Shown piece by piece: positions 1 to 64,000 of a stretch of 64,000 nt of DNA. Numbering within the stretch: position 1 is the first letter of the stretch; each line of letters begins with the position of its first letter. The translations under genes were made by a program, and so were the position numbers. The stretch is taken from assembly GCF_014193425.1 (NCBI RefSeq), contig NZ_JACHZG010000001.1, positions 1,860,001 to 1,924,000 of the forward strand, read 5' to 3'. Source of the stretch: Microlunatus antarcticus. GTDB taxonomy: Bacteria > Actinomycetota > Actinomycetes > Propionibacteriales > Propionibacteriaceae. The notes below the pieces were generated by a model, which saw only the letters and a program-made list of their open reading frames with translations, made no database searches and was not told the DNA's origin.

Positions 1-84
1 AACTACACGCTGCTGCTCTACTCGGCCGGGGTGGCGGCCCTGATCGGCGCCCTGGTCGTGCTGCCGATCAAGAAGGTGAAGTGA
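1..84 (+). CDS. C-terminal end of a membrane transporter (partial)
   Basis: The window opens inside a reading frame that runs from base 1 to a TGA at 82-84. The 27 visible residues form a hydrophobic helix (LLLYSAGVAALIGALVVLPI) followed by the basic tail KKVK. This is the usual end of the last transmembrane helix of an MFS or GPH-type transporter. Its stop overlaps the GTG start of the glycosidase downstream, so the two are probably co-transcribed and the transporter may import the sugar that the glycosidase cleaves. The family cannot be settled from so short a piece. Confidence 0.6.
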   Translation, partial: NYTLLLYSAGVAALIGALVVLPIKKVK

Positions 85-2342
85 GCGACCTCGACGTCGA
101 CCGCCTGCTGACCGAGCTGACCCTGCAGGAGAAGGCCTCGCTGACCAGCGGCTCCGACTTCTGGCACACCACCGGGGTCGAACGGCTCGGCATCCCGCGG
201 ATCATGGTCTCGGACGGCCCGCACGGCCTCCGGGCCCAGCCGGAGGAGGGCGACCACCTCGGGCTCGGCGGGTCGCTGCCCGCGACCTGCTTCCCGACGG
301 CCTCGGCGATCGCCTCGGCCTGGGACCCGGAGCTGCTCGGCCGGATCGGCGCGGCGCTGGCCCAGGAGGCCCGCGCCTGCAACCTGTCGGTGATCCTCGG
401 CCCGGGCATCAACATCAAGCGCTCACCGCTGTGCGGTCGCAACTTCGAGTACTTCTCGGAGGACCCGTACCTCACCGGGGAGCTCGCGGTCGGCCTCGTC
501 GACGGCATCCAGGCGCACGGCGTCGGCACCTCGCTGAAGCACTACGCGGCCAACAACCAGGAGACCGACCGGCTGCGGGTGGACGCCCGGGTCGACGAGC
601 GCACGCTGCGCGAGATCTACCTGCCCGCCTTCGAACGGGTCGTCACGGCGTCGCAGCCGTGGACGGTGATGTGCGCCTACAACAAGGTGAACGGGCTGTC
701 CGCGTCGGAGAACCCGTGGCTGCTGACCACGGTCCTGCGCGACGACTTCGGCTTCGAGGGCCTGGTCGTGTCGGACTGGGGCGCGGTCTACCACCGCGTG
801 CCCGCGCTGGTCGCCGGGACCGACCTCGAGATGCCGCCGGCGCTGCCGCACAGCCCGGACGCGGTGGTCGCGGCCGTGCAGTCGGGCGAGCTCGACGTCG
901 CGGTGCTCGACGCGCGCGTGCGTACGGTGCTCGAGCTCGCCGCCAAGGGGCGGCACGTGCTCGACCTCGACGAGTCCTTCGACGTCGACGCGCACCACAC
1001 CCTGGCGCGGGAGGCGGCGGCGCGGTCGGTCGTGCTGCTCACCAACGACGGCATCCTGCCGCTCGCGCCGGACACCTCGATCGCCGTCGTCGGCGAGCTC
1101 GCCCGCACCCCGCGCTACCAGGGGGCGGGCTCGTCGCAGGTGAACCCCACCCGCGTCGACGTCATCCTCGACGAGCTCACGGCCCGCTTCGGGGACGTGC
1201 CGTTCGCGGCCGGCTACGGGGTGGGCGACACGGGCGAGGACGAGGCGCTGCGCGCCGAGGCCGAACGGGTCGCGACGCAGGCCAGCACGGTGGTCGTGGT
1301 CCTCGGGCTGCCGGCCGCCGACGAGTCGGAGGGCTTCGACCGGACCCACCTGGACCTGCCGGCCAACCAGCTGGCCACGCTCGCGGCGGTCGCCGCGGTC
1401 AACGCCGACGTCGTCGTGGTGCTGGCCAACGGCTCGACCGTCGTGCTGGGCGACGTCGTGCCGCACGCACGGGCCCTGGTCGAGGCGTGGCTGGGCGGCC
1501 AGGCCGCCGGGGGCGGGATCGTGGACGTCCTCACCGGGGCGGTGAACCCGTCGGGCAAGCTCGCCGAGACGGTCCCGCACCGGCTCGAGGACAGCTCGTC
1601 CTACCTGGGCTTCCCCGGCGACTCGCAGGTCGTGCGCTACGGAGAGGGGCTCTTCGTCGGCTACCGGGGCTACGACGCCTCCCACCTCGAGGTCGCGTTC
1701 CCGTTCGGCTTCGGGCTGTCGTACACGACCTTCGCGCTCTCCGACCTGACGGTGGCGACCCACGGGTCGGTCGCCGACGGGTCGCTGGGGGCGACGGTGA
1801 CCGTCACCGTGCGCAACACCGGGTCCGTGACCGGGGCCGAGGTCGTGCAGGTGTACGTCGAGGACCCCGGGTCGAGCGTCACGCGCCCGGTGCGGGAGCT
1901 CGGCGGGTTCGCCCGCGTCGAGCTGGCCCCCGGCGCCTCGCAGCAGGTGTCGGTCGAGCTCGGCCAGCGGGCGTTCTCCTTCTGGTCGGAGCTGAACGGG
2001 CGGTGGGCCGTCGAGGCGGGCGACTTCACGCTGGCCGTGGGGTCGAGCTCCCGCGACCTGCCGCTGCGCCAGACCGTGCACGTGGACGCGCCGAGCCTGG
2101 CCCGCCCGCTCGCCCGCGACTCGACCCTGCACGAGTGGATGGCCGACCCGCGCGGCCGCGCGCTGCTCGAGCGCGAGATCAGCGCCGGTCAGCCCGGCGC
2201 GGTGCTCGAGCCGGAGCTCCTCAGCGTCATCGGGACGATGCCGATGAGCACGCTGGCGAACTTCGGCGGGATGAGCCTGTCGCAGGACCGCCTGGACGAG
2301 GTCACGGAGGAGTGGCGCCGGGGGGCCGATGCTCCTGCATAA
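81..2342 (+). CDS. glycoside hydrolase family 3 beta-glycosidase
   Basis: A 753-residue GH3 enzyme that should release beta-linked terminal sugars such as glucose or xylose by a retaining mechanism. The N-terminal barrel carries LKHYAANNQE and the nucleophile motif VVSDWGAV, with Asp at about residue 232. The middle alpha/beta sandwich domain follows, then a fibronectin-III-like C-terminal domain (VTGAEVVQVYVEDP). This is the usual order for bacterial beta-glucosidases of this size. There is no signal peptide, so it probably acts in the cytoplasm on sugars imported by the upstream transporter, whose stop codon overlaps the GTG start. Exact substrate specificity cannot be read from sequence alone. 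Confidence 0.93.
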   Translation: MSDLDVDRLLTELTLQEKASLTSGSDFWHTTGVERLGIPRIMVSDGPHGLRAQPEEGDHLGLGGSLPATCFPTASAIASAWDPELLGRIGAALAQEARACNLSVILGPGINIKRSPLCGRNFEYFSEDPYLTGELAVGLVDGIQAHGVGTSLKHYAANNQETDRLRVDARVDERTLREIYLPAFERVVTASQPWTVMCAYNKVNGLSASENPWLLTTVLRDDFGFEGLVVSDWGAVYHRVPALVAGTDLEMPPALPHSPDAVVAAVQSGELDVAVLDARVRTVLELAAKGRHVLDLDESFDVDAHHTLAREAAARSVVLLTNDGILPLAPDTSIAVVGELARTPRYQGAGSSQVNPTRVDVILDELTARFGDVPFAAGYGVGDTGEDEALRAEAERVATQASTVVVVLGLPAADESEGFDRTHLDLPANQLATLAAVAAVNADVVVVLANGSTVVLGDVVPHARALVEAWLGGQAAGGGIVDVLTGAVNPSGKLAETVPHRLEDSSSYLGFPGDSQVVRYGEGLFVGYRGYDASHLEVAFPFGFGLSYTTFALSDLTVATHGSVADGSLGATVTVTVRNTGSVTGAEVVQVYVEDPGSSVTRPVRELGGFARVELAPGASQQVSVELGQRAFSFWSELNGRWAVEAGDFTLAVGSSSRDLPLRQTVHVDAPSLARPLARDSTLHEWMADPRGRALLEREISAGQPGAVLEPELLSVIGTMPMSTLANFGGMSLSQDRLDEVTEEWRRGADAPA

Positions 2343-2353
2343 TTCGGAGCCCC

Positions 2354-3493
2354 ATGAGAACGCGCACCCACGTCCCCGACGCCGCTGAGCCCCGTCCGAC
2401 GATCGTCTACGACTCGTTCGCCGGCCGCTACAGCGACAGCCCACGCGCGCTCCACACGTGGCTCACGCCGCGCGTGGACGCCGACCACGTGTGGCTCGTG
2501 GACCCCGCGCACCGGGCCGGGTTCCCGTCGGGGGTCGCGACCGTGCCGTACGGGTCCGCGGAGTCCGTCGCCGCGCTCGAGGCGGCCGACCTCGTCGTGG
2601 GCAACACCCACATCGAGATCAGCTGGACCAAGCGACCGGGCTCGACCTACCTCCAGCTCTGGCACGGCACGCCGCTGAAGACCGTGCACCGCGACGTCCG
2701 GTGGGCGCCGCCCGGCCGCCTGGACTGGCTGGAGGAGGACGTCGCGCGCTGGGACCACCTGCTCTCCCCGAGCCCGGCGAGCACGCCCCGGCTGCGCAGC
2801 GCGTTCCGCTGGGGCGGGTCGGTCCTCGAGCTCGGCTATCCCCGCAACGACGTGCTGCAGCGCCCCGTGGTGGACGAGGTCCGCGCCCGCACCCGGGCGT
2901 CGCTCGGCCTGGCCGACGACGAGACCGTCGTGCTCTACGCGCCGACCTTCCGCGACCGGATGTTCGACGACCGCTCCACCCCGCTGCACCTCGCCCTGGA
3001 CCTGGAGCGGCTTGTCGCCGACCTCGGCCCCGGGGTGCGGGTGCTGACCCGGGTGCACTACTTCATGACCGACCGCCTCGTGCGGGTCGAGGTGCCCGGC
3101 GTGCTCGACGTCTCCTGGCACCCCGACATCGCCGAGCTCTACGCGGCCGCCGACGTGCTGGTGACCGACTACTCGTCGTCGATGTTCGACTTCGCGGTCA
3201 CGGGCAAGCCGCTGATCTTCTACACCTACGACCTCGAGACCTACCGTGACGTCGACCGCGGCTTCTACTTCGAGCTCGAGCCCGTGGCGCCCGGACCGGT
3301 CGTCCGCACCCAGGAGGCGCTGACCGCCGCCCTGACCGACCTGCCCGGCGTCCGGCGGGCGTACGCGACGGCCTACCGGGAGTTCCGCCGCACCTACTGC
3401 GCCCTCGACGACGGCCACGCCACCCGGCGGGTCGGCCGCTTCGTCAAGGGTCAGCTGCTCGCCCAGCGGGACGAGGCCCTGGCGGGTCTCTGA
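2354..3493 (+). CDS. CDP-glycerol glycerophosphotransferase family protein
   Basis: A 379-residue protein of the TagB/TagF family, which transfers glycerol-phosphate (or ribitol-phosphate) from a CDP donor during wall polymer synthesis. The donor-binding signatures are present: LQLWHGTPLK with His at about 104, and the late motif VLVTDYSSSMFDF. It is shorter than TagF polymerases, so a primase-like or single-transfer role fits better. The ATG at 2354 begins 12 bases after the GH3 stop. No membrane anchor is seen, as is usual for these peripheral enzymes. The acceptor is unknown. Confidence 0.88.
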   Translation: MRTRTHVPDAAEPRPTIVYDSFAGRYSDSPRALHTWLTPRVDADHVWLVDPAHRAGFPSGVATVPYGSAESVAALEAADLVVGNTHIEISWTKRPGSTYLQLWHGTPLKTVHRDVRWAPPGRLDWLEEDVARWDHLLSPSPASTPRLRSAFRWGGSVLELGYPRNDVLQRPVVDEVRARTRASLGLADDETVVLYAPTFRDRMFDDRSTPLHLALDLERLVADLGPGVRVLTRVHYFMTDRLVRVEVPGVLDVSWHPDIAELYAAADVLVTDYSSSMFDFAVTGKPLIFYTYDLETYRDVDRGFYFELEPVAPGPVVRTQEALTAALTDLPGVRRAYATAYREFRRTYCALDDGHATRRVGRFVKGQLLAQRDEALAGL

Positions 3494-3517
3494 CGCCGAG
3501 GCGTCCGCCGTTCAGGG

Positions 3518-6500
3518 TTGTCGGTGCGAGCGCCTACCGTGTCGCGGGTGGTGAGCGCGGTCGGGATCGGCGACGTGCGTGCGCTGCTGACCGACGGCAC
3601 GTTCGACGTGGGCACGCGGCATCGGGGGCTGGCGTACGCGCGCGGGGGCCGGGTCAGCCACCTCGAGCAGGACTGGGCCGACGGCTCCCTCTTCGCCTCC
3701 GCCCTCGTGAGGGGCAGCGAGACCTACCGGACCACGCTGATGATCGAGCCCGGCGGCCCGGACGGGCTGCGCGTCCGCACCGGCTGCAGCTGCCCGGTCG
3801 GTGACGCCTGCAAGCACGCGTACGCCCTCGTCTCGGCGCTGACCTCGGCGGCCGCGGGGGTGGGCGAGGGTCGGCGCCCGGACTGGCGGACGGTGCTCGA
3901 CGGGGTGCTCGACGAGGCGGCGGGCGCGGCCACCGCTCCCGTCCCGGACGTCGTGCTGGGGGTGGAGCTCGTCCTGCCCAAGCCGCCGCCCCGGTCGCGC
4001 TGGGGCCCCGCGGAGGCACCGTTCCGCGTGTGGGTCCGCGCCGTGCGCAAGGGGAAGAACGGGCGCTGGGTCCGGCGCGGGGTGGAGTGGTCGCGGATCG
4101 GGACCGACCCGTACGGCTCGGCCTGGGTGCGGACGCCCGAGGTCGCGGACGGCGACCCCGCCGACCTCGAGGCCCTCGCGGACCTGAAGAACGCCCTGCT
4201 GGGGCGCCGCGGCTACCTGGCGACGTCCTCCGACGCCATCGACCTGCACGCCGCCGGGCCCGGGCTCTGGCGGGCCCTGGAGCGCGTGGTCGCGCGCGGG
4301 CTGCCGCTGGTCGTGCCGGGCGGTGCCGACGTCCGGCTCGTCGACGCCGCGACCCTCGGGGTGGACGTACGGCGCCCGTCCGCCAAGAGCGGGGAGGCCG
4401 GGGAGGTCGAGGTCAGCGTCGGCGTGACCGCGGACGGCGTGCGCTACGCCGCCGAGGACGTCGCGCTGGTGGGGGAGCCACCCCACGGCGTGGTGCTGCG
4501 GCGGCGCCCGACCGACGACCCGGCGACGACCACCTCGCTGGTGCTCGCCCCGCTCGCCGGCCCGGTGCCGCCGTCGGTCCGCTCCTGGCTCGACACCGGC
4601 CTCGACCTCCGCGTGGGCGCCGAGGCGCTGCCGGAGCTCGTGGGGGAGTACCTGCCCGCCCTCGCGTCGACCGTCGAGGTCACGTCCCGCGACGGGTCGG
4701 TGGACATCCCCGGCCCCGCCGTCGTCACCCTGCGCGGCGACGTGACCTGGAGCGAGGACGGCCGCGTCGAGCTCGGCTGGCGCTGGCTCTACCGCCGCGG
4801 CGACCAGGCCCAGCAGTTCCCGCTCGACGGCCAGGACGGTCCCCGCGGCTGGCGCGACCGCGGGGCGGAGGCCGCCCTGGTGGACCGGCTCGGCTGGGAC
4901 CCCGAGCTCGACGCGCTGCTCGGCCTGCGGCTGCGCGGCCCCGGCACGCTGACGGCGAGCGTCAGTCTGCGCGACGTCGAGGCCATGCGGTTCGCGGAAC
5001 GTGACCTGCCGCGCCTCCAGGCCCACCCGGAGCTGGAGGTCGTCACCAACGGCTCGCCGCCCGCGTTCCGCGAGGTCACCGGGCTCCCGCAGGTCCAGTT
5101 CCACCCGCGCGGTGCGGCGATGCGCCACGACCAGACCGACTGGCTCGACCTCGAGGTGCTGGTGTCCGTCGAGGACGACGAGCTGGGCACCGTGTGGCTC
5201 GGGCTGCCGACGGTGCTGAAGGCGCTGGCCACCGGCCAGACGGTCGTCATGCTGCGCAAGGGCGCGTACGTGAACCTCGACCGGCCCGAGCTCGACCGCC
5301 TGGCGCGGCTCGTGCAGGAGGCGCGGACGTTCACCGACCGGCGGTCCGCGCGGCGCCGGACGGAGGAGCCGGACGACGACGCCGAGGCCGAGCTCGCGGC
5401 GGGTCTTGGGGCGGACAGCGACGTGATCCGACTCAGCCGGCAGGCCCACGGCCTGCTCGCGGACGTCCACGAGATCGGGGCGACCGAGGGTCAGCTGAGC
5501 GAGTGGGCCGCCGCCTCGGCCGCGCTGCGCGGGCTGGCCGAGGAGGGCGCGGAGCTCCCGGTCGAGCCCCTGCCCGTCGACCTGCGGGCCACGCTGCGGC
5601 CGTACCAGCACGAGGGCTACCAGTGGCTGAGCTTCCTGCGTCGCCAGCGGCTCGGCGGGATCCTGGCCGACGACATGGGCCTGGGCAAGACCGTGCAGAC
5701 GCTGGCGATGATCGCCCGAGCGCGCGAGGAGCAGGAGGAGCGTGAGGACGGGACCGCGCGGCGACCGTTCCTGGTCGTCGTCCCGTCCAGCGTGGTCGCG
5801 ACGTGGCGCTCCGAGGCGGGACGCTTCACCCCCGGCCTCCGCCTGGCCACCGTCACCGGTGCGACGGCGCGGCGGGGCTGGTCGCTCTCCCGCCTGCTGG
5901 ACCCGCCCGACCCCGACGAGCAGGTCGACGTCGTCGTGACGACGTACACGCTGCTGCGTCTCGAGGCGGCCGACTACGCCGCCGTGCGGTGGGCCGGGCT
6001 GGTCCTCGACGAGGCGCAGGCGGTGAAGAACCACCGCAGCAAGACCTGGTCGGCCCTGCGCGACGTCGAGGCCGACTGCCGCTTCGCCATCACGGGCACG
6101 CCGCTGGAGAACAACCTGATGGAGCTGTGGTCGATCCTGTCGCTCACCGCTCCCGGCATGTTCCCGTACGCGGAGTCGTTCCGGACCACGGTCGCCCAGC
6201 CGATCGAGCAGCAGGCCGACCCGCAGGCGCTGCCCGCCCTGCTGAAGCGGATCCGGCCCGTCGTGCTGCGCCGGACGAAGGAGCTGGTGGCCGGCGACCT
6301 GCCACCCAAGCAGGTCCAGGTGGTCGAGGTCGAGCTGTCCCAGCAGCACCGCGTGCTCTACGACACCCACCTCGCCCGCGAGCGCCAACGGCTGCTCAAG
6401 CTGCTCGACGACGACGAGGGCGTCGAGCACAACCGCATCACGATCCTCGCCTCGCTCACGCGGCTGCGGCAGCTCGCGCTCGACCCCGCGCTCGTGGACC

Positions 6501-7024
6501 CGGTCCACTCCGACGTCGGCTCGGCCAAGATCGACGAGCTGCTCGACCGCCTCGAGGAGCTGGCTGCAGAGGGCCACCGGGCGCTGGTGTTCAGCCAGTT
6601 CACCCGGTTCCTGGGGCGGATCCGGGCCCGCCTCGACGCGGCCGGGATCCCGTACGCGTACCTCGACGGGAGGACGCGCAACCGGGCCGAGGTGGTCGAC
6701 GGGTTCCGGCAGGGCACGGCACCCGTGTTCCTCATCAGCCTCAAGGCCGGCGGCGTCGGGCTCAACCTCACCGAGGCCGACTACGTCTTCGTCCTCGACC
6801 CCTGGTGGAACCCGGCGGTCGAGGCCCAGGCGATCGACCGGACGCACCGGATCGGCCAGACCCGGCCCGTCATGGTCTACCGCCTGGTGGCCGCCGACAC
6901 CGTGGAGCAGAAGGTCGTCGCGCTGTCGGCACGCAAGGCGGAGCTGTTCGCGAGCGTGCTCGACGGCGAGGTCGAGCTCGGCGCCGCCCTGACGGCCCGG
7001 GACATCGCGGCGCTGGTCGGCTGA
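3518..7024 (+). CDS. SNF2-family ATPase with N-terminal SWIM zinc finger
   Basis: An 1168-residue DEAD/H-type DNA translocase. A SWIM zinc finger (CSCPVGDACKH, Cys 90/92/98 and His 100) lies near the N-terminus, followed by a long linker domain. The SNF2 motor fills the last third: Walker A DDMGLGKT (Lys about 724), Walker B LDEAQAVKN (about 831), TGTPLENNLMELWS, and the C-terminal lobe GGVGLNLTEADYV ending in DRTHRIGQTRPV. Such proteins remodel DNA-protein complexes, but the cellular role of the actinobacterial SWIM/SNF2 group is poorly defined. The start is uncertain: TTG 3518 gives the longest frame, and GTG at 3524 or 3539 are alternatives. It converges on the GH29 gene. Confidence 0.92.
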   Translation: MSVRAPTVSRVVSAVGIGDVRALLTDGTFDVGTRHRGLAYARGGRVSHLEQDWADGSLFASALVRGSETYRTTLMIEPGGPDGLRVRTGCSCPVGDACKHAYALVSALTSAAAGVGEGRRPDWRTVLDGVLDEAAGAATAPVPDVVLGVELVLPKPPPRSRWGPAEAPFRVWVRAVRKGKNGRWVRRGVEWSRIGTDPYGSAWVRTPEVADGDPADLEALADLKNALLGRRGYLATSSDAIDLHAAGPGLWRALERVVARGLPLVVPGGADVRLVDAATLGVDVRRPSAKSGEAGEVEVSVGVTADGVRYAAEDVALVGEPPHGVVLRRRPTDDPATTTSLVLAPLAGPVPPSVRSWLDTGLDLRVGAEALPELVGEYLPALASTVEVTSRDGSVDIPGPAVVTLRGDVTWSEDGRVELGWRWLYRRGDQAQQFPLDGQDGPRGWRDRGAEAALVDRLGWDPELDALLGLRLRGPGTLTASVSLRDVEAMRFAERDLPRLQAHPELEVVTNGSPPAFREVTGLPQVQFHPRGAAMRHDQTDWLDLEVLVSVEDDELGTVWLGLPTVLKALATGQTVVMLRKGAYVNLDRPELDRLARLVQEARTFTDRRSARRRTEEPDDDAEAELAAGLGADSDVIRLSRQAHGLLADVHEIGATEGQLSEWAAASAALRGLAEEGAELPVEPLPVDLRATLRPYQHEGYQWLSFLRRQRLGGILADDMGLGKTVQTLAMIARAREEQEEREDGTARRPFLVVVPSSVVATWRSEAGRFTPGLRLATVTGATARRGWSLSRLLDPPDPDEQVDVVVTTYTLLRLEAADYAAVRWAGLVLDEAQAVKNHRSKTWSALRDVEADCRFAITGTPLENNLMELWSILSLTAPGMFPYAESFRTTVAQPIEQQADPQALPALLKRIRPVVLRRTKELVAGDLPPKQVQVVEVELSQQHRVLYDTHLARERQRLLKLLDDDEGVEHNRITILASLTRLRQLALDPALVDPVHSDVGSAKIDELLDRLEELAAEGHRALVFSQFTRFLGRIRARLDAAGIPYAYLDGRTRNRAEVVDGFRQGTAPVFLISLKAGGVGLNLTEADYVFVLDPWWNPAVEAQAIDRTHRIGQTRPVMVYRLVAADTVEQKVVALSARKAELFASVLDGEVELGAALTARDIAALVG

Positions 7025-7056
7025 CGCGGCTCATCCGCGGGTCGTCGCAGATCGGC

Positions 7057-7090
7057 GCGGATCCGACCGGGCAGACGCGGTCGGATCCGC
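7057..7090. terminator. bidirectional hairpin between convergent genes
   Basis: A perfect 13-base inverted repeat (gcggatccgaccg / cggtcggatccgc) with an 8-base loop lies between the SNF2 stop and the GH29 stop. It has no U-tract. The position suggests a shared terminator for both strands. Confidence 0.6.
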
Positions 7091-7095
7091 ACCGT

Positions 7096-8451
7096 TCAGC
7101 GGGTGGGGAGCTCGATCAGGCAGGGTCCGTCCTCCGACGGCGTGACCGACGCCGTCAGCCGGTCTCCGTCGCGCCGGACCTCGGCCGAGCCGTTGAGGAC
7201 GCGGACGTCGGCGAGGTCGACCTCGGCCGTCACCTCCAGCGGAACCGTCCCGGCGGCGTCGACCACGGCCACGAGGTGGCCCGGCGTGCCCAGCCACCGC
7301 ACCCACGGCTCGTCCGACGGGCGCGCCACGTCCGGCTCGACCGGCGTCGACGCGCGCAGCACGGGGGCGGCCGCGTCCATCCAGCGGCCCAGGCCCTCGA
7401 GCGCGCGTCGCTGGAACTCGGGGATGACACCCTCGGCCGTCGGTCCGACGTTGAGCAGCAGCCGTCCGCCGCGGGCGACGATGTCGGTCAGGTAGCGCGT
7501 GAGGGCCCGCCCGTCCATCGCCCGGCTCTCGTCCTCCGCGGTGTTGTGGCCGAAGGAGAAGCCGATGCCCCGGTTGTTCTCCCACGGCTCAGCGCCCTCG
7601 ACGTGGCGGTTGTGCTCGTACTCGCTCGTGACGAAGTCGTGGTGGGTGTCGCCCCAGCGGTCGTTGACCACGCCGTCCGGCACGGCCGCGTAGTAGTCCG
7701 CGAACAACCGGTGCAGCGACTCCGGGCCGCCGCGCTTGGCGAAGTCGGGCCACTCGATGTCGTTCCACAGCACGCTGGGGGAGTAGCGCCGCACGAGGTC
7801 GGCCACGTGGGAGAAGGCGTAGAGGCTGTACGCGGCGTCCCGGGGGCGCAGGTCCTGCACCTCGGCGAACGTGGTCTGCGGCGGGAGGTCGGTCACGGAC
7901 CAGTCCAGCCCGCCGGAGTAGTAGACGCCGAAGCGGAGCCCCTCGGCCCGGACCGCGTCCGCGATCTCGGCGAGCAGGTCGCGCCGCGGTCCGCGGTGGA
8001 CCGTGTTCCGCGCGCCGGTGCCCGGCGCGTCCCAGAGCGCGACGCCGTCGTGGTGCTTGCTCGTGGGGATGACGTACTCCGCCCCCGCCCGGGCGAACAG
8101 CCGCGCCCAGCCGGGCGGGTCGAACTCGCTCGCCGTCCAGGCGTCGAGGAAGTCGTCGTACGGGGCGTCGCCGTGGACCTCGCGGTGGTGCTGCGCCGCC
8201 GGGCTGCCCGGGATGCGGATCGTGTTGAGGTACCACTCCGCGTACGCGTTGTGCGTGAACCAGACGTCCTCGGGAACCGCCCCCAGGGCGCCGCTCGGCT
8301 CGGCCCAGGCGGGGACGGAGTAGGGACCCCAGTGGACGAAGATGCCGAGCTTGGCTTTGGCGTACCAGTCGGGCAGCGGGCGGGCGAGCGAGGCCCACAG
8401 CTCCGGGGAGTCGGTCTGCTCAGGCGTCGAGAGGACGGGCGCGGGGGACAA
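7096..8451 (-). CDS. alpha-L-fucosidase, glycoside hydrolase family 29
   Basis: A 451-residue GH29 enzyme that removes alpha-linked L-fucose. Family motifs are GIFVHWGPYSVPAWAEP near the N-terminus, YVIPTSKHHDGVALW, VLWNDIEWPD with the probable nucleophile Asp at about 231, and GRLLLNVGPTAEGVIP. The C-terminal 90 residues form a small beta domain. The start is a TTG preceded by AGGAG at good spacing. No signal peptide is seen. With the GH3 enzyme it points to use of plant or host glycans. It is 9 bases downstream of the toxin gene on the same strand, but the junction looks accidental rather than functional. Confidence 0.92.
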   Translation of the reverse strand: MSPAPVLSTPEQTDSPELWASLARPLPDWYAKAKLGIFVHWGPYSVPAWAEPSGALGAVPEDVWFTHNAYAEWYLNTIRIPGSPAAQHHREVHGDAPYDDFLDAWTASEFDPPGWARLFARAGAEYVIPTSKHHDGVALWDAPGTGARNTVHRGPRRDLLAEIADAVRAEGLRFGVYYSGGLDWSVTDLPPQTTFAEVQDLRPRDAAYSLYAFSHVADLVRRYSPSVLWNDIEWPDFAKRGGPESLHRLFADYYAAVPDGVVNDRWGDTHHDFVTSEYEHNRHVEGAEPWENNRGIGFSFGHNTAEDESRAMDGRALTRYLTDIVARGGRLLLNVGPTAEGVIPEFQRRALEGLGRWMDAAAPVLRASTPVEPDVARPSDEPWVRWLGTPGHLVAVVDAAGTVPLEVTAEVDLADVRVLNGSAEVRRDGDRLTASVTPSEDGPCLIELPTR

Positions 8452-8460
8452 CGGTGGCTC

Positions 8461-8763
8461 CTACAGGTCGAGGGCGAACGCGGCGACGATCGCCTCGGCG
8501 AGCTGGGGCTCCTGGTCGTCGCGCAGGTAGCCGAGGAGCCGCCCGACGTCGTCGCGGTGCACGGTGTTGATGTCGTCGCAGTTGACCACGCTCGGGTGGT
8601 CGATCCCGTTCGCGGGGCCGACGGGCACCTCGACCGACAGGCCTCGGACCGTGGAGGTGATCGGCGCGATGCTCACCCACGCACGGCAGTCGAGGACCTC
8701 GGGCCGCGTGAGCAGGACGGCGGGCCTCGGCTTGTCGAGGGTGACGACGTGGATGGGCCTCAA
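8461..8763 (-). CDS. MazF/PemK-type endoribonuclease toxin
   Basis: A 100-residue protein with the PemK/MazF fold. It opens with HVVTLDKPRPAVLLTRPEVL, then has WVSIAPITSTVRGLSVEVPV and HPSVVNCDDINTV. Members cleave mRNA or tRNA at short sequences and stop translation. The TTG start overlaps the TGA of the upstream antitoxin gene (TTGA), so the pair is translationally coupled with the antitoxin first, as usual for mazEF. The cleavage site cannot be predicted from sequence. Confidence 0.88.
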   Translation of the reverse strand: MRPIHVVTLDKPRPAVLLTRPEVLDCRAWVSIAPITSTVRGLSVEVPVGPANGIDHPSVVNCDDINTVHRDDVGRLLGYLRDDQEPQLAEAIVAAFALDL

Positions 8764-9008
8764 CGGGCGAGGTCGGCCTGGTGGGCGAGCCGGCGGCGTG
8801 CCGCTGCCTCGTGGAAGCCTTCGAGCTCGTGGTCCTCACCTGCGCGGGCGTAGATCAGGGCGTCCTGCGCCGCGCGTTCCCGGCGGATCTCCCGGCGGAC
8901 CAGCTTGTCCAGCGCGGCGGCCCGGGAGGCGACCGCACCTCCGGCCACCTGCTGGTCGATGAACGCCGCTGCCTCGTCCGAGAGTCGTACGGTCATCTGA
9001 GTCGACAT
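8760..9008 (-). CDS. ribbon-helix-helix antitoxin
   Basis: An 82-residue protein beginning MSTQMTVRLSDEAAAFIDQQ. This is the beta strand and first helix of a ribbon-helix-helix DNA-binding domain. A basic/acidic helical C-terminus follows that would wrap the toxin. It should neutralise the MazF-type protein encoded by the overlapping downstream frame and repress its own promoter, which must lie just above 9008. ATG 9008 is chosen because it sits directly before the conserved MTVRL strand; the second ATG four codons later is possible. Confidence 0.85.
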   Translation of the reverse strand: MSTQMTVRLSDEAAAFIDQQVAGGAVASRAAALDKLVRREIRRERAAQDALIYARAGEDHELEGFHEAAARRRLAHQADLAR

Positions 9009-9309
9009 ACCGCGAGCATACCCAGGTGGTATCGCGGCGACGGTCCGCAGAGAGGAGACGCGGCTCGCCCGGAGGTCGTGCGTCAGACTCAGGCGTGGTC
9101 GGCGACGTCGGCGAGAACGCGACCCCGCTCCGGCGGGATCGGTGCCCGAGGCTCCCTCGGGTGGCAGCAGGTCAACCCCGCAGCAGGTCGGCAGGTGCGC
9201 GACTGCGCTCCGCGCAGGTCGGCACCCGCTCGTGCAGGACTGGTCGTCCGGCGTCGCCGCCACACCCTCGCGGACGGCCGCGGAGGACCCGGCCGGGCAG
9301 GACTGCGCT
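9009..9309 (+). ncRNA. candidate msr-msd region of a retron (structured, non-coding)
   Basis: About 300 bases between the divergent antitoxin and reverse transcriptase genes hold no convincing gene. On the plus strand there are three stem-loops in a row: 9124-9137 (cccgc/gcggg), 9145-9161 (cccgagg/cctcggg, 3-base loop) and 9196-9216 (tgcgcg/cgcgca). An 11-base direct repeat (gcaggtcggca) occurs at 9183 and 9214. Retron non-coding RNAs sit just upstream of their RT and consist of such stems. I could not identify the flanking a1/a2 repeat or the branching G, so this is a positional and structural candidate only. The antitoxin promoter must also lie here. Confidence 0.4.
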
Positions 9310-10641
9310 GTGAGCCACCGCCCCGACGAGGGCCTCGCACGCGGCCTCGCCTGGGCGTTCCTCGCCGCAGATAGGTGGACCGCGCCCGCGCTCGTCGACG
9401 CGGCCGGGACCGCGCTCGGGCACCGCTACCGCTGGATGTCCGCACTGGTGCGGCAGGTGCTCGAGAACCACCGGTTCGCGCCGACCGACCGGCCGTACGA
9501 GCTGAGCCGCTTCCTGCTCGGGCGGACGGCGCTGGTCGAGCACGCCGAGCGGGCCGCGCAACGGGGCCGGGCGCTGCGGGTCGTGCGGATCTCGACCGTA
9601 GCCGGGGTGATGGGCGAACGCCGCTGGCCCGTGCCCGAGGTCCCCGACCTGCCGGCGCTGGCCGACCTCCTCGAGCTCCCGCTCGAGCAGCTCGACTGGG
9701 TGGTCGACGCCCGCGGTCTGTCTCGGCGGACCCCGGACGGGCCGTTCCACCTCCACCGGCACCGCTGGGTCGAGCGCCCGGGCGCCGTGCCCCGCCTGCT
9801 CGAGTCACCCACCCCGCTCCTGCGCGCCGTCCTGCGGCGGGTGCTCGACCGCGTCCTCGTCTGGGTGCCGGTGCACCCGGCCGCGCACGGCTTCGTCCGC
9901 GGCCGCAGCGCCGTCACGCACGCCCGGACCCACGTGGGCGCGGCGTCGGTCGTCTGCCTCGACCTGCGGTCGTTCTTCACCTCGATCACGGTCGGGCGCG
10001 TCAACGGCCTGTTCCGCGGCCTCGGCTACCCGGAGGCCGTCGCGTGGGCCCTGGCCTGCCTGTGCACGCACCAGACACCGGTCGCGGTGCTCGGCCGGAT
10101 GCCGCCCGGCGGGTCCGAGGCCGCCCGGGCGTGGCTGCGGTCCAGCCTTCGGGCCCGGCACCTCCCGCAGGGCGCTCCGACGTCACCCGCCCTGGCGAAC
10201 CTGGCCTGCTTCACCCTTGACCGGCGCCTGGCCGGGCTGGCGGCGACGGCCGGGCTGACGTACAGCCGGTACGCCGACGACCTCACGTTCTCCGGACCGC
10301 GGGGGAGCGCCCACCGCCTCGTCGCGTCGGTGGGGTCGATCGTGCGCGACGAGGGCTTCGACCTCAACCCGGCGAAGACGCGGGTGCGGGGGACGGGGGA
10401 GCGTCAGGAGGTCACGGGGCTGGTCGTGAACGAGCGGCTCAACGTCACCCGCGCCTACCACGACCAGCTGCGAGCCGTCCTGCACGACGCCACCCGGAAC
10501 GGTCCGTCCGCAGCCAACCGGGCCGACCACCCCGACTTCCGCTCCCACCTCGAGGGCCGCGTCGGGTGGGTCGAGTCGGTGAACCCGGTCCGCGGCCGGC
10601 GTCTGCGGGCCCAGCTCGACGCGATCGTCTGGCCCGGCTGA
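9310..10641 (+). CDS. retron-type reverse transcriptase
   Basis: An RNA-directed DNA polymerase of about 443 residues. The first 150 residues are a helical N-terminal extension of the kind seen on long myxobacterial and actinobacterial RTs. RT blocks follow in order: HPAAHGFVRGRSAVTHA, VVCLDLRSFFTSI (first Asp about 218), LPQGAPTSPALANLACF, YSRYADDLTFSG (YADD at about 321) and the VTG box EVTGLVVNERLNV that is typical of retron RTs. No maturase or endonuclease domain follows, which argues against a group II intron. GTG 9310 has AGGA upstream; an in-frame GTG at 9142 would add 56 non-conserved residues and cover the structured RNA region. No fused effector is seen. Confidence 0.85.
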   Translation: MSHRPDEGLARGLAWAFLAADRWTAPALVDAAGTALGHRYRWMSALVRQVLENHRFAPTDRPYELSRFLLGRTALVEHAERAAQRGRALRVVRISTVAGVMGERRWPVPEVPDLPALADLLELPLEQLDWVVDARGLSRRTPDGPFHLHRHRWVERPGAVPRLLESPTPLLRAVLRRVLDRVLVWVPVHPAAHGFVRGRSAVTHARTHVGAASVVCLDLRSFFTSITVGRVNGLFRGLGYPEAVAWALACLCTHQTPVAVLGRMPPGGSEAARAWLRSSLRARHLPQGAPTSPALANLACFTLDRRLAGLAATAGLTYSRYADDLTFSGPRGSAHRLVASVGSIVRDEGFDLNPAKTRVRGTGERQEVTGLVVNERLNVTRAYHDQLRAVLHDATRNGPSAANRADHPDFRSHLEGRVGWVESVNPVRGRRLRAQLDAIVWPG

Positions 10642-10655
10642 GCTCGTGCGCCGCC

Positions 10656-10973
10656 TCAGCCCGTGCGGGTCTCCGTGAGGTCGAGCTGGTCGAACCACGC
10701 GTAGAACTCGTCCTGGGCGGCGCTCATCGCCGCGTTCCCACGGTCGATGTCCTCGTCGCTCAGCGGGCGCCGACACAGGTGCGCCACGTACAGGGTGTCG
10801 AGGGGGTTCCACTCCAGCAGGTACTCGTCGAGGGTCACCACCACCTCGGCCAGGTGGTCGGCGCACACGGTCTGCTCGTGGCCGACGCTGATGGTCGACG
10901 TGTGGACGGCGGACAGGCTGAAGGCGGGCTCGTTGTCGCAGTCGGACAGGCAGCAGCGGGCGGTGTCGGACAC
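10656..10973 (-). CDS. small Cys/His-rich protein of unknown function
   Basis: A 105-residue acidic protein that I do not recognise. The N-terminal half has a likely zinc site: CCLSDCDNEPA, then HTS, then GHEQTVCADHLAE. The C-terminal half is helical and acidic with the end FYAWFDQLDLTETRTG. The GTG start follows a strong AGGAGA site six bases away, supporting a real gene. It converges on the reverse transcriptase, ending 14 bases after it. Whether it belongs with the RT or is a resident chromosomal gene cannot be told from this window. Confidence 0.7.
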   Translation of the reverse strand: MSDTARCCLSDCDNEPAFSLSAVHTSTISVGHEQTVCADHLAEVVVTLDEYLLEWNPLDTLYVAHLCRRPLSDEDIDRGNAAMSAAQDEFYAWFDQLDLTETRTG

Positions 10974-11086
10974 AGGTTCTCCTGGGGCTCGTCCCCGAGC
11001 CGGACCAGGTTATCGACCAGCCCGGGTCAGCCGCCGGTCTTTCGACGAGGTGCCGACGAGCGCGAGCCCGGCGAGGCACCCGGACA

Positions 11087-11112
11087 ACAAAAAACCCCCT
11101 GTGACCAGGGGG
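11087..11112 (-). terminator. rho-independent terminator of the tRNA operon
   Basis: Read on the minus strand, a 7-bp G/C stem (ccccctg / caggggg) with a 4-base loop is followed by a T-tract. It lies eight bases beyond the tRNA-Val gene and ends the Gly-Cys-Val tRNA transcript. Confidence 0.9.
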
Positions 11113-11119
11113 TTCCTCG

Positions 11120-11191
11120 TGGGCGATACTGGGATCGAACCAGTGACCTCTTCCGTGTCAGGGAAGCGCGCTACCGCTGCGCCAATCGCCC
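11120..11191 (-). tRNA. tRNA-Val (anticodon GAC)
   Basis: On the minus strand the gene starts gggcgat and closes with atcgccc, a perfect 7-bp acceptor stem, with discriminator A. The anticodon loop ctgacac gives GAC, and the T arm has ggttcgatccc. It is the last of three tRNA genes transcribed together. It is very similar to the tRNA-Val(CAC) gene on the opposite strand 1.2 kb away. Confidence 0.95.
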
Positions 11192-11192
11192 G

Positions 11193-11263
11193 AGGTGGAG
11201 ACGGGATTTGAACCCGTGTACACGGATTTGCAGTCCGTTGCCTCGCCTCTCGGCCACTCCACC
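11193..11263 (-). tRNA. tRNA-Cys (anticodon GCA)
   Basis: On the minus strand the acceptor stem is ggtggag / ctccacc with discriminator U. The anticodon loop ctgcaaa gives GCA, and the T arm carries ggttcaaatcc. It is the second gene in the three-tRNA transcript. Confidence 0.95.
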
Positions 11264-11306
11264 GGGGAACTACTTCTCCCCAACGGGGTGGGCGAGACTC
11301 GCTCCG

Positions 11307-11379
11307 AGCGGACGACGGGATTCGAACCCGCGACCCTCACCTTGGCAAGGTGATGCTCTACCAACTGAGCCACGTCCGC
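11307..11379 (-). tRNA. tRNA-Gly (anticodon GCC)
   Basis: On the minus strand the acceptor stem is gcggacg / cgtccgc with discriminator U. The anticodon loop ttgccaa gives GCC, and the T arm carries ggttcgaaccc. It is the first gene of the tRNA transcript. Confidence 0.95.
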
Positions 11380-11419
11380 GTTGCGACCTCCCCGGTTGCC
11401 CGGTGGGGTGCGAGAAAGG

Positions 11420-11449
11420 ACTCTAGCCGGACCCGAGCCGGGAAAACAA
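11420..11449 (-). promoter_or_regulatory. promoter of the Gly-Cys-Val tRNA operon
   Basis: On the minus strand TTGTTT is followed after 18 bases by TAGAGT. These are a fair -35 and -10 for the main sigma factor, about 40 bases upstream of the tRNA-Gly 5' end. The patch is notably A/T rich for this genome. Confidence 0.6.
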
Positions 11450-11521
11450 ACGCATCCGGCCCTGCGGCGCGCCCCGTGAGAGCGGCGGTCCGGCCCGTCC
11501 CCCGGCACCTAGGCTGTCGCG

Positions 11522-12385
11522 GTGCTGGACGAGACGGACGTGGACGCGGGCCCGAGCACCTCTCCGGTGATCTGGATCGACGGCACCCTGCACACCGACG
11601 CCCGGGAGGCGCGGATCGGGGCGACCGACCACGGTCTCGTCGTCGGCGACGGCGTCTTCGAGGCCCTGAAGGTCACGCCGGCCGGACCGTTCGCCGTCCG
11701 CCGCCACCTGGACCGGCTCGAGCGCTCGGCCGCGGCGATGGGGCTGCCCACCCCCGACCGCGGCACCGTCCTGGCCGGGATCGACGCGGTCCTGGCCGAC
11801 CGTCGGTTCGCCCAGGGCAAGGTCCGCATCACGTACACCGGGGGCGACGGCCCGCTCGGGTCGCAGGCCGCGTACGGCTCCCCGACGCTCGTCGTGGCGT
11901 CGGCCGCCACGACCGTGCCGCCGGCCAGCACCGACGTCGTCACCGCGCCCTGGCGGCGCAACGAGCACGGTGCCCTGACCGGCGTGAAGTCGACCTCGTA
12001 CGGCGAGAACGTGCGGGGGCTGGCGTACGCCACCGCCCTCGACTGCGGCGAGACGATCTTCCTCAACACGGCCGGGAACGTCTGCGAGGGCACGGGCACG
12101 AACGTCTTCTGCGTCTTCGGCGACGAGGTCGTCACGCCGCCGCTCAGCGCGGGGCCGCTGGCCGGCGTGACTCGTGACCTGCTCCTGGAGTGGACGCCCG
12201 TCGTCGAGCGGGACCTGACGCTGGAGGAGGCGCTGAGTGCGGACGAGGTCTTCCTGACGTCGTCGCTGCGCGACGTCCAGCTGGTCGAGCGCTGGGACGG
12301 CCACGCCTTCACCGGTCTCGGCGCCAGGACGGCCCGGCTGGTGGCGCTGTTCGCTGCTCGGTCGGGTGCGGACCTCGACCCCTGA
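11522..12385 (+). CDS. pabC: aminotransferase class IV, probable 4-amino-4-deoxychorismate lyase
   Basis: A 287-residue fold-type IV PLP enzyme. The N-terminal IDGTLHTDAREARIGATDHG and GDGVFEALKV motifs and the PLP lysine in TGVKSTSYGE (Lys about 156) fit the family. The late motif FLNTAGNVCEGTGTNVFCV is the usual class IV signature. The size and the GDGVFE start resemble aminodeoxychorismate lyase, which makes p-aminobenzoate for folate. D-amino-acid or branched-chain aminotransferase remain possible, as the class is hard to split by eye. The gene lies alone between tRNA genes, with a GTG start. Confidence 0.8.
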   Translation: MLDETDVDAGPSTSPVIWIDGTLHTDAREARIGATDHGLVVGDGVFEALKVTPAGPFAVRRHLDRLERSAAAMGLPTPDRGTVLAGIDAVLADRRFAQGKVRITYTGGDGPLGSQAAYGSPTLVVASAATTVPPASTDVVTAPWRRNEHGALTGVKSTSYGENVRGLAYATALDCGETIFLNTAGNVCEGTGTNVFCVFGDEVVTPPLSAGPLAGVTRDLLLEWTPVVERDLTLEEALSADEVFLTSSLRDVQLVERWDGHAFTGLGARTARLVALFAARSGADLDP

Positions 12386-12421
12386 TCGTCGGGTAAGGTG
12401 GCGTCCGCCCTGCGGGGCTCG

Positions 12422-12493
12422 GGGCGATTGGCGCAGTGGTAGCGCGCTTCGTTCACACCGAAGAGGTCACTGGTTCGAACCCAGTATCGCCCA
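12422..12493 (+). tRNA. tRNA-Val (anticodon CAC)
   Basis: The acceptor stem gggcgat / atcgccc has discriminator A. The anticodon loop ttcacac gives CAC, and the T arm has ggttcgaaccc. A TAAGGT sequence at 12394-12399 could be its -10 box. It differs from the tRNA-Val(GAC) at 11120 at only a handful of positions, mostly in the anticodon arm. Confidence 0.95.
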
Positions 12494-12539
12494 CCCCGAT
12501 CTCCACACCCGGTCCTGCGGACCCGGTCCGACAGCCCCC

Positions 12540-12893
12540 TCAGGGCCTTCGCGAACGCGGCAGACGAGCCACGACGTACGCGTACGAGTCGTCAATGAGC
12601 TCGGCCAGGTCGTCGTCAGACATCGTGCCGTCGACGCGGAAGCTGTTCCAGCCGGCCCGGGCCAGGTAGGGCATCGGCGTCGCGGAGCCCGGGAACCGCT
12701 CCAGCGCGAGGTCGGCGGACTCGCGGTCCCCGCACTTCAGCCCGATCGTCGTCGGGACGTCCCCGGGTTGCTGGAGGGAGCCGAGGAACGCGAAGATCTT
12801 CGGCCCGACCTTGACCACGACCGTGTCGTGCCACGGCTCGTCGCGCCACGCGCCCGGCTTGCCCAGGCAGTACGCGAGCCAGCCGGAACCCAT
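12540..12893 (-). CDS. MmcQ/YjbR family protein
   Basis: A 117-residue protein with the YjbR fold. Typical features are LGKPGAWRDEPWHDTVVVKVG, then KIFAFLG, LKCGD and the late GWNSFRVDGTMSDDDLAELI. These small proteins are often called DNA-binding, but their function is not firmly known. The ATG start at 12893 gives the usual family length. It faces the tRNA-Val gene and diverges from thrS. Confidence 0.85.
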   Translation of the reverse strand: MGSGWLAYCLGKPGAWRDEPWHDTVVVKVGPKIFAFLGSLQQPGDVPTTIGLKCGDRESADLALERFPGSATPMPYLARAGWNSFRVDGTMSDDDLAELIDDSYAYVVARLPRSRRP

Positions 12894-12971
12894 GCGTCCG
12901 AGCCTCCCACCGCGCGCCGGGACCGAAACCGTCAGGGGCCGACCGGTCCCGGGGAATAGTCTGGGCGGCGC

Positions 12972-12989
12972 GTCGCGGGCTCCCGCGAC
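12972..12989 (+). promoter_or_regulatory. leader hairpin upstream of thrS
   Basis: A perfect 8-bp inverted repeat (gtcgcggg / cccgcgac) with a 2-base loop lies 24 bases before the thrS start, just upstream of its AGGAGG site. A TAGTCT at 12957 may be the -10 box, which would put the hairpin at the 5' end of the transcript. No T-box features are present. Confidence 0.4.
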
Positions 12990-13013
12990 CGTCTCCAGGA
13001 GGTCAGAACCACT

Positions 13014-15008
13014 GTGCCCGACACCCCGTCCCCGTCCGCGCCCAGCGACGACCAGGCGAGCGGCACGACCACGGGCCTGACCCTCTTCGGCGACGACAAG
13101 CGTGTCGTCGCGGTCCGCGTGGACGACGAGCTCCGCGACCTCAGCCGCCCGGTGCCCGACGGCGCGGACGTCGAGCCGGTCCTGATCGACAGCCCCGACG
13201 GCCTCGCGATCCTGCGGCACTCGGCCGCGCACGTCGCCGCGCAGGCCGTTCAGCAGCTGCACCCCGAGGCGAAGCTGGGCATCGGACCGCCGATCACCGA
13301 CGGCTTCTACTACGACTTCGACCTGGCCGAGCCCTTTACGCCCGAGGCGCTGCGCGAGGTCGAGAAGGTCATGCAGCGCATCGTCAAGGAGCGTCAGCGG
13401 TTCCGCCGCCGCGAGGTCAGCGACGAGGAGGCGGTCGCCGAGCTCGCCGACGAGCCGTTCAAGCTCGAGCTGATCGCCGACAAGGGCTCCGCGGGCGACA
13501 CGATCGTGCACGTCGGCGACGGGGACGGCTCCGGCGACGCGTCGTCGGTCGAGGTCGGCGCCGGCCAGCTGACGATCTACGACAACCTCAAGCGCGACGA
13601 CTCGGTGGCCTGGTTCGACCTGTGCCGGGGCCCGCACGTCCCGCACACCGGCTACATCCCCGCCTTCTCGATCACCCGCAGCTCCGCGGCCTACTGGCGC
13701 GGCGACCAGGCCAACCAGCAGCTGCAGCGCGTGTACGGGACCGCGTGGACGAGCCGTGACGAGCTCAAGGCGTACGAGTTCCGGCTCGCGGAGGCCGCGC
13801 GTCGCGACCACCGCAAGCTCGGCGCCGAGCTCGACCTGTTCTCGTTCCCCGACGAGCTGGGCTCCGGCCTGCCCGTGTTCCACCCCAAGGGCGGGGTGAT
13901 CAAGCGGGAGATGGAGGACTACGTCCGCCGCCGGCACATCGAGGAGGGCTTCGACTACGTCGGCACCCCGCACATCAGCAAGGAGGGGCTCTTCCACACC
14001 TCCGGGCACCTGCCGTACTACAAGGACACGATGTTCCCGCCGATGGAGCTCGAGGGGTCGAGCTACTACCTCAAGGCGATGAACTGCCCGATGCACAACC
14101 TGATCTTCCGCGGCCGCGGGCGGTCCTACCGCGAGCTGCCGCTGCGCTTCTTCGAGTTCGGCAGCGTCTACCGCTACGAGCGGTCGGGCGTCGTGCACGG
14201 GCTGACCCGGGTGCGGGGGCTGACGCAGGACGACTCGCACTCGTACGTGACCCCGGAGCAGGCGCCGGGGGAGATCAAGCACCTGCTCGACTTCGTGCTC
14301 GGGCTGCTGCGCGACTTCGGCCTCGACGACTACTACCTCGAGCTCTCCACCCGTGGTGACTCGGACAAGTTCATCGGCTCCGACGAGGAGTGGGCGGCCG
14401 CGACCGCGGTGCTCGAGGAGGTCGCGCTGGCCTCCGGCGTCGCCCTCGTCCCCGACCCGGGCGGTGCGGCCTTCTACGGCCCGAAGATCTCGGTCCAGGC
14501 CCGCGACGCGATCGGGCGCACCTGGCAGATGTCGACCATCCAGCTCGACTTCAACCAGCCCGCGCGGTTCGGTCTGGAGTACCAGGCCGCCGACGGCACC
14601 CGCCAGCAGCCGGTGATGATCCACTCGGCCAAGTTCGGGTCGATCGAGCGCTTCATCGGCGTCCTCGTCGAGCACTACGCGGGCGCGTTCCCGCCCTGGC
14701 TGTCGCCCGTCCAGGTCGTCGGCATCCCGGTGGCGGGGGAGTACGTGCCCTACCTCGTCGAGGTGGCCGACCGGCTGCGCACCGCCGGGATCCGGGTCGA
14801 GGTCGACGACAGCGACGACCGCATGCAGAAGAAGATCCGCAACGCGCAGAAGGAGAAGGTCCCCTTCATGCTCATCGCGGGGGCCGACGACGTGGCGGCC
14901 GGTGCGGTGTCGTTCCGCTACCGCGACGGCACGCAGAAGAACGGCGTGCCGGTGGAGGAGGCGATCCGCGAGATCGCCGACGCCGTCGCCGCGCGCGTCC
15001 AGGTCTGA
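13014..15008 (+). CDS. thrS: threonine--tRNA ligase
   Basis: A 664-residue class II aminoacyl-tRNA synthetase that charges tRNA-Thr. After a TGS domain come the editing-domain motifs [16 protein letters not shown] and [14 protein letters not shown]. The catalytic core has MNCPMHN (zinc Cys at about 358), [20 protein letters not shown] and LTQDDSHSY. The C-terminal anticodon-binding domain includes [12 protein letters not shown]. The GTG start follows AGGAGGT. It heads a run of genes that continues into phosphatidylinositol mannoside synthesis, an order also seen in mycobacteria. Confidence 0.98.
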
Positions 15009-15019
15009 GGCGGGGGACC

Positions 15020-15631
15020 GTGCCAGACGAGGTGGAGGTCGTGGTCGAGCCATCGGGCCAGAGGCCGGGTGACCCCGACGGGTTCGAGCGGCTCTGGACG
15101 CCGCACCGGATGGTCTACATCGGCGGGCAGGACAAGCCGGCGACGCCGGACGCCGCGGACTGCCCGTTCTGCACGCTCCCGAAGCGCTCCCCGGAGCGGG
15201 ACCGCGAGTCGCTGATCGTGCACCGCGACGAGGTCGCGTACGTCGTGCTGAACCTCTACCCGTACTCGCCGGGGCACCTGCTGGTGTGCCCCTACCGTCA
15301 CGTCGCCGACTACACCGACCTGACCGAGGCCGAGACGCACGCCGTCGCGCGGCTGACGCAGCAGTGCATGCGCGTCGTGCGCGAGGCGAGCGCACCGCAC
15401 GGCTTCAACCTGGGCCTCAACCAGGGGGCGGTCGCCGGGGCCGGCATCGCCGCGCACCTGCACCAGCACGTCGTCCCGCGCTGGGCCGGGGACGCGAACT
15501 TCCTCCCCGTGATCGGCCAGACCAAGGCCCTCCCGCAGCTCCTCGACCAGACCTGGCAGGTCGTCACCGACGCGTGGGCGCGGCTCTCCGCCCCCGAGAC
15601 GGCGCCCGTCGCCGCGCCCGGGGAGGCCTGA
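15020..15631 (+). CDS. HIT-family AP4A phosphorylase-like protein
   Basis: A 203-residue histidine-triad protein. A CPFC zinc knuckle is followed by the HIT core VLNLYPYSPGHLLVCPYRHV and the catalytic triad AAHLHQHVVPRW (His 146/148/150). The mycobacterial homologue in the same position (Rv2613c) is a diadenosine tetraphosphate phosphorylase, which fits here by length and synteny. The GTG start lies 12 bases after thrS, and the stop overlaps the next start by one base (TGATG). Pairing with thrS makes sense, because aminoacyl-tRNA synthetases produce AP4A. Confidence 0.9.
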   Translation: MPDEVEVVVEPSGQRPGDPDGFERLWTPHRMVYIGGQDKPATPDAADCPFCTLPKRSPERDRESLIVHRDEVAYVVLNLYPYSPGHLLVCPYRHVADYTDLTEAETHAVARLTQQCMRVVREASAPHGFNLGLNQGAVAGAGIAAHLHQHVVPRWAGDANFLPVIGQTKALPQLLDQTWQVVTDAWARLSAPETAPVAAPGEA

Positions 15632-16284
15632 TGCTGGAACGGTTCCGGGCGCTCTCGCACCTCGTGCTCGGACCGGTCGCGCGCTGGCTGATCCGGCACG
15701 GGGTCTCGCCGGACGTCGTGACCGTCGCCGGCACGGCCGGCGTCGTGCTGGGTGCGCTGATCTGCTTCCCGCAGGGCTGGCTGTGGCAGGGCGTGCTGAT
15801 CGTCACCGTGTTCGTCGTCTCGGACATGATCGACGGGCTCATGGCCAAGACGACCGGGACCGCCTCGCCCTGGGGTGCGTTCCTCGACTCGACGTCGGAC
15901 CGGCTCGGCGACGCGGCGGTCTTCGGCGGCATCCTGCTGTTCTTCGCCTACCGCCAGGACTCCACGCTCTGGGCCGCGGTCGCGCTCGCCGGGCTCGTGT
16001 TCGGGCAGTGGACGTCGTACGTGAAGGCGCGGGCCGAGAGCCTGGGCTTCACCTGCGGCGGCGGGCTGGCCGCCCGCGCCGACCGGCTGGTCATCGTGCT
16101 CGTCGGCGCGTTCCTCGCCGGGCTCGGGGTGCCGTACGTCCTCGAGGCCGCCATGGCGCTGCTCGCCGTCACCAGCATGATCACCGTCTTCCAGCGCATC
16201 GAGCAGGTCCGGCGCCAGGCGAAGGGACCGCGCGGCGCGCAGGACTCCCACGGGCCGGGCGCTGCGCATGGTCAGCCTGTCTAG
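15631..16284 (+). CDS. pgsA: phosphatidylinositol phosphate synthase (CDP-alcohol phosphatidyltransferase)
   Basis: A 217-residue integral membrane enzyme that joins CDP-diacylglycerol and inositol-1-phosphate, the first committed step toward PI and PIMs. The CDP-alcohol phosphatidyltransferase motif is complete from residue 65: D-x2-D-G-x2-A-K-x8-G-x3-D-x3-D. Lys stands where many family members have Arg. Several transmembrane helices follow. Assignment as the PI-phosphate enzyme rests on context: the HIT gene before it, and the acyltransferase and PimA genes after it, as at Rv2612c. The start is translationally coupled to the HIT gene. Confidence 0.9.
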   Translation: MLERFRALSHLVLGPVARWLIRHGVSPDVVTVAGTAGVVLGALICFPQGWLWQGVLIVTVFVVSDMIDGLMAKTTGTASPWGAFLDSTSDRLGDAAVFGGILLFFAYRQDSTLWAAVALAGLVFGQWTSYVKARAESLGFTCGGGLAARADRLVIVLVGAFLAGLGVPYVLEAAMALLAVTSMITVFQRIEQVRRQAKGPRGAQDSHGPGAAHGQPV

Positions 16285-17167
16285 GGCCGGGCTCGTCCGG
16301 GCGGCGTACCGGGTCGGCTGGCGCTACGGCGGCGCCCTGCCGGAGCCGGTCGTCCGCGCCGCGGCCGCGGTGGCCGCGCGGGTGGTGGTCGCCCGCGACG
16401 GGGTGCACGTCCGTCGGCTGCGCGAGAACCTGACCGTCCTGACCGGCCGTCCCGCCGACGCGGCGCTGCTGCGGGCCGGCATCGCCTCGTACGTGCGGAC
16501 GTTCTGGGAGGTGCTGGCCCTGCCCCGGTGGGAGCGGGCCGACGTGCTCGCCCGGGTGGAGCTGGTGGACGAGGCGGTGCTGCGCGAGGCCCACGCCACG
16601 ACCGGCGTGGTCGCCGCGCTGCCGCACAGCGGCAACTGGGACCTGGCCGGTGCCTGGGCCTGCCTGACCGGCATGCCGGTGACGAGCGTGGCCGAGCAGC
16701 TGGGGTCGGCCGAGTTCGCGGCGTTCCTCGCCTTCCGGGAGGGCCTGGGCATGGAGATCCTGTCGCACCGCGCCCCGGCCCTGGTCGACACGCTGGTCGA
16801 GCACGTCGACCGCGGGCGCCTGGTCTGCCTGATGGCCGACCGGAACTTCAGCGGCCGCGGCGTCGAGGTCGACTTCGCGGGCCGGCGCGTGACCTTTCCG
16901 GTCGGACCGGCCGTGGTGGCCCGGCGCAGCGGCGCGGCGCTCGTGCCCGTCGTGACCAGCTACGGCGGGCAGCCGCTGCGACGCGGGTCCCGCCTGCGGC
17001 TGGTCGTCGGCCCGGTCGTGCCCACCCAGGCCGGCGACGACGGGCTCGTCGCGATGGTGCAGGGCTGCGCGGACTTCTTCACCTCCGTCCTCCGTGAGCA
17101 CCCCGAGGACTGGCACCTCCTGCAGCCGTTCTTCGACCTGCCCGCCCGGAAGGCGGCGGCCGCGTGA
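16268..17167 (+). CDS. phosphatidylinositol mannoside acyltransferase
   Basis: A 299-residue LpxL/PatA-type lysophospholipid acyltransferase. The catalytic HSGNWDLAG motif has His at about 120 and Asp at about 125. Downstream are CLMADRNFSGRGVEVDFAGR and FPVGPAVVARRSGAALVPV. In this gene order it should acylate the mannose of PIM1 or PIM2 at the inner face of the membrane. The ATG lies inside the end of pgsA (17-base overlap), and the stop overlaps pimA. Confidence 0.92.
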   Translation: MVSLSRAGLVRAAYRVGWRYGGALPEPVVRAAAAVAARVVVARDGVHVRRLRENLTVLTGRPADAALLRAGIASYVRTFWEVLALPRWERADVLARVELVDEAVLREAHATTGVVAALPHSGNWDLAGAWACLTGMPVTSVAEQLGSAEFAAFLAFREGLGMEILSHRAPALVDTLVEHVDRGRLVCLMADRNFSGRGVEVDFAGRRVTFPVGPAVVARRSGAALVPVVTSYGGQPLRRGSRLRLVVGPVVPTQAGDDGLVAMVQGCADFFTSVLREHPEDWHLLQPFFDLPARKAAAA

Positions 17168-18321
17168 GCACCCGTCACCCGGGCGTCCTGCGTCGTCCGC
17201 TCCGGGTCGGCCTGGTCTGCCCCTACGCCCTCGACGTGCCCGGCGGAGTCCAGAACCAGGTCCTCGGGCTGGCGGCGTTCCTGCGCGGCGCGGGCCACGA
17301 CGTCCGCGTCCTGGCGCCCGGCGGGCTGCCCGACGACGCGTACGGGCTCGAGCCGGCGCGCTTCACCTCGGCGGGGGCGCCGCTGGCCGTCCGCTACAAC
17401 GGCTCGGTCGCGCCCGTGGCCCTCGGGCCGCTGGCCGCAGCGAGGAGCCGCCGGTGGGTCGCGGCCCACGCCGTCGACCTGCTCCACGTGCACGAGCCGC
17501 TGGTGCCGAGCGCGTCGCTGCCGGCGCTCACCGCGGCCCGCGCGCCCGTGGTGGCGACGTTCCACACGGCCACGCCCCGTTCCCGGGCCCTGCGGATCGC
17601 CGGGTCGGCGCTGTCCGGTGCGGTCGACCGCATCGACGCCGGCATCGCCGTCTCCCCGACCGCCCGCGAGGTCGTGGTCGGCCACCTCGGCCGCGACGCG
17701 GTCGTCGTCCCGAACGGCCTCGACGTGGACGCGTACGGGTCGTCGCCGACCGGGTCCCCGTCGAGCGTCCGCCCGACCGGTGCCCCGCCCCGCCTGCTGT
17801 TCCTCGGCCGCGGGGGCGAGCGGCGCAAGGGCCTCGACGTGCTGCTGGCCGCGCTGCCCGCGCTCCGGCGGGCGCACCCGGACCTCGAGGTCCTCGTGGC
17901 CGGTCCCGGTCCCGGCGCGCTGCCCGCGGGGTGCCGCAACCTGGGCCTCGTGGACGAGAACACCAAGCGCGCGCTGCTGCGGACGGCGGACGTGTTCGTG
18001 GCGCCGCACACGGCGCGCGAGAGCTTCGGCATCGTCCTGCTGGAGGCGATGGCCTCCGGCGTCCCGGTGGTGGCCTCGGACCTCCCGCCCTTCGTCGACC
18101 TGCTCGGCGGGGCGGCCGACCCGGCGGGGCAGGTCTTCCGGCGCGGCGACCCCGCGGGTCTCGCGGCGGCCGTCACCGCCGCCCTGGCCGAGGGCCGCGG
18201 GTCCCGCACGGAGCGGGCGCGGGCCCTGGCGCAGCGCTACGACTGGTCGGTCGTGGGGCCCGAGGTGCTCGGCGTCTACGCCGACGTGCTCACCGAACGT
18301 TCCGCGGAGGGGGCCTCGTGA
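17164..18321 (+). CDS. pimA: GDP-mannose-dependent phosphatidylinositol alpha-mannosyltransferase
   Basis: A 385-residue GT4 glycosyltransferase that adds the first mannose to phosphatidylinositol. The N-terminal lobe starts RVGLVCPYALDVPGGVQNQV with the glycine loop. LLHVHEPLVPSAS follows, then NGLDVDAYG, and the C-terminal lobe has the donor site ESFGIVLLEAMASGVPVVAS. It is coupled by overlaps to the acyltransferase before it and to the DUF881 gene after it. Function follows from motif and the conserved PIM gene order. Confidence 0.93.
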   Translation: MSTRHPGVLRRPLRVGLVCPYALDVPGGVQNQVLGLAAFLRGAGHDVRVLAPGGLPDDAYGLEPARFTSAGAPLAVRYNGSVAPVALGPLAAARSRRWVAAHAVDLLHVHEPLVPSASLPALTAARAPVVATFHTATPRSRALRIAGSALSGAVDRIDAGIAVSPTAREVVVGHLGRDAVVVPNGLDVDAYGSSPTGSPSSVRPTGAPPRLLFLGRGGERRKGLDVLLAALPALRRAHPDLEVLVAGPGPGALPAGCRNLGLVDENTKRALLRTADVFVAPHTARESFGIVLLEAMASGVPVVASDLPPFVDLLGGAADPAGQVFRRGDPAGLAAAVTAALAEGRGSRTERARALAQRYDWSVVGPEVLGVYADVLTERSAEGAS

Positions 18322-19148
18322 CGGTGACGAAGCCGGCTCCGCACCGTGCCGTGGACGCGAGCATGGACCTGCTCAACCAGATCCTGCGCGAGCCGGTCGA
18401 CCCCGACTACGCCCGGGTGGCCGCCCGGCGACCCCCCGGTACGCGGCGGCCGCGGTCGCACTGGTGGCTGGCGCTCGTGCTCGTGCTGGCCGGGACGCTC
18501 TTCGCGATCGGCGCGCTGCAGACCAACCGCGCCCGGCCGGTGCAGGAGACCGAGCGGGCCGAGCTCGTCGAACGGATCCAGGCCGCCGAGGTGGACCAGG
18601 ACGCGCTGCGGGGCCAGGTCGAGGAGCTCGACGGCCAGATCGACCGGCTGCGGACGAGCGCGTTGGGCAGCGACGGCACGAGCAAGGCGCTGGAGGCGCA
18701 GATCGACCGGCTCGGCCCGGCCGTCGGCCTGGCCGCGGTCACCGGCCCCGGCGTCGTGGTCGTGGTCGACGACGCCCCGACGACCAGCGGCGACGCCCGG
18801 GACCAGGTGCTCGACCTCGACCTGCAGGTCCTCGCCAACGGGCTCTGGGCCTCGGGGGCGGAGGCCGTCTCGATCAACGGCCACCGCTTGTCGGCGCTGA
18901 CGGCGATCCGGGGCGCCGGGGACGCGATCACCGTCGACTACCGCTCGCTCACGCGCCCGTACCGGATCGAGGCCGTCGGCGACCCGCGTACGCTGCAGGC
19001 CCGGCTCGCCGAGTCGGCCGCCGGCGCCTGGTGGAACGACCTCGCCCAGAACCGCGACATGACCTACCAGACCTCCGACGCCTCCCGGCTCGTGCTCGAC
19101 TCCGACCCCGGGATCACGCTGCGCTACGCCAAGGTGGTGGACCGGTGA
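18318..19148 (+). CDS. DUF881 membrane-anchored protein (first copy)
   Basis: A 276-residue protein with one transmembrane helix at about residues 50-70 (WWLALVLVLAGTLFAIGALQ). A coiled coil follows (about 80-130), then an outside DUF881 domain starting GLAAVTGPGVVVVVDD. DUF881 proteins are found beside division and wall genes in actinobacteria and Firmicutes, but have no settled function. The GTG start overlaps the pimA stop. The DUF881-sbp-DUF881 trio matches Rv1823-Rv1825. Confidence 0.88.
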   Translation: MTVTKPAPHRAVDASMDLLNQILREPVDPDYARVAARRPPGTRRPRSHWWLALVLVLAGTLFAIGALQTNRARPVQETERAELVERIQAAEVDQDALRGQVEELDGQIDRLRTSALGSDGTSKALEAQIDRLGPAVGLAAVTGPGVVVVVDDAPTTSGDARDQVLDLDLQVLANGLWASGAEAVSINGHRLSALTAIRGAGDAITVDYRSLTRPYRIEAVGDPRTLQARLAESAAGAWWNDLAQNRDMTYQTSDASRLVLDSDPGITLRYAKVVDR

Positions 19149-19477
19149 TCCCGCTCGTCGGCCTCGTCGTCGGCATCGTGCTCGGTCTGCTGCTGCAGCC
19201 GACGCTGCCGCTCGGCCTGCAGCCCTATCTCCCGATCGCCATCGTCGCGGCGCTCGACGCGCTCTTCGGCGCATTCCGCGCCTACCTCGAGGGCACGTTC
19301 ACCGACCGGGTGTTCGTGGTCTCGTTCATCTCCAACGTCTTGATCGCCGCGCTCATCGTGTGGGTCGGGGACCAGATCGGCGTCGGGTCTCAGCTGTCCA
19401 CCGGCGTCGTCGTCGTCCTGGGCATCCGCATCTTCACCAACGTCGCCGCGATCCGGCGGGTGCTGTTCCATGCGTGA
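19145..19477 (+). CDS. sbp: small basic family membrane protein (Sbp, DUF1290)
   Basis: A 110-residue protein made almost wholly of three hydrophobic helices, with LDALFGAFRAYLEG and VFVVSFISNVLIAA as family motifs. It lies between the two DUF881 genes with overlaps at both ends, exactly the arrangement seen in mycobacteria and Bacillus division-gene neighbourhoods. The role is unknown, but it is probably a membrane partner of the DUF881 pair. Confidence 0.9.
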   Translation: MIPLVGLVVGIVLGLLLQPTLPLGLQPYLPIAIVAALDALFGAFRAYLEGTFTDRVFVVSFISNVLIAALIVWVGDQIGVGSQLSTGVVVVLGIRIFTNVAAIRRVLFHA

Positions 19478-20360
19478 ACGCCGTCCGCCCGGGCGTCGCG
19501 TCGGCTCGCGACGGCTCGCCGCGCTGGCCCGCAGCCGCGACCGGATCGCGGGCGACGAGCCGGACCGTTCCGGGACGGACCCCTCCAGAGCGGGGGACCG
19601 GGACGACGCGGCCGGTCCGCGCCCGGGCGTGTGGCGTCGGATCGGGCGAGCCGCCCTGCGCCCCGGCCGGAGCCAGGTGGCCGCGGCCGTCGTGCTCTGC
19701 CTGCTCGGCATGGCCGGCGTCGTGCAGATCCGCGCGAACGACGCGGGCGACACCTACAGCAACGCCCGCCGCGAGGACCTCGTCCAGATCCTCGACGGGC
19801 TCGGGGTGGAGTCGCGTCGGCTCGAGTCGGAGGTGGCCGAGCTCCAGGGCACCAAGGCCCGGCTCGAGTCCGGCGCCGACAGCCAGCGGGTGGCCCGCGA
19901 CGACGCCCAGCAGCGGGTGGACGAGCTGGCCATCCTGGCCGGCACCGCCCCGGCGCGCGGCTCGGGCATCCGCATGCGGATCAGCGACCCGCAGGGCAAG
20001 GTCGGGGCCGACGTGGTGCTGGACGCGGTCGAGGAGATGCGCGACGCTGGGGCCGAGGTGATCGACGTCAACGGGCAGGCCCGGGTCGTCGCGTCGACGT
20101 GGTTCGGCGACGACGGCAGCACCCTCGTCGTCGACGGGATCTCCGTCACCCGCCCGCTCACGATCTCGGTCATCGGCGACCCGCACAGCCTCGAGGAGGC
20201 CGCCCGGTTCCGGGGCGGCATCGTCTCCGAGATCACCGGTCCGAAGATCGGGGGCGACGTGCAGATCGACCAGAGCGACGACGTCGTGGTGACGTCCTTG
20301 CACGCGCCGCCCGCCTCTCAGTACGCTCGGCCCGCAAGCTCGGGTCCCACCCCGCGCTGA
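19470..20360 (+). CDS. DUF881 membrane-anchored protein (second copy)
   Basis: A 296-residue paralogue of the first DUF881 protein. It has a longer basic cytoplasmic N-terminus (about 70 residues), one transmembrane helix (VAAAVVLCLLGMAGVVQI), a coiled coil (SRRLESEVAELQGTKARLES) and an outside domain with GIRMRISDP and EVIDVNGQARVVASTWFG. The ATG lies eight bases inside sbp. The three genes probably make one membrane complex; this is inferred from context. Confidence 0.88.
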   Translation: MRERRPPGRRVGSRRLAALARSRDRIAGDEPDRSGTDPSRAGDRDDAAGPRPGVWRRIGRAALRPGRSQVAAAVVLCLLGMAGVVQIRANDAGDTYSNARREDLVQILDGLGVESRRLESEVAELQGTKARLESGADSQRVARDDAQQRVDELAILAGTAPARGSGIRMRISDPQGKVGADVVLDAVEEMRDAGAEVIDVNGQARVVASTWFGDDGSTLVVDGISVTRPLTISVIGDPHSLEEAARFRGGIVSEITGPKIGGDVQIDQSDDVVVTSLHAPPASQYARPASSGPTPR

Positions 20361-20441
20361 TCCCAGCGACCTCGGTCCGCACCGGGGTCGGGTCCGCCGT
20401 GGGACAACCCCCATCTCTCGCCAGCTCAGGAGCCCCGTCGC

Positions 20442-20828
20442 GTGCCCGACTACCCCGAAGACCTCAAGTACTCCGTCGACCACGAGTGGGTCCGGCAGGG
20501 CAACGAGCTCACCGTCCGCGTGGGCGTGACCGCGTACGCGACCGAGCAGCTCGGCGACATCGTCTACGTCTCCCTGCCGGCGGTGGGCGACAGCGTCGAC
20601 TCCGGTGACGCCTGCGGCGAGCTCGAGTCGACCAAGAGCGTGTCCGACGTCCTCAGCCCTGTCGCCGGCACGGTCAGCGCGATCAACCCGCTGCTCGAGG
20701 GCAGCCCGGAGACCGTCAACGGCGACCCGTACGGCGACGGCTGGCTCTTCGAGCTCGAGATCGACAAGGACACCGACCTCGACGACCTGCTCGACGCGGA
20801 CGCGTACGCCGAGTCCGTGGCCTCGTGA
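20442..20828 (+). CDS. gcvH: glycine cleavage system H protein
   Basis: A 128-residue lipoyl carrier protein of the glycine cleavage system. The lipoylated lysine lies in CGELESTKSVSDVLSP (Lys about 65), and the flanking strands LGDIVYVSLPAVGD and PYGDGWLFELEI are typical. It shuttles the aminomethyl group from GcvP to GcvT. The GTG start has AGGAG ten bases upstream. gcvP lies 3 kb downstream; no gcvT is in the window. Confidence 0.97.
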   Translation: MPDYPEDLKYSVDHEWVRQGNELTVRVGVTAYATEQLGDIVYVSLPAVGDSVDSGDACGELESTKSVSDVLSPVAGTVSAINPLLEGSPETVNGDPYGDGWLFELEIDKDTDLDDLLDADAYAESVAS

Positions 20829-20866
20829 GCGGGGCGACGGTCGAACGGGCTTAAACTCTCGATCAC

Positions 20867-20884
20867 GTCTCGAGTCTTCGAGAC
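20867..20884 (+). promoter_or_regulatory. hairpin in the garA leader
   Basis: A 7-bp inverted repeat (gtctcga / tcgagac) with a 4-base loop lies between gcvH and garA, just after a TAAACT that could be a -10 box. It could be an operator or a transcript-end hairpin. No U-tract follows. Confidence 0.35.
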
Positions 20885-20903
20885 CCAGCGAAAAGCGAGC
20901 GCG

Positions 20904-21422
20904 ATGCCCTTCTGCACCAACTGCGGTCACGACAACCCGGACGGGGCGAACTTCTGCGCCCAGTGCGGTGCGCCGCTGACCGCTGCGCCGCCGCAGCCGA
21001 CCACGTCCCGGCCGTCCTCGGGCGACACCACCCGGACCATCCCCGCGGTCGTCGACGAGCCGACCGGGGACCTGAGCGCCGTCGACGAGGCGGCCGTGCA
21101 CGCGCTGCCCCAGGGCTCGGCGCTGCTCATCGTGCAGCGCGGGCCCAACGCGGGCAGCCGCTTCCTGCTCGACCACGACGAGACCGTCGCCGGGCGCCAC
21201 GTGGACTCCGACATCTTCCTCGACGACATCTCCGTGTCGCGGCGCCACGTGGAGTTCCGCCGCACGGTCGACGGGGTGCGGGTCAAGGACCTCGGCAGCC
21301 TGAACGGGACCTACGTCAACCGCGAGCTCGTCGACGAGGCGCTGCTGGCGCCCGAGGACGAGGTCCAGATCGGCAAGTTCCGGCTCGTGTACTACGCCAG
21401 CGCCAAGGACGCGGACCGGTGA
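20904..21422 (+). CDS. garA: GarA/OdhI-type FHA-domain regulator
   Basis: A 172-residue phosphothreonine-binding regulator that, in relatives, is phosphorylated by Ser/Thr kinases such as PknG and controls 2-oxoglutarate dehydrogenase and glutamate metabolism. A four-Cys zinc ribbon opens the protein (CTNCGHDNPDGANFCAQC, Cys 4/7/18/21), followed by a flexible TTRTIP stretch near residue 42 that is the likely phosphosite. The FHA core has AGRHVDSDIFLDDISVSRRH and LGSLNGTYVN. The position after gcvH and before merR matches Rv1827. The zinc ribbon is an added part relative to mycobacterial GarA. Confidence 0.92.
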   Translation: MPFCTNCGHDNPDGANFCAQCGAPLTAAPPQPTTSRPSSGDTTRTIPAVVDEPTGDLSAVDEAAVHALPQGSALLIVQRGPNAGSRFLLDHDETVAGRHVDSDIFLDDISVSRRHVEFRRTVDGVRVKDLGSLNGTYVNRELVDEALLAPEDEVQIGKFRLVYYASAKDADR

Positions 21423-21429
21423 GGCGGCG

Positions 21430-22170
21430 GTGACGGCGGCCCCCGAGCCGCGCCGGCCGGGCAGCGGGCGCGAGGTCACCCGCAGCATCGGCCAGGTCCT
21501 CACCGCGCTGACCCAGGAGTTCCCCGACGTCTCGATCTCCAAGATCCGCTTCCTGGAGTCGGAGGGGCTGATCACCCCGCAGCGTGCGCCGTCGGGCTAC
21601 CGCCGCTACGCCGAGCACGACGTCGAGCGCCTCCGCTACGTGCTGTCCGTGCAGCGGGAGCATTACCTGCCGCTCAAGGTGATCCGCGAGCACCTCGAGA
21701 TGATGGACCGCGGCCAGACGCCGCCCGAACCCAAGACCCTGGAGTCAGGGTCGACGGCGACCAGCACCACCAGCGCGCCGGTCGCCCCGACCCCGACCGC
21801 ACCGCCCGCGGCCCCCAAGAAGGCGCTGCGCCTCTCGCGCCAGGACCTGCTCGAGGCCAGCGGGCTGAGCGAGGCCGGGCTGGTCGAGCTCGAGCGCACC
21901 GGCATCGTCGTGCCCCGCCGGGGCGGCAGCTTCTACGGCCGCGACGCCCTCACGCTGGCCATCGCGGCCCGGCGGCTGGGGGAGTACGGCATCGACGGCC
22001 GGCACCTGCGGGCCTTCAAGATGTCGGCCGACCGCGAGGTTGGCCTCGTCGAGCAGGCGATCGCGCCGTACGTGCGTCGCGCAGGCGGCAACACCGACGT
22101 CTCGGGCGAGGTCACCCAGCTCGTCATCAGCTTCCACGCCGCCCTGGTCCGCACCGCGATGGAGCGCTGA
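21430..22170 (+). CDS. MerR-family transcriptional regulator (Rv1828-like)
   Basis: A 246-residue regulator. The N-terminal winged helix has IGQVLTALTQEFPDVSISKI then RFLESEGLITPQRAPSGYRRY, followed by a dimerisation helix. A Ser/Thr/Pro-rich linker (about 100-125) joins an unusual second domain of the Rv1828 type (LSRQDLLEASGLSEAGLVEL). No metal-binding cysteines are seen, so the ligand is unknown. It starts seven bases after garA. Confidence 0.9.
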   Translation: MTAAPEPRRPGSGREVTRSIGQVLTALTQEFPDVSISKIRFLESEGLITPQRAPSGYRRYAEHDVERLRYVLSVQREHYLPLKVIREHLEMMDRGQTPPEPKTLESGSTATSTTSAPVAPTPTAPPAAPKKALRLSRQDLLEASGLSEAGLVELERTGIVVPRRGGSFYGRDALTLAIAARRLGEYGIDGRHLRAFKMSADREVGLVEQAIAPYVRRAGGNTDVSGEVTQLVISFHAALVRTAMER

Positions 22171-22178
22171 GCGCTCCA
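22160..22178 (+). terminator. hairpin with the merR stop codon in its loop
   Basis: A perfect 8-bp inverted repeat (tggagcgc / gcgctcca) encloses exactly the TGA stop of the MerR gene. It may end or attenuate the garA-merR transcript. No U-tract follows. Confidence 0.45.
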
Positions 22179-22300
22179 CCCTCTGCGGAAAGTGGTCGGT
22201 CCGGGCTCCTGGGAGCGCTTGGACGGCCTTCGGAGCGACCACTCGCGTCAGAAGTCGGCGTCCCTCCGCGGTCCGGACGAGCGGACGTAGGGTGAGTGAC

Positions 22301-22780
22301 ATGCGCGAACTCGATGTGGTCGGCGTGCGGGTCGAGATGCCGTCCAACGCACCGATGGTGCTGCTGCGCGAGGTGGGCGGGAGCAGGTTCCTGCCGATCT
22401 GGATCGGGGCGAACGAGGCCTCGGCGATCGCCAACGCCCAGGAGGGCGTCGTGCCGCCCCGGCCCCTCACCCACGACCTCATGGTCGACGTGCTCGCCGG
22501 GCTCCAGCACAAGCTGACGGCGGTGCGCATCACCGAGCTCGAGGGCGGCACGTTCTACGCCGTGCTGGTGATCGACGAGACCGAGATCAGCGCCCGGCCC
22601 TCCGACGCGATCGCCCTGGCGCTCCGGGTCGGCTCGGACATCTTCTGCGCCGAGGACGTCCTCGACGTGGCCGGGATCGAGATGCCGGAGGCCGAGGAGG
22701 ACGAGGTGGAGAAGTTCCGCGAGTTCCTCGACAACGTCGACCCGGACGACTTCGTGACCGGCGAGGAGCCGAAGGCCTGA
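22301..22780 (+). CDS. DUF151 bifunctional nuclease family protein
   Basis: A 159-residue DUF151 protein. The family core is LPIWIGANEASAIANAQEG and RPLTHDLMVDVL, followed by FYAVLVI and the RPSDAIALALR motif. The homologue in the same place in mycobacteria is Rv1829. Some plant members have nuclease activity; the bacterial role is unclear. The acidic tail (EDEVEKFREFLDNVDPDDF) is typical. ATG 22301 is used; GTG 22292 is in frame. Confidence 0.92.
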   Translation: MRELDVVGVRVEMPSNAPMVLLREVGGSRFLPIWIGANEASAIANAQEGVVPPRPLTHDLMVDVLAGLQHKLTAVRITELEGGTFYAVLVIDETEISARPSDAIALALRVGSDIFCAEDVLDVAGIEMPEAEEDEVEKFREFLDNVDPDDFVTGEEPKA

Positions 22781-23012
22781 CCCGCTCGGGCACCCTCGAC
22801 CCGCTCTCGAGACTTGAGGTCGGTCGGGTGCGACGACGGCGTGTCGGTCGCCTCGGCGGCGGCCCGGGCCTAGGTTTCCGGAAGTACCACCGCGGAATTA
22901 CACGGTCGTACGCAGCCCGACCCGTACGACCTGTGAGGAAGACTCGGGGGACGAGTCCTCCGCCCGCCAGCATCCGTCGCCCGACCCGGACGGATCACCA
23001 CCGGAGGTGTCC

Positions 23013-23618
23013 GTGAGCAGCACCGATCTGCCGGCCTCGGCCAGCCCCGACGAGGCCGTGCGCCCCGAGGTGGTCGACGCCGCCCAGGACCTGCTGTTCG
23101 AGGGCGACTTCTCCCCGATGCCGCGCGACCTCGGCTTCCGCGGCCCGGTGGCCTGCAGCGCCGCCGGCATCACCTACCGCCAGCTCGACTACTGGGCGCG
23201 TACGGGCCTGGTCGTCCCCGAGATCCGCGGGGCCAGCGGCTCCGGCTCGCAGCGGCTCTACAGCTTTCGCGACATCCTCATCCTCAAGGTCATCAAGAAG
23301 CTCATCGACGCGGGCATCTCGCTGCAGCAGATCCGCACCGCGATCACGCACCTCCGGGCCCGCGGCGTCGACGACCTGACGCAGGTGACCCTGATGAGCG
23401 ACGGCATCTCGGTCTACGAGTGCACGAGCAACGACGAGGTCATCGACCTGCTCAGCGGTGGGCAGGGCGTGTTCGGCATCGCCCTCGGCGGCGTCTGGCG
23501 CTCCATCGAGGGCACGCTGTCCTCGCTGCCCGCCGAGCGCGCCGAGCCCGAGCCCGAGGCGACCCCGAACGCGGGCGACGAGCTCTCGCTGCGCCGCCGC
23601 GCCCGCGCCGCCGGCTGA
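23013..23618 (+). CDS. MerR-family transcriptional regulator (Rv1830-like)
   Basis: A 201-residue MerR protein with the DNA-binding helices ITYRQLDYWARTGLVVPEI and SQRLYSFRDILILKVIKKLI. A dimerisation region follows with VDDLTQVTLMSDG and YECTSNDEVIDLLSGGQGVF. In synteny it matches Rv1830, placed before gcvP. The GTG at 23013 is chosen because GGAGG lies five bases upstream; the GTG at 23007 would overlap that site. The 232-base gap before it holds a 6-bp hairpin (gactcg/cgagtc near 22940) and probably its promoter. The ligand is unknown. Confidence 0.9.
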   Translation: MSSTDLPASASPDEAVRPEVVDAAQDLLFEGDFSPMPRDLGFRGPVACSAAGITYRQLDYWARTGLVVPEIRGASGSGSQRLYSFRDILILKVIKKLIDAGISLQQIRTAITHLRARGVDDLTQVTLMSDGISVYECTSNDEVIDLLSGGQGVFGIALGGVWRSIEGTLSSLPAERAEPEPEATPNAGDELSLRRRARAAG

Positions 23619-23666
23619 CCGTCCCGGGGGCCTCGTACGGGCTCGGGTAGCCTGACGACGTCCAGC

Positions 23667-23800
23667 GACCGCGCGGGAGAGCGCACGACTCAGGGTTGAG
23701 TGCGTGCCGCCGAAGGGGCAACATCCCCGGAACCTCTCAGGCACCCAGACCGCGCGGGGAACGACAGCTCTGGAGCCCATCGGGCGACAGAGGGGGAACG
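23667..23800 (+). ncRNA. glycine riboswitch upstream of gcvP
   Basis: The leader between the MerR gene and gcvP carries the hallmarks of a glycine aptamer in order: cgcgggagagcgc, then gccgaaggggcaa, then aacctctcaggca, then gaccgcgcgggga. A further block cagctctggag ... gacagagggggaac follows. The last block ends in a G-rich stretch that would serve as ribosome site for a GTG start at 23801. One full aptamer core is clear; a complete second tandem core is not. Glycine binding should turn on gcvP. Confidence 0.92.
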
Positions 23801-23854
23801 GTGTCCGCGCACGCGGTCACCGCTCAGCCGAGCCGTTCCCCGGGAGCACCCCTC

Positions 23855-26758
<2,904 letters not shown>

Positions 26759-26783
26759 GGCGCCTGAGCCGTTCCGCGCCCTC

Positions 26784-26825
26784 GACCACTGGTCACTCCC
26801 GCGCCGCCCGGAGTGACCAGTGGTC
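26784..26825. terminator. long palindromic hairpin between convergent genes
   Basis: A perfect 16-base inverted repeat (gaccactggtcactcc / ggagtgaccagtggtc) with a 10-base loop lies between gcvP and the convergent hydrolase gene. It can end both transcripts. Each arm itself contains the near-palindrome GACCA-N-TGGTC, which recurs nearby. Confidence 0.65.
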
Positions 26826-26859
26826 AGCAGCGGCTGGTCAAGAGGGTGCGGCAGGCCCG

Positions 26860-26877
26860 GGAGCGACCAGTGGTCGA
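26860..26877. repeat. third copy of the GACCA-N-TGGTC palindrome
   Basis: The sequence ggagcgaccagtggtcga repeats the core of the adjacent hairpin. A related half, ggagcgaccact, occurs at 22232-22243 facing agtggtcg at 22191. This points to a dispersed intergenic repeat family. Confidence 0.5.
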
Positions 26878-26916
26878 CGCGGGCGTAGCCCCCTCCGGCT
26901 CGCCGGAGCTCCGACT

Positions 26917-27672
26917 TCAGGTCAGGTAGGGGTCGGCCCAGGCGCTGATGATGCGGGCGGCGCGGGCCGCCTGGCCCTTGCCGGTGAGCAGGTGGTCGGC
27001 CCCCTCCAGCGCGACGAAGCTGCGCGGGTGCCGCGCGGTCTGGAAGATCAGGCTCGCGTTGCGCACTCCGACCGTGTTGTCGGTGGGGGAGTGCATGACC
27101 AGCAGTGCCCGGTGCAGGGTGCGGATGCGGTCGCGCAGGTCGGTCGTGCGCACGTCGTGGATGAAGTGACGCCGCAGCGTCAGCGCCTTGCCGCCGGCGA
27201 GGAACGGCGCCTCGCCCTCCGCCTCGATCCGCTCGAGCAGCGCGTCGTAGTTGTGCTCGACGTGCTTCGGCTCGTACGGCGCCCCGATGCTGGCGACCGC
27301 GCGGACCCCGTCGGTCAGGTGGGCAGCGGCGATGGCGGCCGCCCCGCCGAACGAGTGGCCGACGAGCAGCCGTACGGGCCGGCCTGCGTCCTCCATGAAG
27401 CGCACGGCCTGTGCGGTGTCCTCGACCTTGCGGGAGAACGAGCCGTCGCCCCAGTCGCCCTCGGAGTCGCCGAGCCCGAGGTTGTCGAAGCGCAGCACCC
27501 CGACGCCGTCGCGGGCCAGCTGCTTGGCGATCCGGCTGGCGGCCGGCGAGTCCTTGCCGAGCGTGAAGCCGTGCGACAGCACCGCCCAGCCCCGGACCGG
27601 CCCCTCGGGCAGGTCGACGACGCCCGCCAGCCTCGGTCCGCTGGTGCTCGGGAACGTCACACGCTCGTGCAT
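26917..27672 (-). CDS. alpha/beta hydrolase
   Basis: A 251-residue alpha/beta hydrolase. It has the oxyanion stretch VLSHGFTLGKDSPAASRIAK, the nucleophile elbow GHSFGG, the acid in MHSPTDNTVG and the catalytic His in GADHLL. Similar domains are often fused to an OsmC domain; here the protein stands alone. No signal peptide is seen. The substrate is unknown. It diverges from the penicillin-binding protein gene, with 106 bases between them. Confidence 0.85.
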   Translation of the reverse strand: MHERVTFPSTSGPRLAGVVDLPEGPVRGWAVLSHGFTLGKDSPAASRIAKQLARDGVGVLRFDNLGLGDSEGDWGDGSFSRKVEDTAQAVRFMEDAGRPVRLLVGHSFGGAAAIAAAHLTDGVRAVASIGAPYEPKHVEHNYDALLERIEAEGEAPFLAGGKALTLRRHFIHDVRTTDLRDRIRTLHRALLVMHSPTDNTVGVRNASLIFQTARHPRSFVALEGADHLLTGKGQAARAARIISAWADPYLT

Positions 27673-27778
27673 GCGCAGGATCCTCGCCCACGTCCCCTAC
27701 GCTTGTCGAAGACCCTGGGCGACCGGGATCACAGTCAGGACGGGAAACCTTGAGCCGCTGCCGAGCGTTGTGCCCCCG

Positions 27779-29953
27779 ATGACTCCTCCGACGCTTGCCG
27801 CTGCCCGCCGCCCTCGCTCCCTGCTGAAGGTCGGTGGGCTGTTCGTCGTGGTGAGCGTGGTCTGCGGCCTGCTCGTGACCGCCGCGACCCTGCCGTTCGT
27901 CGGTGGGGCCGCCTGGGGCGCCAAGGCGGCGCGCGACGGCATGTCCAGCCTGCCGCTGGCCTTCGCCACCCCGGCGCAGGCTCAGCGCTCGACCGTCCTG
28001 GACGGCGACGGCAAGGTCCTCGCCTACTTCTACGACCAGAACCGCACCTACGTGGACCTGGCCGACATCGCCCCGGTGATGCGGACGGCGATCGTCTCGA
28101 TCGAGGACCACCGCTTCTACGAGCACGGTCCGCTCGACGCCCAGGGCACGCTGCGCGCGTTCGTCAAGAACTTCTTCGCCGGCGGCGTCACGCAGGGCGG
28201 GTCGACCCTCACCCAGCAGTACGTGAAGCAGGTCCAGGTCAACGCGGCGGCGTTGAGCGGGAACGAGGCCGCCGTCGAGGCCGCCACGGACAGCAGCTAC
28301 CAGCGCAAGCTCCGCGAGCTCCGCTACGCCGTCTCGGTCGAGAACACGATGAGCAAGGACCAGATCCTCGAGCGCTACCTCAACATCGCCTACTTCGGCG
28401 ACGGGGCGTACGGCATCGAGGCCGCCTCGGAGCACTACTTCGGCACCACCGCCAAGAAGCTGACGCTGCCGCAGGCCGCGATGCTGGCCGGGCTGGTCCA
28501 GAACCCCGCCAGCTTCGACCCCGTGACCCACCCGGGCGCCGGCATCGAGCGGCGCAACGTCGTCCTCGACCGCATGGGCGAGCTCGGGACGGCGAGCACG
28601 GCCGCCGTGGCGAAGGCCAAGAAGACGAAGTTCTCGAACGGTGACGTCGAGAACATGTCCAGCGGTTGCCAGAGCAGCGACCTGCCCTTCATCTGCGACT
28701 ACGTCAAGCGCTCGGTGCTGCAGATGTCGAGCCTGGGCAAGACCACGGCGGACCGCGAGAAGCTGCTCATGCAGGGCGGCCTCACGATCCGGACGGGCAT
28801 CGACCCCGACATCCAGGAGAACGTGCAGGAGAAGGTCAGCGACGCCGTCGGCGCCAAGGACCCGGTCATCTCGGTCATGGACATGGTCGAGCCCGGCACC
28901 GGCAAGATCGTGGCGATGGCGCAGAGCCGACCGGTGATGGGTGCGGACGCCAAGAAGGGCCAGACCTACTGGAACTACTCGGCTCCGCGCGACCTCGGCG
29001 GCAACCAGGGCTTCCAGGCCGGGTCGACGTTCAAGGCCTTCACCGCGGCCGCGGCGCTCGAGAACGGCATCCCGCTCTCCAAGCGCTACGACGCCCGCGC
29101 CTCGATGGACTTCTCCGGGGACCGGTTCGACAGCTGCAGCGGGAACGTGCCGATCGTGGGCGACTTCCCGGTCAAGAACTCGACCGGCGTCAACGGCTCC
29201 ATGGACATGGTCCGCGCCGCCGAGTTCTCGGTGAACACCTACTTCGTGCAGCTCGCGCTCGACGTCGGCATGTGCGACGTGACCAAGATGGCCGCGAAGC
29301 TGGGTGCGGAGTCCAACACCCCGGACGCCCCGATCAGCTCGTACGACGACAAGCCCTCGTTCACGCTCGGCACGGCCGAGGTCAGCCCACTGTCGGTGGC
29401 CAACGCGTACGCGACCTTCGCCTCCGGCGGCATCCACTGCAACCCGGTGATCGTCTCCAAGATCACCGACGGCAGCGGCAAGGACCGCGACGTCCCCGGG
29501 GCCGACTGCAAGCGGGTGATCTCCGAGGACGTGGCCAGCGCGGTGGACTCCATGCTCTCCAGCGTCGTCACCAAGGGGACCGGCGCCCGGGCCCGGACGG
29601 CCGACGGTCGTCCGCAGGCCGGCAAGACCGGCACGATCGACAGCAACGCCGCCGTCTGGTACGTCGGCTACACGCCGCAGATCGCCGGTGCGGCCATGAT
29701 CAGCATCGACAACGAGCGCAAGTCGCCGCGCAGCCTGAAGGGCTACACCGTCGCGTCGTCGGGCCTCTACCTGGAGGGGTCCGGCAGCGGTGACGCCGGC
29801 CGGCGGATCTGGAAGCCGGTGATGGACAAGTACCTCAAGGACCTCCCGGCCGAGAGCTTCCCGACCCCGCCGGCCGACCTCGTCCGCGGCGACGCGAGCG
29901 ACCGGACGACCGACAACCGGTACGGCCAGAAGCAGCGTCCCGGCGGTCGCTGA
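27779..29953 (+). CDS. class A penicillin-binding protein (transglycosylase/transpeptidase)
   Basis: A 724-residue bifunctional peptidoglycan synthase. One N-terminal membrane anchor (about 15-45) is followed by the GT51 domain, with the catalytic Glu in IVSIEDHRFYEHG (about 109), GGSTLTQQYVKQ and RKLRELRYAV. The transpeptidase has all three active-site motifs: STFK (Ser 416), SVN in AEFSVNTYF, and KTG (Lys 616) in AGKTGTIDSN. No PASTA domain is found. ATG 27779 is used, with GTG 27770 in frame and no clear ribosome site. It ends three bases before the convergent nitrilase-cluster gene. Confidence 0.95.
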   Translation: MTPPTLAAARRPRSLLKVGGLFVVVSVVCGLLVTAATLPFVGGAAWGAKAARDGMSSLPLAFATPAQAQRSTVLDGDGKVLAYFYDQNRTYVDLADIAPVMRTAIVSIEDHRFYEHGPLDAQGTLRAFVKNFFAGGVTQGGSTLTQQYVKQVQVNAAALSGNEAAVEAATDSSYQRKLRELRYAVSVENTMSKDQILERYLNIAYFGDGAYGIEAASEHYFGTTAKKLTLPQAAMLAGLVQNPASFDPVTHPGAGIERRNVVLDRMGELGTASTAAVAKAKKTKFSNGDVENMSSGCQSSDLPFICDYVKRSVLQMSSLGKTTADREKLLMQGGLTIRTGIDPDIQENVQEKVSDAVGAKDPVISVMDMVEPGTGKIVAMAQSRPVMGADAKKGQTYWNYSAPRDLGGNQGFQAGSTFKAFTAAAALENGIPLSKRYDARASMDFSGDRFDSCSGNVPIVGDFPVKNSTGVNGSMDMVRAAEFSVNTYFVQLALDVGMCDVTKMAAKLGAESNTPDAPISSYDDKPSFTLGTAEVSPLSVANAYATFASGGIHCNPVIVSKITDGSGKDRDVPGADCKRVISEDVASAVDSMLSSVVTKGTGARARTADGRPQAGKTGTIDSNAAVWYVGYTPQIAGAAMISIDNERKSPRSLKGYTVASSGLYLEGSGSGDAGRRIWKPVMDKYLKDLPAESFPTPPADLVRGDASDRTTDNRYGQKQRPGGR

Positions 29954-29956
29954 CCC

Positions 29957-31054
29957 CTACGCCCCCTCGGTCGTGAGGCTGCGGTATAGGTCGAGGTGCT
30001 GGTCGGCAGCGGCGCGCCAGGTGTGACGCAGGGCCAGCTCCGCCCCGCCCGGCAACGGGCCGTCGGCGACGGCAGCCAGCAGGGCGGCGGCGATGCCCGG
30101 CGCGTCCTCGCCGTAGCGGACGTGCTCGCCGAACACTTCCCGCAGGACCGGCAGCGGCCGGGCGACCACGGGAACGCCGGCGGCCAGCGCCTCCATGGCC
30201 GCGAGACCGAACCCCTCCTTGGTCGAGACGAACCCCAGGGCGGCGCAGCCGGCGACCAGCCCGGGCAGGACGTCGTGGTCGACCGGGCCCAGCACGTGGG
30301 CCTCGACACCCAGCTCGACGGCCCGCGCGTCGAACGCCGCGCGGTAGTCGCGGTAGTCGAACAACGTCTCGCCACCGGCGACGACCAGCTCCAGGTCGGG
30401 CAGCGTCCGCCGCGCGACCGCGAACGCCTCGAGCAGGTCGAGCGTCCCCTTGCGGGGCTCGATCCCGCCGACCGCGAGCACGTAGCGCCCGAACCGGCCG
30501 CGCCACGGGGCCGAGGCCGCCGGGTCGAGCGCCGCGGCGGCGAACCGGGCGGCGTCCACACCGTTCGGGATCACGACGGGGTGCAGGCCCCAGCCCGCCG
30601 TCACCTCGGTCGCGACGGCCGCCGAGACGCAGACGTGGGCGTGCGGGCGGACGATCGCGCGCTCGTGGCAGGCGACGAGCTCGGGCGTCGTGAACTGGTC
30701 GAGGTGGTGGATCGTCCGCACGCACCGGGGCACCGCGTTCGCGCTGATGCAGTCCTGCGCGTGGACGACGTCGTACGCGGTCCCCGCCGCGACCCGCTCC
30801 GCAAAGGCCGCGCCCAGGACCCCGATCGAGCGCACGATGCGGTCGCCGACGGTCTCACCCTCGAGGTGAGGCAGAGGGACGACCTCGACGTCCACCCGAG
30901 GGTCGACGCGGCGGAAGAAGCCGTCGTCTCCGCCGCGGCCCAGGGTCCACACGCTCACGTCGACACCGAGCTCGACGAGGGCCTCGGCGAGCGCGAGGGT
31001 GTGCACGACCCCGCCCCGGGGCTTGGTCGAGTAGGTCAGCAGCGCGACCCTCAC
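29957..31054 (-). CDS. MSMEG_0565-family glycosyltransferase (Nit1C-type cluster)
   Basis: A 365-residue GT4 glycosyltransferase, last gene of the eight-gene cluster. The N-lobe starts VRVALLTYSTKPRGGVVHTL. DVVHAQDCISANAVPRCVRT and IPNGVDAARF follow, and the C-lobe has GGIEPRKGTLDLLEAF and STKEGFGLAAMEALAAGVPV. This matches the glycosyltransferase subfamily found only in nitrogen-starvation nitrilase clusters. Its GTG overlaps the stop of the gene before it (GTGA). The sugar and acceptor are unknown. Confidence 0.85.
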   Translation of the reverse strand: MRVALLTYSTKPRGGVVHTLALAEALVELGVDVSVWTLGRGGDDGFFRRVDPRVDVEVVPLPHLEGETVGDRIVRSIGVLGAAFAERVAAGTAYDVVHAQDCISANAVPRCVRTIHHLDQFTTPELVACHERAIVRPHAHVCVSAAVATEVTAGWGLHPVVIPNGVDAARFAAAALDPAASAPWRGRFGRYVLAVGGIEPRKGTLDLLEAFAVARRTLPDLELVVAGGETLFDYRDYRAAFDARAVELGVEAHVLGPVDHDVLPGLVAGCAALGFVSTKEGFGLAAMEALAAGVPVVARPLPVLREVFGEHVRYGEDAPGIAAALLAAVADGPLPGGAELALRHTWRAAADQHLDLYRSLTTEGA

Positions 31055-31908
31055 TGGTCCGCCACCGCGTATGCGGCCGGGCGCCGCTCGACGAGGTGGT
31101 GGAGCACCCGTCGGGCCCGGGCGACCTCGGCCTCGACGTCCAGCTCGACGGAAGCCATCCCGCCCTTCGACCCGGTCCGGGCCAGCGTCTGGCCCCCGGG
31201 CCCGACGACCTTGGCCTGACCGAGGAACCGCAGGTCGCCGAACACGCCGGTCTGGTTGGACGAGACCCAGACGATCTGGTTCTCCGCGGCCCGGGCGGCG
31301 TCGTAGATGTCGAACAGCCGCGACTGCCGGTCGTCGGTCAGCCGCGCGGCACGGTTGGTGACGTTGGCGGGCCAGGCCGACAGCGCGGCGACGAGCTGAG
31401 CGCCGTCGAGGGCCAGCGCCCGGGACGACTCCGGGAACGTCTTGTCGTAGTCGATCAGCAGGCCCATCCGCCCGACCGGGGTGTCGAAGGCGGCGAACCG
31501 GTCGCCCGCCGCGTACGCCGCCTGCTCGCCCAGGGGCTGGTGGACCTTGCGGTGCCGCCCCAGCACGCCGTCGCCGGTGACGCAGACCGCCGTGTTGTAG
31601 CGGAGCCCGTCCTCCAGCTCGCAGAGGCCGAGGCAGACGACGAGGTCGCCCGCGAGGGCGCACACGCGACGGACGACGTCCGCGTCCAGCGCGAAGGCGG
31701 GCGGGAGGTCCTGGACGTCGGGCTCGCGTGCGGGCGCAGTGGTCCACGGTCGCTGCAGGTCCGGCACGTAGCCGCCGAGGGTGGCCCCCGGCAGCACGAG
31801 GAGGTCGACCCCGTCGCGCCGCGCGCCGTCGAGCATCGCCCCGAGCTTGCCCAGGGTCCGCTCGACGTCGCGACCGAAGTGAGCCGCGACGGCGCCGATC
31901 CGGGTCAC
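31051..31908 (-). CDS. nitrilase-superfamily homologue lacking catalytic Glu and Cys
   Basis: A 285-residue carbon-nitrogen hydrolase fold closely related to the nitrilase encoded 1.6 kb upstream in the same operon. The Lys of the triad is kept (HRKVHQPLGE, Lys 121). The catalytic Glu is replaced by Gly (LVLPGATLGG, residue 41) and the catalytic Cys by Asp (LLIDYDKTF, residue 153). The intact paralogue has LVLPEACLGG and MLICYDKAF at these places. Reading frame and codon use look normal, so this is not a decaying gene. It is probably a pseudoenzyme or a structural partner, or it has a changed activity. It is coupled to both neighbours by GTGA overlaps. Confidence 0.85.
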   Translation of the reverse strand: MTRIGAVAAHFGRDVERTLGKLGAMLDGARRDGVDLLVLPGATLGGYVPDLQRPWTTAPAREPDVQDLPPAFALDADVVRRVCALAGDLVVCLGLCELEDGLRYNTAVCVTGDGVLGRHRKVHQPLGEQAAYAAGDRFAAFDTPVGRMGLLIDYDKTFPESSRALALDGAQLVAALSAWPANVTNRAARLTDDRQSRLFDIYDAARAAENQIVWVSSNQTGVFGDLRFLGQAKVVGPGGQTLARTGSKGGMASVELDVEAEVARARRVLHHLVERRPAAYAVADQ

Positions 31909-33200
31909 GACGTCAGGCGGAGCCGCACCGGCGGCCGGAGCGTCTCGACCACGTGGTCGACCACGTGCTCGGCGTCCCGGGTCAGGCCGGCGAAGCGGCC
32001 CGAGCCCCAGGTGTGCAGCCACGGCAGCCCGAGGAAGTGCAGGCCGTCGACGGCGGTGACGCCACGGTGGTGCCCGACCGTGCCCCGGCCGTCGAAGACC
32101 GGCACGCGCACCCAGCGGAAGTCGGGCACGAAGCCGGTCGCCCAGACGACGGAGGTCACGCCGGCGTCCTCGAGGTCGAGCGACGTCGGCTCGGAGTCGG
32201 GCCGCCAGACCGGGGTGTAGCGCTCCTCGAGGGGCGCGTCGAGTCCGAGTCGGGCGACGTGCCCGTCGATGGCGTCCTTGATGTCCTCGGCCACGCGGTC
32301 CGCGCGGTCGAGCGACGCCTCGAGCGTGGGAGCGAAGGCGAGCCGCGGGCCGGCGACGTCGACGAGCCGGCCGTAGAGCCCCATGCCCTCGAGCGCGAAC
32401 CGGCGCAGGTCGATGTCGTGGCCGCCGTCGCGACCGGTCATGTAGTGGTTCGTCTTCTCGCGCTCGCGCAGGCCGCCGGGGGAGTCCTCGACGGCGACGT
32501 CGTAGAGGCCCATCTCCTCGAGCCAGTCGATCGAGTCCCGTCCGCGGTAGCGGCGGGCGCAGCGCGGCGCCGACCCGACGACCAGGTGCACCTGCCGCCC
32601 GGCCAGGTGGAGGTCCTCCGCGATCTGGGCGCCCGACTGGCCCGTGCCCACCACGAGCACCGCACCCGCAGGGAGGCTCTCCGGGTTCTTGTAGGCCGAG
32701 GAGTGCACCTGCGTGACTCCGGCCGGCAGGCGTTCCGCCAGCCGCGGGACCTTGGGGTCGTGGTAGCCGCCCACGGCCACGACGACCTGCTCGGCCGCCA
32801 GCGTCGCCGGCCCCTCGGGCGTCTCGAGCTCGAGCACGAAGCCGCCGCCGTCGTCCTGACGGAGCTCGCGCACCGTCGTGCGCTCGCGCAGCGGGGGAGC
32901 CGTGCGGCGGACGTACTCGGCGAGGTAGGCCGAGGTCTCGTCGCGGGTCATGAAGCCGTACGGCTGGTCGCCCGGGTAGGGGAAGCCGGGGAGCCGGCAC
33001 TGGACGTTGGGCGTGACGAGGGTGAAGGAGTCCCAGCGCTGGTCGTGCCACGCGTGCGCCGCGGTCTGCCGCTCGAGGACCACGTGCTCGAGGCCGGCCT
33101 GCGCGAGGAACCAGCTCGCGGTGAGGCCCGCCTGCCCCCCGCCGATGACCGCGACCTCCACCCGCTCGACGGGTCCGGCGCCCGGGAGGCGGGCGCTCAC
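31905..33200 (-). CDS. MSMEG_0569-family flavin-dependent oxidoreductase
   Basis: A 431-residue flavoprotein monooxygenase-like protein. The FAD site is VAVIGGGQAGLTASWFLAQ (residues 16-34). A second dinucleotide site is VLVVGTGQSGAQIAEDLHLA. TPNVQCRLPGFPYPGD and a late ATGFVPDFRWVRVP are also present. It belongs to the Nit1C set (often called NitH). It probably oxidises a small substrate using NADPH and oxygen; the substrate is not established. Start and stop overlap neighbours by four bases each. Confidence 0.87.
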   Translation of the reverse strand: MSARLPGAGPVERVEVAVIGGGQAGLTASWFLAQAGLEHVVLERQTAAHAWHDQRWDSFTLVTPNVQCRLPGFPYPGDQPYGFMTRDETSAYLAEYVRRTAPPLRERTTVRELRQDDGGGFVLELETPEGPATLAAEQVVVAVGGYHDPKVPRLAERLPAGVTQVHSSAYKNPESLPAGAVLVVGTGQSGAQIAEDLHLAGRQVHLVVGSAPRCARRYRGRDSIDWLEEMGLYDVAVEDSPGGLREREKTNHYMTGRDGGHDIDLRRFALEGMGLYGRLVDVAGPRLAFAPTLEASLDRADRVAEDIKDAIDGHVARLGLDAPLEERYTPVWRPDSEPTSLDLEDAGVTSVVWATGFVPDFRWVRVPVFDGRGTVGHHRGVTAVDGLHFLGLPWLHTWGSGRFAGLTRDAEHVVDHVVETLRPPVRLRLTS

Positions 33201-33505
33201 GACGCGCTCCCGGTGAAGGGGTGGGCCGGCGGGTCGAACGCCACGACCGTGACGAGCCCCTCGGGCTGGTCGGCGGCGGCGAGCCGGATGGTGTCCATCG
33301 AGGCCCGCGCCGCGGTGCACGGGCGGCCCCAGCGGGCCTCGACCCGGTCGCTGGCCTGCGTGAGCGCCGTCGTGGCCCGGTCGACGAAGTCGGCGACCTC
33401 GTACGACGCCCCGGCCTGGAGGTGGTCGTGGACCACCAGCGAGGGCGAGTAGGTCTGCAGGGACCGGCCGTCGGGCCAGCGGGTGGTAAAGGTCAGCTCA
33501 GGCAT
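33197..33505 (-). CDS. MSMEG_0570-family nitrogen-starvation response protein
   Basis: A 102-residue protein starting MPELTFTTRWPDGRSLQTYS, with the conserved segment LQAGASYEVADFVDRATTAL. Small proteins of this type are known almost only from this cluster and have no assigned function. No metal-binding motif or membrane segment is seen. It overlaps the nitrilase before it by eight bases and the oxidoreductase after it by four. Confidence 0.82.
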   Translation of the reverse strand: MPELTFTTRWPDGRSLQTYSPSLVVHDHLQAGASYEVADFVDRATTALTQASDRVEARWGRPCTAARASMDTIRLAAADQPEGLVTVVAFDPPAHPFTGSAS

Positions 33506-34424
33506 GGACGGGCTCTCGCTCGGAGGGGTAGTTCGGGAGCACCGCGTCGAGCCGGTACGCGCCCGGCCGGCGGTCGCGCAGCGCGTACATGCCCTGGCGC
33601 ACGGCGGCCAGCTCGGCGTGGACGTCGAGGGTGACCGTGGCCAGCCCGCCCTCGACGCCGGTCTCGGCCCGCACGTCGCCGCCCGGGCCGACGATCTTGG
33701 CGTTGCCGACGAAGCGCAGCGAGCCGAAGGTGCCGGTCTGGTTGGACGCCGCCCAGACCACCTGGTTGTCGAGCGCGCGGGCCGCGTCGTAGAGGTCGAA
33801 GCGCTTCTTCCAGCGGTCGTCCTCGATGCGGTCGGCCGCGGCGGTCCGCGCGGTCGGCCAGGCGGACAGCGCGGCGATGATCTCGGCCCCGTCGAGGGCG
33901 AGCGTCCGCGAGGCCTCGGGGAACGCCTTGTCGTAGCAGATGAGCATCCCGATCCGTCCGACCGGGGAGTCGAAGGCCTCGAAGGCGGAGGCGGCGGAGT
34001 AGCTGAGGTTCTCCCCGAGCGGCTGGTGGACCTTGCGGTGCGCGGCCAGGACGCCGTCGCCGGTGACCGCGACGGCGGTGTTGTAGCGGACCACCCGCCC
34101 GTCGGCGTCCAGCTCGTCCGCGGCCGCCTCGCACATCCCGAAGAGCACGGTCATGTCGCCCGCCAGGGCTCGCACGCGCGCCACCTCGGGGCCGTCGACG
34201 CGGAACGCGGGGGGCATGTTCCGGCGGCGCCGGGCCCGCGTCTCCTCGTCGTCGTCGACGCTGCCGAGGCTCGGCAGGTAGCCGCCGAGGCACGCCTCGG
34301 GCAGCACCAGCAGGTCGGTGCCGCGGGCCCTGGCCTCGGTGACGATGCGGTCGATCGTCGCGTACGCGGCCTCGAGGTCGCGTCCGAACTCGTCGGCGAC
34401 GACGGTGATGGTGGTCTGGCTCAT
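33498..34424 (-). CDS. Nit6803-type nitrilase
   Basis: A 308-residue nitrilase of the sll0784/Nit6803 type. The Glu-Lys-Cys triad is intact: LVLPEACLGG (Glu 43), HRKVHQPLGE (Lys 131) and MLICYDKAFPE (Cys 163). Nitrilases turn R-CN into the acid and ammonia, so it would release nitrogen from nitriles. In Nit1C clusters it is the signature gene and has been linked to growth on cyanide in pseudomonads. ATG is coupled (ATGA) to the GNAT-AIRS gene. Confidence 0.92.
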   Translation of the reverse strand: MSQTTITVVADEFGRDLEAAYATIDRIVTEARARGTDLLVLPEACLGGYLPSLGSVDDDEETRARRRRNMPPAFRVDGPEVARVRALAGDMTVLFGMCEAAADELDADGRVVRYNTAVAVTGDGVLAAHRKVHQPLGENLSYSAASAFEAFDSPVGRIGMLICYDKAFPEASRTLALDGAEIIAALSAWPTARTAAADRIEDDRWKKRFDLYDAARALDNQVVWAASNQTGTFGSLRFVGNAKIVGPGGDVRAETGVEGGLATVTLDVHAELAAVRQGMYALRDRRPGAYRLDAVLPNYPSEREPVHA

Positions 34425-35842
34425 GCGGGTCCTAGTCCGGTGACGGGAGAGGTGAGAGCGGTGGTCGAGCGGCCGTCAGGCCAGCGCAGGCGTACGCCGG
34501 GGTCGTCCGTGAGTGCGCCGCAGGCCCGGCTCGTGGCGGGACCGGCCGGTGCGGAGGCACGGCCGGGGACGTCGGCCGTGAGCATCGCGAAGCCCGGGAA
34601 GCAGGTGAGCCAGTCGCCCGTGGTCGCGCCCTCGGGAGCCGGGACGTCGGCGACGTCGAGCTCGGCGCCGCAGCCGCTGGCCTCGGCCAGCATCCCGAGC
34701 GTCCCGACGAGCCCGGCCATGCTCACGTCCTTGGCCGCCGCCGGCCGGGTGCGGCCGACGAACGAGCCGAGGGCCTGGAGCTCGGTGGTGGTCCGTCCGC
34801 TCGTCGAGTCCCACTGCGCCCCGGTGTAGCCGGGTCGCCAGCCGCCGCCGAGGTCGGCGGTGACGGTCACCGAGTGGCCCGGCTGCCCGCCGCCGGCCGG
34901 GACCGGCGTGGAGGTGCGTCCGAGGGCCGTGACCGACAACGACGCCGGTACGCCGAGCTGGGTGTGGCCCCCGAGCACCGGCACGTCCCAGGCCTGCGCG
35001 GCGGCGGCGACACCGCGGACGACCCGGCTGGCGAAGCTCGTGTCCCGGGCGCCGAGGGCGTCGAGCAGCGCGACGGGGGTGGCGCCCATGGCGGCGAGGT
35101 CGTTGAGGTTGACGAGCACGGCGCACCAGCCCGCCCAGGTCGGGTCGCGCTCGACCATCGACGGCAGGATCGCGTCGGTCGCGGCCACGAGGTCGGAGCC
35201 GGGCACCGGAGCGGCGTCGTCACCGACGAACCCGGTTCCGCCCAGCCCGTGCGGGCCGGTGGCGAGGGGCGCGAGCAGCGGGCCGAGCGGGCTCTTCGTC
35301 CGGGCGGCGAGGCGGGCGATGCGGTCGACGGGCCACGTCATCAGGACGTGCGGGTGGCCGTACGCGTCCTCGTCCGCGAGCCGGTCCCAGCCGAGCCGGC
35401 GGAAGAGCGGGGCGTTCGCCCGCTGCACGTGGGCGTCGAAGCGCAGCACGCCGAGCCGCTCCGCGTGGGCGCAGGCCGCGCGGACGAGCGCCGCGCCGAC
35501 CCCGGCGGTGTGGCCACGGGAGGCCCGGGTGACGGCCAGCCGGCTGCCGACCCACCAGCCGAGGTCGCGTCCGTTCGTGGCGGGCGCCAGGCGGACGGTG
35601 CCAACGACCGTGCCGTCGGTGTCCTGCGCGACCAGCGTCAGGGCTCGGGAGTCGTCGTCGACCTCGTCGTGGTCGGAGCCCGCGAACAGGCCCTGCTCGG
35701 TCACGAAGGTCTCGTGCCGCAGGCGTCGGGCCGCCTCGAGGACCCGCCCGCCCTCGGCCACGGCCACCGTGAAGGCGGGCGTGGCCGGTCGAGCGGCGGC
35801 GCGGGTCAGCAGCTCGACGTCGAAGACCGACACGGAGGACAC
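34421..35842 (-). CDS. fused GNAT acetyltransferase and AIR-synthase-like protein (sll0786-sll0787 type)
   Basis: A 473-residue two-domain protein. Residues 1 to about 170 are a GNAT acetyltransferase of the MSMEG_0567 type (RLRHETFVTEQGLF, TRASRGHTAGVGAALVRAA, FRRLGW). From about 180 to the end it is an AIR-synthase/PurM-like ATP-binding domain (GFVGDDAAPVPG, NLNDLAAMGATPVALLDALG, GGHTQLGVPASLSVTALG, KDVSMAGLVGTL). In Synechocystis these are separate neighbouring genes. The reading frame is open through the junction, so the fusion is real unless the assembly is wrong. The start is GTG; it abuts the radical SAM stop. Confidence 0.87.
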   Translation of the reverse strand: MSSVSVFDVELLTRAAARPATPAFTVAVAEGGRVLEAARRLRHETFVTEQGLFAGSDHDEVDDDSRALTLVAQDTDGTVVGTVRLAPATNGRDLGWWVGSRLAVTRASRGHTAGVGAALVRAACAHAERLGVLRFDAHVQRANAPLFRRLGWDRLADEDAYGHPHVLMTWPVDRIARLAARTKSPLGPLLAPLATGPHGLGGTGFVGDDAAPVPGSDLVAATDAILPSMVERDPTWAGWCAVLVNLNDLAAMGATPVALLDALGARDTSFASRVVRGVAAAAQAWDVPVLGGHTQLGVPASLSVTALGRTSTPVPAGGGQPGHSVTVTADLGGGWRPGYTGAQWDSTSGRTTTELQALGSFVGRTRPAAAKDVSMAGLVGTLGMLAEASGCGAELDVADVPAPEGATTGDWLTCFPGFAMLTADVPGRASAPAGPATSRACGALTDDPGVRLRWPDGRSTTALTSPVTGLGPA

Positions 35843-36898
35843 CTAGGCCCCCTGCTGCTTGAGCGTGCTGCAGGCGCCGCAGGCCGCGCAGCCCGCGGAC
35901 TGGCCGTCCGAGGTCATGCCAGCGGCCACGAGGTCGCGGGCGACCCGCCGGGTCACGTCCTCGAGCACGGCCGCGTCCGGCGCGGTCGCGCCGTCGGCGG
36001 AGGCCAACGTCCCGGCGAGGGGCCGGAACGGCACCACGAATGGGTAGACGCCCATCGCGATGAGTTCGCGGGCCCCGGCGACGAGCTCGTCGGGGTCCTC
36101 GCCCAGGCCGACGAGCAGGTAGGTCGACACCTGGTTGCGGCCGAAGACGCGCACGGCCTCGGCCCACGCGGCGCGGTACTCGGTCAGCGGCACCCGCGAC
36201 TTGCCCGGCATCCAGCGGCGGCGTACGTCGTCGTCCAGCGACTCGACGTGGATGCCGATCGCGTCCGCGCCCGCCTCGCGCAGCTCGGTGATCGTGACCA
36301 GGTCGCCCGGAGGCTCGCACTGCACCTGGATCGGCAGGTCGGGCACCCGGGCCTTGACCGCCCGGACGCAGCGCGCCAGGTGGGTCGCGCCCCGGTCGCG
36401 GCCGGCCGAGGTGCCGGTCGTCATGACCATCTGCCGCACCCCGTCCAGGCGCACGGCCGCCTCGGCGACCTCCGCGAGGTCGTACGGACGCTTGACCGCG
36501 ACCGTCGAGCCGGCCTCGAGCGAGGCCTCGATGGCGCAGAAGCGGCACCGTTCCGCGGCGTCGTAGCGGATGCAGGTCTGCACGACGGTGGTTGCGAGGA
36601 CGTCGCGCCCGTGGAGGCGGGCGAGCATCTCGTACGAGGTGCCGTCCGCCGTCGCGAGGTCGTAGAAGCGCGGCCGCCGCACCGGCGCGACCTCGGCGTC
36701 CTCGACGACGAACCCGTCGCGCATCAGCCGGTCGCCGTCGAGCCAGTACGGGCTGGCGTCGTTCAGCGGGACGGCGACGCTCGCACCGTCGAGCACCAGG
36801 TGCCCGTCGGCGCTCGGCCCCGCCCCGGCAGGCCGGCTCACCGAAGTCCCGCCGCGGATGCCCAGGATCGCGAGGTCGACCCGCGTCGTGACGCTCAT
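35843..36898 (-). CDS. MSMEG_0568-family radical SAM protein
   Basis: A 351-residue radical SAM enzyme. The cluster motif is a wider C-x8-C-x2-C (Cys 109, 118, 121; TCIRYDAAERCRFCAIE) in place of the usual C-x3-C-x2-C. GTHLARC, VQCEPPGDLVTITELREAGA and GIHVESLDDDVRRRW match the barrel of the biotin-synthase-like group. The C-terminus has a further C-x2-C-x2-C (Cys 337, 340, 343), possibly for a second iron-sulfur cluster. It is a fixed member of Nit1C clusters. The reaction is not known. Confidence 0.88.
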   Translation of the reverse strand: MSVTTRVDLAILGIRGGTSVSRPAGAGPSADGHLVLDGASVAVPLNDASPYWLDGDRLMRDGFVVEDAEVAPVRRPRFYDLATADGTSYEMLARLHGRDVLATTVVQTCIRYDAAERCRFCAIEASLEAGSTVAVKRPYDLAEVAEAAVRLDGVRQMVMTTGTSAGRDRGATHLARCVRAVKARVPDLPIQVQCEPPGDLVTITELREAGADAIGIHVESLDDDVRRRWMPGKSRVPLTEYRAAWAEAVRVFGRNQVSTYLLVGLGEDPDELVAGARELIAMGVYPFVVPFRPLAGTLASADGATAPDAAVLEDVTRRVARDLVAAGMTSDGQSAGCAACGACSTLKQQGA

Positions 36899-36923
36899 GC
36901 CCGTCCTCCGGCCGCCGGGCCCG

Positions 36924-37448
36924 TCAGACCATGTAGGTGGAGTTGATGACGGCGCCCTTGTTGGCGAAGTAGATGAGCGCGTCCTGCACGTCGAGCGGGT
37001 GGCAGGGGATCGTCCCCGGCATCAGGTCCTCCTCGCGCAGGCCGTGCAGCGAGAGGCCGAAGCGGCAGACGAAGACGTGCCCGCCCTCGTCCATGAACGT
37101 CTGCAGCGTGTTGTTGATGTTCTGCTCGCCCGGGAAGGCGGAGTCGCCGGTGGTCGGGAAGCCGCGCGTGGCGATGGCGTTCATCGAGCCGGGGCCGTAG
37201 AAGTAGACGACCGAGTCGAAGCCCTTGCGCAGCGCGCGCAGGGCCTGCAGGCAGGCGACGAAGCTGACGCTCGACTCGTGCGCGATGCCGTGGACGAGGG
37301 TCAGGTAGGACTGGCCGGGCTCGGCCTGGATGTCGGGGAAGATCTTGGTCGACCCGTAGATCGAGCTCCCCTTCTCCAGCGAGGGGTGCGGGATCTCGTT
37401 GCGGGAGGTCTCGATCTTGGCGAGGATGTCGTCGTCGAACAGCGGCAC
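36924..37448 (-). CDS. MSMEG_0572/sll0783-family nitrogen-starvation protein
   Basis: A 174-residue protein, first gene of the cluster. Conserved stretches are SSIYGSTKIFPDIQAEPGQ, LTLVHGIAHESSVSFVACLQ, YFYGPGSMNAIATRGFP and VFVCRFGLSLHGLREEDL. The layout of strands resembles DsrE/F-like proteins, but that is a guess. Homologues are known from nitrogen-starvation regulons. The GTG start is preceded by AGGAG at seven bases. A 25-base gap separates it from the radical SAM gene. Confidence 0.87.
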   Translation of the reverse strand: MPLFDDDILAKIETSRNEIPHPSLEKGSSIYGSTKIFPDIQAEPGQSYLTLVHGIAHESSVSFVACLQALRALRKGFDSVVYFYGPGSMNAIATRGFPTTGDSAFPGEQNINNTLQTFMDEGGHVFVCRFGLSLHGLREEDLMPGTIPCHPLDVQDALIYFANKGAVINSTYMV

Positions 37449-37478
37449 GGTGGCTCCTGGGTCCGGTGAAGGAGGGGG

Positions 37479-37501
37479 CCGGGGCGCCCCATGCGCCCCG
37501 G
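37479..37501 (-). promoter_or_regulatory. leader hairpin of the Nit1C-type operon
   Basis: A perfect 9-bp G/C stem (ccggggcgc / gcgccccgg) with a 5-base loop lies about 30 bases upstream of the first gene of the cluster, between the putative operator and the ribosome site. It could be an attenuation or mRNA-stability element. Confidence 0.45.
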
Positions 37502-37533
37502 TCCGACCTCTCCTTCGATCCTGCGGCCGGAGC

Positions 37534-37550
37534 GATTCCAAGCCGGTTAC
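37534..37550 (-). promoter_or_regulatory. possible GlnR-type box upstream of the Nit1C-type operon
   Basis: On the minus strand GTAAC-cggctt-GGAAT matches a GTNAC-N6-GAAAC half-site of the actinobacterial nitrogen regulator GlnR with one or two mismatches. Another GTTAC lies about 30 bases upstream (37577-37581). Only a candidate; the match is imperfect. Confidence 0.35.
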
Positions 37551-37633
37551 GTCAGGAACAAGCCCCGATGACGGCGGTAACAGTCGTGTCGCGTACGACT
37601 CACTCGTGGGCTCGGCGTCCGTGAGCATGTGGT

Positions 37634-38005
37634 GTGGTCGACGGCCTGCCGCACCGCACCTGGCGATGTGTCCTGCTGGCGACCGGCAGACTGAGTTGCG
37701 TGCCGCCACGCCCGAAGGACGAGCGACCTCCGTCCGCTGACGATGCGGTCGGCCTGGTCGTCAAGAGCGACCAGGGCGGCTCGCCGTTTCCCGGGCAGGA
37801 AGTCGATCCTGGCGCGGCGAGAGCCTGGGTTCGCCACCAGTTCGCCGGCATGTCTGTCCTGCTCGAGCAGGTCGTCTCCCGCTTGGACACCTTGCCCCGG
37901 GCTCGAGCGCTCGTGGCCGCCGAGACGAGCGACGACCTCGTGCTCGACGGCACCGGACACCGCTTCCCTCAAAGCGTCTCGACGGAGCTGGCTCGTGACT
38001 GCTGA
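37634..38005 (+). CDS. hypothetical protein in a lower-GC patch
   Basis: A 123-residue frame I do not recognise. From about residue 38 codon choice looks like real coding (DAVGLVVKSDQGGSPFPGQE, AARAWVRHQFAGMSVLLEQV), and the part from 80 on is helical. Third-position GC is lower than in neighbouring genes. The GTG start lacks a clear ribosome site. The gene diverges from the Nit1C operon. It may be a recent arrival. Confidence 0.5.
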   Translation: MVDGLPHRTWRCVLLATGRLSCVPPRPKDERPPSADDAVGLVVKSDQGGSPFPGQEVDPGAARAWVRHQFAGMSVLLEQVVSRLDTLPRARALVAAETSDDLVLDGTGHRFPQSVSTELARDC

Positions 38006-38040
38006 GGTACGGCTCCGGGGGCTACCCGTGCAACGCACTC

Positions 38041-38316
38041 GTGTGCACCGGGAGCGAGGAGTCGCTCGGACTGAGCGTCGGGGCTGACCTGTCTGACGGC
38101 ATCGTCAGGCGTGTCGTCGACAGTGTGACGGGGTTGCTGACGTCGGTCTGGGACGACGAGAGCTACGTCGTGCTCTGGCGCGCGGCTTGGAGATACGACG
38201 GTCGGCACTGGATTCGTCCCGCAGCTGGGCTGTGGCCGTCAGCGAGCGATGCGGAACGTTGTGCAGGCCGGGTTCGTCACGGTCCCGGAGAGAACGTCGG
38301 GATCCTCGCCCGGTAG
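38041..38316 (+). CDS. possible small hypothetical protein or gene remnant
   Basis: A 91-residue frame with the protein-like stretch VVLWRAAWRYDGRHWIRPAA but no recognisable family. Its last 78 bases overlap the convergent lipoprotein gene, which is the better supported frame, so this may be a truncated remnant. No ribosome site is evident at the GTG start. Confidence 0.25.
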   Translation: MCTGSEESLGLSVGADLSDGIVRRVVDSVTGLLTSVWDDESYVVLWRAAWRYDGRHWIRPAAGLWPSASDAERCAGRVRHGPGENVGILAR

Positions 38317-38790
38317 CTCAGCGACCAGCCCGACCATCACGTACCCCGACGGCTTCTCGATCCAGGCCTTCGGAGTCAAGGTCAGCGACCGCGAATCGAG
38401 CCGACCCGTCATCGAATAGCTGCCGTTCGGAACCCCGGGGTTGCTCTCGATCGGCCCGAAGCTGAAGACCGCCGACAACGCCCCGCTGCCCTCGTCGGAG
38501 ATAGCCAGGTTGAAGCCCGTCAGGCCCTGACCACAGGTGTACATGCCTTTCCACTGACCGGTCACGTCGCGGCGGCTGGGTGACGCCGACTCAGCAGGCG
38601 TCGGGGTGGGCCCACAGCTCGGACCGAAGACCAGGTCGCACGGCCCGCTCGCACTGAACGTCGGATTCGACGTACCCGGACCCGGCGACCTAGCCGGGAC
38701 CCCCGGCGCAGCGCAGCCACCCAGGCTGCCCGTCACCAGGAAGGTGAGCCCGACGAGGAGCGCCGAGGGCCTGGACCAGAGGCGAGGCAC
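38239..38790 (-). CDS. predicted lipoprotein of unknown function
   Basis: A 183-residue protein with a clear lipoprotein signal: basic start, a hydrophobic stretch (SALLVGLTFLVTGSLGGC) and a lipobox ending LGGC at about residue 25. A Pro/Ser-rich linker with two Cys follows. The C-terminal 110 residues look like a beta-rich domain (WKGMYTCGQGLTGFNLAIS, GSYSMTGRLDSRSLTLTPKA). I do not recognise the family. The codon GC is slightly lower than the surroundings. It should be exported and anchored in the membrane. Confidence 0.75.
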   Translation of the reverse strand: MPRLWSRPSALLVGLTFLVTGSLGGCAAPGVPARSPGPGTSNPTFSASGPCDLVFGPSCGPTPTPAESASPSRRDVTGQWKGMYTCGQGLTGFNLAISDEGSGALSAVFSFGPIESNPGVPNGSYSMTGRLDSRSLTLTPKAWIEKPSGYVMVGLVAELPGEDPDVLSGTVTNPACTTFRIAR

Positions 38791-38999
38791 GCGGTGACCC
38801 TAACAAGCGAGGGGACCATCGAAGCCTTAACAGAACTGGCTGCCCGCAGCTCGGCGGTCGAGGCCGCGACGGCGTCGGATGCCGCGACACAGACCGCCAG
38901 AGGGGCATGCGGAACGACCCGACCTGTGTGGCCGCCGGAGGCCAGGTTCAGCGACTCCGGGCGTTCGACAGGCTCACGGGCTCGGACTCCCCGCCGAGT
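38791..38999. other. gene-free stretch, with a remnant of an intergenic repeat
   Basis: No convincing gene is seen. The sequence ttcgacaggctcacgggctc near 38962 resembles one arm of the hairpin after katG (57290 onward), suggesting a dispersed repeat. The lipoprotein promoter must lie here. Confidence 0.4.
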
Positions 39000-39281
39000 T
39001 CAGAGCAGGTCGTCGATGCGGTGCGCGAGCTCGACGTCGTACTGGGTCACGCCGTTCGCGACGTGGGTCCAGAGCGCGAAGCGGACCCGCGTGGAGCGGA
39101 GGTCGACGTCGGGGTGGTGGTTCATCGCCTCGGCCTCCTCGCCCACCGCGACGACGAGGGCCAGCCCGGCGGCGAAGTCGGGCCGCTCGACCGCGCGCAC
39201 GAGCCGGTCGTCCTCCAGGCGCCAGTCGGGGAGGTCGGCGAGCTGGGCCAACAGATCGTCGGACGCGAGGAGTCGGGGCAC
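39000..39281 (-). CDS. pterin-4-alpha-carbinolamine dehydratase
   Basis: A 93-residue PCD/DCoH protein. The family core is MNHHPDVDLRSTRVRFALWT with the catalytic HH, preceded by LPDWRLEDDRLVRAVERPDF. It dehydrates 4a-hydroxy-tetrahydropterins and so recycles the pterin used by hydroxylases, or acts in moco-type pterin metabolism. GTG start. No pterin-dependent hydroxylase gene is recognised in the window, but the Nit1C-type cluster lies 1.5 kb away. Confidence 0.92.
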   Translation of the reverse strand: MPRLLASDDLLAQLADLPDWRLEDDRLVRAVERPDFAAGLALVVAVGEEAEAMNHHPDVDLRSTRVRFALWTHVANGVTQYDVELAHRIDDLL

Positions 39282-39318
39282 CCGGTCACGTTAGTCTCGC
39301 CGCCGTGGGACGCGCACC

Positions 39319-40398
39319 GTGGATCTAGCCGAGCTGGCCGGTCGGGTCGGCCCGATCCTGGGATTCGTCGTCTGCATCACCGTCGTCGCGGAGCTGGCCG
39401 ACGGCCTGGGCGTCTTCGCCCTGCTGGCCCGCGGGACGGCCCGGCTCGCCCGTGGTTCGGTCGTCCGGCTCTGGCTCCTCGTCGTGCTCGTCGCCGTCCT
39501 GGCGACCGCGGTCCTGTCGCTCGACACGACGGCGGTGCTGCTCACCCCGGTCGTCCTGGCGCTCGCCGGGCAGCTGCGGCTGGACCGGATGCTCTTCGCC
39601 TACACGGCCGTCTGGCTGGCGAACACGGCGTCGCTCTTCCTGCCCGTCTCCAACCTGACGAACCTGCTCGCCCTCACCCGGCTGCCGAGCTCGGGCGTGC
39701 CCGCGTTCCTCGCGCTCACCTGGCCGGCGGCCGTCGCCTGCACGGTGGTCACCGTCGTGGCGCTGGCGCTCTTCTTCCGCCGTGCCCTGCGCGGCACGTA
39801 CGTCCTCGGCGACGCCCCGCGGTGGGAGCACCCCCGTCTGCTCTGGCTCGGCGTGGTCGTCTGCGCCCTGCTGGGGCCGGCGTTCGTGATCGTCGGCAAC
39901 GTGCTCGTCGTCTCTGCCGTCGGGGCGGCGATCCTGGTCGTCGCGTGCGCGGTCGGCGCACGCCACCTGCTGCACTGGCGGATGCTGCCCTGGCAGCTCG
40001 TGGTCGGCGTCTCCGTGCTCTTCGTCCTCGTGCAGCTGGCCCACGACCACGGCCTCAGCGACGTGCTCGGGCACCTGGCCGGCACCGGGTCGTCATGGCT
40101 CGAGCTCCTGCGCCTCGCCGGCCTGGGTGCACTGGGAGCCAACCTGCTCGACAACCTGCCCGCCTACCTCGCGCTCGAGCCCGTCGCGCTCGACAGCCCC
40201 GTACGCCTCGTCGCCCTCCTCGTCGGCGTGAACGCCGGCCCGCTCATCACGCCGTGGGCCAGCCTCGCCACGCTGCTGTGGGCGGCGCGCTGCCGCTCGG
40301 CGGGCGTGACCGTCTCGTGGGGCCAGTTCGCGCTGCGCGGCCTGGTGCTCGTCCCCGTGCTCCTGGTGACGGCGACGCTCGCCCTCGCGTTCGTCTAG
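39319..40398 (+). CDS. ArsB/NhaD-type (IT superfamily) membrane transporter
   Basis: A 359-residue membrane protein with about ten helices. The motifs SLDTTAVLLTPVVLALA, LPVSNLTNLLAL and NAGPLITPWASLATLLWAA are the paired re-entrant regions of the ArsB/citrate transporter family. It could export arsenite or exchange an organic anion or Na+/H+. No arsR or arsC is nearby, so arsenic resistance is only one option. The GTG start is 37 bases from the divergent PCD gene. Confidence 0.82.
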   Translation: MDLAELAGRVGPILGFVVCITVVAELADGLGVFALLARGTARLARGSVVRLWLLVVLVAVLATAVLSLDTTAVLLTPVVLALAGQLRLDRMLFAYTAVWLANTASLFLPVSNLTNLLALTRLPSSGVPAFLALTWPAAVACTVVTVVALALFFRRALRGTYVLGDAPRWEHPRLLWLGVVVCALLGPAFVIVGNVLVVSAVGAAILVVACAVGARHLLHWRMLPWQLVVGVSVLFVLVQLAHDHGLSDVLGHLAGTGSSWLELLRLAGLGALGANLLDNLPAYLALEPVALDSPVRLVALLVGVNAGPLITPWASLATLLWAARCRSAGVTVSWGQFALRGLVLVPVLLVTATLALAFV

Positions 40399-40973
40399 GT
40401 CGCGAGCGCGCGCCACTCGCGCTCGAGGACCGCGAAGTCGATCTCGGTCGACCACGCGCCCTTGAACCACTCGTTCTCCACGAGCACGGCCTCCTGCCGC
40501 ATCCCGAGCTTGCGCAGGACGGCGGCGGAGGCCGGGTTCCGGGCGTCGACGCGGGCAACCACGCGGCGCAGGCCCAGGCGGTCGAAGGCCATCGCCAGCA
40601 TCGCGCGGGCGGCCTCGGTCGCGTACCCGTGGCCCGCGTACGCCGGATTGACGACGTACCCGATCTCGCCCGTCCGGTGCTCGTCGCTCGTCCAGATGAT
40701 CATGGTGTCGCCGACGAGCTCGCCCGTCGCGGCGAGCGTGATCGCCAGGCTCGCGCCGTTCCCGGGGGCCTCGATCGTGGTGATCGCGCGACGGGGGAGC
40801 CAGGCCGCGACCTCGTGGCGGGCCTTCGGCGTCCACGGGATGTAGCGGCAGACGTCCTCGCGGGACGCGTACGCGTGGATCGCGTCGACGTCGCCGACCG
40901 GGTCGATCGGGCGCAGCACGAGCCGTTCCGTACGGACCGGGTGCTGCAGCGTGAGCACCCGGTCCGGTGACAC
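40395..40973 (-). CDS. RimJ/RimL-type GNAT acetyltransferase
   Basis: A 192-residue N-acetyltransferase. It has RTERLVLRPIDPVGDVDAIH, the acetyl-CoA site IGYVVNPAYAGHGYATEAAR and ARVDARNPASAAVLRKLGM. Such proteins acetylate amino groups of ribosomal proteins, small molecules or drugs; the substrate is unknown. It begins two bases after the phosphofructokinase stop and its own stop overlaps the convergent transporter stop. Confidence 0.88.
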   Translation of the reverse strand: MSPDRVLTLQHPVRTERLVLRPIDPVGDVDAIHAYASREDVCRYIPWTPKARHEVAAWLPRRAITTIEAPGNGASLAITLAATGELVGDTMIIWTSDEHRTGEIGYVVNPAYAGHGYATEAARAMLAMAFDRLGLRRVVARVDARNPASAAVLRKLGMRQEAVLVENEWFKGAWSTEIDFAVLEREWRALAT

Positions 40974-40975
40974 GG

Positions 40976-42202
40976 TCAGTGCTCGGTCGGCGGGGCGGGC
41001 TTCGCCGGCGGCTGCCCGATGCCGCTCAGCAGCTCGCCGTACCAGGGCACGGTGATGTCGAACGCCTTGCCCCCCTTGATGCGGTCGAACTCGATCGCCC
41101 GCAGCTCGTCGCCGCGCTCCTCGTCGTGGCCGATCACACCGGGCTCGCCGCGCAGCGCGCAGTCGACCGCCAGGTCGGTCATCGAGCGGATGAGCTCGAG
41201 GTCGGCGTCGTTCGCCGGGGCGGAGCGCGAGAAGTAGCCCGACTTCTGGACGAGGACCTTCTCCGCCCCGAGCAGCTCGGCGAACTGCTTCGCGAACCAC
41301 TGGCCCGGGTTGATCGTATCGATCTTGACGTGGCCGAAGGCGTCGCGGTCGACCTCCTGGCCCGAGCTCTCCAGGTCGGCCACGATGGTGCTCAGCCCGG
41401 CGCCCTCGGAGAGGAAGATGTTGACCGCGCCGACGGAGTCCATGACCTCGCGCAGCCGCTTGCCCTCGGTCTCGAGGTCGAAGTCCGCCTCGGGCACGTA
41501 GATCGCGTGGACGTCCCACGCCTCGCGGGCGAGCCCGATCTCGGGCAGCCAGGCGCGGGTGTCGAGCCAGTCGCGGTAGGCCTGCGCCGTGGCGGCGGTC
41601 AGCCAGCCGCAGGACCGGCCCATGACCTCGTGCACGATGAGCTTGCGGGTGCCGGAGTTGTGCTCGGCGATCACGTTCTCGGCGAAGCGGGCGCCCTGCT
41701 CGGCCGCCGTCCAGGCGCCGAGCGACTGCCGGATCGGGATCACGTCGTTGTCGATGGTCTTCGGCAGCCCGACGACGGTCAGCGCGTAGTCGTGCTCGGC
41801 CAGGAACGCGGCCAGGTCGGCCGCGGTGGTGTTCGTGTCGTCGCCGCCGATGGTGTGCAGGACGTCGATGCCGTCCTCCGTCAGCCGGTCGGCCGCGGCC
41901 CGCAGCGGGTCGACGCCCTCGGCCACGAGGCCGCGCTTGACGCAGTCCTTGGCGTTGGTGAGCTTGACCCGCGAGTTGCCGATCGGCGAGCCGCCGAAGG
42001 CGTGCAGCCGGTCCGCGTGCTCGCGGACGACGTCCGTCACGACCAGAGAGTCGCCCTGCAACAGGCCCTGGTAGCCGTAGCGGTACGCGATGATCTCGAC
42101 CTCGGGGGCGAGCTCGGTGTAGCGCTGGATCAACCCCCCGACGGCGGAGGACAGGCAGGGGGCGAACCCGCCGGCGGTCAGGAGGGCAACCTTCTTCACC
42201 AT
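40976..42202 (-). CDS. pfp: pyrophosphate-dependent 6-phosphofructokinase
   Basis: A 408-residue group III phosphofructokinase. The phosphate donor is told by two residues: GGDDTNTT, with Asp (about 122) where ATP enzymes have Gly, and PKTIDND with Lys (about 148). Both favour PPi over ATP. It interconverts fructose-6-phosphate and fructose-1,6-bisphosphate reversibly, saving ATP. Other core motifs are EVMGRSCGWLTAATAQAYRD and IYVPEADFDLETEGK. The ATG start gives the normal family length. Confidence 0.93.
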   Translation of the reverse strand: MVKKVALLTAGGFAPCLSSAVGGLIQRYTELAPEVEIIAYRYGYQGLLQGDSLVVTDVVREHADRLHAFGGSPIGNSRVKLTNAKDCVKRGLVAEGVDPLRAAADRLTEDGIDVLHTIGGDDTNTTAADLAAFLAEHDYALTVVGLPKTIDNDVIPIRQSLGAWTAAEQGARFAENVIAEHNSGTRKLIVHEVMGRSCGWLTAATAQAYRDWLDTRAWLPEIGLAREAWDVHAIYVPEADFDLETEGKRLREVMDSVGAVNIFLSEGAGLSTIVADLESSGQEVDRDAFGHVKIDTINPGQWFAKQFAELLGAEKVLVQKSGYFSRSAPANDADLELIRSMTDLAVDCALRGEPGVIGHDEERGDELRAIEFDRIKGGKAFDITVPWYGELLSGIGQPPAKPAPPTEH

Positions 42203-42289
42203 GCCCCGAACCTAGCCGAATCGCCCGGGCCCGCCCCGATCGCGCCGTTCCTCGGAACCGGGCCCGGCCGCGAAGTCGGGGCCGCAGCG

Positions 42290-42487
42290 TCAGGAGAGCG
42301 AGGACTCCTTGTGGGCGGCCTGCTTGCCGCTCTTGCTCGACTCGACGACCCAGTACGGCTCGTCGTCGGAGGCGTTGAACTTCTGCCCGTCGAGGTGGAA
42401 CTCCTTCGTCTTCTTCTCGACCGCCTTGCCCTCGGTCGTGCCCTGCGGGGTGTTCCAGTGGACGGTGTCGCCCTTGCTGATCGCCAT
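42290..42487 (-). CDS. DUF2945 (hypervirulence-associated TUDOR-like) small protein
   Basis: A 65-residue protein: SKGDTVHWNTPQGTTEGKAV, then KEFHLDGQKFNASDDEPYWV, ending in KSGKQAAHKESSL. This is the single-domain TUDOR-like family common in bacteria. The function is unknown. The ATG 42487 gives the standard length. Confidence 0.88.
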   Translation of the reverse strand: MAISKGDTVHWNTPQGTTEGKAVEKKTKEFHLDGQKFNASDDEPYWVVESSKSGKQAAHKESSLS

Positions 42488-42556
42488 GGGCGCGACGGTA
42501 CTGCCGCGAGACGGATGGGTCCGGAGCGGTCGGACGGAAGGGGCCGCACGCGTCGC

Positions 42557-42611
42557 AGGTGCGCAGTTCCGCACGTGACACGCCGTGAAACGGGTGCAGA
42601 AGTGCGCACCT
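42557..42611. repeat. 9-base inverted repeat in the gap before udgX
   Basis: aggtgcgca at 42557 is repeated inverted as tgcgcacct at 42603, with a smaller hairpin (gtgcg/cgcac) inside. The 236-base gap between the DUF2945 and udgX genes holds no gene. It could be an operator or a terminator. Confidence 0.4.
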
Positions 42612-42726
42612 ACCGAGCCAAGATCTGGAGCCCACCTCTTCGAGGCCCTTCGCAAGCGAGGGGGCGTCTGGGGTAGGGCGTCGGCTCCTGAGGGCTGACC
42701 GGCCGCGTACGGGATAAGGACGACCC

Positions 42727-43350
42727 ATGAGTGCAGCGGAGTTCGTGCCGGAGTCCGGAGGCGTCGCCGAGCTGAGGGCCGCGGCCAAGGACTGCCACGG
42801 CTGCGAGCTGTGGGAGCCCGCGACGCAGACGGTCTTCGGCGCGGGCAGCCCGGGCGCGCGGATCATGCTGGTGGGGGAGCAGCCGGGCGATGTCGAGGAC
42901 CAGCGCGGCCTCCCGTTCGTGGGGCCGGCGGGCCAGCTGCTGCAGAAGGGGCTCGACGAGGCCGGGGCGGACCGGTCGATGCTCTACGTGACGAACGCGG
43001 TCAAGCACTTCCGCTTCACCTGGCAGGGCAAGCGGCGCCTGCACCAGACCCCGGACGCCGGGAACGTCAACGCCTGCCGTCCCTGGCTCGAGGCCGAGAT
43101 CGCCCGCGTGGACCCCGAGCTGATCGTCGTGCTCGGCGCCACCGCCGGCAAGGCGCTGCTGGGCAGCGGCTTCCGGGTCACCCGGGACCGGGGCGTCGTC
43201 ATGGAGCGCGAGACACCGGTGGGCGCGCGACGGTTCTTCGCCACGATCCATCCCTCGGCGATCCTGCGGATGGACGCCGACGTCCGGGACCAGGGCTACG
43301 CGGACTTCGTCACCGACCTGCGGGCGGCAGTGGCCGCCGTCGAGGTGTGA
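42727..43350 (+). CDS. udgX: UdgX-type uracil-DNA glycosylase
   Basis: A 207-residue iron-sulfur uracil-DNA glycosylase of the UdgX group, which removes uracil and becomes covalently joined to the DNA. Motif A is GEQPGDVEDQRG (Glu 51-Gln 52). The special loop is GKRRLHQT with the reactive His at about 106; most UdgX have Ile in place of this Leu. Cys 23, Cys 26, a His in AVKHF and the Cys in NACRPW fit the four cluster ligands, and HPSAILR is motif B. It acts in DNA repair. Confidence 0.93.
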   Translation: MSAAEFVPESGGVAELRAAAKDCHGCELWEPATQTVFGAGSPGARIMLVGEQPGDVEDQRGLPFVGPAGQLLQKGLDEAGADRSMLYVTNAVKHFRFTWQGKRRLHQTPDAGNVNACRPWLEAEIARVDPELIVVLGATAGKALLGSGFRVTRDRGVVMERETPVGARRFFATIHPSAILRMDADVRDQGYADFVTDLRAAVAAVEV

Positions 43351-43366
43351 GGTCCGCAGACGTCGG

Positions 43367-43864
43367 TCAGCGCACGACGATGCTCGTCGCGTTCACCGAG
43401 CCGTCGGCCGCGCGCGACCCGAGCACGGTGACGACGTCCCCGACCGCGAGCTCTCCGTGGGCGTACGGCTCGGTCACCGTGGTGGTGTCGGTGAACGTCA
43501 CCGTCCTGCTGGCCCCCTGGTCGGCCAGGACGAGGGTGTGAGCCTTGATCGCGGTGACCTCGCCCGCCGCGGCCGGTGCCGTGCTGGCCGCCCCCGCTCG
43601 GGGTGCCGTCGAGCCCGCGGCACCCGACCGCCGAGCCTGGCCCGCTCCGGCCCCGGCCGCACCGGCGGACCCTCCCGCCACCCGGGCCACCTGGACACCG
43701 ACGAAGACCCCGACGGCCAGGATCAGCAGGCCGAGCAGGACACGGGTCAGCAGGCTCGGCCGGCGTCCGGCCGACAACAGCAGCTCCTCGTCCAGCCCGT
43801 CGTCGTCGTCGGAGTACGGCGGCGGGGCCTGACGGTCGTGGTCCACCTCGAGGTCCTCACTCAT
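43367..43864 (-). CDS. membrane-anchored DUF5666-like protein
   Basis: A 165-residue protein. An acidic cytoplasmic start (residues 1-35) is followed by one transmembrane helix (LLTRVLLGLLILAVGVFVGV) and an Ala/Gly-rich linker. A C-terminal beta domain of the DUF5666 kind follows (GEVTAIKAHTLVL, GDVVTVLGS). It is the last gene of the MacAB-like efflux operon and overlaps the permease gene by eight bases, so it probably helps that complex outside the membrane. The exact role is unknown. Confidence 0.75.
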   Translation of the reverse strand: MSEDLEVDHDRQAPPPYSDDDDGLDEELLLSAGRRPSLLTRVLLGLLILAVGVFVGVQVARVAGGSAGAAGAGAGQARRSGAAGSTAPRAGAASTAPAAAGEVTAIKAHTLVLADQGASRTVTFTDTTTVTEPYAHGELAVGDVVTVLGSRAADGSVNATSIVVR

Positions 43865-45121
43865 AGCGCAGCGCGTCGATCGGTTTGAGGCGCGCCGCTC
43901 GTCGGGCCGGATAGATGCCGAAGACCAGCCCGATGGCGACCGAGAAGCCGAACGACACGAAGACCGACCACGGGGCGACGGCCGGGACCACCGACGAGAT
44001 CGTGATCTGCGAACCGAGCAGGCCGACCACGACCCCGGCGAGCCCGCCCATCATCGACAGCAGCACGGCCTCGAACATGAACTGGGCGATGATCACGCTC
44101 TGCGGAGCCCCGATCGCCTTCCGGAGCCCGATCTCGCGGGTGCGCTCGGTCACCGTGACCAGCATGATGTTCATGACCCCGATGCCGCCGACCAGGAGCG
44201 AGATGCTCGCCACCGCCGCCAGCAGCACGGTGATCAAGGTCGTCACCGTGCCGAGCGCCGACAGGAACGACGCCGCGCTGAAGATCGAGTAGTCACGGTC
44301 CGCGGCGGTCACGCCGTGCCGGGCGTCGAGGATCCCCTCGACCTCCGACGTCGCGTCGGCCACCGTGTCCGCGCTGGTCGCCGCCACCGAGATCACGTTG
44401 ATCGAGCCGTAGCCGGACAGGGTGTCCTGCACGGCGCTCAGCGGGGCCAGCAGACGGTCGTCGGAGTCCTGGAAGCCGGAGCTGCCCTTGGCCGTGAGGA
44501 TGCCGACGACGACGAACGACTTCCCGTTCAGCTGGATCGTCTGGTTCAGCAGGCCCGTGCCGTCGCCGCCCGCGAGGTCCTTGGCCACGGTCGGACCGAC
44601 AAGGGCCACCCGCGAGTGGGCCGTGTCGTCCTGCTCCGAGAAGGCCCGGCCGCTGGCCACGGTGTCGTTGTTGATCGCCAGGTAGTTCGCCGTCGCGCCG
44701 TTCGTGCTTCCGACGGTGTGGGAGGCGCCCTCGTACGTCGCCGCGACCGAGGTCGGTGACACGACGGCCGCCACGGCCGTGACGTCGGGGGCGAGCTCGG
44801 TGCTCTGCAGCGCCTCCGCGTCGGCCATGGTGAGCTGCGCGACGCGGGTCTGCGTGCCGGTGTCGGTCGTCGAGCTGCCCGCGCCACCACCGGCACCCCC
44901 GCCGCCGCGCCCGCCCCCGCCGCCGGAGGTCGGGGTCACGGTCAGCGTGTTGGCCCCGAGCCCGCTCACCTGGCCCCGGATGCCGTTGCCCGCGCCCGTG
45001 CCGAAGGACACGAGCACGATGACCGACGCGACCCCGATCAGGACGCCGAGCATGGTCAGCGCCGACCGGGCCTTGTTGGCCGCGATGCCCTGCAGCGCGA
45101 AGCGGAAGCTCTCGGCGAGGT

Positions 45122-45125
<4 letters not shown>
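43857..45125 (-). CDS. MacB-type ABC transporter permease
   Basis: A 422-residue permease with four helices: one at the start (ARSALTMLGVLIGVASVIVL), then a large outside MacB domain (about 45-270), then three at the end, closing with YPARRAARLKPIDALRYE. A Gly-rich insertion (about residues 65-85) sits early in the outside domain. It is co-transcribed with the ATPase and the HlyD-like adaptor (overlap ATGA). It would export peptides, antibiotics or lipids, or drive a mechanotransmission process. Confidence 0.92.
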
Positions 45126-45861
<736 letters not shown>

Positions 45862-45862
<1 letters not shown>

Positions 45863-47370
45863 CAGCCGCCCCCGCGGCGCGGACCGCCACCACCGGTGGT
45901 GGTGGCGGCGGTGGTGAGGGCGATGACGACCTGGTCGCCCTCGGCCAGCCCGCTGGTGATCTCGGTGTCGGTCGTGCCGACGAGGCCCGTCTGCACCTCG
46001 ACGGTGGAGTCGGCACCGTTGGCCCGACGCAGCACCGTGTAGCGGTCGCCGGCCTTCGTCAGCGCGCTGGTGGGGACGCTGAGGGCGTCCTGCCGCGTAC
46101 CGGTGGTGACGGTGACCGTGGCGGTCTGCCCGACCCGGAGGCTCGCGGCGGAGGCGTCCAGGGTGATCGTCACGCCGTACTCCACGACGTTGTTGGTGAC
46201 CGTGCTGGTCGTGTCGATCGCGCTGACCTTGCCCTGCACGGTCTTGTTCGAGGCGGCGAAGACGACCGTGGCGGGCTGGCCGTCCTTCACCTTGACGATG
46301 TCGGCCTCCGCGACGTCGGCGGTGACCTGCAGGTGGGCGGCGTCGACGATCTCGACCAGCCCCGCGCCCGACGAGCTCGAGGACCCCGCGCTCGACGACC
46401 CCGTGGACCCGGTCGAGCCGGTCGAGCCGGAGGTCGACGACGTCGAGGTGCTCCCGCTGCTGCCGCTCGAGCCCGACGAGGACTGACCCTGGACGGCGCT
46501 GATCGTGCCGACCGTGCCGGCCAGCGAGGCCCGCAGCGTGGTGGCGGCCAGCGTGGCCTTCGCCCGCTCGAGCGCGACCTCGTCCTTGTCCACCGCGGTC
46601 TGCGCGGAGGCGACGGTGTCGGGGTCGGCCGGCTGGTCGTTGACCGCGACGGTGGCCTGCTGCGAGGCCAGGGTGCGCTGCGCGGAGCTGACCTGTCCCT
46701 TGGCGGAGGCGACCGACTGGCGGTCCTTCAGCTTCGTCGCGTCCCGGCCCTGCTTCGCTTGCAGGTACGAGGTCTCGGCCTGCGTCACGGCCGAGTCCTT
46801 CGCGTCGTCGGTCGCGTAGGTCGCGTCCTCGGCGTCGTCGAGCGCCTCCTTCGCGCGGTGCACGAGCTGGTCCTGCTGCTTGGCGTCGAGGTCGGCGGTG
46901 TCCTCGGCGCCGTCCAACGAGGTCCGCGCGTTCTTCACCGACGTCTCCGCCGAGGCGACGCTGGCCTGGTCCTGCTGCTGCTCGGCGAGGGTGCGACCCC
47001 GGGTCGCGGTCTGCAGCTGGGCCTGCGCCGAGCGGAGGTCGGACTCGGCGTTGTCGACGGCGTCGCGGGCGTCGCCGTCGTCGACGACGAGCAGCCGCTG
47101 CCCCTTCGTCACCCGCTGCCCGGTGTGCACGTAGATCTTCTCGACGGTCCCGCTGGCGCCGCTGCCCATGCTCTGCGCCACGGTGGAACGGGCCTCGGCG
47201 TTGCCGCTCGCGGTGACCGTCGCGACGACGGTGCCGCGCGTCACGGCGACGACCTGCCCGGCCGTCAGCGGGACGGGCCTGGTCGCGGCGAGGGAGGCGT
47301 ACGTCCCGGCCCCCACGCCGGCCAGCGCCAGCACGATGACGCCGTTGACCGCGATGCGTCGTCGGTTCAC
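45862..47370 (-). CDS. HlyD/MacA-type efflux adaptor protein
   Basis: A 502-residue membrane-fusion protein, first gene of the efflux operon. It has an N-terminal anchor (VNGVIVLALAGVGAGTY), a half lipoyl domain (GTVEKIYVHTGQRVTKGQRL), a long alpha-helical hairpin with repeated Ala/Asp/Gln, then an unusual Ser/Gly/Thr-only segment of about 40 residues (near residues 295-335). Beta-barrel domains follow (VTADVAEADIVKVKDGQPAT). The tail is Gly/Thr rich. In Gram-positives these proteins hand substrate from the permease to the wall side. GTG start. Confidence 0.9.
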
Positions 47371-47445
47371 GTCAGCACGGTAAGGCGCGGACCTGTTGAC
47401 GGGCTATGTTTCTCAGCCCCACCACAGGTGCTGCGGATCTGCGCT

Positions 47446-47477
47446 GGTGCCCGGGCCCCGTCGGGGTCCCGGGCACC
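47446..47477 (-). terminator. hairpin after the 101-residue protein gene
   Basis: An inverted repeat with a 10-bp stem (ggtgcccggg / cccgggcacc) and a further short pairing inside lies 20 bases beyond the stop of the minus-strand gene at 47498. No U-tract. Confidence 0.5.
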
Positions 47478-47497
47478 GCGGGATCAGCTGGGCGAGA

Positions 47498-47803
47498 TCA
47501 GCTGTTCTCCTCCAGCTTGAGCGCGACGCCGAGGGCGAAGAACGTCGGCGCCCAGTGCCCGACGAAGATGCCCCAGCGGTCCGCCTGCGCCTTGGAGTCG
47601 CCCTTCTTGCCGCGGCTCGCGTAGTGCGCCACCCAGGAGGCGGCGATCGAGGCGAAGCCGGCGGCGTACGCGTACTCGCTCTTGAAGCCGGCGTTGCTGA
47701 GGGCGGCGACCACGCCGCCCCCGGACTTGACGGTCTTGACGGCGTCGTTCGCGGCGCTCTTGGCCGTGCTGCCGAGGTCGTCGGCCTTGTCGGACAGGCT
47801 CAT
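47498..47803 (-). CDS. small hypothetical membrane-associated protein
   Basis: A 101-residue protein I do not recognise. The first 35 residues are helical and charged (SLSDKADDLGSTAKSAANDA). Two modestly hydrophobic segments follow (YAYAAGFASIAASWVAHYAS and WGIFVGHWAPTFFALGVALK). A GGAAGGA ribosome site lies nine bases from the ATG. The first part resembles stress-related CsbD-like helices, but no family can be named. Confidence 0.7.
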   Translation of the reverse strand: MSLSDKADDLGSTAKSAANDAVKTVKSGGGVVAALSNAGFKSEYAYAAGFASIAASWVAHYASRGKKGDSKAQADRWGIFVGHWAPTFFALGVALKLEENS

Positions 47804-48015
47804 GGGGATGGGTCCTTCCACTCGGGGGGCGACGGTCTGGGCTCGACCGTCGCTCCCGTCATCCGACCACAGGCGTCGGGGCGAAGACCAGGTGCCCGGG
47901 TTCCGTCCCCGCGCCCCCGGGCGCTCGAGGGATCTGGCACGATGGGCGCAGCTCGGAAACATGCTCGTAACAATGGGGCGGACCGGGTCTGGTCGACGAC
48001 GATCGGAAGGACGAG

Positions 48016-48189
48016 ATGGGAACCACAGCCCTGCTGGTGTTCGCCCTGGGTGCCGTGCTGGCGATGATCGCCGGCGTCACGTGGATCCTGTGGGAGGACG
48101 CCTCCACCCATCGCCGCGCGCACGACGACCTGGAGACGTGCGAGTCCATCTGGGCGCTCACGGCCGACCGGCCCCTGACGGACTCCTGA
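48016..48189 (+). CDS. 57-residue single-pass membrane protein
   Basis: A short gene: ATG 48016 preceded by GAAGGA at five bases, stop at 48187-48189. The N-terminus is one transmembrane helix (TTALLVFALGAVLAMIAGVT, then WIL). The C-terminal half is soluble and acidic with one Cys. The good ribosome site and biased codons support it. The function is unknown. Confidence 0.6.
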   Translation: MGTTALLVFALGAVLAMIAGVTWILWEDASTHRRAHDDLETCESIWALTADRPLTDS

Positions 48190-48222
48190 CCAGGTCCTGA
48201 CCGCGCCAGCGCTCGCGCCGGG

Positions 48223-49197
48223 CTACGGCGCGACGAGCGGCAGCAGGTCGTGGTCGGCGTCGTGCTCGGCCAGCCAGGCCACCGCCTCGCGCGCCGCGGC
48301 CTGCGACGTCCAGCCGGGCGCGTAACCGAGTCGGTCGACGCCCTTGGCGATCGAGCAGACCTGGCTGCGGTGCAGGTGCTCCCAGCTCGTCGAGGCGTGC
48401 TCCGCCCCGGCCAGCTCCTCGAACTCCGGCCACGGCACCGACCGCAGCGCCGGCTCGTGACCCCACCAGCCGTACGCCGCCTCGGCGAAGCCGCGCACCG
48501 TCAGCGCCCGCGCGCTGACCGCGTGGAACGACTCGCCGACCGAGGCCTCGGGCACCTCCAGCACCCGCTCGAACACCTGGGCCACGTCGTCGGCGTGCAC
48601 GTGGTGCATCGTCGCGGACGCGTCGCCCGGGACGACGAGCTCCTCGCCGCGCGCGATCGTCGCCCAGACCCGGGGGTCGACGTTGCCGACGGGGTTGATC
48701 ACCGGCCAACCCGCCCCACTGATGTGGCCGGGGTGGACGACGGTGGACGCCAGGCCGCCGGCGGCCGTCTCGGCGAAGAGCAGTTCCTCGATGGCGTGCT
48801 TGGCCGTGCCGTACTCACCGAACGGGAACTTCGGGTCTTCCTCCAGCATCGGCAGGCTCGTGCTCAGCCCGTGCGACCAGACCGAGCCGCAGTGCGCGTG
48901 CAGGCCGACGTGGCCGCGCAGCCCCTCGACCAGCTGGGTCGCGGACGCGGGGGTGAAGCAGACGAGATCGACCACGGCGTCGGGCCGGTGGGCCAGGATC
49001 TGCTCCGCCGTGGTCCCGTCGGCGTCGGACGCGTCACGGTCCAGCACCACCCGCTCGGCCTGCCCCCAGGCCTCGTCAAGGTGGTACGGCTCGCGCGTGC
49101 CACGGCTCGCGGCGACGACCTCGTGACCCGCGCGGATCAGGCGGGGGGTGAGGTGGGTGCCGATATGCCCGGTCGCTCCGAGGATGTAGATGCGCAT
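48223..49197 (-). CDS. NAD-dependent epimerase/dehydratase family protein
   Basis: A 324-residue extended short-chain dehydrogenase. The NAD(P) site is YILGATGHIGTHLTPRLIRA. The catalytic region is FGEYGTAKHAIEELLF (YxxxK-like, Tyr then Lys). VHPGHISGAGWPVINP follows. The fold is close to nucleoside-diphosphate-sugar epimerases such as those acting on UDP-sugars, but the substrate is not clear. ATG start. It diverges from the aldo/keto reductase gene across a 298-base gap. Confidence 0.88.
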   Translation of the reverse strand: MRIYILGATGHIGTHLTPRLIRAGHEVVAASRGTREPYHLDEAWGQAERVVLDRDASDADGTTAEQILAHRPDAVVDLVCFTPASATQLVEGLRGHVGLHAHCGSVWSHGLSTSLPMLEEDPKFPFGEYGTAKHAIEELLFAETAAGGLASTVVHPGHISGAGWPVINPVGNVDPRVWATIARGEELVVPGDASATMHHVHADDVAQVFERVLEVPEASVGESFHAVSARALTVRGFAEAAYGWWGHEPALRSVPWPEFEELAGAEHASTSWEHLHRSQVCSIAKGVDRLGYAPGWTSQAAAREAVAWLAEHDADHDLLPLVAP

Positions 49198-49236
49198 GGG
49201 CTCACGTTAGGGGTCTGCTTCGTCTCCGGCCCGGGC

Positions 49237-49358
49237 GCCGGGGACGGGGGCGCCGCACAACCATCCGCCCGGGCGCCGTCCCTCGTGATCGCCCACCTCC
49301 GCCCGCAGCGCCCGGGCTCCCGCCAGACCCATCCACGCGCGGCGCCCCCGTCCCCGGC
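49237..49358. repeat. large nested inverted repeat in a 298-base intergenic gap
   Basis: A perfect 20-base repeat (gccggggacgggggcgccgc at 49237-49256) recurs inverted at 49339-49358. Nested inside is a 10-base pair (gcccgggcgc at 49267, gcgcccgggc at 49308), and gcccgggcgccg is also repeated directly at 49229. Another small hairpin lies at 49412-49431. The gap 49198-49495 holds no gene. The whole could form a cruciform or a long RNA stem. Confidence 0.7.
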
Positions 49359-49495
49359 ACCCGAGCCTCAGCTTTCTCCCGTGGTCACCCGCTCTCCGTC
49401 CTGCTTCGCTCCACGGCTGCGCGAGGCCGTGCGCGGGCCGTTCGGGGGCAGTTCTAGGCTCGGGAGGACAGAGACGACCAGCAGGAGATGATCAC

Positions 49496-50365
49496 GTGGC
49501 AGTAGCGGACGCGGGCACGATCGAGCTCGGTGGGAAGACGGTCAACCGGTTGGGGTTCGGCGCGATGCGGATCACCGGGGACGGGATCTGGGGGCCGCCG
49601 AAGGACCACGACGAGGCGCTCGCGGTGCTGCGCCGCGCGGTCGAGCTCGGGGTGACGCTCATCGACACGGCCGACTCGTACGGGCCGTACGTCTCGGAGG
49701 ACCTGATCCACGAGGCCCTGCACGGGCAGGTCGGGGGCGAGGGCTACGGCGACGTCGTCGTCGCGACCAAGGGTGGTCTCACCCGGCACGGGCCGAACGT
49801 GTGGCCGCCGCTGGGGCGCCCGGAGTACCTGCGGCAGTGCATCCTCATGTCGCTGCGGCGGCTCGAGGTCGAGCAGATCGACCTGTGGCAGCTGCACCGC
49901 ATCGACGCGAAGACGCCGCGCGAGGAGCAGTTCGCCGAGATCAAGACGTTCCTCGACGAGGGCCTGGCCCTGCAGGTCGGCCTGTCCGAGGTCGGCGTCG
50001 ACGAGATCAAGGCCGCGCAGGACGCCGGGCTGCCGATCGCGTCGGTCCAGAACCGCTACAACCTCGCCGACCGGGCGGCGGAGGACGTCCTCGACTTCTG
50101 CGAGGCCAACGACATCGCCTTCATCCCGTGGGCCCCGATCGCGTCGGGCTCGCTGGCGAAGCCGGGCGGCGCGCTCGACCAGGTGGCGAAGGAGCACCCC
50201 GGCGTGACGACCTCGCAGCTGGCGCTGGCCTGGCTGCTGCGCCGGTCGCCGGTCATCGTCCCCATCCCCGGGACCGGGTCGGTCGCGCACCTCGAGGAGA
50301 ACCTCGCGGCGGCCGACGTCGAGCTCACCGACGAGCAGTTCCAAGCGCTGTCGGACGCGGCCTAG
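49496..50365 (+). CDS. aldo/keto reductase
   Basis: A 289-residue NADPH-dependent oxidoreductase of the AKR barrel family. The catalytic tetrad is visible: Asp and Tyr in LIDTADSYG, Lys in VVVATKGG, His in LWQLHRID. The cofactor end has VVIPIPGTGS-like residues ([18 protein letters not shown]). It reduces aldehydes or ketones; the substrate is unknown. The GTG at 49496 lies nine bases after AGGAG. The GNAT gene begins two bases after its stop. Confidence 0.93.
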
Positions 50366-50367
50366 GC

Positions 50368-50865
50368 GTGCGCATCCGCGAGGCGACCGCCGGTGACTGG
50401 TCGGCCATCCACCCGATCTTCGCCGCGGTCGTCTCCGCGGGCACGACGTACGTCTACCCGCTCGGCCTGTCGTCGGAGGAGGCCCGAGCCCTCTGGATGG
50501 GCCAGGGCCACGTCGTGGTCGCCGTCGAGGAGGACGAGGCGGCCGACGGCACAGTCCTGGGCTCGGCGGTGATGGGGCCGAACCGGATGGGACGGGGCGC
50601 CCACGTGGCGACGGCGAGCTTCATGGTCTCCGAGCACACCCGCGGTCGCGGGGTGGGTCGCGCGCTGGGGGAGCACATGCTCGCCTGGGCGGGCGCCGAG
50701 GGCTTCCGGGCCGTGCAGTTCAACGCGGTGGTCGAGACGAACACGGCGGCGGTCGCCCTGTGGCGCTCGCTCGGCTTCACGGTGATCGGCACCGTCCCGG
50801 AGGCCTTCGACCACCCCGAGCACGGCTACGTCGGGCTGCACGTCATGCATCGCTTCCTGCCCTGA
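50368..50865 (+). CDS. GNAT-family N-acetyltransferase
   Basis: A 165-residue GNAT protein starting VRIREATAGDWSAIHPIFAA. The acetyl-CoA loop is MVSEHTRGRGVGRALGEHML, and FNAVVETNTAAVALWRSLGF is the last motif. The pattern is close to phosphinothricin/methionine sulfoximine-type acetyltransferases, but the substrate is not certain. It is probably co-transcribed with the aldo/keto reductase and overlaps the convergent enolase-superfamily gene by 23 bases at its end. Confidence 0.88.
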   Translation: MRIREATAGDWSAIHPIFAAVVSAGTTYVYPLGLSSEEARALWMGQGHVVVAVEEDEAADGTVLGSAVMGPNRMGRGAHVATASFMVSEHTRGRGVGRALGEHMLAWAGAEGFRAVQFNAVVETNTAAVALWRSLGFTVIGTVPEAFDHPEHGYVGLHVMHRFLP

Positions 50866-51976
50866 CCCCGACCGTCAGCATCGGCGCGCCGAGCCGGGCG
50901 GTGTCGACGGTGACGCCGAGCCCGGGTCCGTCGGGCAACGAGCCGAAGCCGTCGACCGAGCGCGGCTGGTACCCGGCGACGTGGCCGTCGGTCCAGTCGT
51001 TGAAGAACGACGTCATGAACAGCGACTCCGGGCGCGTGCTCGCGGCCAGCTGGCTCACGGCGGCGGTGATGACGTCGCCGCCCCACATGTCCTCCAGCGA
51101 CACACGCAGCCCGAGCTCCTGCATCGCGTCGCGCAGCAGCGCCGTCCGGGTGAGGCCGCCGACCCGGCTGATCTTGAGATTCACCGAGACCGCACCCGCG
51201 TCCTGCTTCGCCGCCCACAGGTCGGCTAGGGTCGAGACCGACTCGTCGAGCACCAGCGGCAGCGGCGACCCGCGGTGGGCCAGCGCGGAGTCGGCGGTCG
51301 TGCGGCAGGGCTGCTCGACGAACACCGGCAGGTCGGCCATCCCGTGCACGGCCACGCGTGCCGAGGCGAGGTCCCAGCCACCGTTCGCGTCGGCGACGAC
51401 CACCGTGCTCTCCCCGCCCGCCCCGACGCAGGCACGCGTCCGGGCGACGTCGGTGCGGGGCTCGTTGCCGACCTTGAGCTGGAACCGTTCGATCCCGGCG
51501 GCGCGACGGCCCTGGACGAACTCGGCCATCGCCGCCGGCGCCCCCAGCGGCACCGCTTCGTACAGCGGCCAGCGCTCCGTCAGCACACCGCCCAGCAGAT
51601 CGGCGACCGGGCGGTCGAGCGCCCGGCCCGCCAGGTCCCAGCAGGCGATGTCGACCGCGCTCTTGGCGTACGGCTGCCCGAGCAGGGTCGCGTCCATCAC
51701 GCGGTTGACGAGCGACGGCCGCGTGGGGTCGAGGCCCAGCAGCGACGGGGCCAGCTCGGCCAGGCCGGCGCGGATGGTGCCGGGGGAGGTCGGGAGGTAG
51801 GTCCGGCCGAGCGTGGTGACCTCGCCCCACCCGTCGAGCCCCTCGTCGGTCCGCAGCCGGACGAGCGTCCCGTCCTCGTGCGTGGCCGCCCGGCCGCCGG
51901 ACATCACGTACGTCCCGTGGACGTAGCCGACCGCGTAGGAGTGGACGTCGATCCCGATGATCTTCACGGCCGTCAT
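50843..51976 (-). CDS. mandelate racemase/muconate lactonizing enzyme family protein
   Basis: A 377-residue enolase-superfamily enzyme. Metal ligands are Asp in VVADANGGWDLASA, Glu in VFVEQPC and Asp/Glu in LVLDESVSTL. Acid-base lysines are in FQLKVG and VNLKISRVGGLT, the muconate-lactonizing arrangement, though the first Lys of the usual KxK is Gln. Known relatives act on proline betaine, hydroxyprolines or sugar acids; the substrate is not assigned. ATG start. Confidence 0.87.
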   Translation of the reverse strand: MTAVKIIGIDVHSYAVGYVHGTYVMSGGRAATHEDGTLVRLRTDEGLDGWGEVTTLGRTYLPTSPGTIRAGLAELAPSLLGLDPTRPSLVNRVMDATLLGQPYAKSAVDIACWDLAGRALDRPVADLLGGVLTERWPLYEAVPLGAPAAMAEFVQGRRAAGIERFQLKVGNEPRTDVARTRACVGAGGESTVVVADANGGWDLASARVAVHGMADLPVFVEQPCRTTADSALAHRGSPLPLVLDESVSTLADLWAAKQDAGAVSVNLKISRVGGLTRTALLRDAMQELGLRVSLEDMWGGDVITAAVSQLAASTRPESLFMTSFFNDWTDGHVAGYQPRSVDGFGSLPDGPGLGVTVDTARLGAPMLTVGVRAGSDA

Positions 51977-52004
51977 CCTCGCGGACGTCGGCGGAGCGCT
52001 GCGC

Positions 52005-53540
52005 TCAGGGCGTGGCGTCGCGCCGGACGTAGAGGGTGACGCCGACCCCGTGGGTGCCGGTGCGCTCCTTGGCGTCGAAAGAGCGTTCCAGCAGGGCGAG
52101 CTCCGCCCTCGCGTCGGTCTCGGTTGGCAGCAGGGACAGGCCCGGGCGCCCGATGGCCCACACGCGCGGGCTCTCGGTGAGGTTGTGCAGCGTCGCGTCC
52201 AGGGGGAGCGGGCGGCCGGTGAGGTTGCCCGCCGCCTCGGGGCTGTCGGAGAGGGAGGCGTCGCGCGTCTGGGCGAACGAGTCCGGGTAGACGAGCGCGA
52301 CGAGCCGCCGGTTGTCCGGCAGGAACAGCACGGCGTCGCCGGGCTGCGCCTGGGCGCCGACGAGCTCCGCGGCCCCCGCGAGGTCGTCGGGACGCGAGTC
52401 GGCCGTCCGCTCGAGGCGCTGGGCCCCCACGCCGGCGGCGGAAACGACGAGGACGAGGGCGGACGCGACGAGGGCGAGCGCTGCGGGTCGTCCGGTCCGC
52501 CGCGCGGCGGCCTCGCCGAGGCGGACGACGCCGAGCCCGGCGAGCAGCGCGACGCCCGCCACGGAGGGGAGGACGTAGCGCGGCACGAAGACGGGCTGGA
52601 CGAACGAGGCCGCCAGGAGCAGCCCGGACGGGACGGCGAGCAGCGGCACCGCCAGCGCCCGCAGGCGACGGGCCGACGCCGTCCCGCGCGGCCAGGCGCC
52701 CGCCAGCACGAGGAGGCCCATGACCGCGGCCAGCGGCAGGGTGGGTCCGAGGGTCAGGTGGACGAGGTCGCGCACCGAGCCGATGCCGGGGCGCGGGATC
52801 CAGCCGATCTGGTTCGGCTGCTGGCGCGAGACGAGGACCAGGACGCCGGCGACCAGGACGGCGGGCGCGCTCGCCGCCGCTGCGCGGAGCAGCGTGGCCC
52901 GTGGGGTACGCCACCAGAGCAGGGTCACGCCGAGCGCGACGGGCACGAGGACCGCGAGCACGTTCAGCCCGACGAGGACGGCGGCGGCGACCGCGTACGC
53001 CCACCACCACCGCCGGTCCGGCGCGAGCTCACGGCGGTGCCCGAGCGCCTGCAGCAGGAGGTACGCGGCCAGGAGGGCGCACGCCGCCACCATCGCGGTC
53101 GACCGCGCCTCCTGCGCGTAGTAGGAGACCGACGGGTGCACCGCGAAGAGCAGCCCGGCGACGAGGCCGACCGGTGCCGAGACGAGCCGGGTGCCGAGGA
53201 CCCCCACGAGCCCGGCGGCGACGGCCATCGCCAGCACCGACGGGACGCGCGCCCACGTCTCGCCGCTGCCCAGCTGGAACCAGCCGTGCAGGAGGGTGTA
53301 GTAGAGCGCGTGCACGGTCTCGAGCTGAGTCAGCATCGAGAAGAGCTCGGGCAGCGTCCGCCGGACGGCGACCAGCGTCGCGGCCTCGTCGCGCCAGACC
53401 GAGTGCCGGTCCAGGCCCACGAGACCGAGGCAGAGCATCAGCACCGCGGGCACCGCCCAGGCCGAGCGGGAGGCCCAGCGGGGACGGCGTAGCCGCGGGC
53501 CCACCTCCGACGACGTCACGCCTAACGTCGTGGTGGTCAC
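52005..53540 (-). CDS. GT-C fold membrane glycosyltransferase (ArnT/PMT-like)
   Basis: A 511-residue membrane protein with about ten helices. The first outside loop has the acidic pair in SVWRDEAATLVAVRRTLPE, the signature of polyprenyl-phosphate-sugar transferases. YYTLLHGWFQLG and YYAQEARSTAMVAACALLAA (helix two region) are also typical. A soluble C-terminal domain follows at about 400. It should add mannose or a similar sugar to a lipid or protein on the outer face. GTG 53540 is used; GTG 53582 is in frame. Confidence 0.85.
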   Translation of the reverse strand: MTTTTLGVTSSEVGPRLRRPRWASRSAWAVPAVLMLCLGLVGLDRHSVWRDEAATLVAVRRTLPELFSMLTQLETVHALYYTLLHGWFQLGSGETWARVPSVLAMAVAAGLVGVLGTRLVSAPVGLVAGLLFAVHPSVSYYAQEARSTAMVAACALLAAYLLLQALGHRRELAPDRRWWWAYAVAAAVLVGLNVLAVLVPVALGVTLLWWRTPRATLLRAAAASAPAVLVAGVLVLVSRQQPNQIGWIPRPGIGSVRDLVHLTLGPTLPLAAVMGLLVLAGAWPRGTASARRLRALAVPLLAVPSGLLLAASFVQPVFVPRYVLPSVAGVALLAGLGVVRLGEAAARRTGRPAALALVASALVLVVSAAGVGAQRLERTADSRPDDLAGAAELVGAQAQPGDAVLFLPDNRRLVALVYPDSFAQTRDASLSDSPEAAGNLTGRPLPLDATLHNLTESPRVWAIGRPGLSLLPTETDARAELALLERSFDAKERTGTHGVGVTLYVRRDATP

Positions 53541-53606
53541 GCGGGAACCGTAGCCGCTGGCCAGGCTGTCCGCATGTCCCACGGCGAGACGACAGCCCCT
53601 CCACGC

Positions 53607-54822
53607 CTACCCGGTCGCGGTCCCCGCGACGGCGAGGTGACGCAGCCCGGCCGGGGTCCCGCCGATCGTCGACACGACGTCGGTCGTCGTGTCGACGGCC
53701 CGCAGCCGGCCGTCGGTGAGGGCGAGGAGGTAGCGCCCGTTCGGCGTCCAGGCGGCCTGGGCGACGCCGTCCTGCTCGGCCGGCGCCCCCGGCACCTCGA
53801 CCCGGTGGCCGCTCTTTAGCTCCACGAGCACGAGGCGCGCCCCGGAACGGGTCGGCTTCGGCAGGGCCAGGGCCACCCAGCGCCGGTCCGGGCTGAGCAC
53901 CCCCCACGAGCTGCCGGCGGTCGTGACGTCCTTGGCGTAGAGCCCCTCGAGCGAGGCGTGCACGGCCGGCAGGTAGCGCGGGGCGCGACCCGGACGGTTC
54001 ACGCGGGCGTCGCAGCGCAGCTTGTCGTTGCAGTCCCAGGTGAGCACGGCGTCGGTCCCGACCCCGAGCAGCGTGCCCCGGGACAAGCGGCGGGACCCGG
54101 TCGCGCCGGCCTCGTACGTCCCCGACGCGGTGACGGCCACCAGGGAGTCCGTGAGCTGACCGACCGGGAGCCCGAGGGTGCCGGGCAGGCGGATGCTCGC
54201 GTCGCCGACCCGGTTGCCGTCCACGTCGACCTGCACCGCCGTACGCCCGCCGTTGCGGTCCGCCTGGCTCGGCACCACCCAGATGGCGTCGGGCCCGGCG
54301 GGGTACGCGCGGCCGGCCTGCTGCAGCGGGACGGGCAGGAGCGACGCCCCGGCGCCGTCGTGGACGACGAAGCCGGAGGGGTCGGCGTCGGTCTTGGAGG
54401 CGACCCAGCCCGCGCCGGCGAAGAACCGGGCGGGCTCGACCAGCGCCGGGGTCGGCGTGACGGTCGCGGCCCCGCTGGTCAGGTCGGCCCGCTGCACCGC
54501 GCCCGAGGACTGCAGGTAGACGACCGCGTCGCCGGCACCGGCCAGCGTGAAGGTCGCCTGCTCGCCCGGGGCCGCCGGGACCACCGCCGTCGGGTCGGCG
54601 ACCGTCGCCGTCGGCGCGCCGTCCGTCGTCGCGGCGAGCCGGTGCTGGACCAGGAACCCACCCGTCGCCAGGAGGACCACCGCGACCGGCACCGCCACCC
54701 AGGGCCAGCGCCGTCGGGGCCGCTGGGCGTACCAGGCGGGCGGCGTCGCGGGGGCGGGTGTGGCCTGCTCCTCCACGTCGGCCTGCGTCTCGGGTCCGGA
54801 GGCGTCCGGCTGCACGTCGTCC

Positions 54823-54830
<8 letters not shown>
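53607..54830 (-). CDS. membrane-anchored protein with a beta-propeller-like outside domain
   Basis: A 407-residue protein. An acidic Pro-rich cytoplasmic part (about 45 residues) precedes one transmembrane helix (WPWVAVPVAVVLLATGGFLV). The outside part has repeating beta blades with WD40/TolB-like motifs (SPDRRWVALAL, WTPNGRYLLALTDGRLRAVD). One Cys pair (DCNDKLRC) may form a disulfide. The function is unknown; it overlaps the UvrA-like gene by eight bases. Confidence 0.72.
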
Positions 54831-57198
<2,368 letters not shown>

Positions 57199-57267
57199 GG
57201 CGGCTCCTGGGTGGATCGGGGGCTGGTGGTGAGTATGACGGTCCGGGGTGGCAGGACGTGACGTGAC

Positions 57268-57307
57268 GACGCCCCCGAGCCTGTCCTTCGACAGGCTCGG
57301 GGGCGTC
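57268..57307 (-). terminator. 18-bp perfect hairpin after katG
   Basis: gacgcccccgagcctgtc and its exact complement gacaggctcgggggcgtc, with loop cttc, lie 13 bases beyond the katG stop. It is a very stable stem without a U-tract. Part of it (TTCGACAGGCTC) recurs at 38962. Confidence 0.8.
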
Positions 57308-57320
57308 CTCGTGGTCCGGC

Positions 57321-60135
<2,815 letters not shown>

Positions 60136-61291
60136 CTCTCCTCGACGTGGCCGTAGCGCCAGATCACCAGGGCGGCGACCCACACCACGACGAACAGCCC
60201 GACGACGGCGTAGCCCGCGTCGTCGAGGGGGATCGCGGCGATCGCGGCCAGCGGACCCCGCTCGATGCCGACCTGCTCCGCGAGGACCCCGACCAGCTCG
60301 ACGGTGCCGATGACCAGGGCCACGGCCACCGAGATCGAGGTGATCGTCAGGTTGTAGTAGACCTTCCGCACCGGGCGGCGGGTGGCCCAGCCGTACGCCC
60401 CGGTCATCAGCACGCCGTCGGCCGTGTCCATCAGGCACATGCCCGCCGCGAACAGCACCGGGAGCACGAGGATCGCGTAGAACGGCAGCTCGAAGGCCGC
60501 GGCACCGCCGGCGAGCACGAGCAGGCCGACCTCGGTCGCGGTGTCGAAGCCGAGGCCGAAGAGCACGCCGACCGGGTAGATGTGCCACGGCTTGCGCACG
60601 GCCCGGGTCAGCCCGCCGAGGAGGCGGTTCATGAACCCGCGGCGGGCGAGCTGGGCCTCCAGCTCCTGCTCGTCGAAGTCGCCGTGGCGCATCCGGCGGA
60701 ACACCCGGACGATCCCGACCAGCACGACGAGGTTGGCGATCCCCAGCACCCACAGGAACAGCCCCGACACGGACGCGCCGACCACCCCGGCGACCGAGCG
60801 GAGCGCCGAGCCGTCGTCCTGGACCTGCCCGGCCAGGGCCTTGACGCCGAGCGAGAGCCCGAACGCGAGGGCGAAGACGATCGTCGAGTGCCCGAGGGAG
60901 AACCAGAAGCCCACCGACAGCGGGAGCCGGCCCGTGCCGCTCACCGAGCGGTCGCCGAGGAGCTTGCGGGTGGTGTTGTCCACCGCCGCGATGTGGTCGG
61001 CGTCGAAGGCGTGCCGCAGCCCGAAGGTGTACGCGAGGACGCCGACCCCGACGCCGAACACCGGCGTGGCGCCGCCGAGCTGGTGGTGCGCCGGCACGAC
61101 GAGCCCCAGCAGGATCCCGAAGCCGGCCACGTGGAGCGCGACGACGACGACGGCCATGCCGACCAGCGAGCGGCGGTCGGCCCGGTCCAGCCCGCCCAGG
61201 AACGTCGACAGACGGTTCCCAGGGACGGTGGTGGCCTGGGTGGAGCCGGTCACAGGTGTCTTCTCCTCACGACGGGGTCGCCGGGACGACG

Positions 61292-62035
61292 TTAGTGCAC
61301 CCCGCCGGAAGGCCCGCCGATCCGGCGGCGGACGACCGTGACGTCCGGACCCAGGTGCGCGAGGTGCCCGGCCAGCTCGTTCCCGGCCGCGTCGAGCTGG
61401 TCGTCGGTGAGCGGGTGTAGGGCGTCGAGGACGAACAGCGCCGTCGTGGTGGAGGGCCGGAGCGCGGTCCGTGGGGCCTGGCGCCAGTTCCAGCGGCGGC
61501 ACGTGACCGCGGCGTCGTCGCGCCACACCACCTCGCCGACCTCGGGGTGCTCCACCGTCTCGACCCCGTCGGCCGTGGTGGGAAAGGGCTCGGTGCCGTC
61601 CGCCCGGACCAGCCGGGGCGGGCCCTCGTACGCCCGCACGTCCTCGCCGCCGAGCGGCACCTGGTGGATCACCGAGATCGCGTTGTAGACGTCGGTCAGC
61701 CGGTTCACCCGCGGCAGCCCGGAACCGGCCCGGCGCAGGAGCGCCTCCAGGCTGTTGCGCGTCCGCTGCGGCTTGGCGCCGAACGCGCGGTAGGCCTCCC
61801 GCCACGCGGCCACGTGGGGGAGGTCCTCGACCGGACGTCCCGCGAGCGCCCGGGCGGCGGCGGCCTCGGCGCGGACGAGCAGCGCCTCGCCGAGCGGGTC
61901 GGTCGCGGCGCCGGCCGCCTCGGGCTCCAGACCGTCGACGGCCAGCAGCAGCGCGCGGTAGTCGGGCCGGAGCGCCACGACGGTCTCGTCGATCGTCGCC
62001 CCGTTCAGGAACGCGGTCAGCTCGGTCGGGCTCAT
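61292..62035 (-). CDS. B3/B4 tRNA-binding-domain protein
   Basis: A 247-residue protein with the B3/4 fold found in the beta chain of phenylalanyl-tRNA synthetase, here standing alone. Core motifs are AWREAYRAFGAKPQRTRNSL, EALLRR, RLTDVYNAISVIHQVPLGGE and VVWRDDAAVTCRRWNWRQ. Such proteins may edit mischarged tRNA or bind metabolites. AGGAGG lies four bases before the ATG. It diverges from a MarR gene, which may regulate it. Confidence 0.9.
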   Translation of the reverse strand: MSPTELTAFLNGATIDETVVALRPDYRALLLAVDGLEPEAAGAATDPLGEALLVRAEAAAARALAGRPVEDLPHVAAWREAYRAFGAKPQRTRNSLEALLRRAGSGLPRVNRLTDVYNAISVIHQVPLGGEDVRAYEGPPRLVRADGTEPFPTTADGVETVEHPEVGEVVWRDDAAVTCRRWNWRQAPRTALRPSTTTALFVLDALHPLTDDQLDAAGNELAGHLAHLGPDVTVVRRRIGGPSGGVH

Positions 62036-62140
62036 ATGGCCTCCTTCTTCCGGTGAGTGCGGCTGATTTCCGACGGGATCGCTGCCCTCATGGACATCGC
62101 AGCCCATCTGAGTGCAATGTCACAACTCCGACAAACCTGG

Positions 62141-62157
62141 CGTTTTCCTGAGAAACG
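62141..62157. promoter_or_regulatory. candidate MarR operator in a divergent promoter region
   Basis: The sequence cgttttcctgagaaacg is a near-palindrome (cgttt / aaacg) in the lower-GC gap between the B3/4 and MarR genes (62036-62231). On the minus strand TTGTCG and TCAGAT are spaced 17 bases apart at 62135-62107 and may be the promoter of the B3/4 gene. Confidence 0.4.
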
Positions 62158-62231
62158 AACTCGATCTGTGTGATTCTGTCTTCAACGACCGTACGAGGTC
62201 GGTCCCCGAACACCCGAGGGAAGGAGTCCCG

Positions 62232-62747
62232 ATGCTGTATCCCACCGACGAACGAGCCGCTGACCAACGCTCCGTCGACGACCTGCTGCCGACTTCCCCC
62301 GACGGCGACGGTCTCGCCGCGCTGGACGCCGACGCGATGGCCGAGGCCGTCCGCAACCTCCGCGCCCTCATCATGGCCGGTGAGCGCTACCGCCTGACGG
62401 CGGCCGGCTCCGTCGGTCTCGGCGCGACGGAGAGCTCCGCGATCTCCTACCTCGCGGTGCACGGGGATCGTGGTCAGTCCGAGCTCGCGCGCGACCTCAA
62501 TCTCACCAGCAGCGCAGCCACCGCGCTCGTGGACCGGCTCGAGCGGCACGGCGCGGCCCAGCGGGTCCGGCACCCCACCGACCGACGCCGCACGACGATC
62601 CGGCTGACCGTCCGCGGGGAGGAGCTGGCCGCCGCGGCCCAGCGTTCGCTGATCGCCAGCCTCGAGCTGGTCGCGTCGGCCGACCTGCCGCTCTTCTCCG
62701 GCTGGCTGCGCGTCGTCGCCGCCGACCTGGACGCGCGCACTCGCTGA
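62232..62747 (+). CDS. MarR-family transcriptional regulator
   Basis: A 171-residue winged-helix regulator. The DNA-binding part has ATESSAISYLAVHGDRGQSE, LARDLNLTSSAATALVDRLE, and the wing RHPTDRRRTTIRLT. An N-terminal extension of about 35 residues is acidic. AAGGAG lies six bases before the ATG. The ligand is unknown. It is divergent from the B3/4-domain gene and likely controls itself and that gene. Confidence 0.92.
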   Translation: MLYPTDERAADQRSVDDLLPTSPDGDGLAALDADAMAEAVRNLRALIMAGERYRLTAAGSVGLGATESSAISYLAVHGDRGQSELARDLNLTSSAATALVDRLERHGAAQRVRHPTDRRRTTIRLTVRGEELAAAAQRSLIASLELVASADLPLFSGWLRVVAADLDARTR

Positions 62748-62756
62748 AGTTCCGGC

Positions 62757-63755
62757 TCAGCCGGGGCCGGGCAGGGCGACGGTGACGAGGAGCCCGCGGT
62801 GGTCGGTGCCGGGCACGGTCACCGCCCGCGCGCTCGTCGTGCGTACGCCGCCGCCGACGTAGACGTGGTCGATGTCGATCAGGGGCGGGACCCGCGTCGA
62901 GCCGGCCGGGTAGGTCGGCACCCAACCGGCACCGGCCTCGTCGACCGCCGACGCCCAGCCGTCCTCGACGAGGGCGCGCTGCGTCGGGTGCGAGGCGACG
63001 GCGTTGAAGTCCCCGGCGAGCACCCGGGGGCCGGACGTCGGCAGCGCGGCCCGGAGGTCCTCCTGCTCGCCCAGCCACCCCGTCCCGCCCAGGCGTGGTC
63101 GGCCCGGGTGGACCGCGACGACGGTGAGCGGTGACGCCGTCCCGGGCACGGCGACCGAGCAGACCCGGCTCTGGTTGGCCAGGTCGGCCGAGAGCGGCAC
63201 CGCCCGGGTGACCGGGAACCTCGACAGGACGGCCGTGCCCGCCGCGCCCCCGGAGGGGAGCCGCCCGGCGCAGCGGTGGGGGAGCCGGTCGGTCATCCCG
63301 AGGCCGGCGAGCGCCCGCAGCTGAGGGGCGGTCGCCTCGGTCAGCACGACGACGTCGGCCGTCCGCGCCGCGTCGACGAGGCCCTTCGGGTCCGCCTGGC
63401 CCAGCCGGCTGTTGAGCGCCAGCACGGTGAGCGTCGTCCCGGAGACCGGCGGGGGTCCCGCGACCCAGCGCGGGGCCAGGAGCAGGCCCTGCGCCAGGAC
63501 GGCCAGCCCGCACAGCGCCACGAGCACGACCCCTGCACGTCGGCGCCGGAGGACCAGCGCGACGCCCGCCACCACGAGGGCCAGGAACGCGCCCGGCGCG
63601 GCGAGGTCGGTGAAGGCGGTCGCCATCGCCCAGGTGTCGTCGGCGAGGGGGAGCACCCCGTACGGGACGTAGCGGCTCACGAGCAGCGCGACGGAGGCGA
63701 CGAGCAGCAGCGTCGCCACGACGCCCAGCGCCGTGGAGACCCGGTTCGTGATCAT
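62757..63755 (-). CDS. membrane-anchored endonuclease/exonuclease/phosphatase family protein
   Basis: A 332-residue protein with three transmembrane helices in the first 105 residues and an outside EEP domain. EEP motifs are LTVLALNSRLGQADPKGLVD, VVVLTEATAPQ (metal Glu), VLAGDFNAVASHP and the final GTDHRGLLVTV. Relatives hydrolyse phosphodiesters in lipids or nucleic acids. ATG 63755 is used; a GTG at 63791 is also in frame. It converges on the MarR gene. Confidence 0.88.
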   Translation of the reverse strand: MITNRVSTALGVVATLLLVASVALLVSRYVPYGVLPLADDTWAMATAFTDLAAPGAFLALVVAGVALVLRRRRAGVVLVALCGLAVLAQGLLLAPRWVAGPPPVSGTTLTVLALNSRLGQADPKGLVDAARTADVVVLTEATAPQLRALAGLGMTDRLPHRCAGRLPSGGAAGTAVLSRFPVTRAVPLSADLANQSRVCSVAVPGTASPLTVVAVHPGRPRLGGTGWLGEQEDLRAALPTSGPRVLAGDFNAVASHPTQRALVEDGWASAVDEAGAGWVPTYPAGSTRVPPLIDIDHVYVGGGVRTTSARAVTVPGTDHRGLLVTVALPGPG

Positions 63756-63834
63756 GGCGACGACGCTAGGAGAGCCCCGAGCCGTCCGCACCGGTCCACG
63801 GTCGCGACCGGGTCAGACCGTGGGCCCGGGCGGC

Positions 63835-64000
63835 TCAGGCCGGCGCGTGGCGCGAGGTCGCGTCCTCGACCTCGCCGACGAGGACCTCGATCACGTCCTC
63901 GAGGAAGAGCACGCCCGTCGTGACGCCGTCGTCGTCGACCGAGCGGACGAGGTGCAGGCCGTCGCGCCGCATGCCCGCCAGCGCGTCCTCGAGGTCGGCG
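63835..64000 (-). CDS. C-terminal part of a CBS-domain protein (CorC/HlyC-like, partial)
   Basis: The window ends inside this gene. The 54 visible C-terminal residues include HLVRSVDDDGVTTGVLFLED, then VIEVLVGEVEDATSRHAP. This is the end of the second CBS domain in CNNM/HlyC-CorC type membrane proteins, which take part in metal-ion transport. The transmembrane part would lie beyond the window. Confidence 0.75.
   Translation of the reverse strand, partial: ADLEDALAGMRRDGLHLVRSVDDDGVTTGVLFLEDVIEVLVGEVEDATSRHAPA

Follow-up and report, generated by a model that had tools for sequence, protein, structure and literature searches.

What does a nitrilase-fold protein do when aspartate occupies the position of its catalytic cysteine, and what is it doing in an operon that also encodes an intact relative? 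The question arises at positions 29957-37448 of the window, a stretch of 64,000 nucleotides from Microlunatus antarcticus (contig NZ_JACHZG010000001.1), which are filled exactly by eight consecutive minus-strand open reading frames, from a GTG at 37448 to a stop at 29957. In operon order, 25 bases separate the DsrE and radical SAM genes and 0-9 bases, depending on the start chosen, separate the radical SAM and GNAT-AIRS genes; the remaining five of the seven junctions are overlaps of 4, 8, 4, 4, and 4 bases. The initial annotation had placed an eight-gene operon here with exact coordinates, and the eight functions that it listed are all present, but they are carried by only seven genes, GNAT and AIRS being one fused reading frame. 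It also listed the nitrilase as a single gene, overlooking a second nitrilase-fold gene at 31051-31908, which is the most unusual of the operon. We refer to the two proteins as Nit-Cys and Nit-Asp. The features are as follows.

37533..37581, minus strand: conserved upstream block containing a one-mismatch GlnR-like site (GTAAC-n6-GGAAT), shared by the window and loci L016, L017, L018, and L020
36924..37448, minus strand: DsrE-like protein of the MSMEG_0572/Sll0783 family, whose gene opens the operon (TIGR04044, 238 bits, cut-off 110)
35843..36898, minus strand: radical SAM protein, MSMEG_0568 family (TIGR04043, 509 bits, cut-off 304)
34421..35842, minus strand: GNAT-AIRS fusion, MSMEG_0567 family (start GTG at 35842 or 35833)
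33498..34424, minus strand: Nit-Cys, an enzyme of the nitrilase superfamily whose triad (E43, K131, C163) is intact (PF00795, E 4e-35)
33936..33938, minus strand: codon (TGC) of the Nit-Cys catalytic Cys163, from the sequence and the alignment column
33197..33505, minus strand: small protein, MSMEG_0570 family (TIGR04042, 104 bits, cut-off 80)
31905..33200, minus strand: flavin-dependent oxidoreductase, MSMEG_0569 family (TIGR04046, 619 bits, cut-off 498)
31051..31908, minus strand: Nit-Asp, second nitrilase-fold protein, with G41, K121, E128, D153 (PF00795, E 5e-30)
31786..31788, minus strand: codon (GGG) of Nit-Asp Gly41, at the catalytic Glu position by alignment column
31450..31452, minus strand: codon (GAC) of Nit-Asp Asp153, at the catalytic Cys position by alignment with solved nitrilases
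29957..31054, minus strand: GT4 glycosyltransferase, MSMEG_0565 family, last gene of the operon (TIGR04047, 432 bits, cut-off 260)

The profile check proposed in the initial annotation, with the NCBIfam (TIGRFAM) models of MSMEG_0565-0572, gives seven matches over cut-off in six of the eight genes; the GNAT-AIRS frame alone matches TIGR04045 (110 bits, cut-off 68) over residues 24-169 and TIGR04050 (494 bits, cut-off 312) over residues 175-470. The Cys of the CRFGLSL motif of the DsrE-like protein is kept in 106/106 aligned sequences, and the six cysteines of the radical SAM protein, which form a CX8CX2C motif and a C-terminal CX2CX2C motif, are all kept in 109/109. All eight genes are present in 75 of the 118 loci examined (the window counted), a recurrence far beyond chance, although many loci are close kin and such counts are not independent; the named loci comprise the best 80 of at least 477 confirmed matches and lean towards near relatives. 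The aligned loci display 16 gene orders, some of them owed to contig ends. The DsrE, radical SAM, GNAT-AIRS, small, flavin-dependent, and glycosyltransferase genes thus lie with two nitrilase genes in one operon, as in the gpr cluster MSMEG_0565-0572 of Mycobacterium smegmatis, which has the same gene families by model names and by the gene names in the accessible text of PMC6039565 and PMC4222082, and the operon is almost certainly an actinobacterial nitrogen-limitation operon of this type. Its order differs: here the radical SAM and GNAT-AIRS genes precede Nit-Cys, whereas the M. smegmatis locus numbers place them after the flavoprotein gene. Ten mycobacterial loci inspected all have both nitrilase types, with E-K-E-C and D-K-E-D at the active-site positions, and nine of the ten show the order implied by the M. 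smegmatis locus numbers. The operon may be read as a core (DsrE, radical SAM, GNAT-AIRS) joined by a Nit-Cys/small protein/flavoprotein unit and a Nit-Asp/glycosyltransferase unit.

The operon is widespread in actinobacteria, and in M. smegmatis it is strongly induced by nitrogen starvation and tied to peroxide resistance. Induction of MSMEG_0565-0572 there proceeds via GlnR, according to the portions available of PMC6039565, PMC4222082, and PMC3662644, in line with the starvation response described for such clusters in the initial annotation. An exact GlnR-like motif occurs in 32 of 87 upstream regions of relatives (against 3.3 expected from single-base shuffling, and never more than 8 across 50 shuffles); this count, like the read-through counts given below, covers loci with the genes present, on the same strand, no more than 900 bases apart (six loci exceed this), and away from contig ends. 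The window's own upstream region has the site with one mismatch and lacks the exact motif. Judged by these motifs, GlnR-type control of the operon is likely.

Nit-Asp and Nit-Cys are 55% identical. Best BLAST hits assigned 99 proteins to the Nit-Asp type, two of which (L186 and L190) carry Cys and fall outside the Nit-Asp clade, leaving 97. In all 97 the catalytic Cys position is Asp (90/90 aligned and 7/7 further members) and the catalytic Glu is replaced, while the Lys is kept, so that the Glu-Lys-Cys triad is absent; the recurrence of the same residue in 97 sequences rules out a sequencing error. Other nitrilases of the phylum have Cys at that position in 21/21 cases, and 20 of these have the full E-K-C, the remaining one being without a residue at the Glu column. 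The AF2 model of Nit-Asp (pLDDT 94.9) has an intact nitrilase fold, with 1j31 and 6ypa as the nearest solved structures, and in alignments Asp153 falls on the Ala engineered into the C146A amidase 6ypa and on the Cys of 1j31 and 3ivz. The Pyrococcus horikoshii amidase PH0642 (1j31; C146A, 6ypa) and the plant N-carbamoylputrescine amidohydrolase (5h8i) share the fold and are among the nearest solved to both operon proteins; Nit-Asp, however, is only 20-24% identical to this group, and its Asp is natural, whereas the Cys-less entries there are engineered mutants. Cys-mutated nitrilases have been crystallized with bound ligand (6ypa, 5ny7, and 5h8l, by entry title), which indicates that a Cys-less site can still bind. 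Nit-Asp is very probably not a Cys-type hydrolase, and is probably a conserved nonhydrolyzing partner rather than the amidase of its annotation. Judged by its place in the locus numbering, it corresponds to MSMEG_0566, which is termed an aliphatic amidase in M. smegmatis and is counted among the C-N hydrolases in nitrogen studies (PMC4617892 and PMC6039565, in the sections available). A gene annotated as an amidase is thus most likely unable to hydrolyze C-N bonds by the nitrilase mechanism, and pathway models would need to be corrected.

Nit-Asp forms a single clade with support of 100/98 in a tree that includes 33 of the 97 sequences and was rebuilt with two outgroup rows after long outgroup branches in the first tree; a single clade at this support implies that the Cys to Asp change arose once. 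The Nit-Cys rows are not one clade in the rebuilt tree, which joins Nit-Asp to its probable sister with support of 94/85, not starred, and in the first tree L187 and L189 lie nearer Nit-Asp. Nei-Gojobori counts give dN/dS values of 0.20-0.21 for Nit-Asp and 0.14-0.18 for Nit-Cys against the two nearest relatives (L017 and L016), and of 0.25-0.40 and 0.34-0.59, respectively, against four more distant ones. The Nit-Asp gene is under purifying selection. Together with the residue conservation, these values rule out a decaying pseudogene, and Nit-Asp is in all likelihood maintained by selection for a distinct function. It is an ancient paralogue of Nit-Cys in which the nucleophilic Cys gave way once to Asp, a change retained ever since.

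In 94 of 97 cases the glycosyltransferase gene comes directly after Nit-Asp, here with an overlap of 4 bases, and Nit-Cys lies directly upstream of Nit-Asp in only 7 of 99. Among 49 genomes with a match, 32 have both nitrilase types and 16 the Nit-Cys type alone (told by score, with residues read in 8 of the 16), indicating that the cluster can do without Nit-Asp. The two types occupy separate loci in three genomes, and in genome G513 Nit-Asp stands alone, without the radical SAM gene, among genes for a ChrB-like protein, an aldose epimerase, and an Na/H exchanger; its tie to the pathway is therefore not absolute, and the idea that it never occurs outside the cluster is ruled out. The glycosyltransferase is found without Nit-Asp at nine loci with the core and Nit-Cys, and at L028; one of the nine is L114, whose contig stops 282 bases past the glycosyltransferase gene, so that the absence there may reflect the cut. 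Only four plasmid records match at E 1e-30, all from Rhodococcus, and a search of viral contigs found no relative.

Nit-Cys has E-K-E-C in 89 of 90 aligned sequences, the remaining one being cut by a contig end, and a model of similar quality (AF2 pLDDT 94.1). It passes no family cut-off, its best profiles being the nitrilase model (82 bits, cut-off 500) and N-carbamoylputrescine amidase (80 bits, cut-off 410). Of its 29 nearest solved sequences, 13 are N-carbamoyl amidohydrolases and 8 are named amidases, 21 in all; the structures are alike. Clusters with the same core that lack Nit-Cys contain an FdrA-like gene in 7 of 12 cases, with a match below the family's own cut-off (388 vs 433), and carbamate kinase in 8 of 12; E. 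coli FdrA is described as part of a transcarbamylase in the available text of PMC11326118. These clusters, in which FdrA and carbamate kinase replace the nitrilase, provide a first handle on the kind of bond cleaved, and a carbamoyl-type substrate for Nit-Cys may be suggested tentatively. In the pathway that we propose, the core would make an amide-type or N-carbamoyl (ureido) intermediate, Nit-Cys would cleave its C-N bond to release ammonia for assimilation, and Nit-Asp, binding ligands of that class but not hydrolyzing them by way of a Cys, would act as a binding or regulatory subunit for the adjacent glycosyltransferase. That Nit-Asp partners the glycosyltransferase and not Nit-Cys has a little under an even chance of being right; the whole explanation, a gpr-type operon with a hydrolyzing Nit-Cys and a nonhydrolyzing Nit-Asp serving the glycosyltransferase, is about evenly balanced on sequence evidence. 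It is conceivable, if doubtful, that Nit-Asp founds a new functional class of the nitrilase fold, either a subunit that binds an amide or ureido intermediate and passes it to the glycosyltransferase, or a carboxylate-based enzyme. If so, Cys was exchanged for Asp once and kept across actinobacterial families, and the operon makes a glycosylated nitrogen compound in starvation rather than simply degrading nitriles. The product had been called open in the initial annotation, in agreement with our literature search, which found no paper naming it; a cyanobacterial natural product, an early candidate for the Nit1 product, was dropped when the search returned cyanobactin peptides and cyanobacterial genomes.

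Other roles for Nit-Asp have to be weighed against service to the glycosyltransferase. By analogy with trypanosome AdoMetDC, which works with a dead paralogue, prozyme (PMC6221367, in part), Nit-Asp could be a pseudoenzyme subunit of Nit-Cys, the Cys-less chain setting the activity or shape of a hetero-oligomer. The close identity of the two proteins and their joint presence in most matched genomes speak for this, but they are seldom adjacent, occupy separate loci in three genomes, and Nit-Cys is often alone, and we consider such a subunit rather unlikely. Alternatively, Asp153 might act with an Asp at position 41, K121, and E128 as a carboxylate nucleophile, acid/base, or metal site in an active enzyme with new chemistry. 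Consistent with this, Asp153 is invariant, K121 and E128 are kept in 90/90, the Glu position is more often Asp (79/90) than any other residue, and Q195, L198, and S216, each unlike the Nit-Cys residue, are fixed to at least 99%. The genus of the window, however, has Gly at the Glu position, and His, Asn, or Gln stands there elsewhere, changes that a catalytic carboxylate would not tolerate; L192, among the further members, has Asp for Glu128; and no precedent appeared among the papers listed in the literature search. This reading is unlikely.

The operon as a whole has been read differently. The initial annotation took it for a Nit1C cluster for cyanide use, and its DsrE, radical SAM, GNAT, AIRS, small, and flavoprotein genes are indeed homologous to Nit1C genes (Synechocystis sll0783-0787, Pseudomonas nitABCDEFGH; PMC1199592, in part). 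According to the part of Podar 2005 (PMC1199592) available, however, Nit1C is restricted strictly to one group within the subfamily-1 nitrilases; the operon is not a Nit1C cluster, since the name belongs to clusters with such a nitrilase. TIGR04048, the Nit6803 nitrilase model, gives 32.3 and 32.2 bits for the operon's two nitrilases against a cut-off of 502.6, and exceeds it in none of 14 genomes (best 41.3 bits in this genome and 263 among 13 relatives, in G076). TIGR04049 (sll0787) also falls short (177 bits, cut-off 321), the AIRS domain matching TIGR04050 instead, and the claim that all sll0783-0787 marker families are present does not stand. Here, unlike in Nit1C, the nitrilase pair is of another branch, GNAT and AIRS are fused, and there is an extra glycosyltransferase, although one is inserted in Nit1C of Burkholderia and Rubrivivax too (Podar 2005, PMC1199592, same portion). 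The Pseudomonas cyanide phenotype rests on the subfamily-1 nitrilase NitC (PMC11049912 and PMC6368324, as far as available), a type with no match over cut-off in the cluster or the genome. Cyanide use via a Nit6803 nitrilase is ruled out, and a Nit1C cluster for cyanide or nitrile use is very improbable. Another reading, proposed for M. smegmatis in PMC6039565 (in part), has the nitrilase stop decoded as selenocysteine to yield a nitrilase-flavoprotein fusion. The flavoprotein frame of the window runs without a stop as far as the Nit-Cys TGA, and the genome has SelA. Of 92 nitrilase-flavoprotein pairs, however, only 40 (one with TAG) have the frame open, which rules out read-through as a conserved feature; an in-frame stop intervenes in 32 and the genes lie in other frames in 20. 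Such a fusion is scarcely credible here: all eight genes end most often in TGA, and in 78 of 111 cases the gene after Nit-Cys is that of the MSMEG_0570 family.

Our ORF calls place eight head-to-tail open reading frames on the minus strand, spanning positions 37448 down to 29957, an exact match to the operon coordinates proposed in the initial annotation.

Genes of the operon in transcription order (window positions)
36924-37448, minus strand: gene 1, DsrE-like protein
35843-36898, minus strand: gene 2, radical SAM protein
34421-35842 at most, minus strand: gene 3, GNAT-AIRS fusion
33498-34424, minus strand: gene 4, nitrilase 1 (Nit-Cys)
33197-33505, minus strand: gene 5, small protein
31905-33200, minus strand: gene 6, flavoprotein
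31051-31908, minus strand: gene 7, nitrilase 2 (Nit-Asp)
29957-31054, minus strand: gene 8, glycosyltransferase

The junctions, 5′ to 3′, are a gap of 25 bases, a gap of 0–9 bases, and overlaps of 4, 8, 4, 4, and 4 bases. The gene families named in the initial annotation are present, and six operon genes score above the curated cut-offs in profile searches with the MSMEG_0565, MSMEG_0567, MSMEG_0568, MSMEG_0569, MSMEG_0570, and MSMEG_0572 models. However, its separate GNAT and AIRS genes are a single fused ORF, and its list, put forward as complete, overlooked nitrilase 2. We use the names Nit-Cys and Nit-Asp because NitA and NitB denote other proteins in the Pseudomonas literature. The other enzymes that we checked retain their expected residues in the alignments: all 109 radical SAM proteins have the six cysteines, all 106 DsrE proteins their cysteine, and all 108 AIRS sequences the Asp, His, and Lys of their motifs. 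A convergent plus-strand ORF, which reads like a penicillin-binding protein judging by its letters, ends at 29953, only 3 bases from the operon end at 29957, leaving no space for a separate terminator between them.

The cluster had been taken for a Nit1C system with a link to cyanide. Podar et al., who named Nit1C in 2005, describe it as restricted without exception to one group of subfamily-1 nitrilases (PMC1199592), and this defining component is absent: each window nitrilase scores 32 bits with TIGR04048, the subfamily-1 model, versus a cut-off of 502.6. No protein exceeds that cut-off in any of the 14 genomes searched; the whole genome of the window reaches 41.3 bits at best, and three relatives encode proteins elsewhere in the genome with scores of 200–263 bits. 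The Pseudomonas cyanide phenotype is ascribed to the nitrilase NitC (PMC11049912, PMC6368324), precisely the component that Pseudomonas Nit1C has and the window cluster lacks. The gene set is the same as that of the gpr operon, MSMEG_0565–0572, of Mycobacterium smegmatis, which is reported to be induced >500-fold via GlnR on nitrogen removal and to be required both for resisting peroxide and for keeping the NADPH/NADP ratio high (PMC6039565); gpr induction and GlnR binding are also described in PMC4222082 and PMC3662644. Of 87 loci, 32 carry the GlnR consensus published in PMC3662644 upstream of DsrE, compared with 3.3 expected from shuffles (maximum across 50 shuffles, 8), and in the window the aligned site carries one mismatch within a block conserved in four genus-mates.

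The cluster is of a known kind; what is new in it, as far as could be checked, is the conserved twin with Asp in place of Cys. In the open-licence literature we found no report of a Cys-less nitrilase in this pathway, nor of the pathway product. The window Nit-Asp shares 55% identity with Nit-Cys across 287 alignment columns and has Asp153 at the catalytic Cys and Gly41 at the catalytic Glu, with Lys121 and Glu128 retained. Solved structures back the assignment of Asp153 to the Cys position: it aligns with the cysteine in 1j31 and 3ivz and, in the C146A variant 6ypa, with the engineered alanine. Our main count covers 94 loci: the window, 13 relatives' loci, and the best 80 of at least 477 database matches. 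Among these, all 90 Nit-Asp proteins have Asp at the Cys position and keep the Lys and second Glu, while the first Glu position holds D in 79 of them, G and H in 5 each, and N in one; Nit-Cys has the full E-K-E-C set in 89 of 90, the remaining one being cut by a contig end. A further 24 loci contain nine proteins with Nit-Asp as best match. Seven have Asp (Glu position D in six, Q in one; second Glu kept in six, Asp in one), and two, from L186 and L190, have Cys; in the tree the latter lie outside the Nit-Asp clade, with two other stand-alone intact-triad proteins. The clade total is therefore 97 of 97 with Asp. In a control set of 21 other members of the nitrilase superfamily from the phylum, every protein has Cys there (full E-K-C in 20, a gap at Glu in 1). 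Besides C163/D153, six positions differ between Nit-Cys and Nit-Asp with each residue at least 90% fixed: W205/Q195, R208/L198, A226/S216, V239/L229, M279/L269, and D284/E274. In plasmid records Nit-Asp carries the annotation carbon-nitrogen hydrolase in three of four cases and none in the fourth.

In a 70-row tree that includes 33 of the 97 Nit-Asp sequences, all 33 form a single clade (bootstrap/SH-aLRT 100/98). Stand-alone intact-triad nitrilases are probably its sister group (94/85, not starred), while Nit-Cys rows do not form one clade in our trees; the simplest reading is that the Cys was lost once, early in actinobacterial history. The four stand-alone proteins (L186, L188, L190, and L191) come from three genomes of other families of the phylum and one more, and no other cluster genes were found in their loci. 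Nit-Asp is under selection and not decaying. Against the two nearest genus-mates, dN/dS is 0.21 and 0.20 for Nit-Asp, 0.18 and 0.14 for Nit-Cys, and 0.26 and 0.23 for the flavoprotein; against four remoter relatives it is 0.25–0.40 for Nit-Asp and 0.34–0.59 for Nit-Cys, values that are less sure, silent sites being saturated. Both twins are predicted with confidence by AlphaFold2 to adopt a nitrilase fold (mean pLDDT 94.9 for Nit-Asp, 94.1 for Nit-Cys), nearest to a P. horikoshii amidase and a plant N-carbamoylputrescine amidohydrolase.

Gene order varies among relatives (16 orders in the 94 loci, some owing to contig ends), which makes adjacency informative. The glycosyltransferase lies directly 3′ of Nit-Asp in 94 of 97 cases, the frames overlapping in 48 of the 94 as judged from homology starts; the exceptions are L124, with the glycosyltransferase on the other side, L184, and L181, a lone gene. 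Nit-Cys is directly 5′ of a Nit-Asp-labelled protein in 7 of 99 cases (the label includes L186 and L190), and the small protein or flavoprotein directly follows Nit-Cys in 94 of 111. On these counts the operon looks like three units: the core (DsrE, radical SAM, GNAT-AIRS), Nit-Cys plus flavoprotein, and Nit-Asp plus glycosyltransferase, whose constant adjacency suggests that they are partners. The Nit-Cys/flavoprotein unit occupies a separate locus in three genomes.

Nit-Asp is accessory, usual yet dispensable, given the genomes and loci without it. Matches at E 1e-60 occur in 49 of 394 genomes of the class, two in 32 and one in 17; of nine single-match genomes in which residues were read, eight have the Nit-Cys type and one, G513, a lone Nit-Asp. 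Six loci without Nit-Asp (L173, L174, L175, L176, L177, and L180) also lack the MSMEG_0569-type flavoprotein, with about 1.7–2.1 kb between Nit-Cys and the glycosyltransferase. At L174:9769-11322 a 517-aa FAD protein, unrelated to the MSMEG_0569 type and weakly like known FAD families, takes the flavoprotein's place. The lone gene of G513 (L181, 9342-10205) neighbors genes for a ChrB-like protein, an aldose epimerase, and an Na/H exchanger, and the radical SAM gene is absent from that genome.

The UGA of MSMEG_0571 has been proposed to encode selenocysteine, yielding a nitrilase-flavoprotein fusion (PMC6039565). The window has the same open frame from the Nit-Cys stop to the flavoprotein, and its genome has a SelA gene; however, only 40 of 92 comparable pairs share this open frame, making a conserved read-through fusion unlikely.

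A third cluster type occurs in 12 loci: L028, in G001 of the window's genus, and those of 11 relatives. Three of the 12 loci (3.7, 10, and 12 kb) are shorter than the rest. Radical SAM is present in 12, DsrE in 11, GNAT in 11, and a separate AIRS gene in 10, and no Nit-Cys, flavoprotein, or small protein was found above 60 bits. Instead, FdrA-like (7 of 12), carbamate kinase (8 of 12), and CoA-disulfide-reductase-like (8 of 12) genes appear; L028 (3144-15593) combines the core with all three and a glycosyltransferase, with no nitrilase found. E. coli FdrA is described as one of three transcarbamylase subunits, encoded in the same operon as a carbamate kinase (PMC11326118). Nit-Cys would be expected to hydrolyze a C-N bond. 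Its 29 nearest solved sequences include 13 N-carbamoyl amidohydrolases and 8 named amidases, but its best profile is a nitrilase model (82 bits), narrowly above N-carbamoylputrescine amidase (80 bits), neither passing a family cut-off. The third cluster type adds an independent hint to these N-carbamoyl amidohydrolases, and we tentatively raise the rather doubtful possibility that, if the two modules share a job, the bond cleaved is that of a carbamoyl (ureido) group. Structure titles record nitrilases with a deliberately mutated Cys crystallized with ligand, so Nit-Asp, which lacks the Cys naturally, could bind an intermediate and leave it uncleaved.

Two third-type relatives that we read, L211 and L213, have an Amidohydro_2 gene, and L213 also a PuuR-like regulator. 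Coenzyme M biosynthesis genes adjoin the core in two of the 12 loci (L028:12545-15593 and L208:12080-14915), those of L028 scoring 339 bits for XcbA (cut-off 150), 600.2 for XcbD (600), and 239 for a ComA-like protein (below 280). It is possible that the core is tied to a small thiol cofactor, though the proximity may be due to chance.
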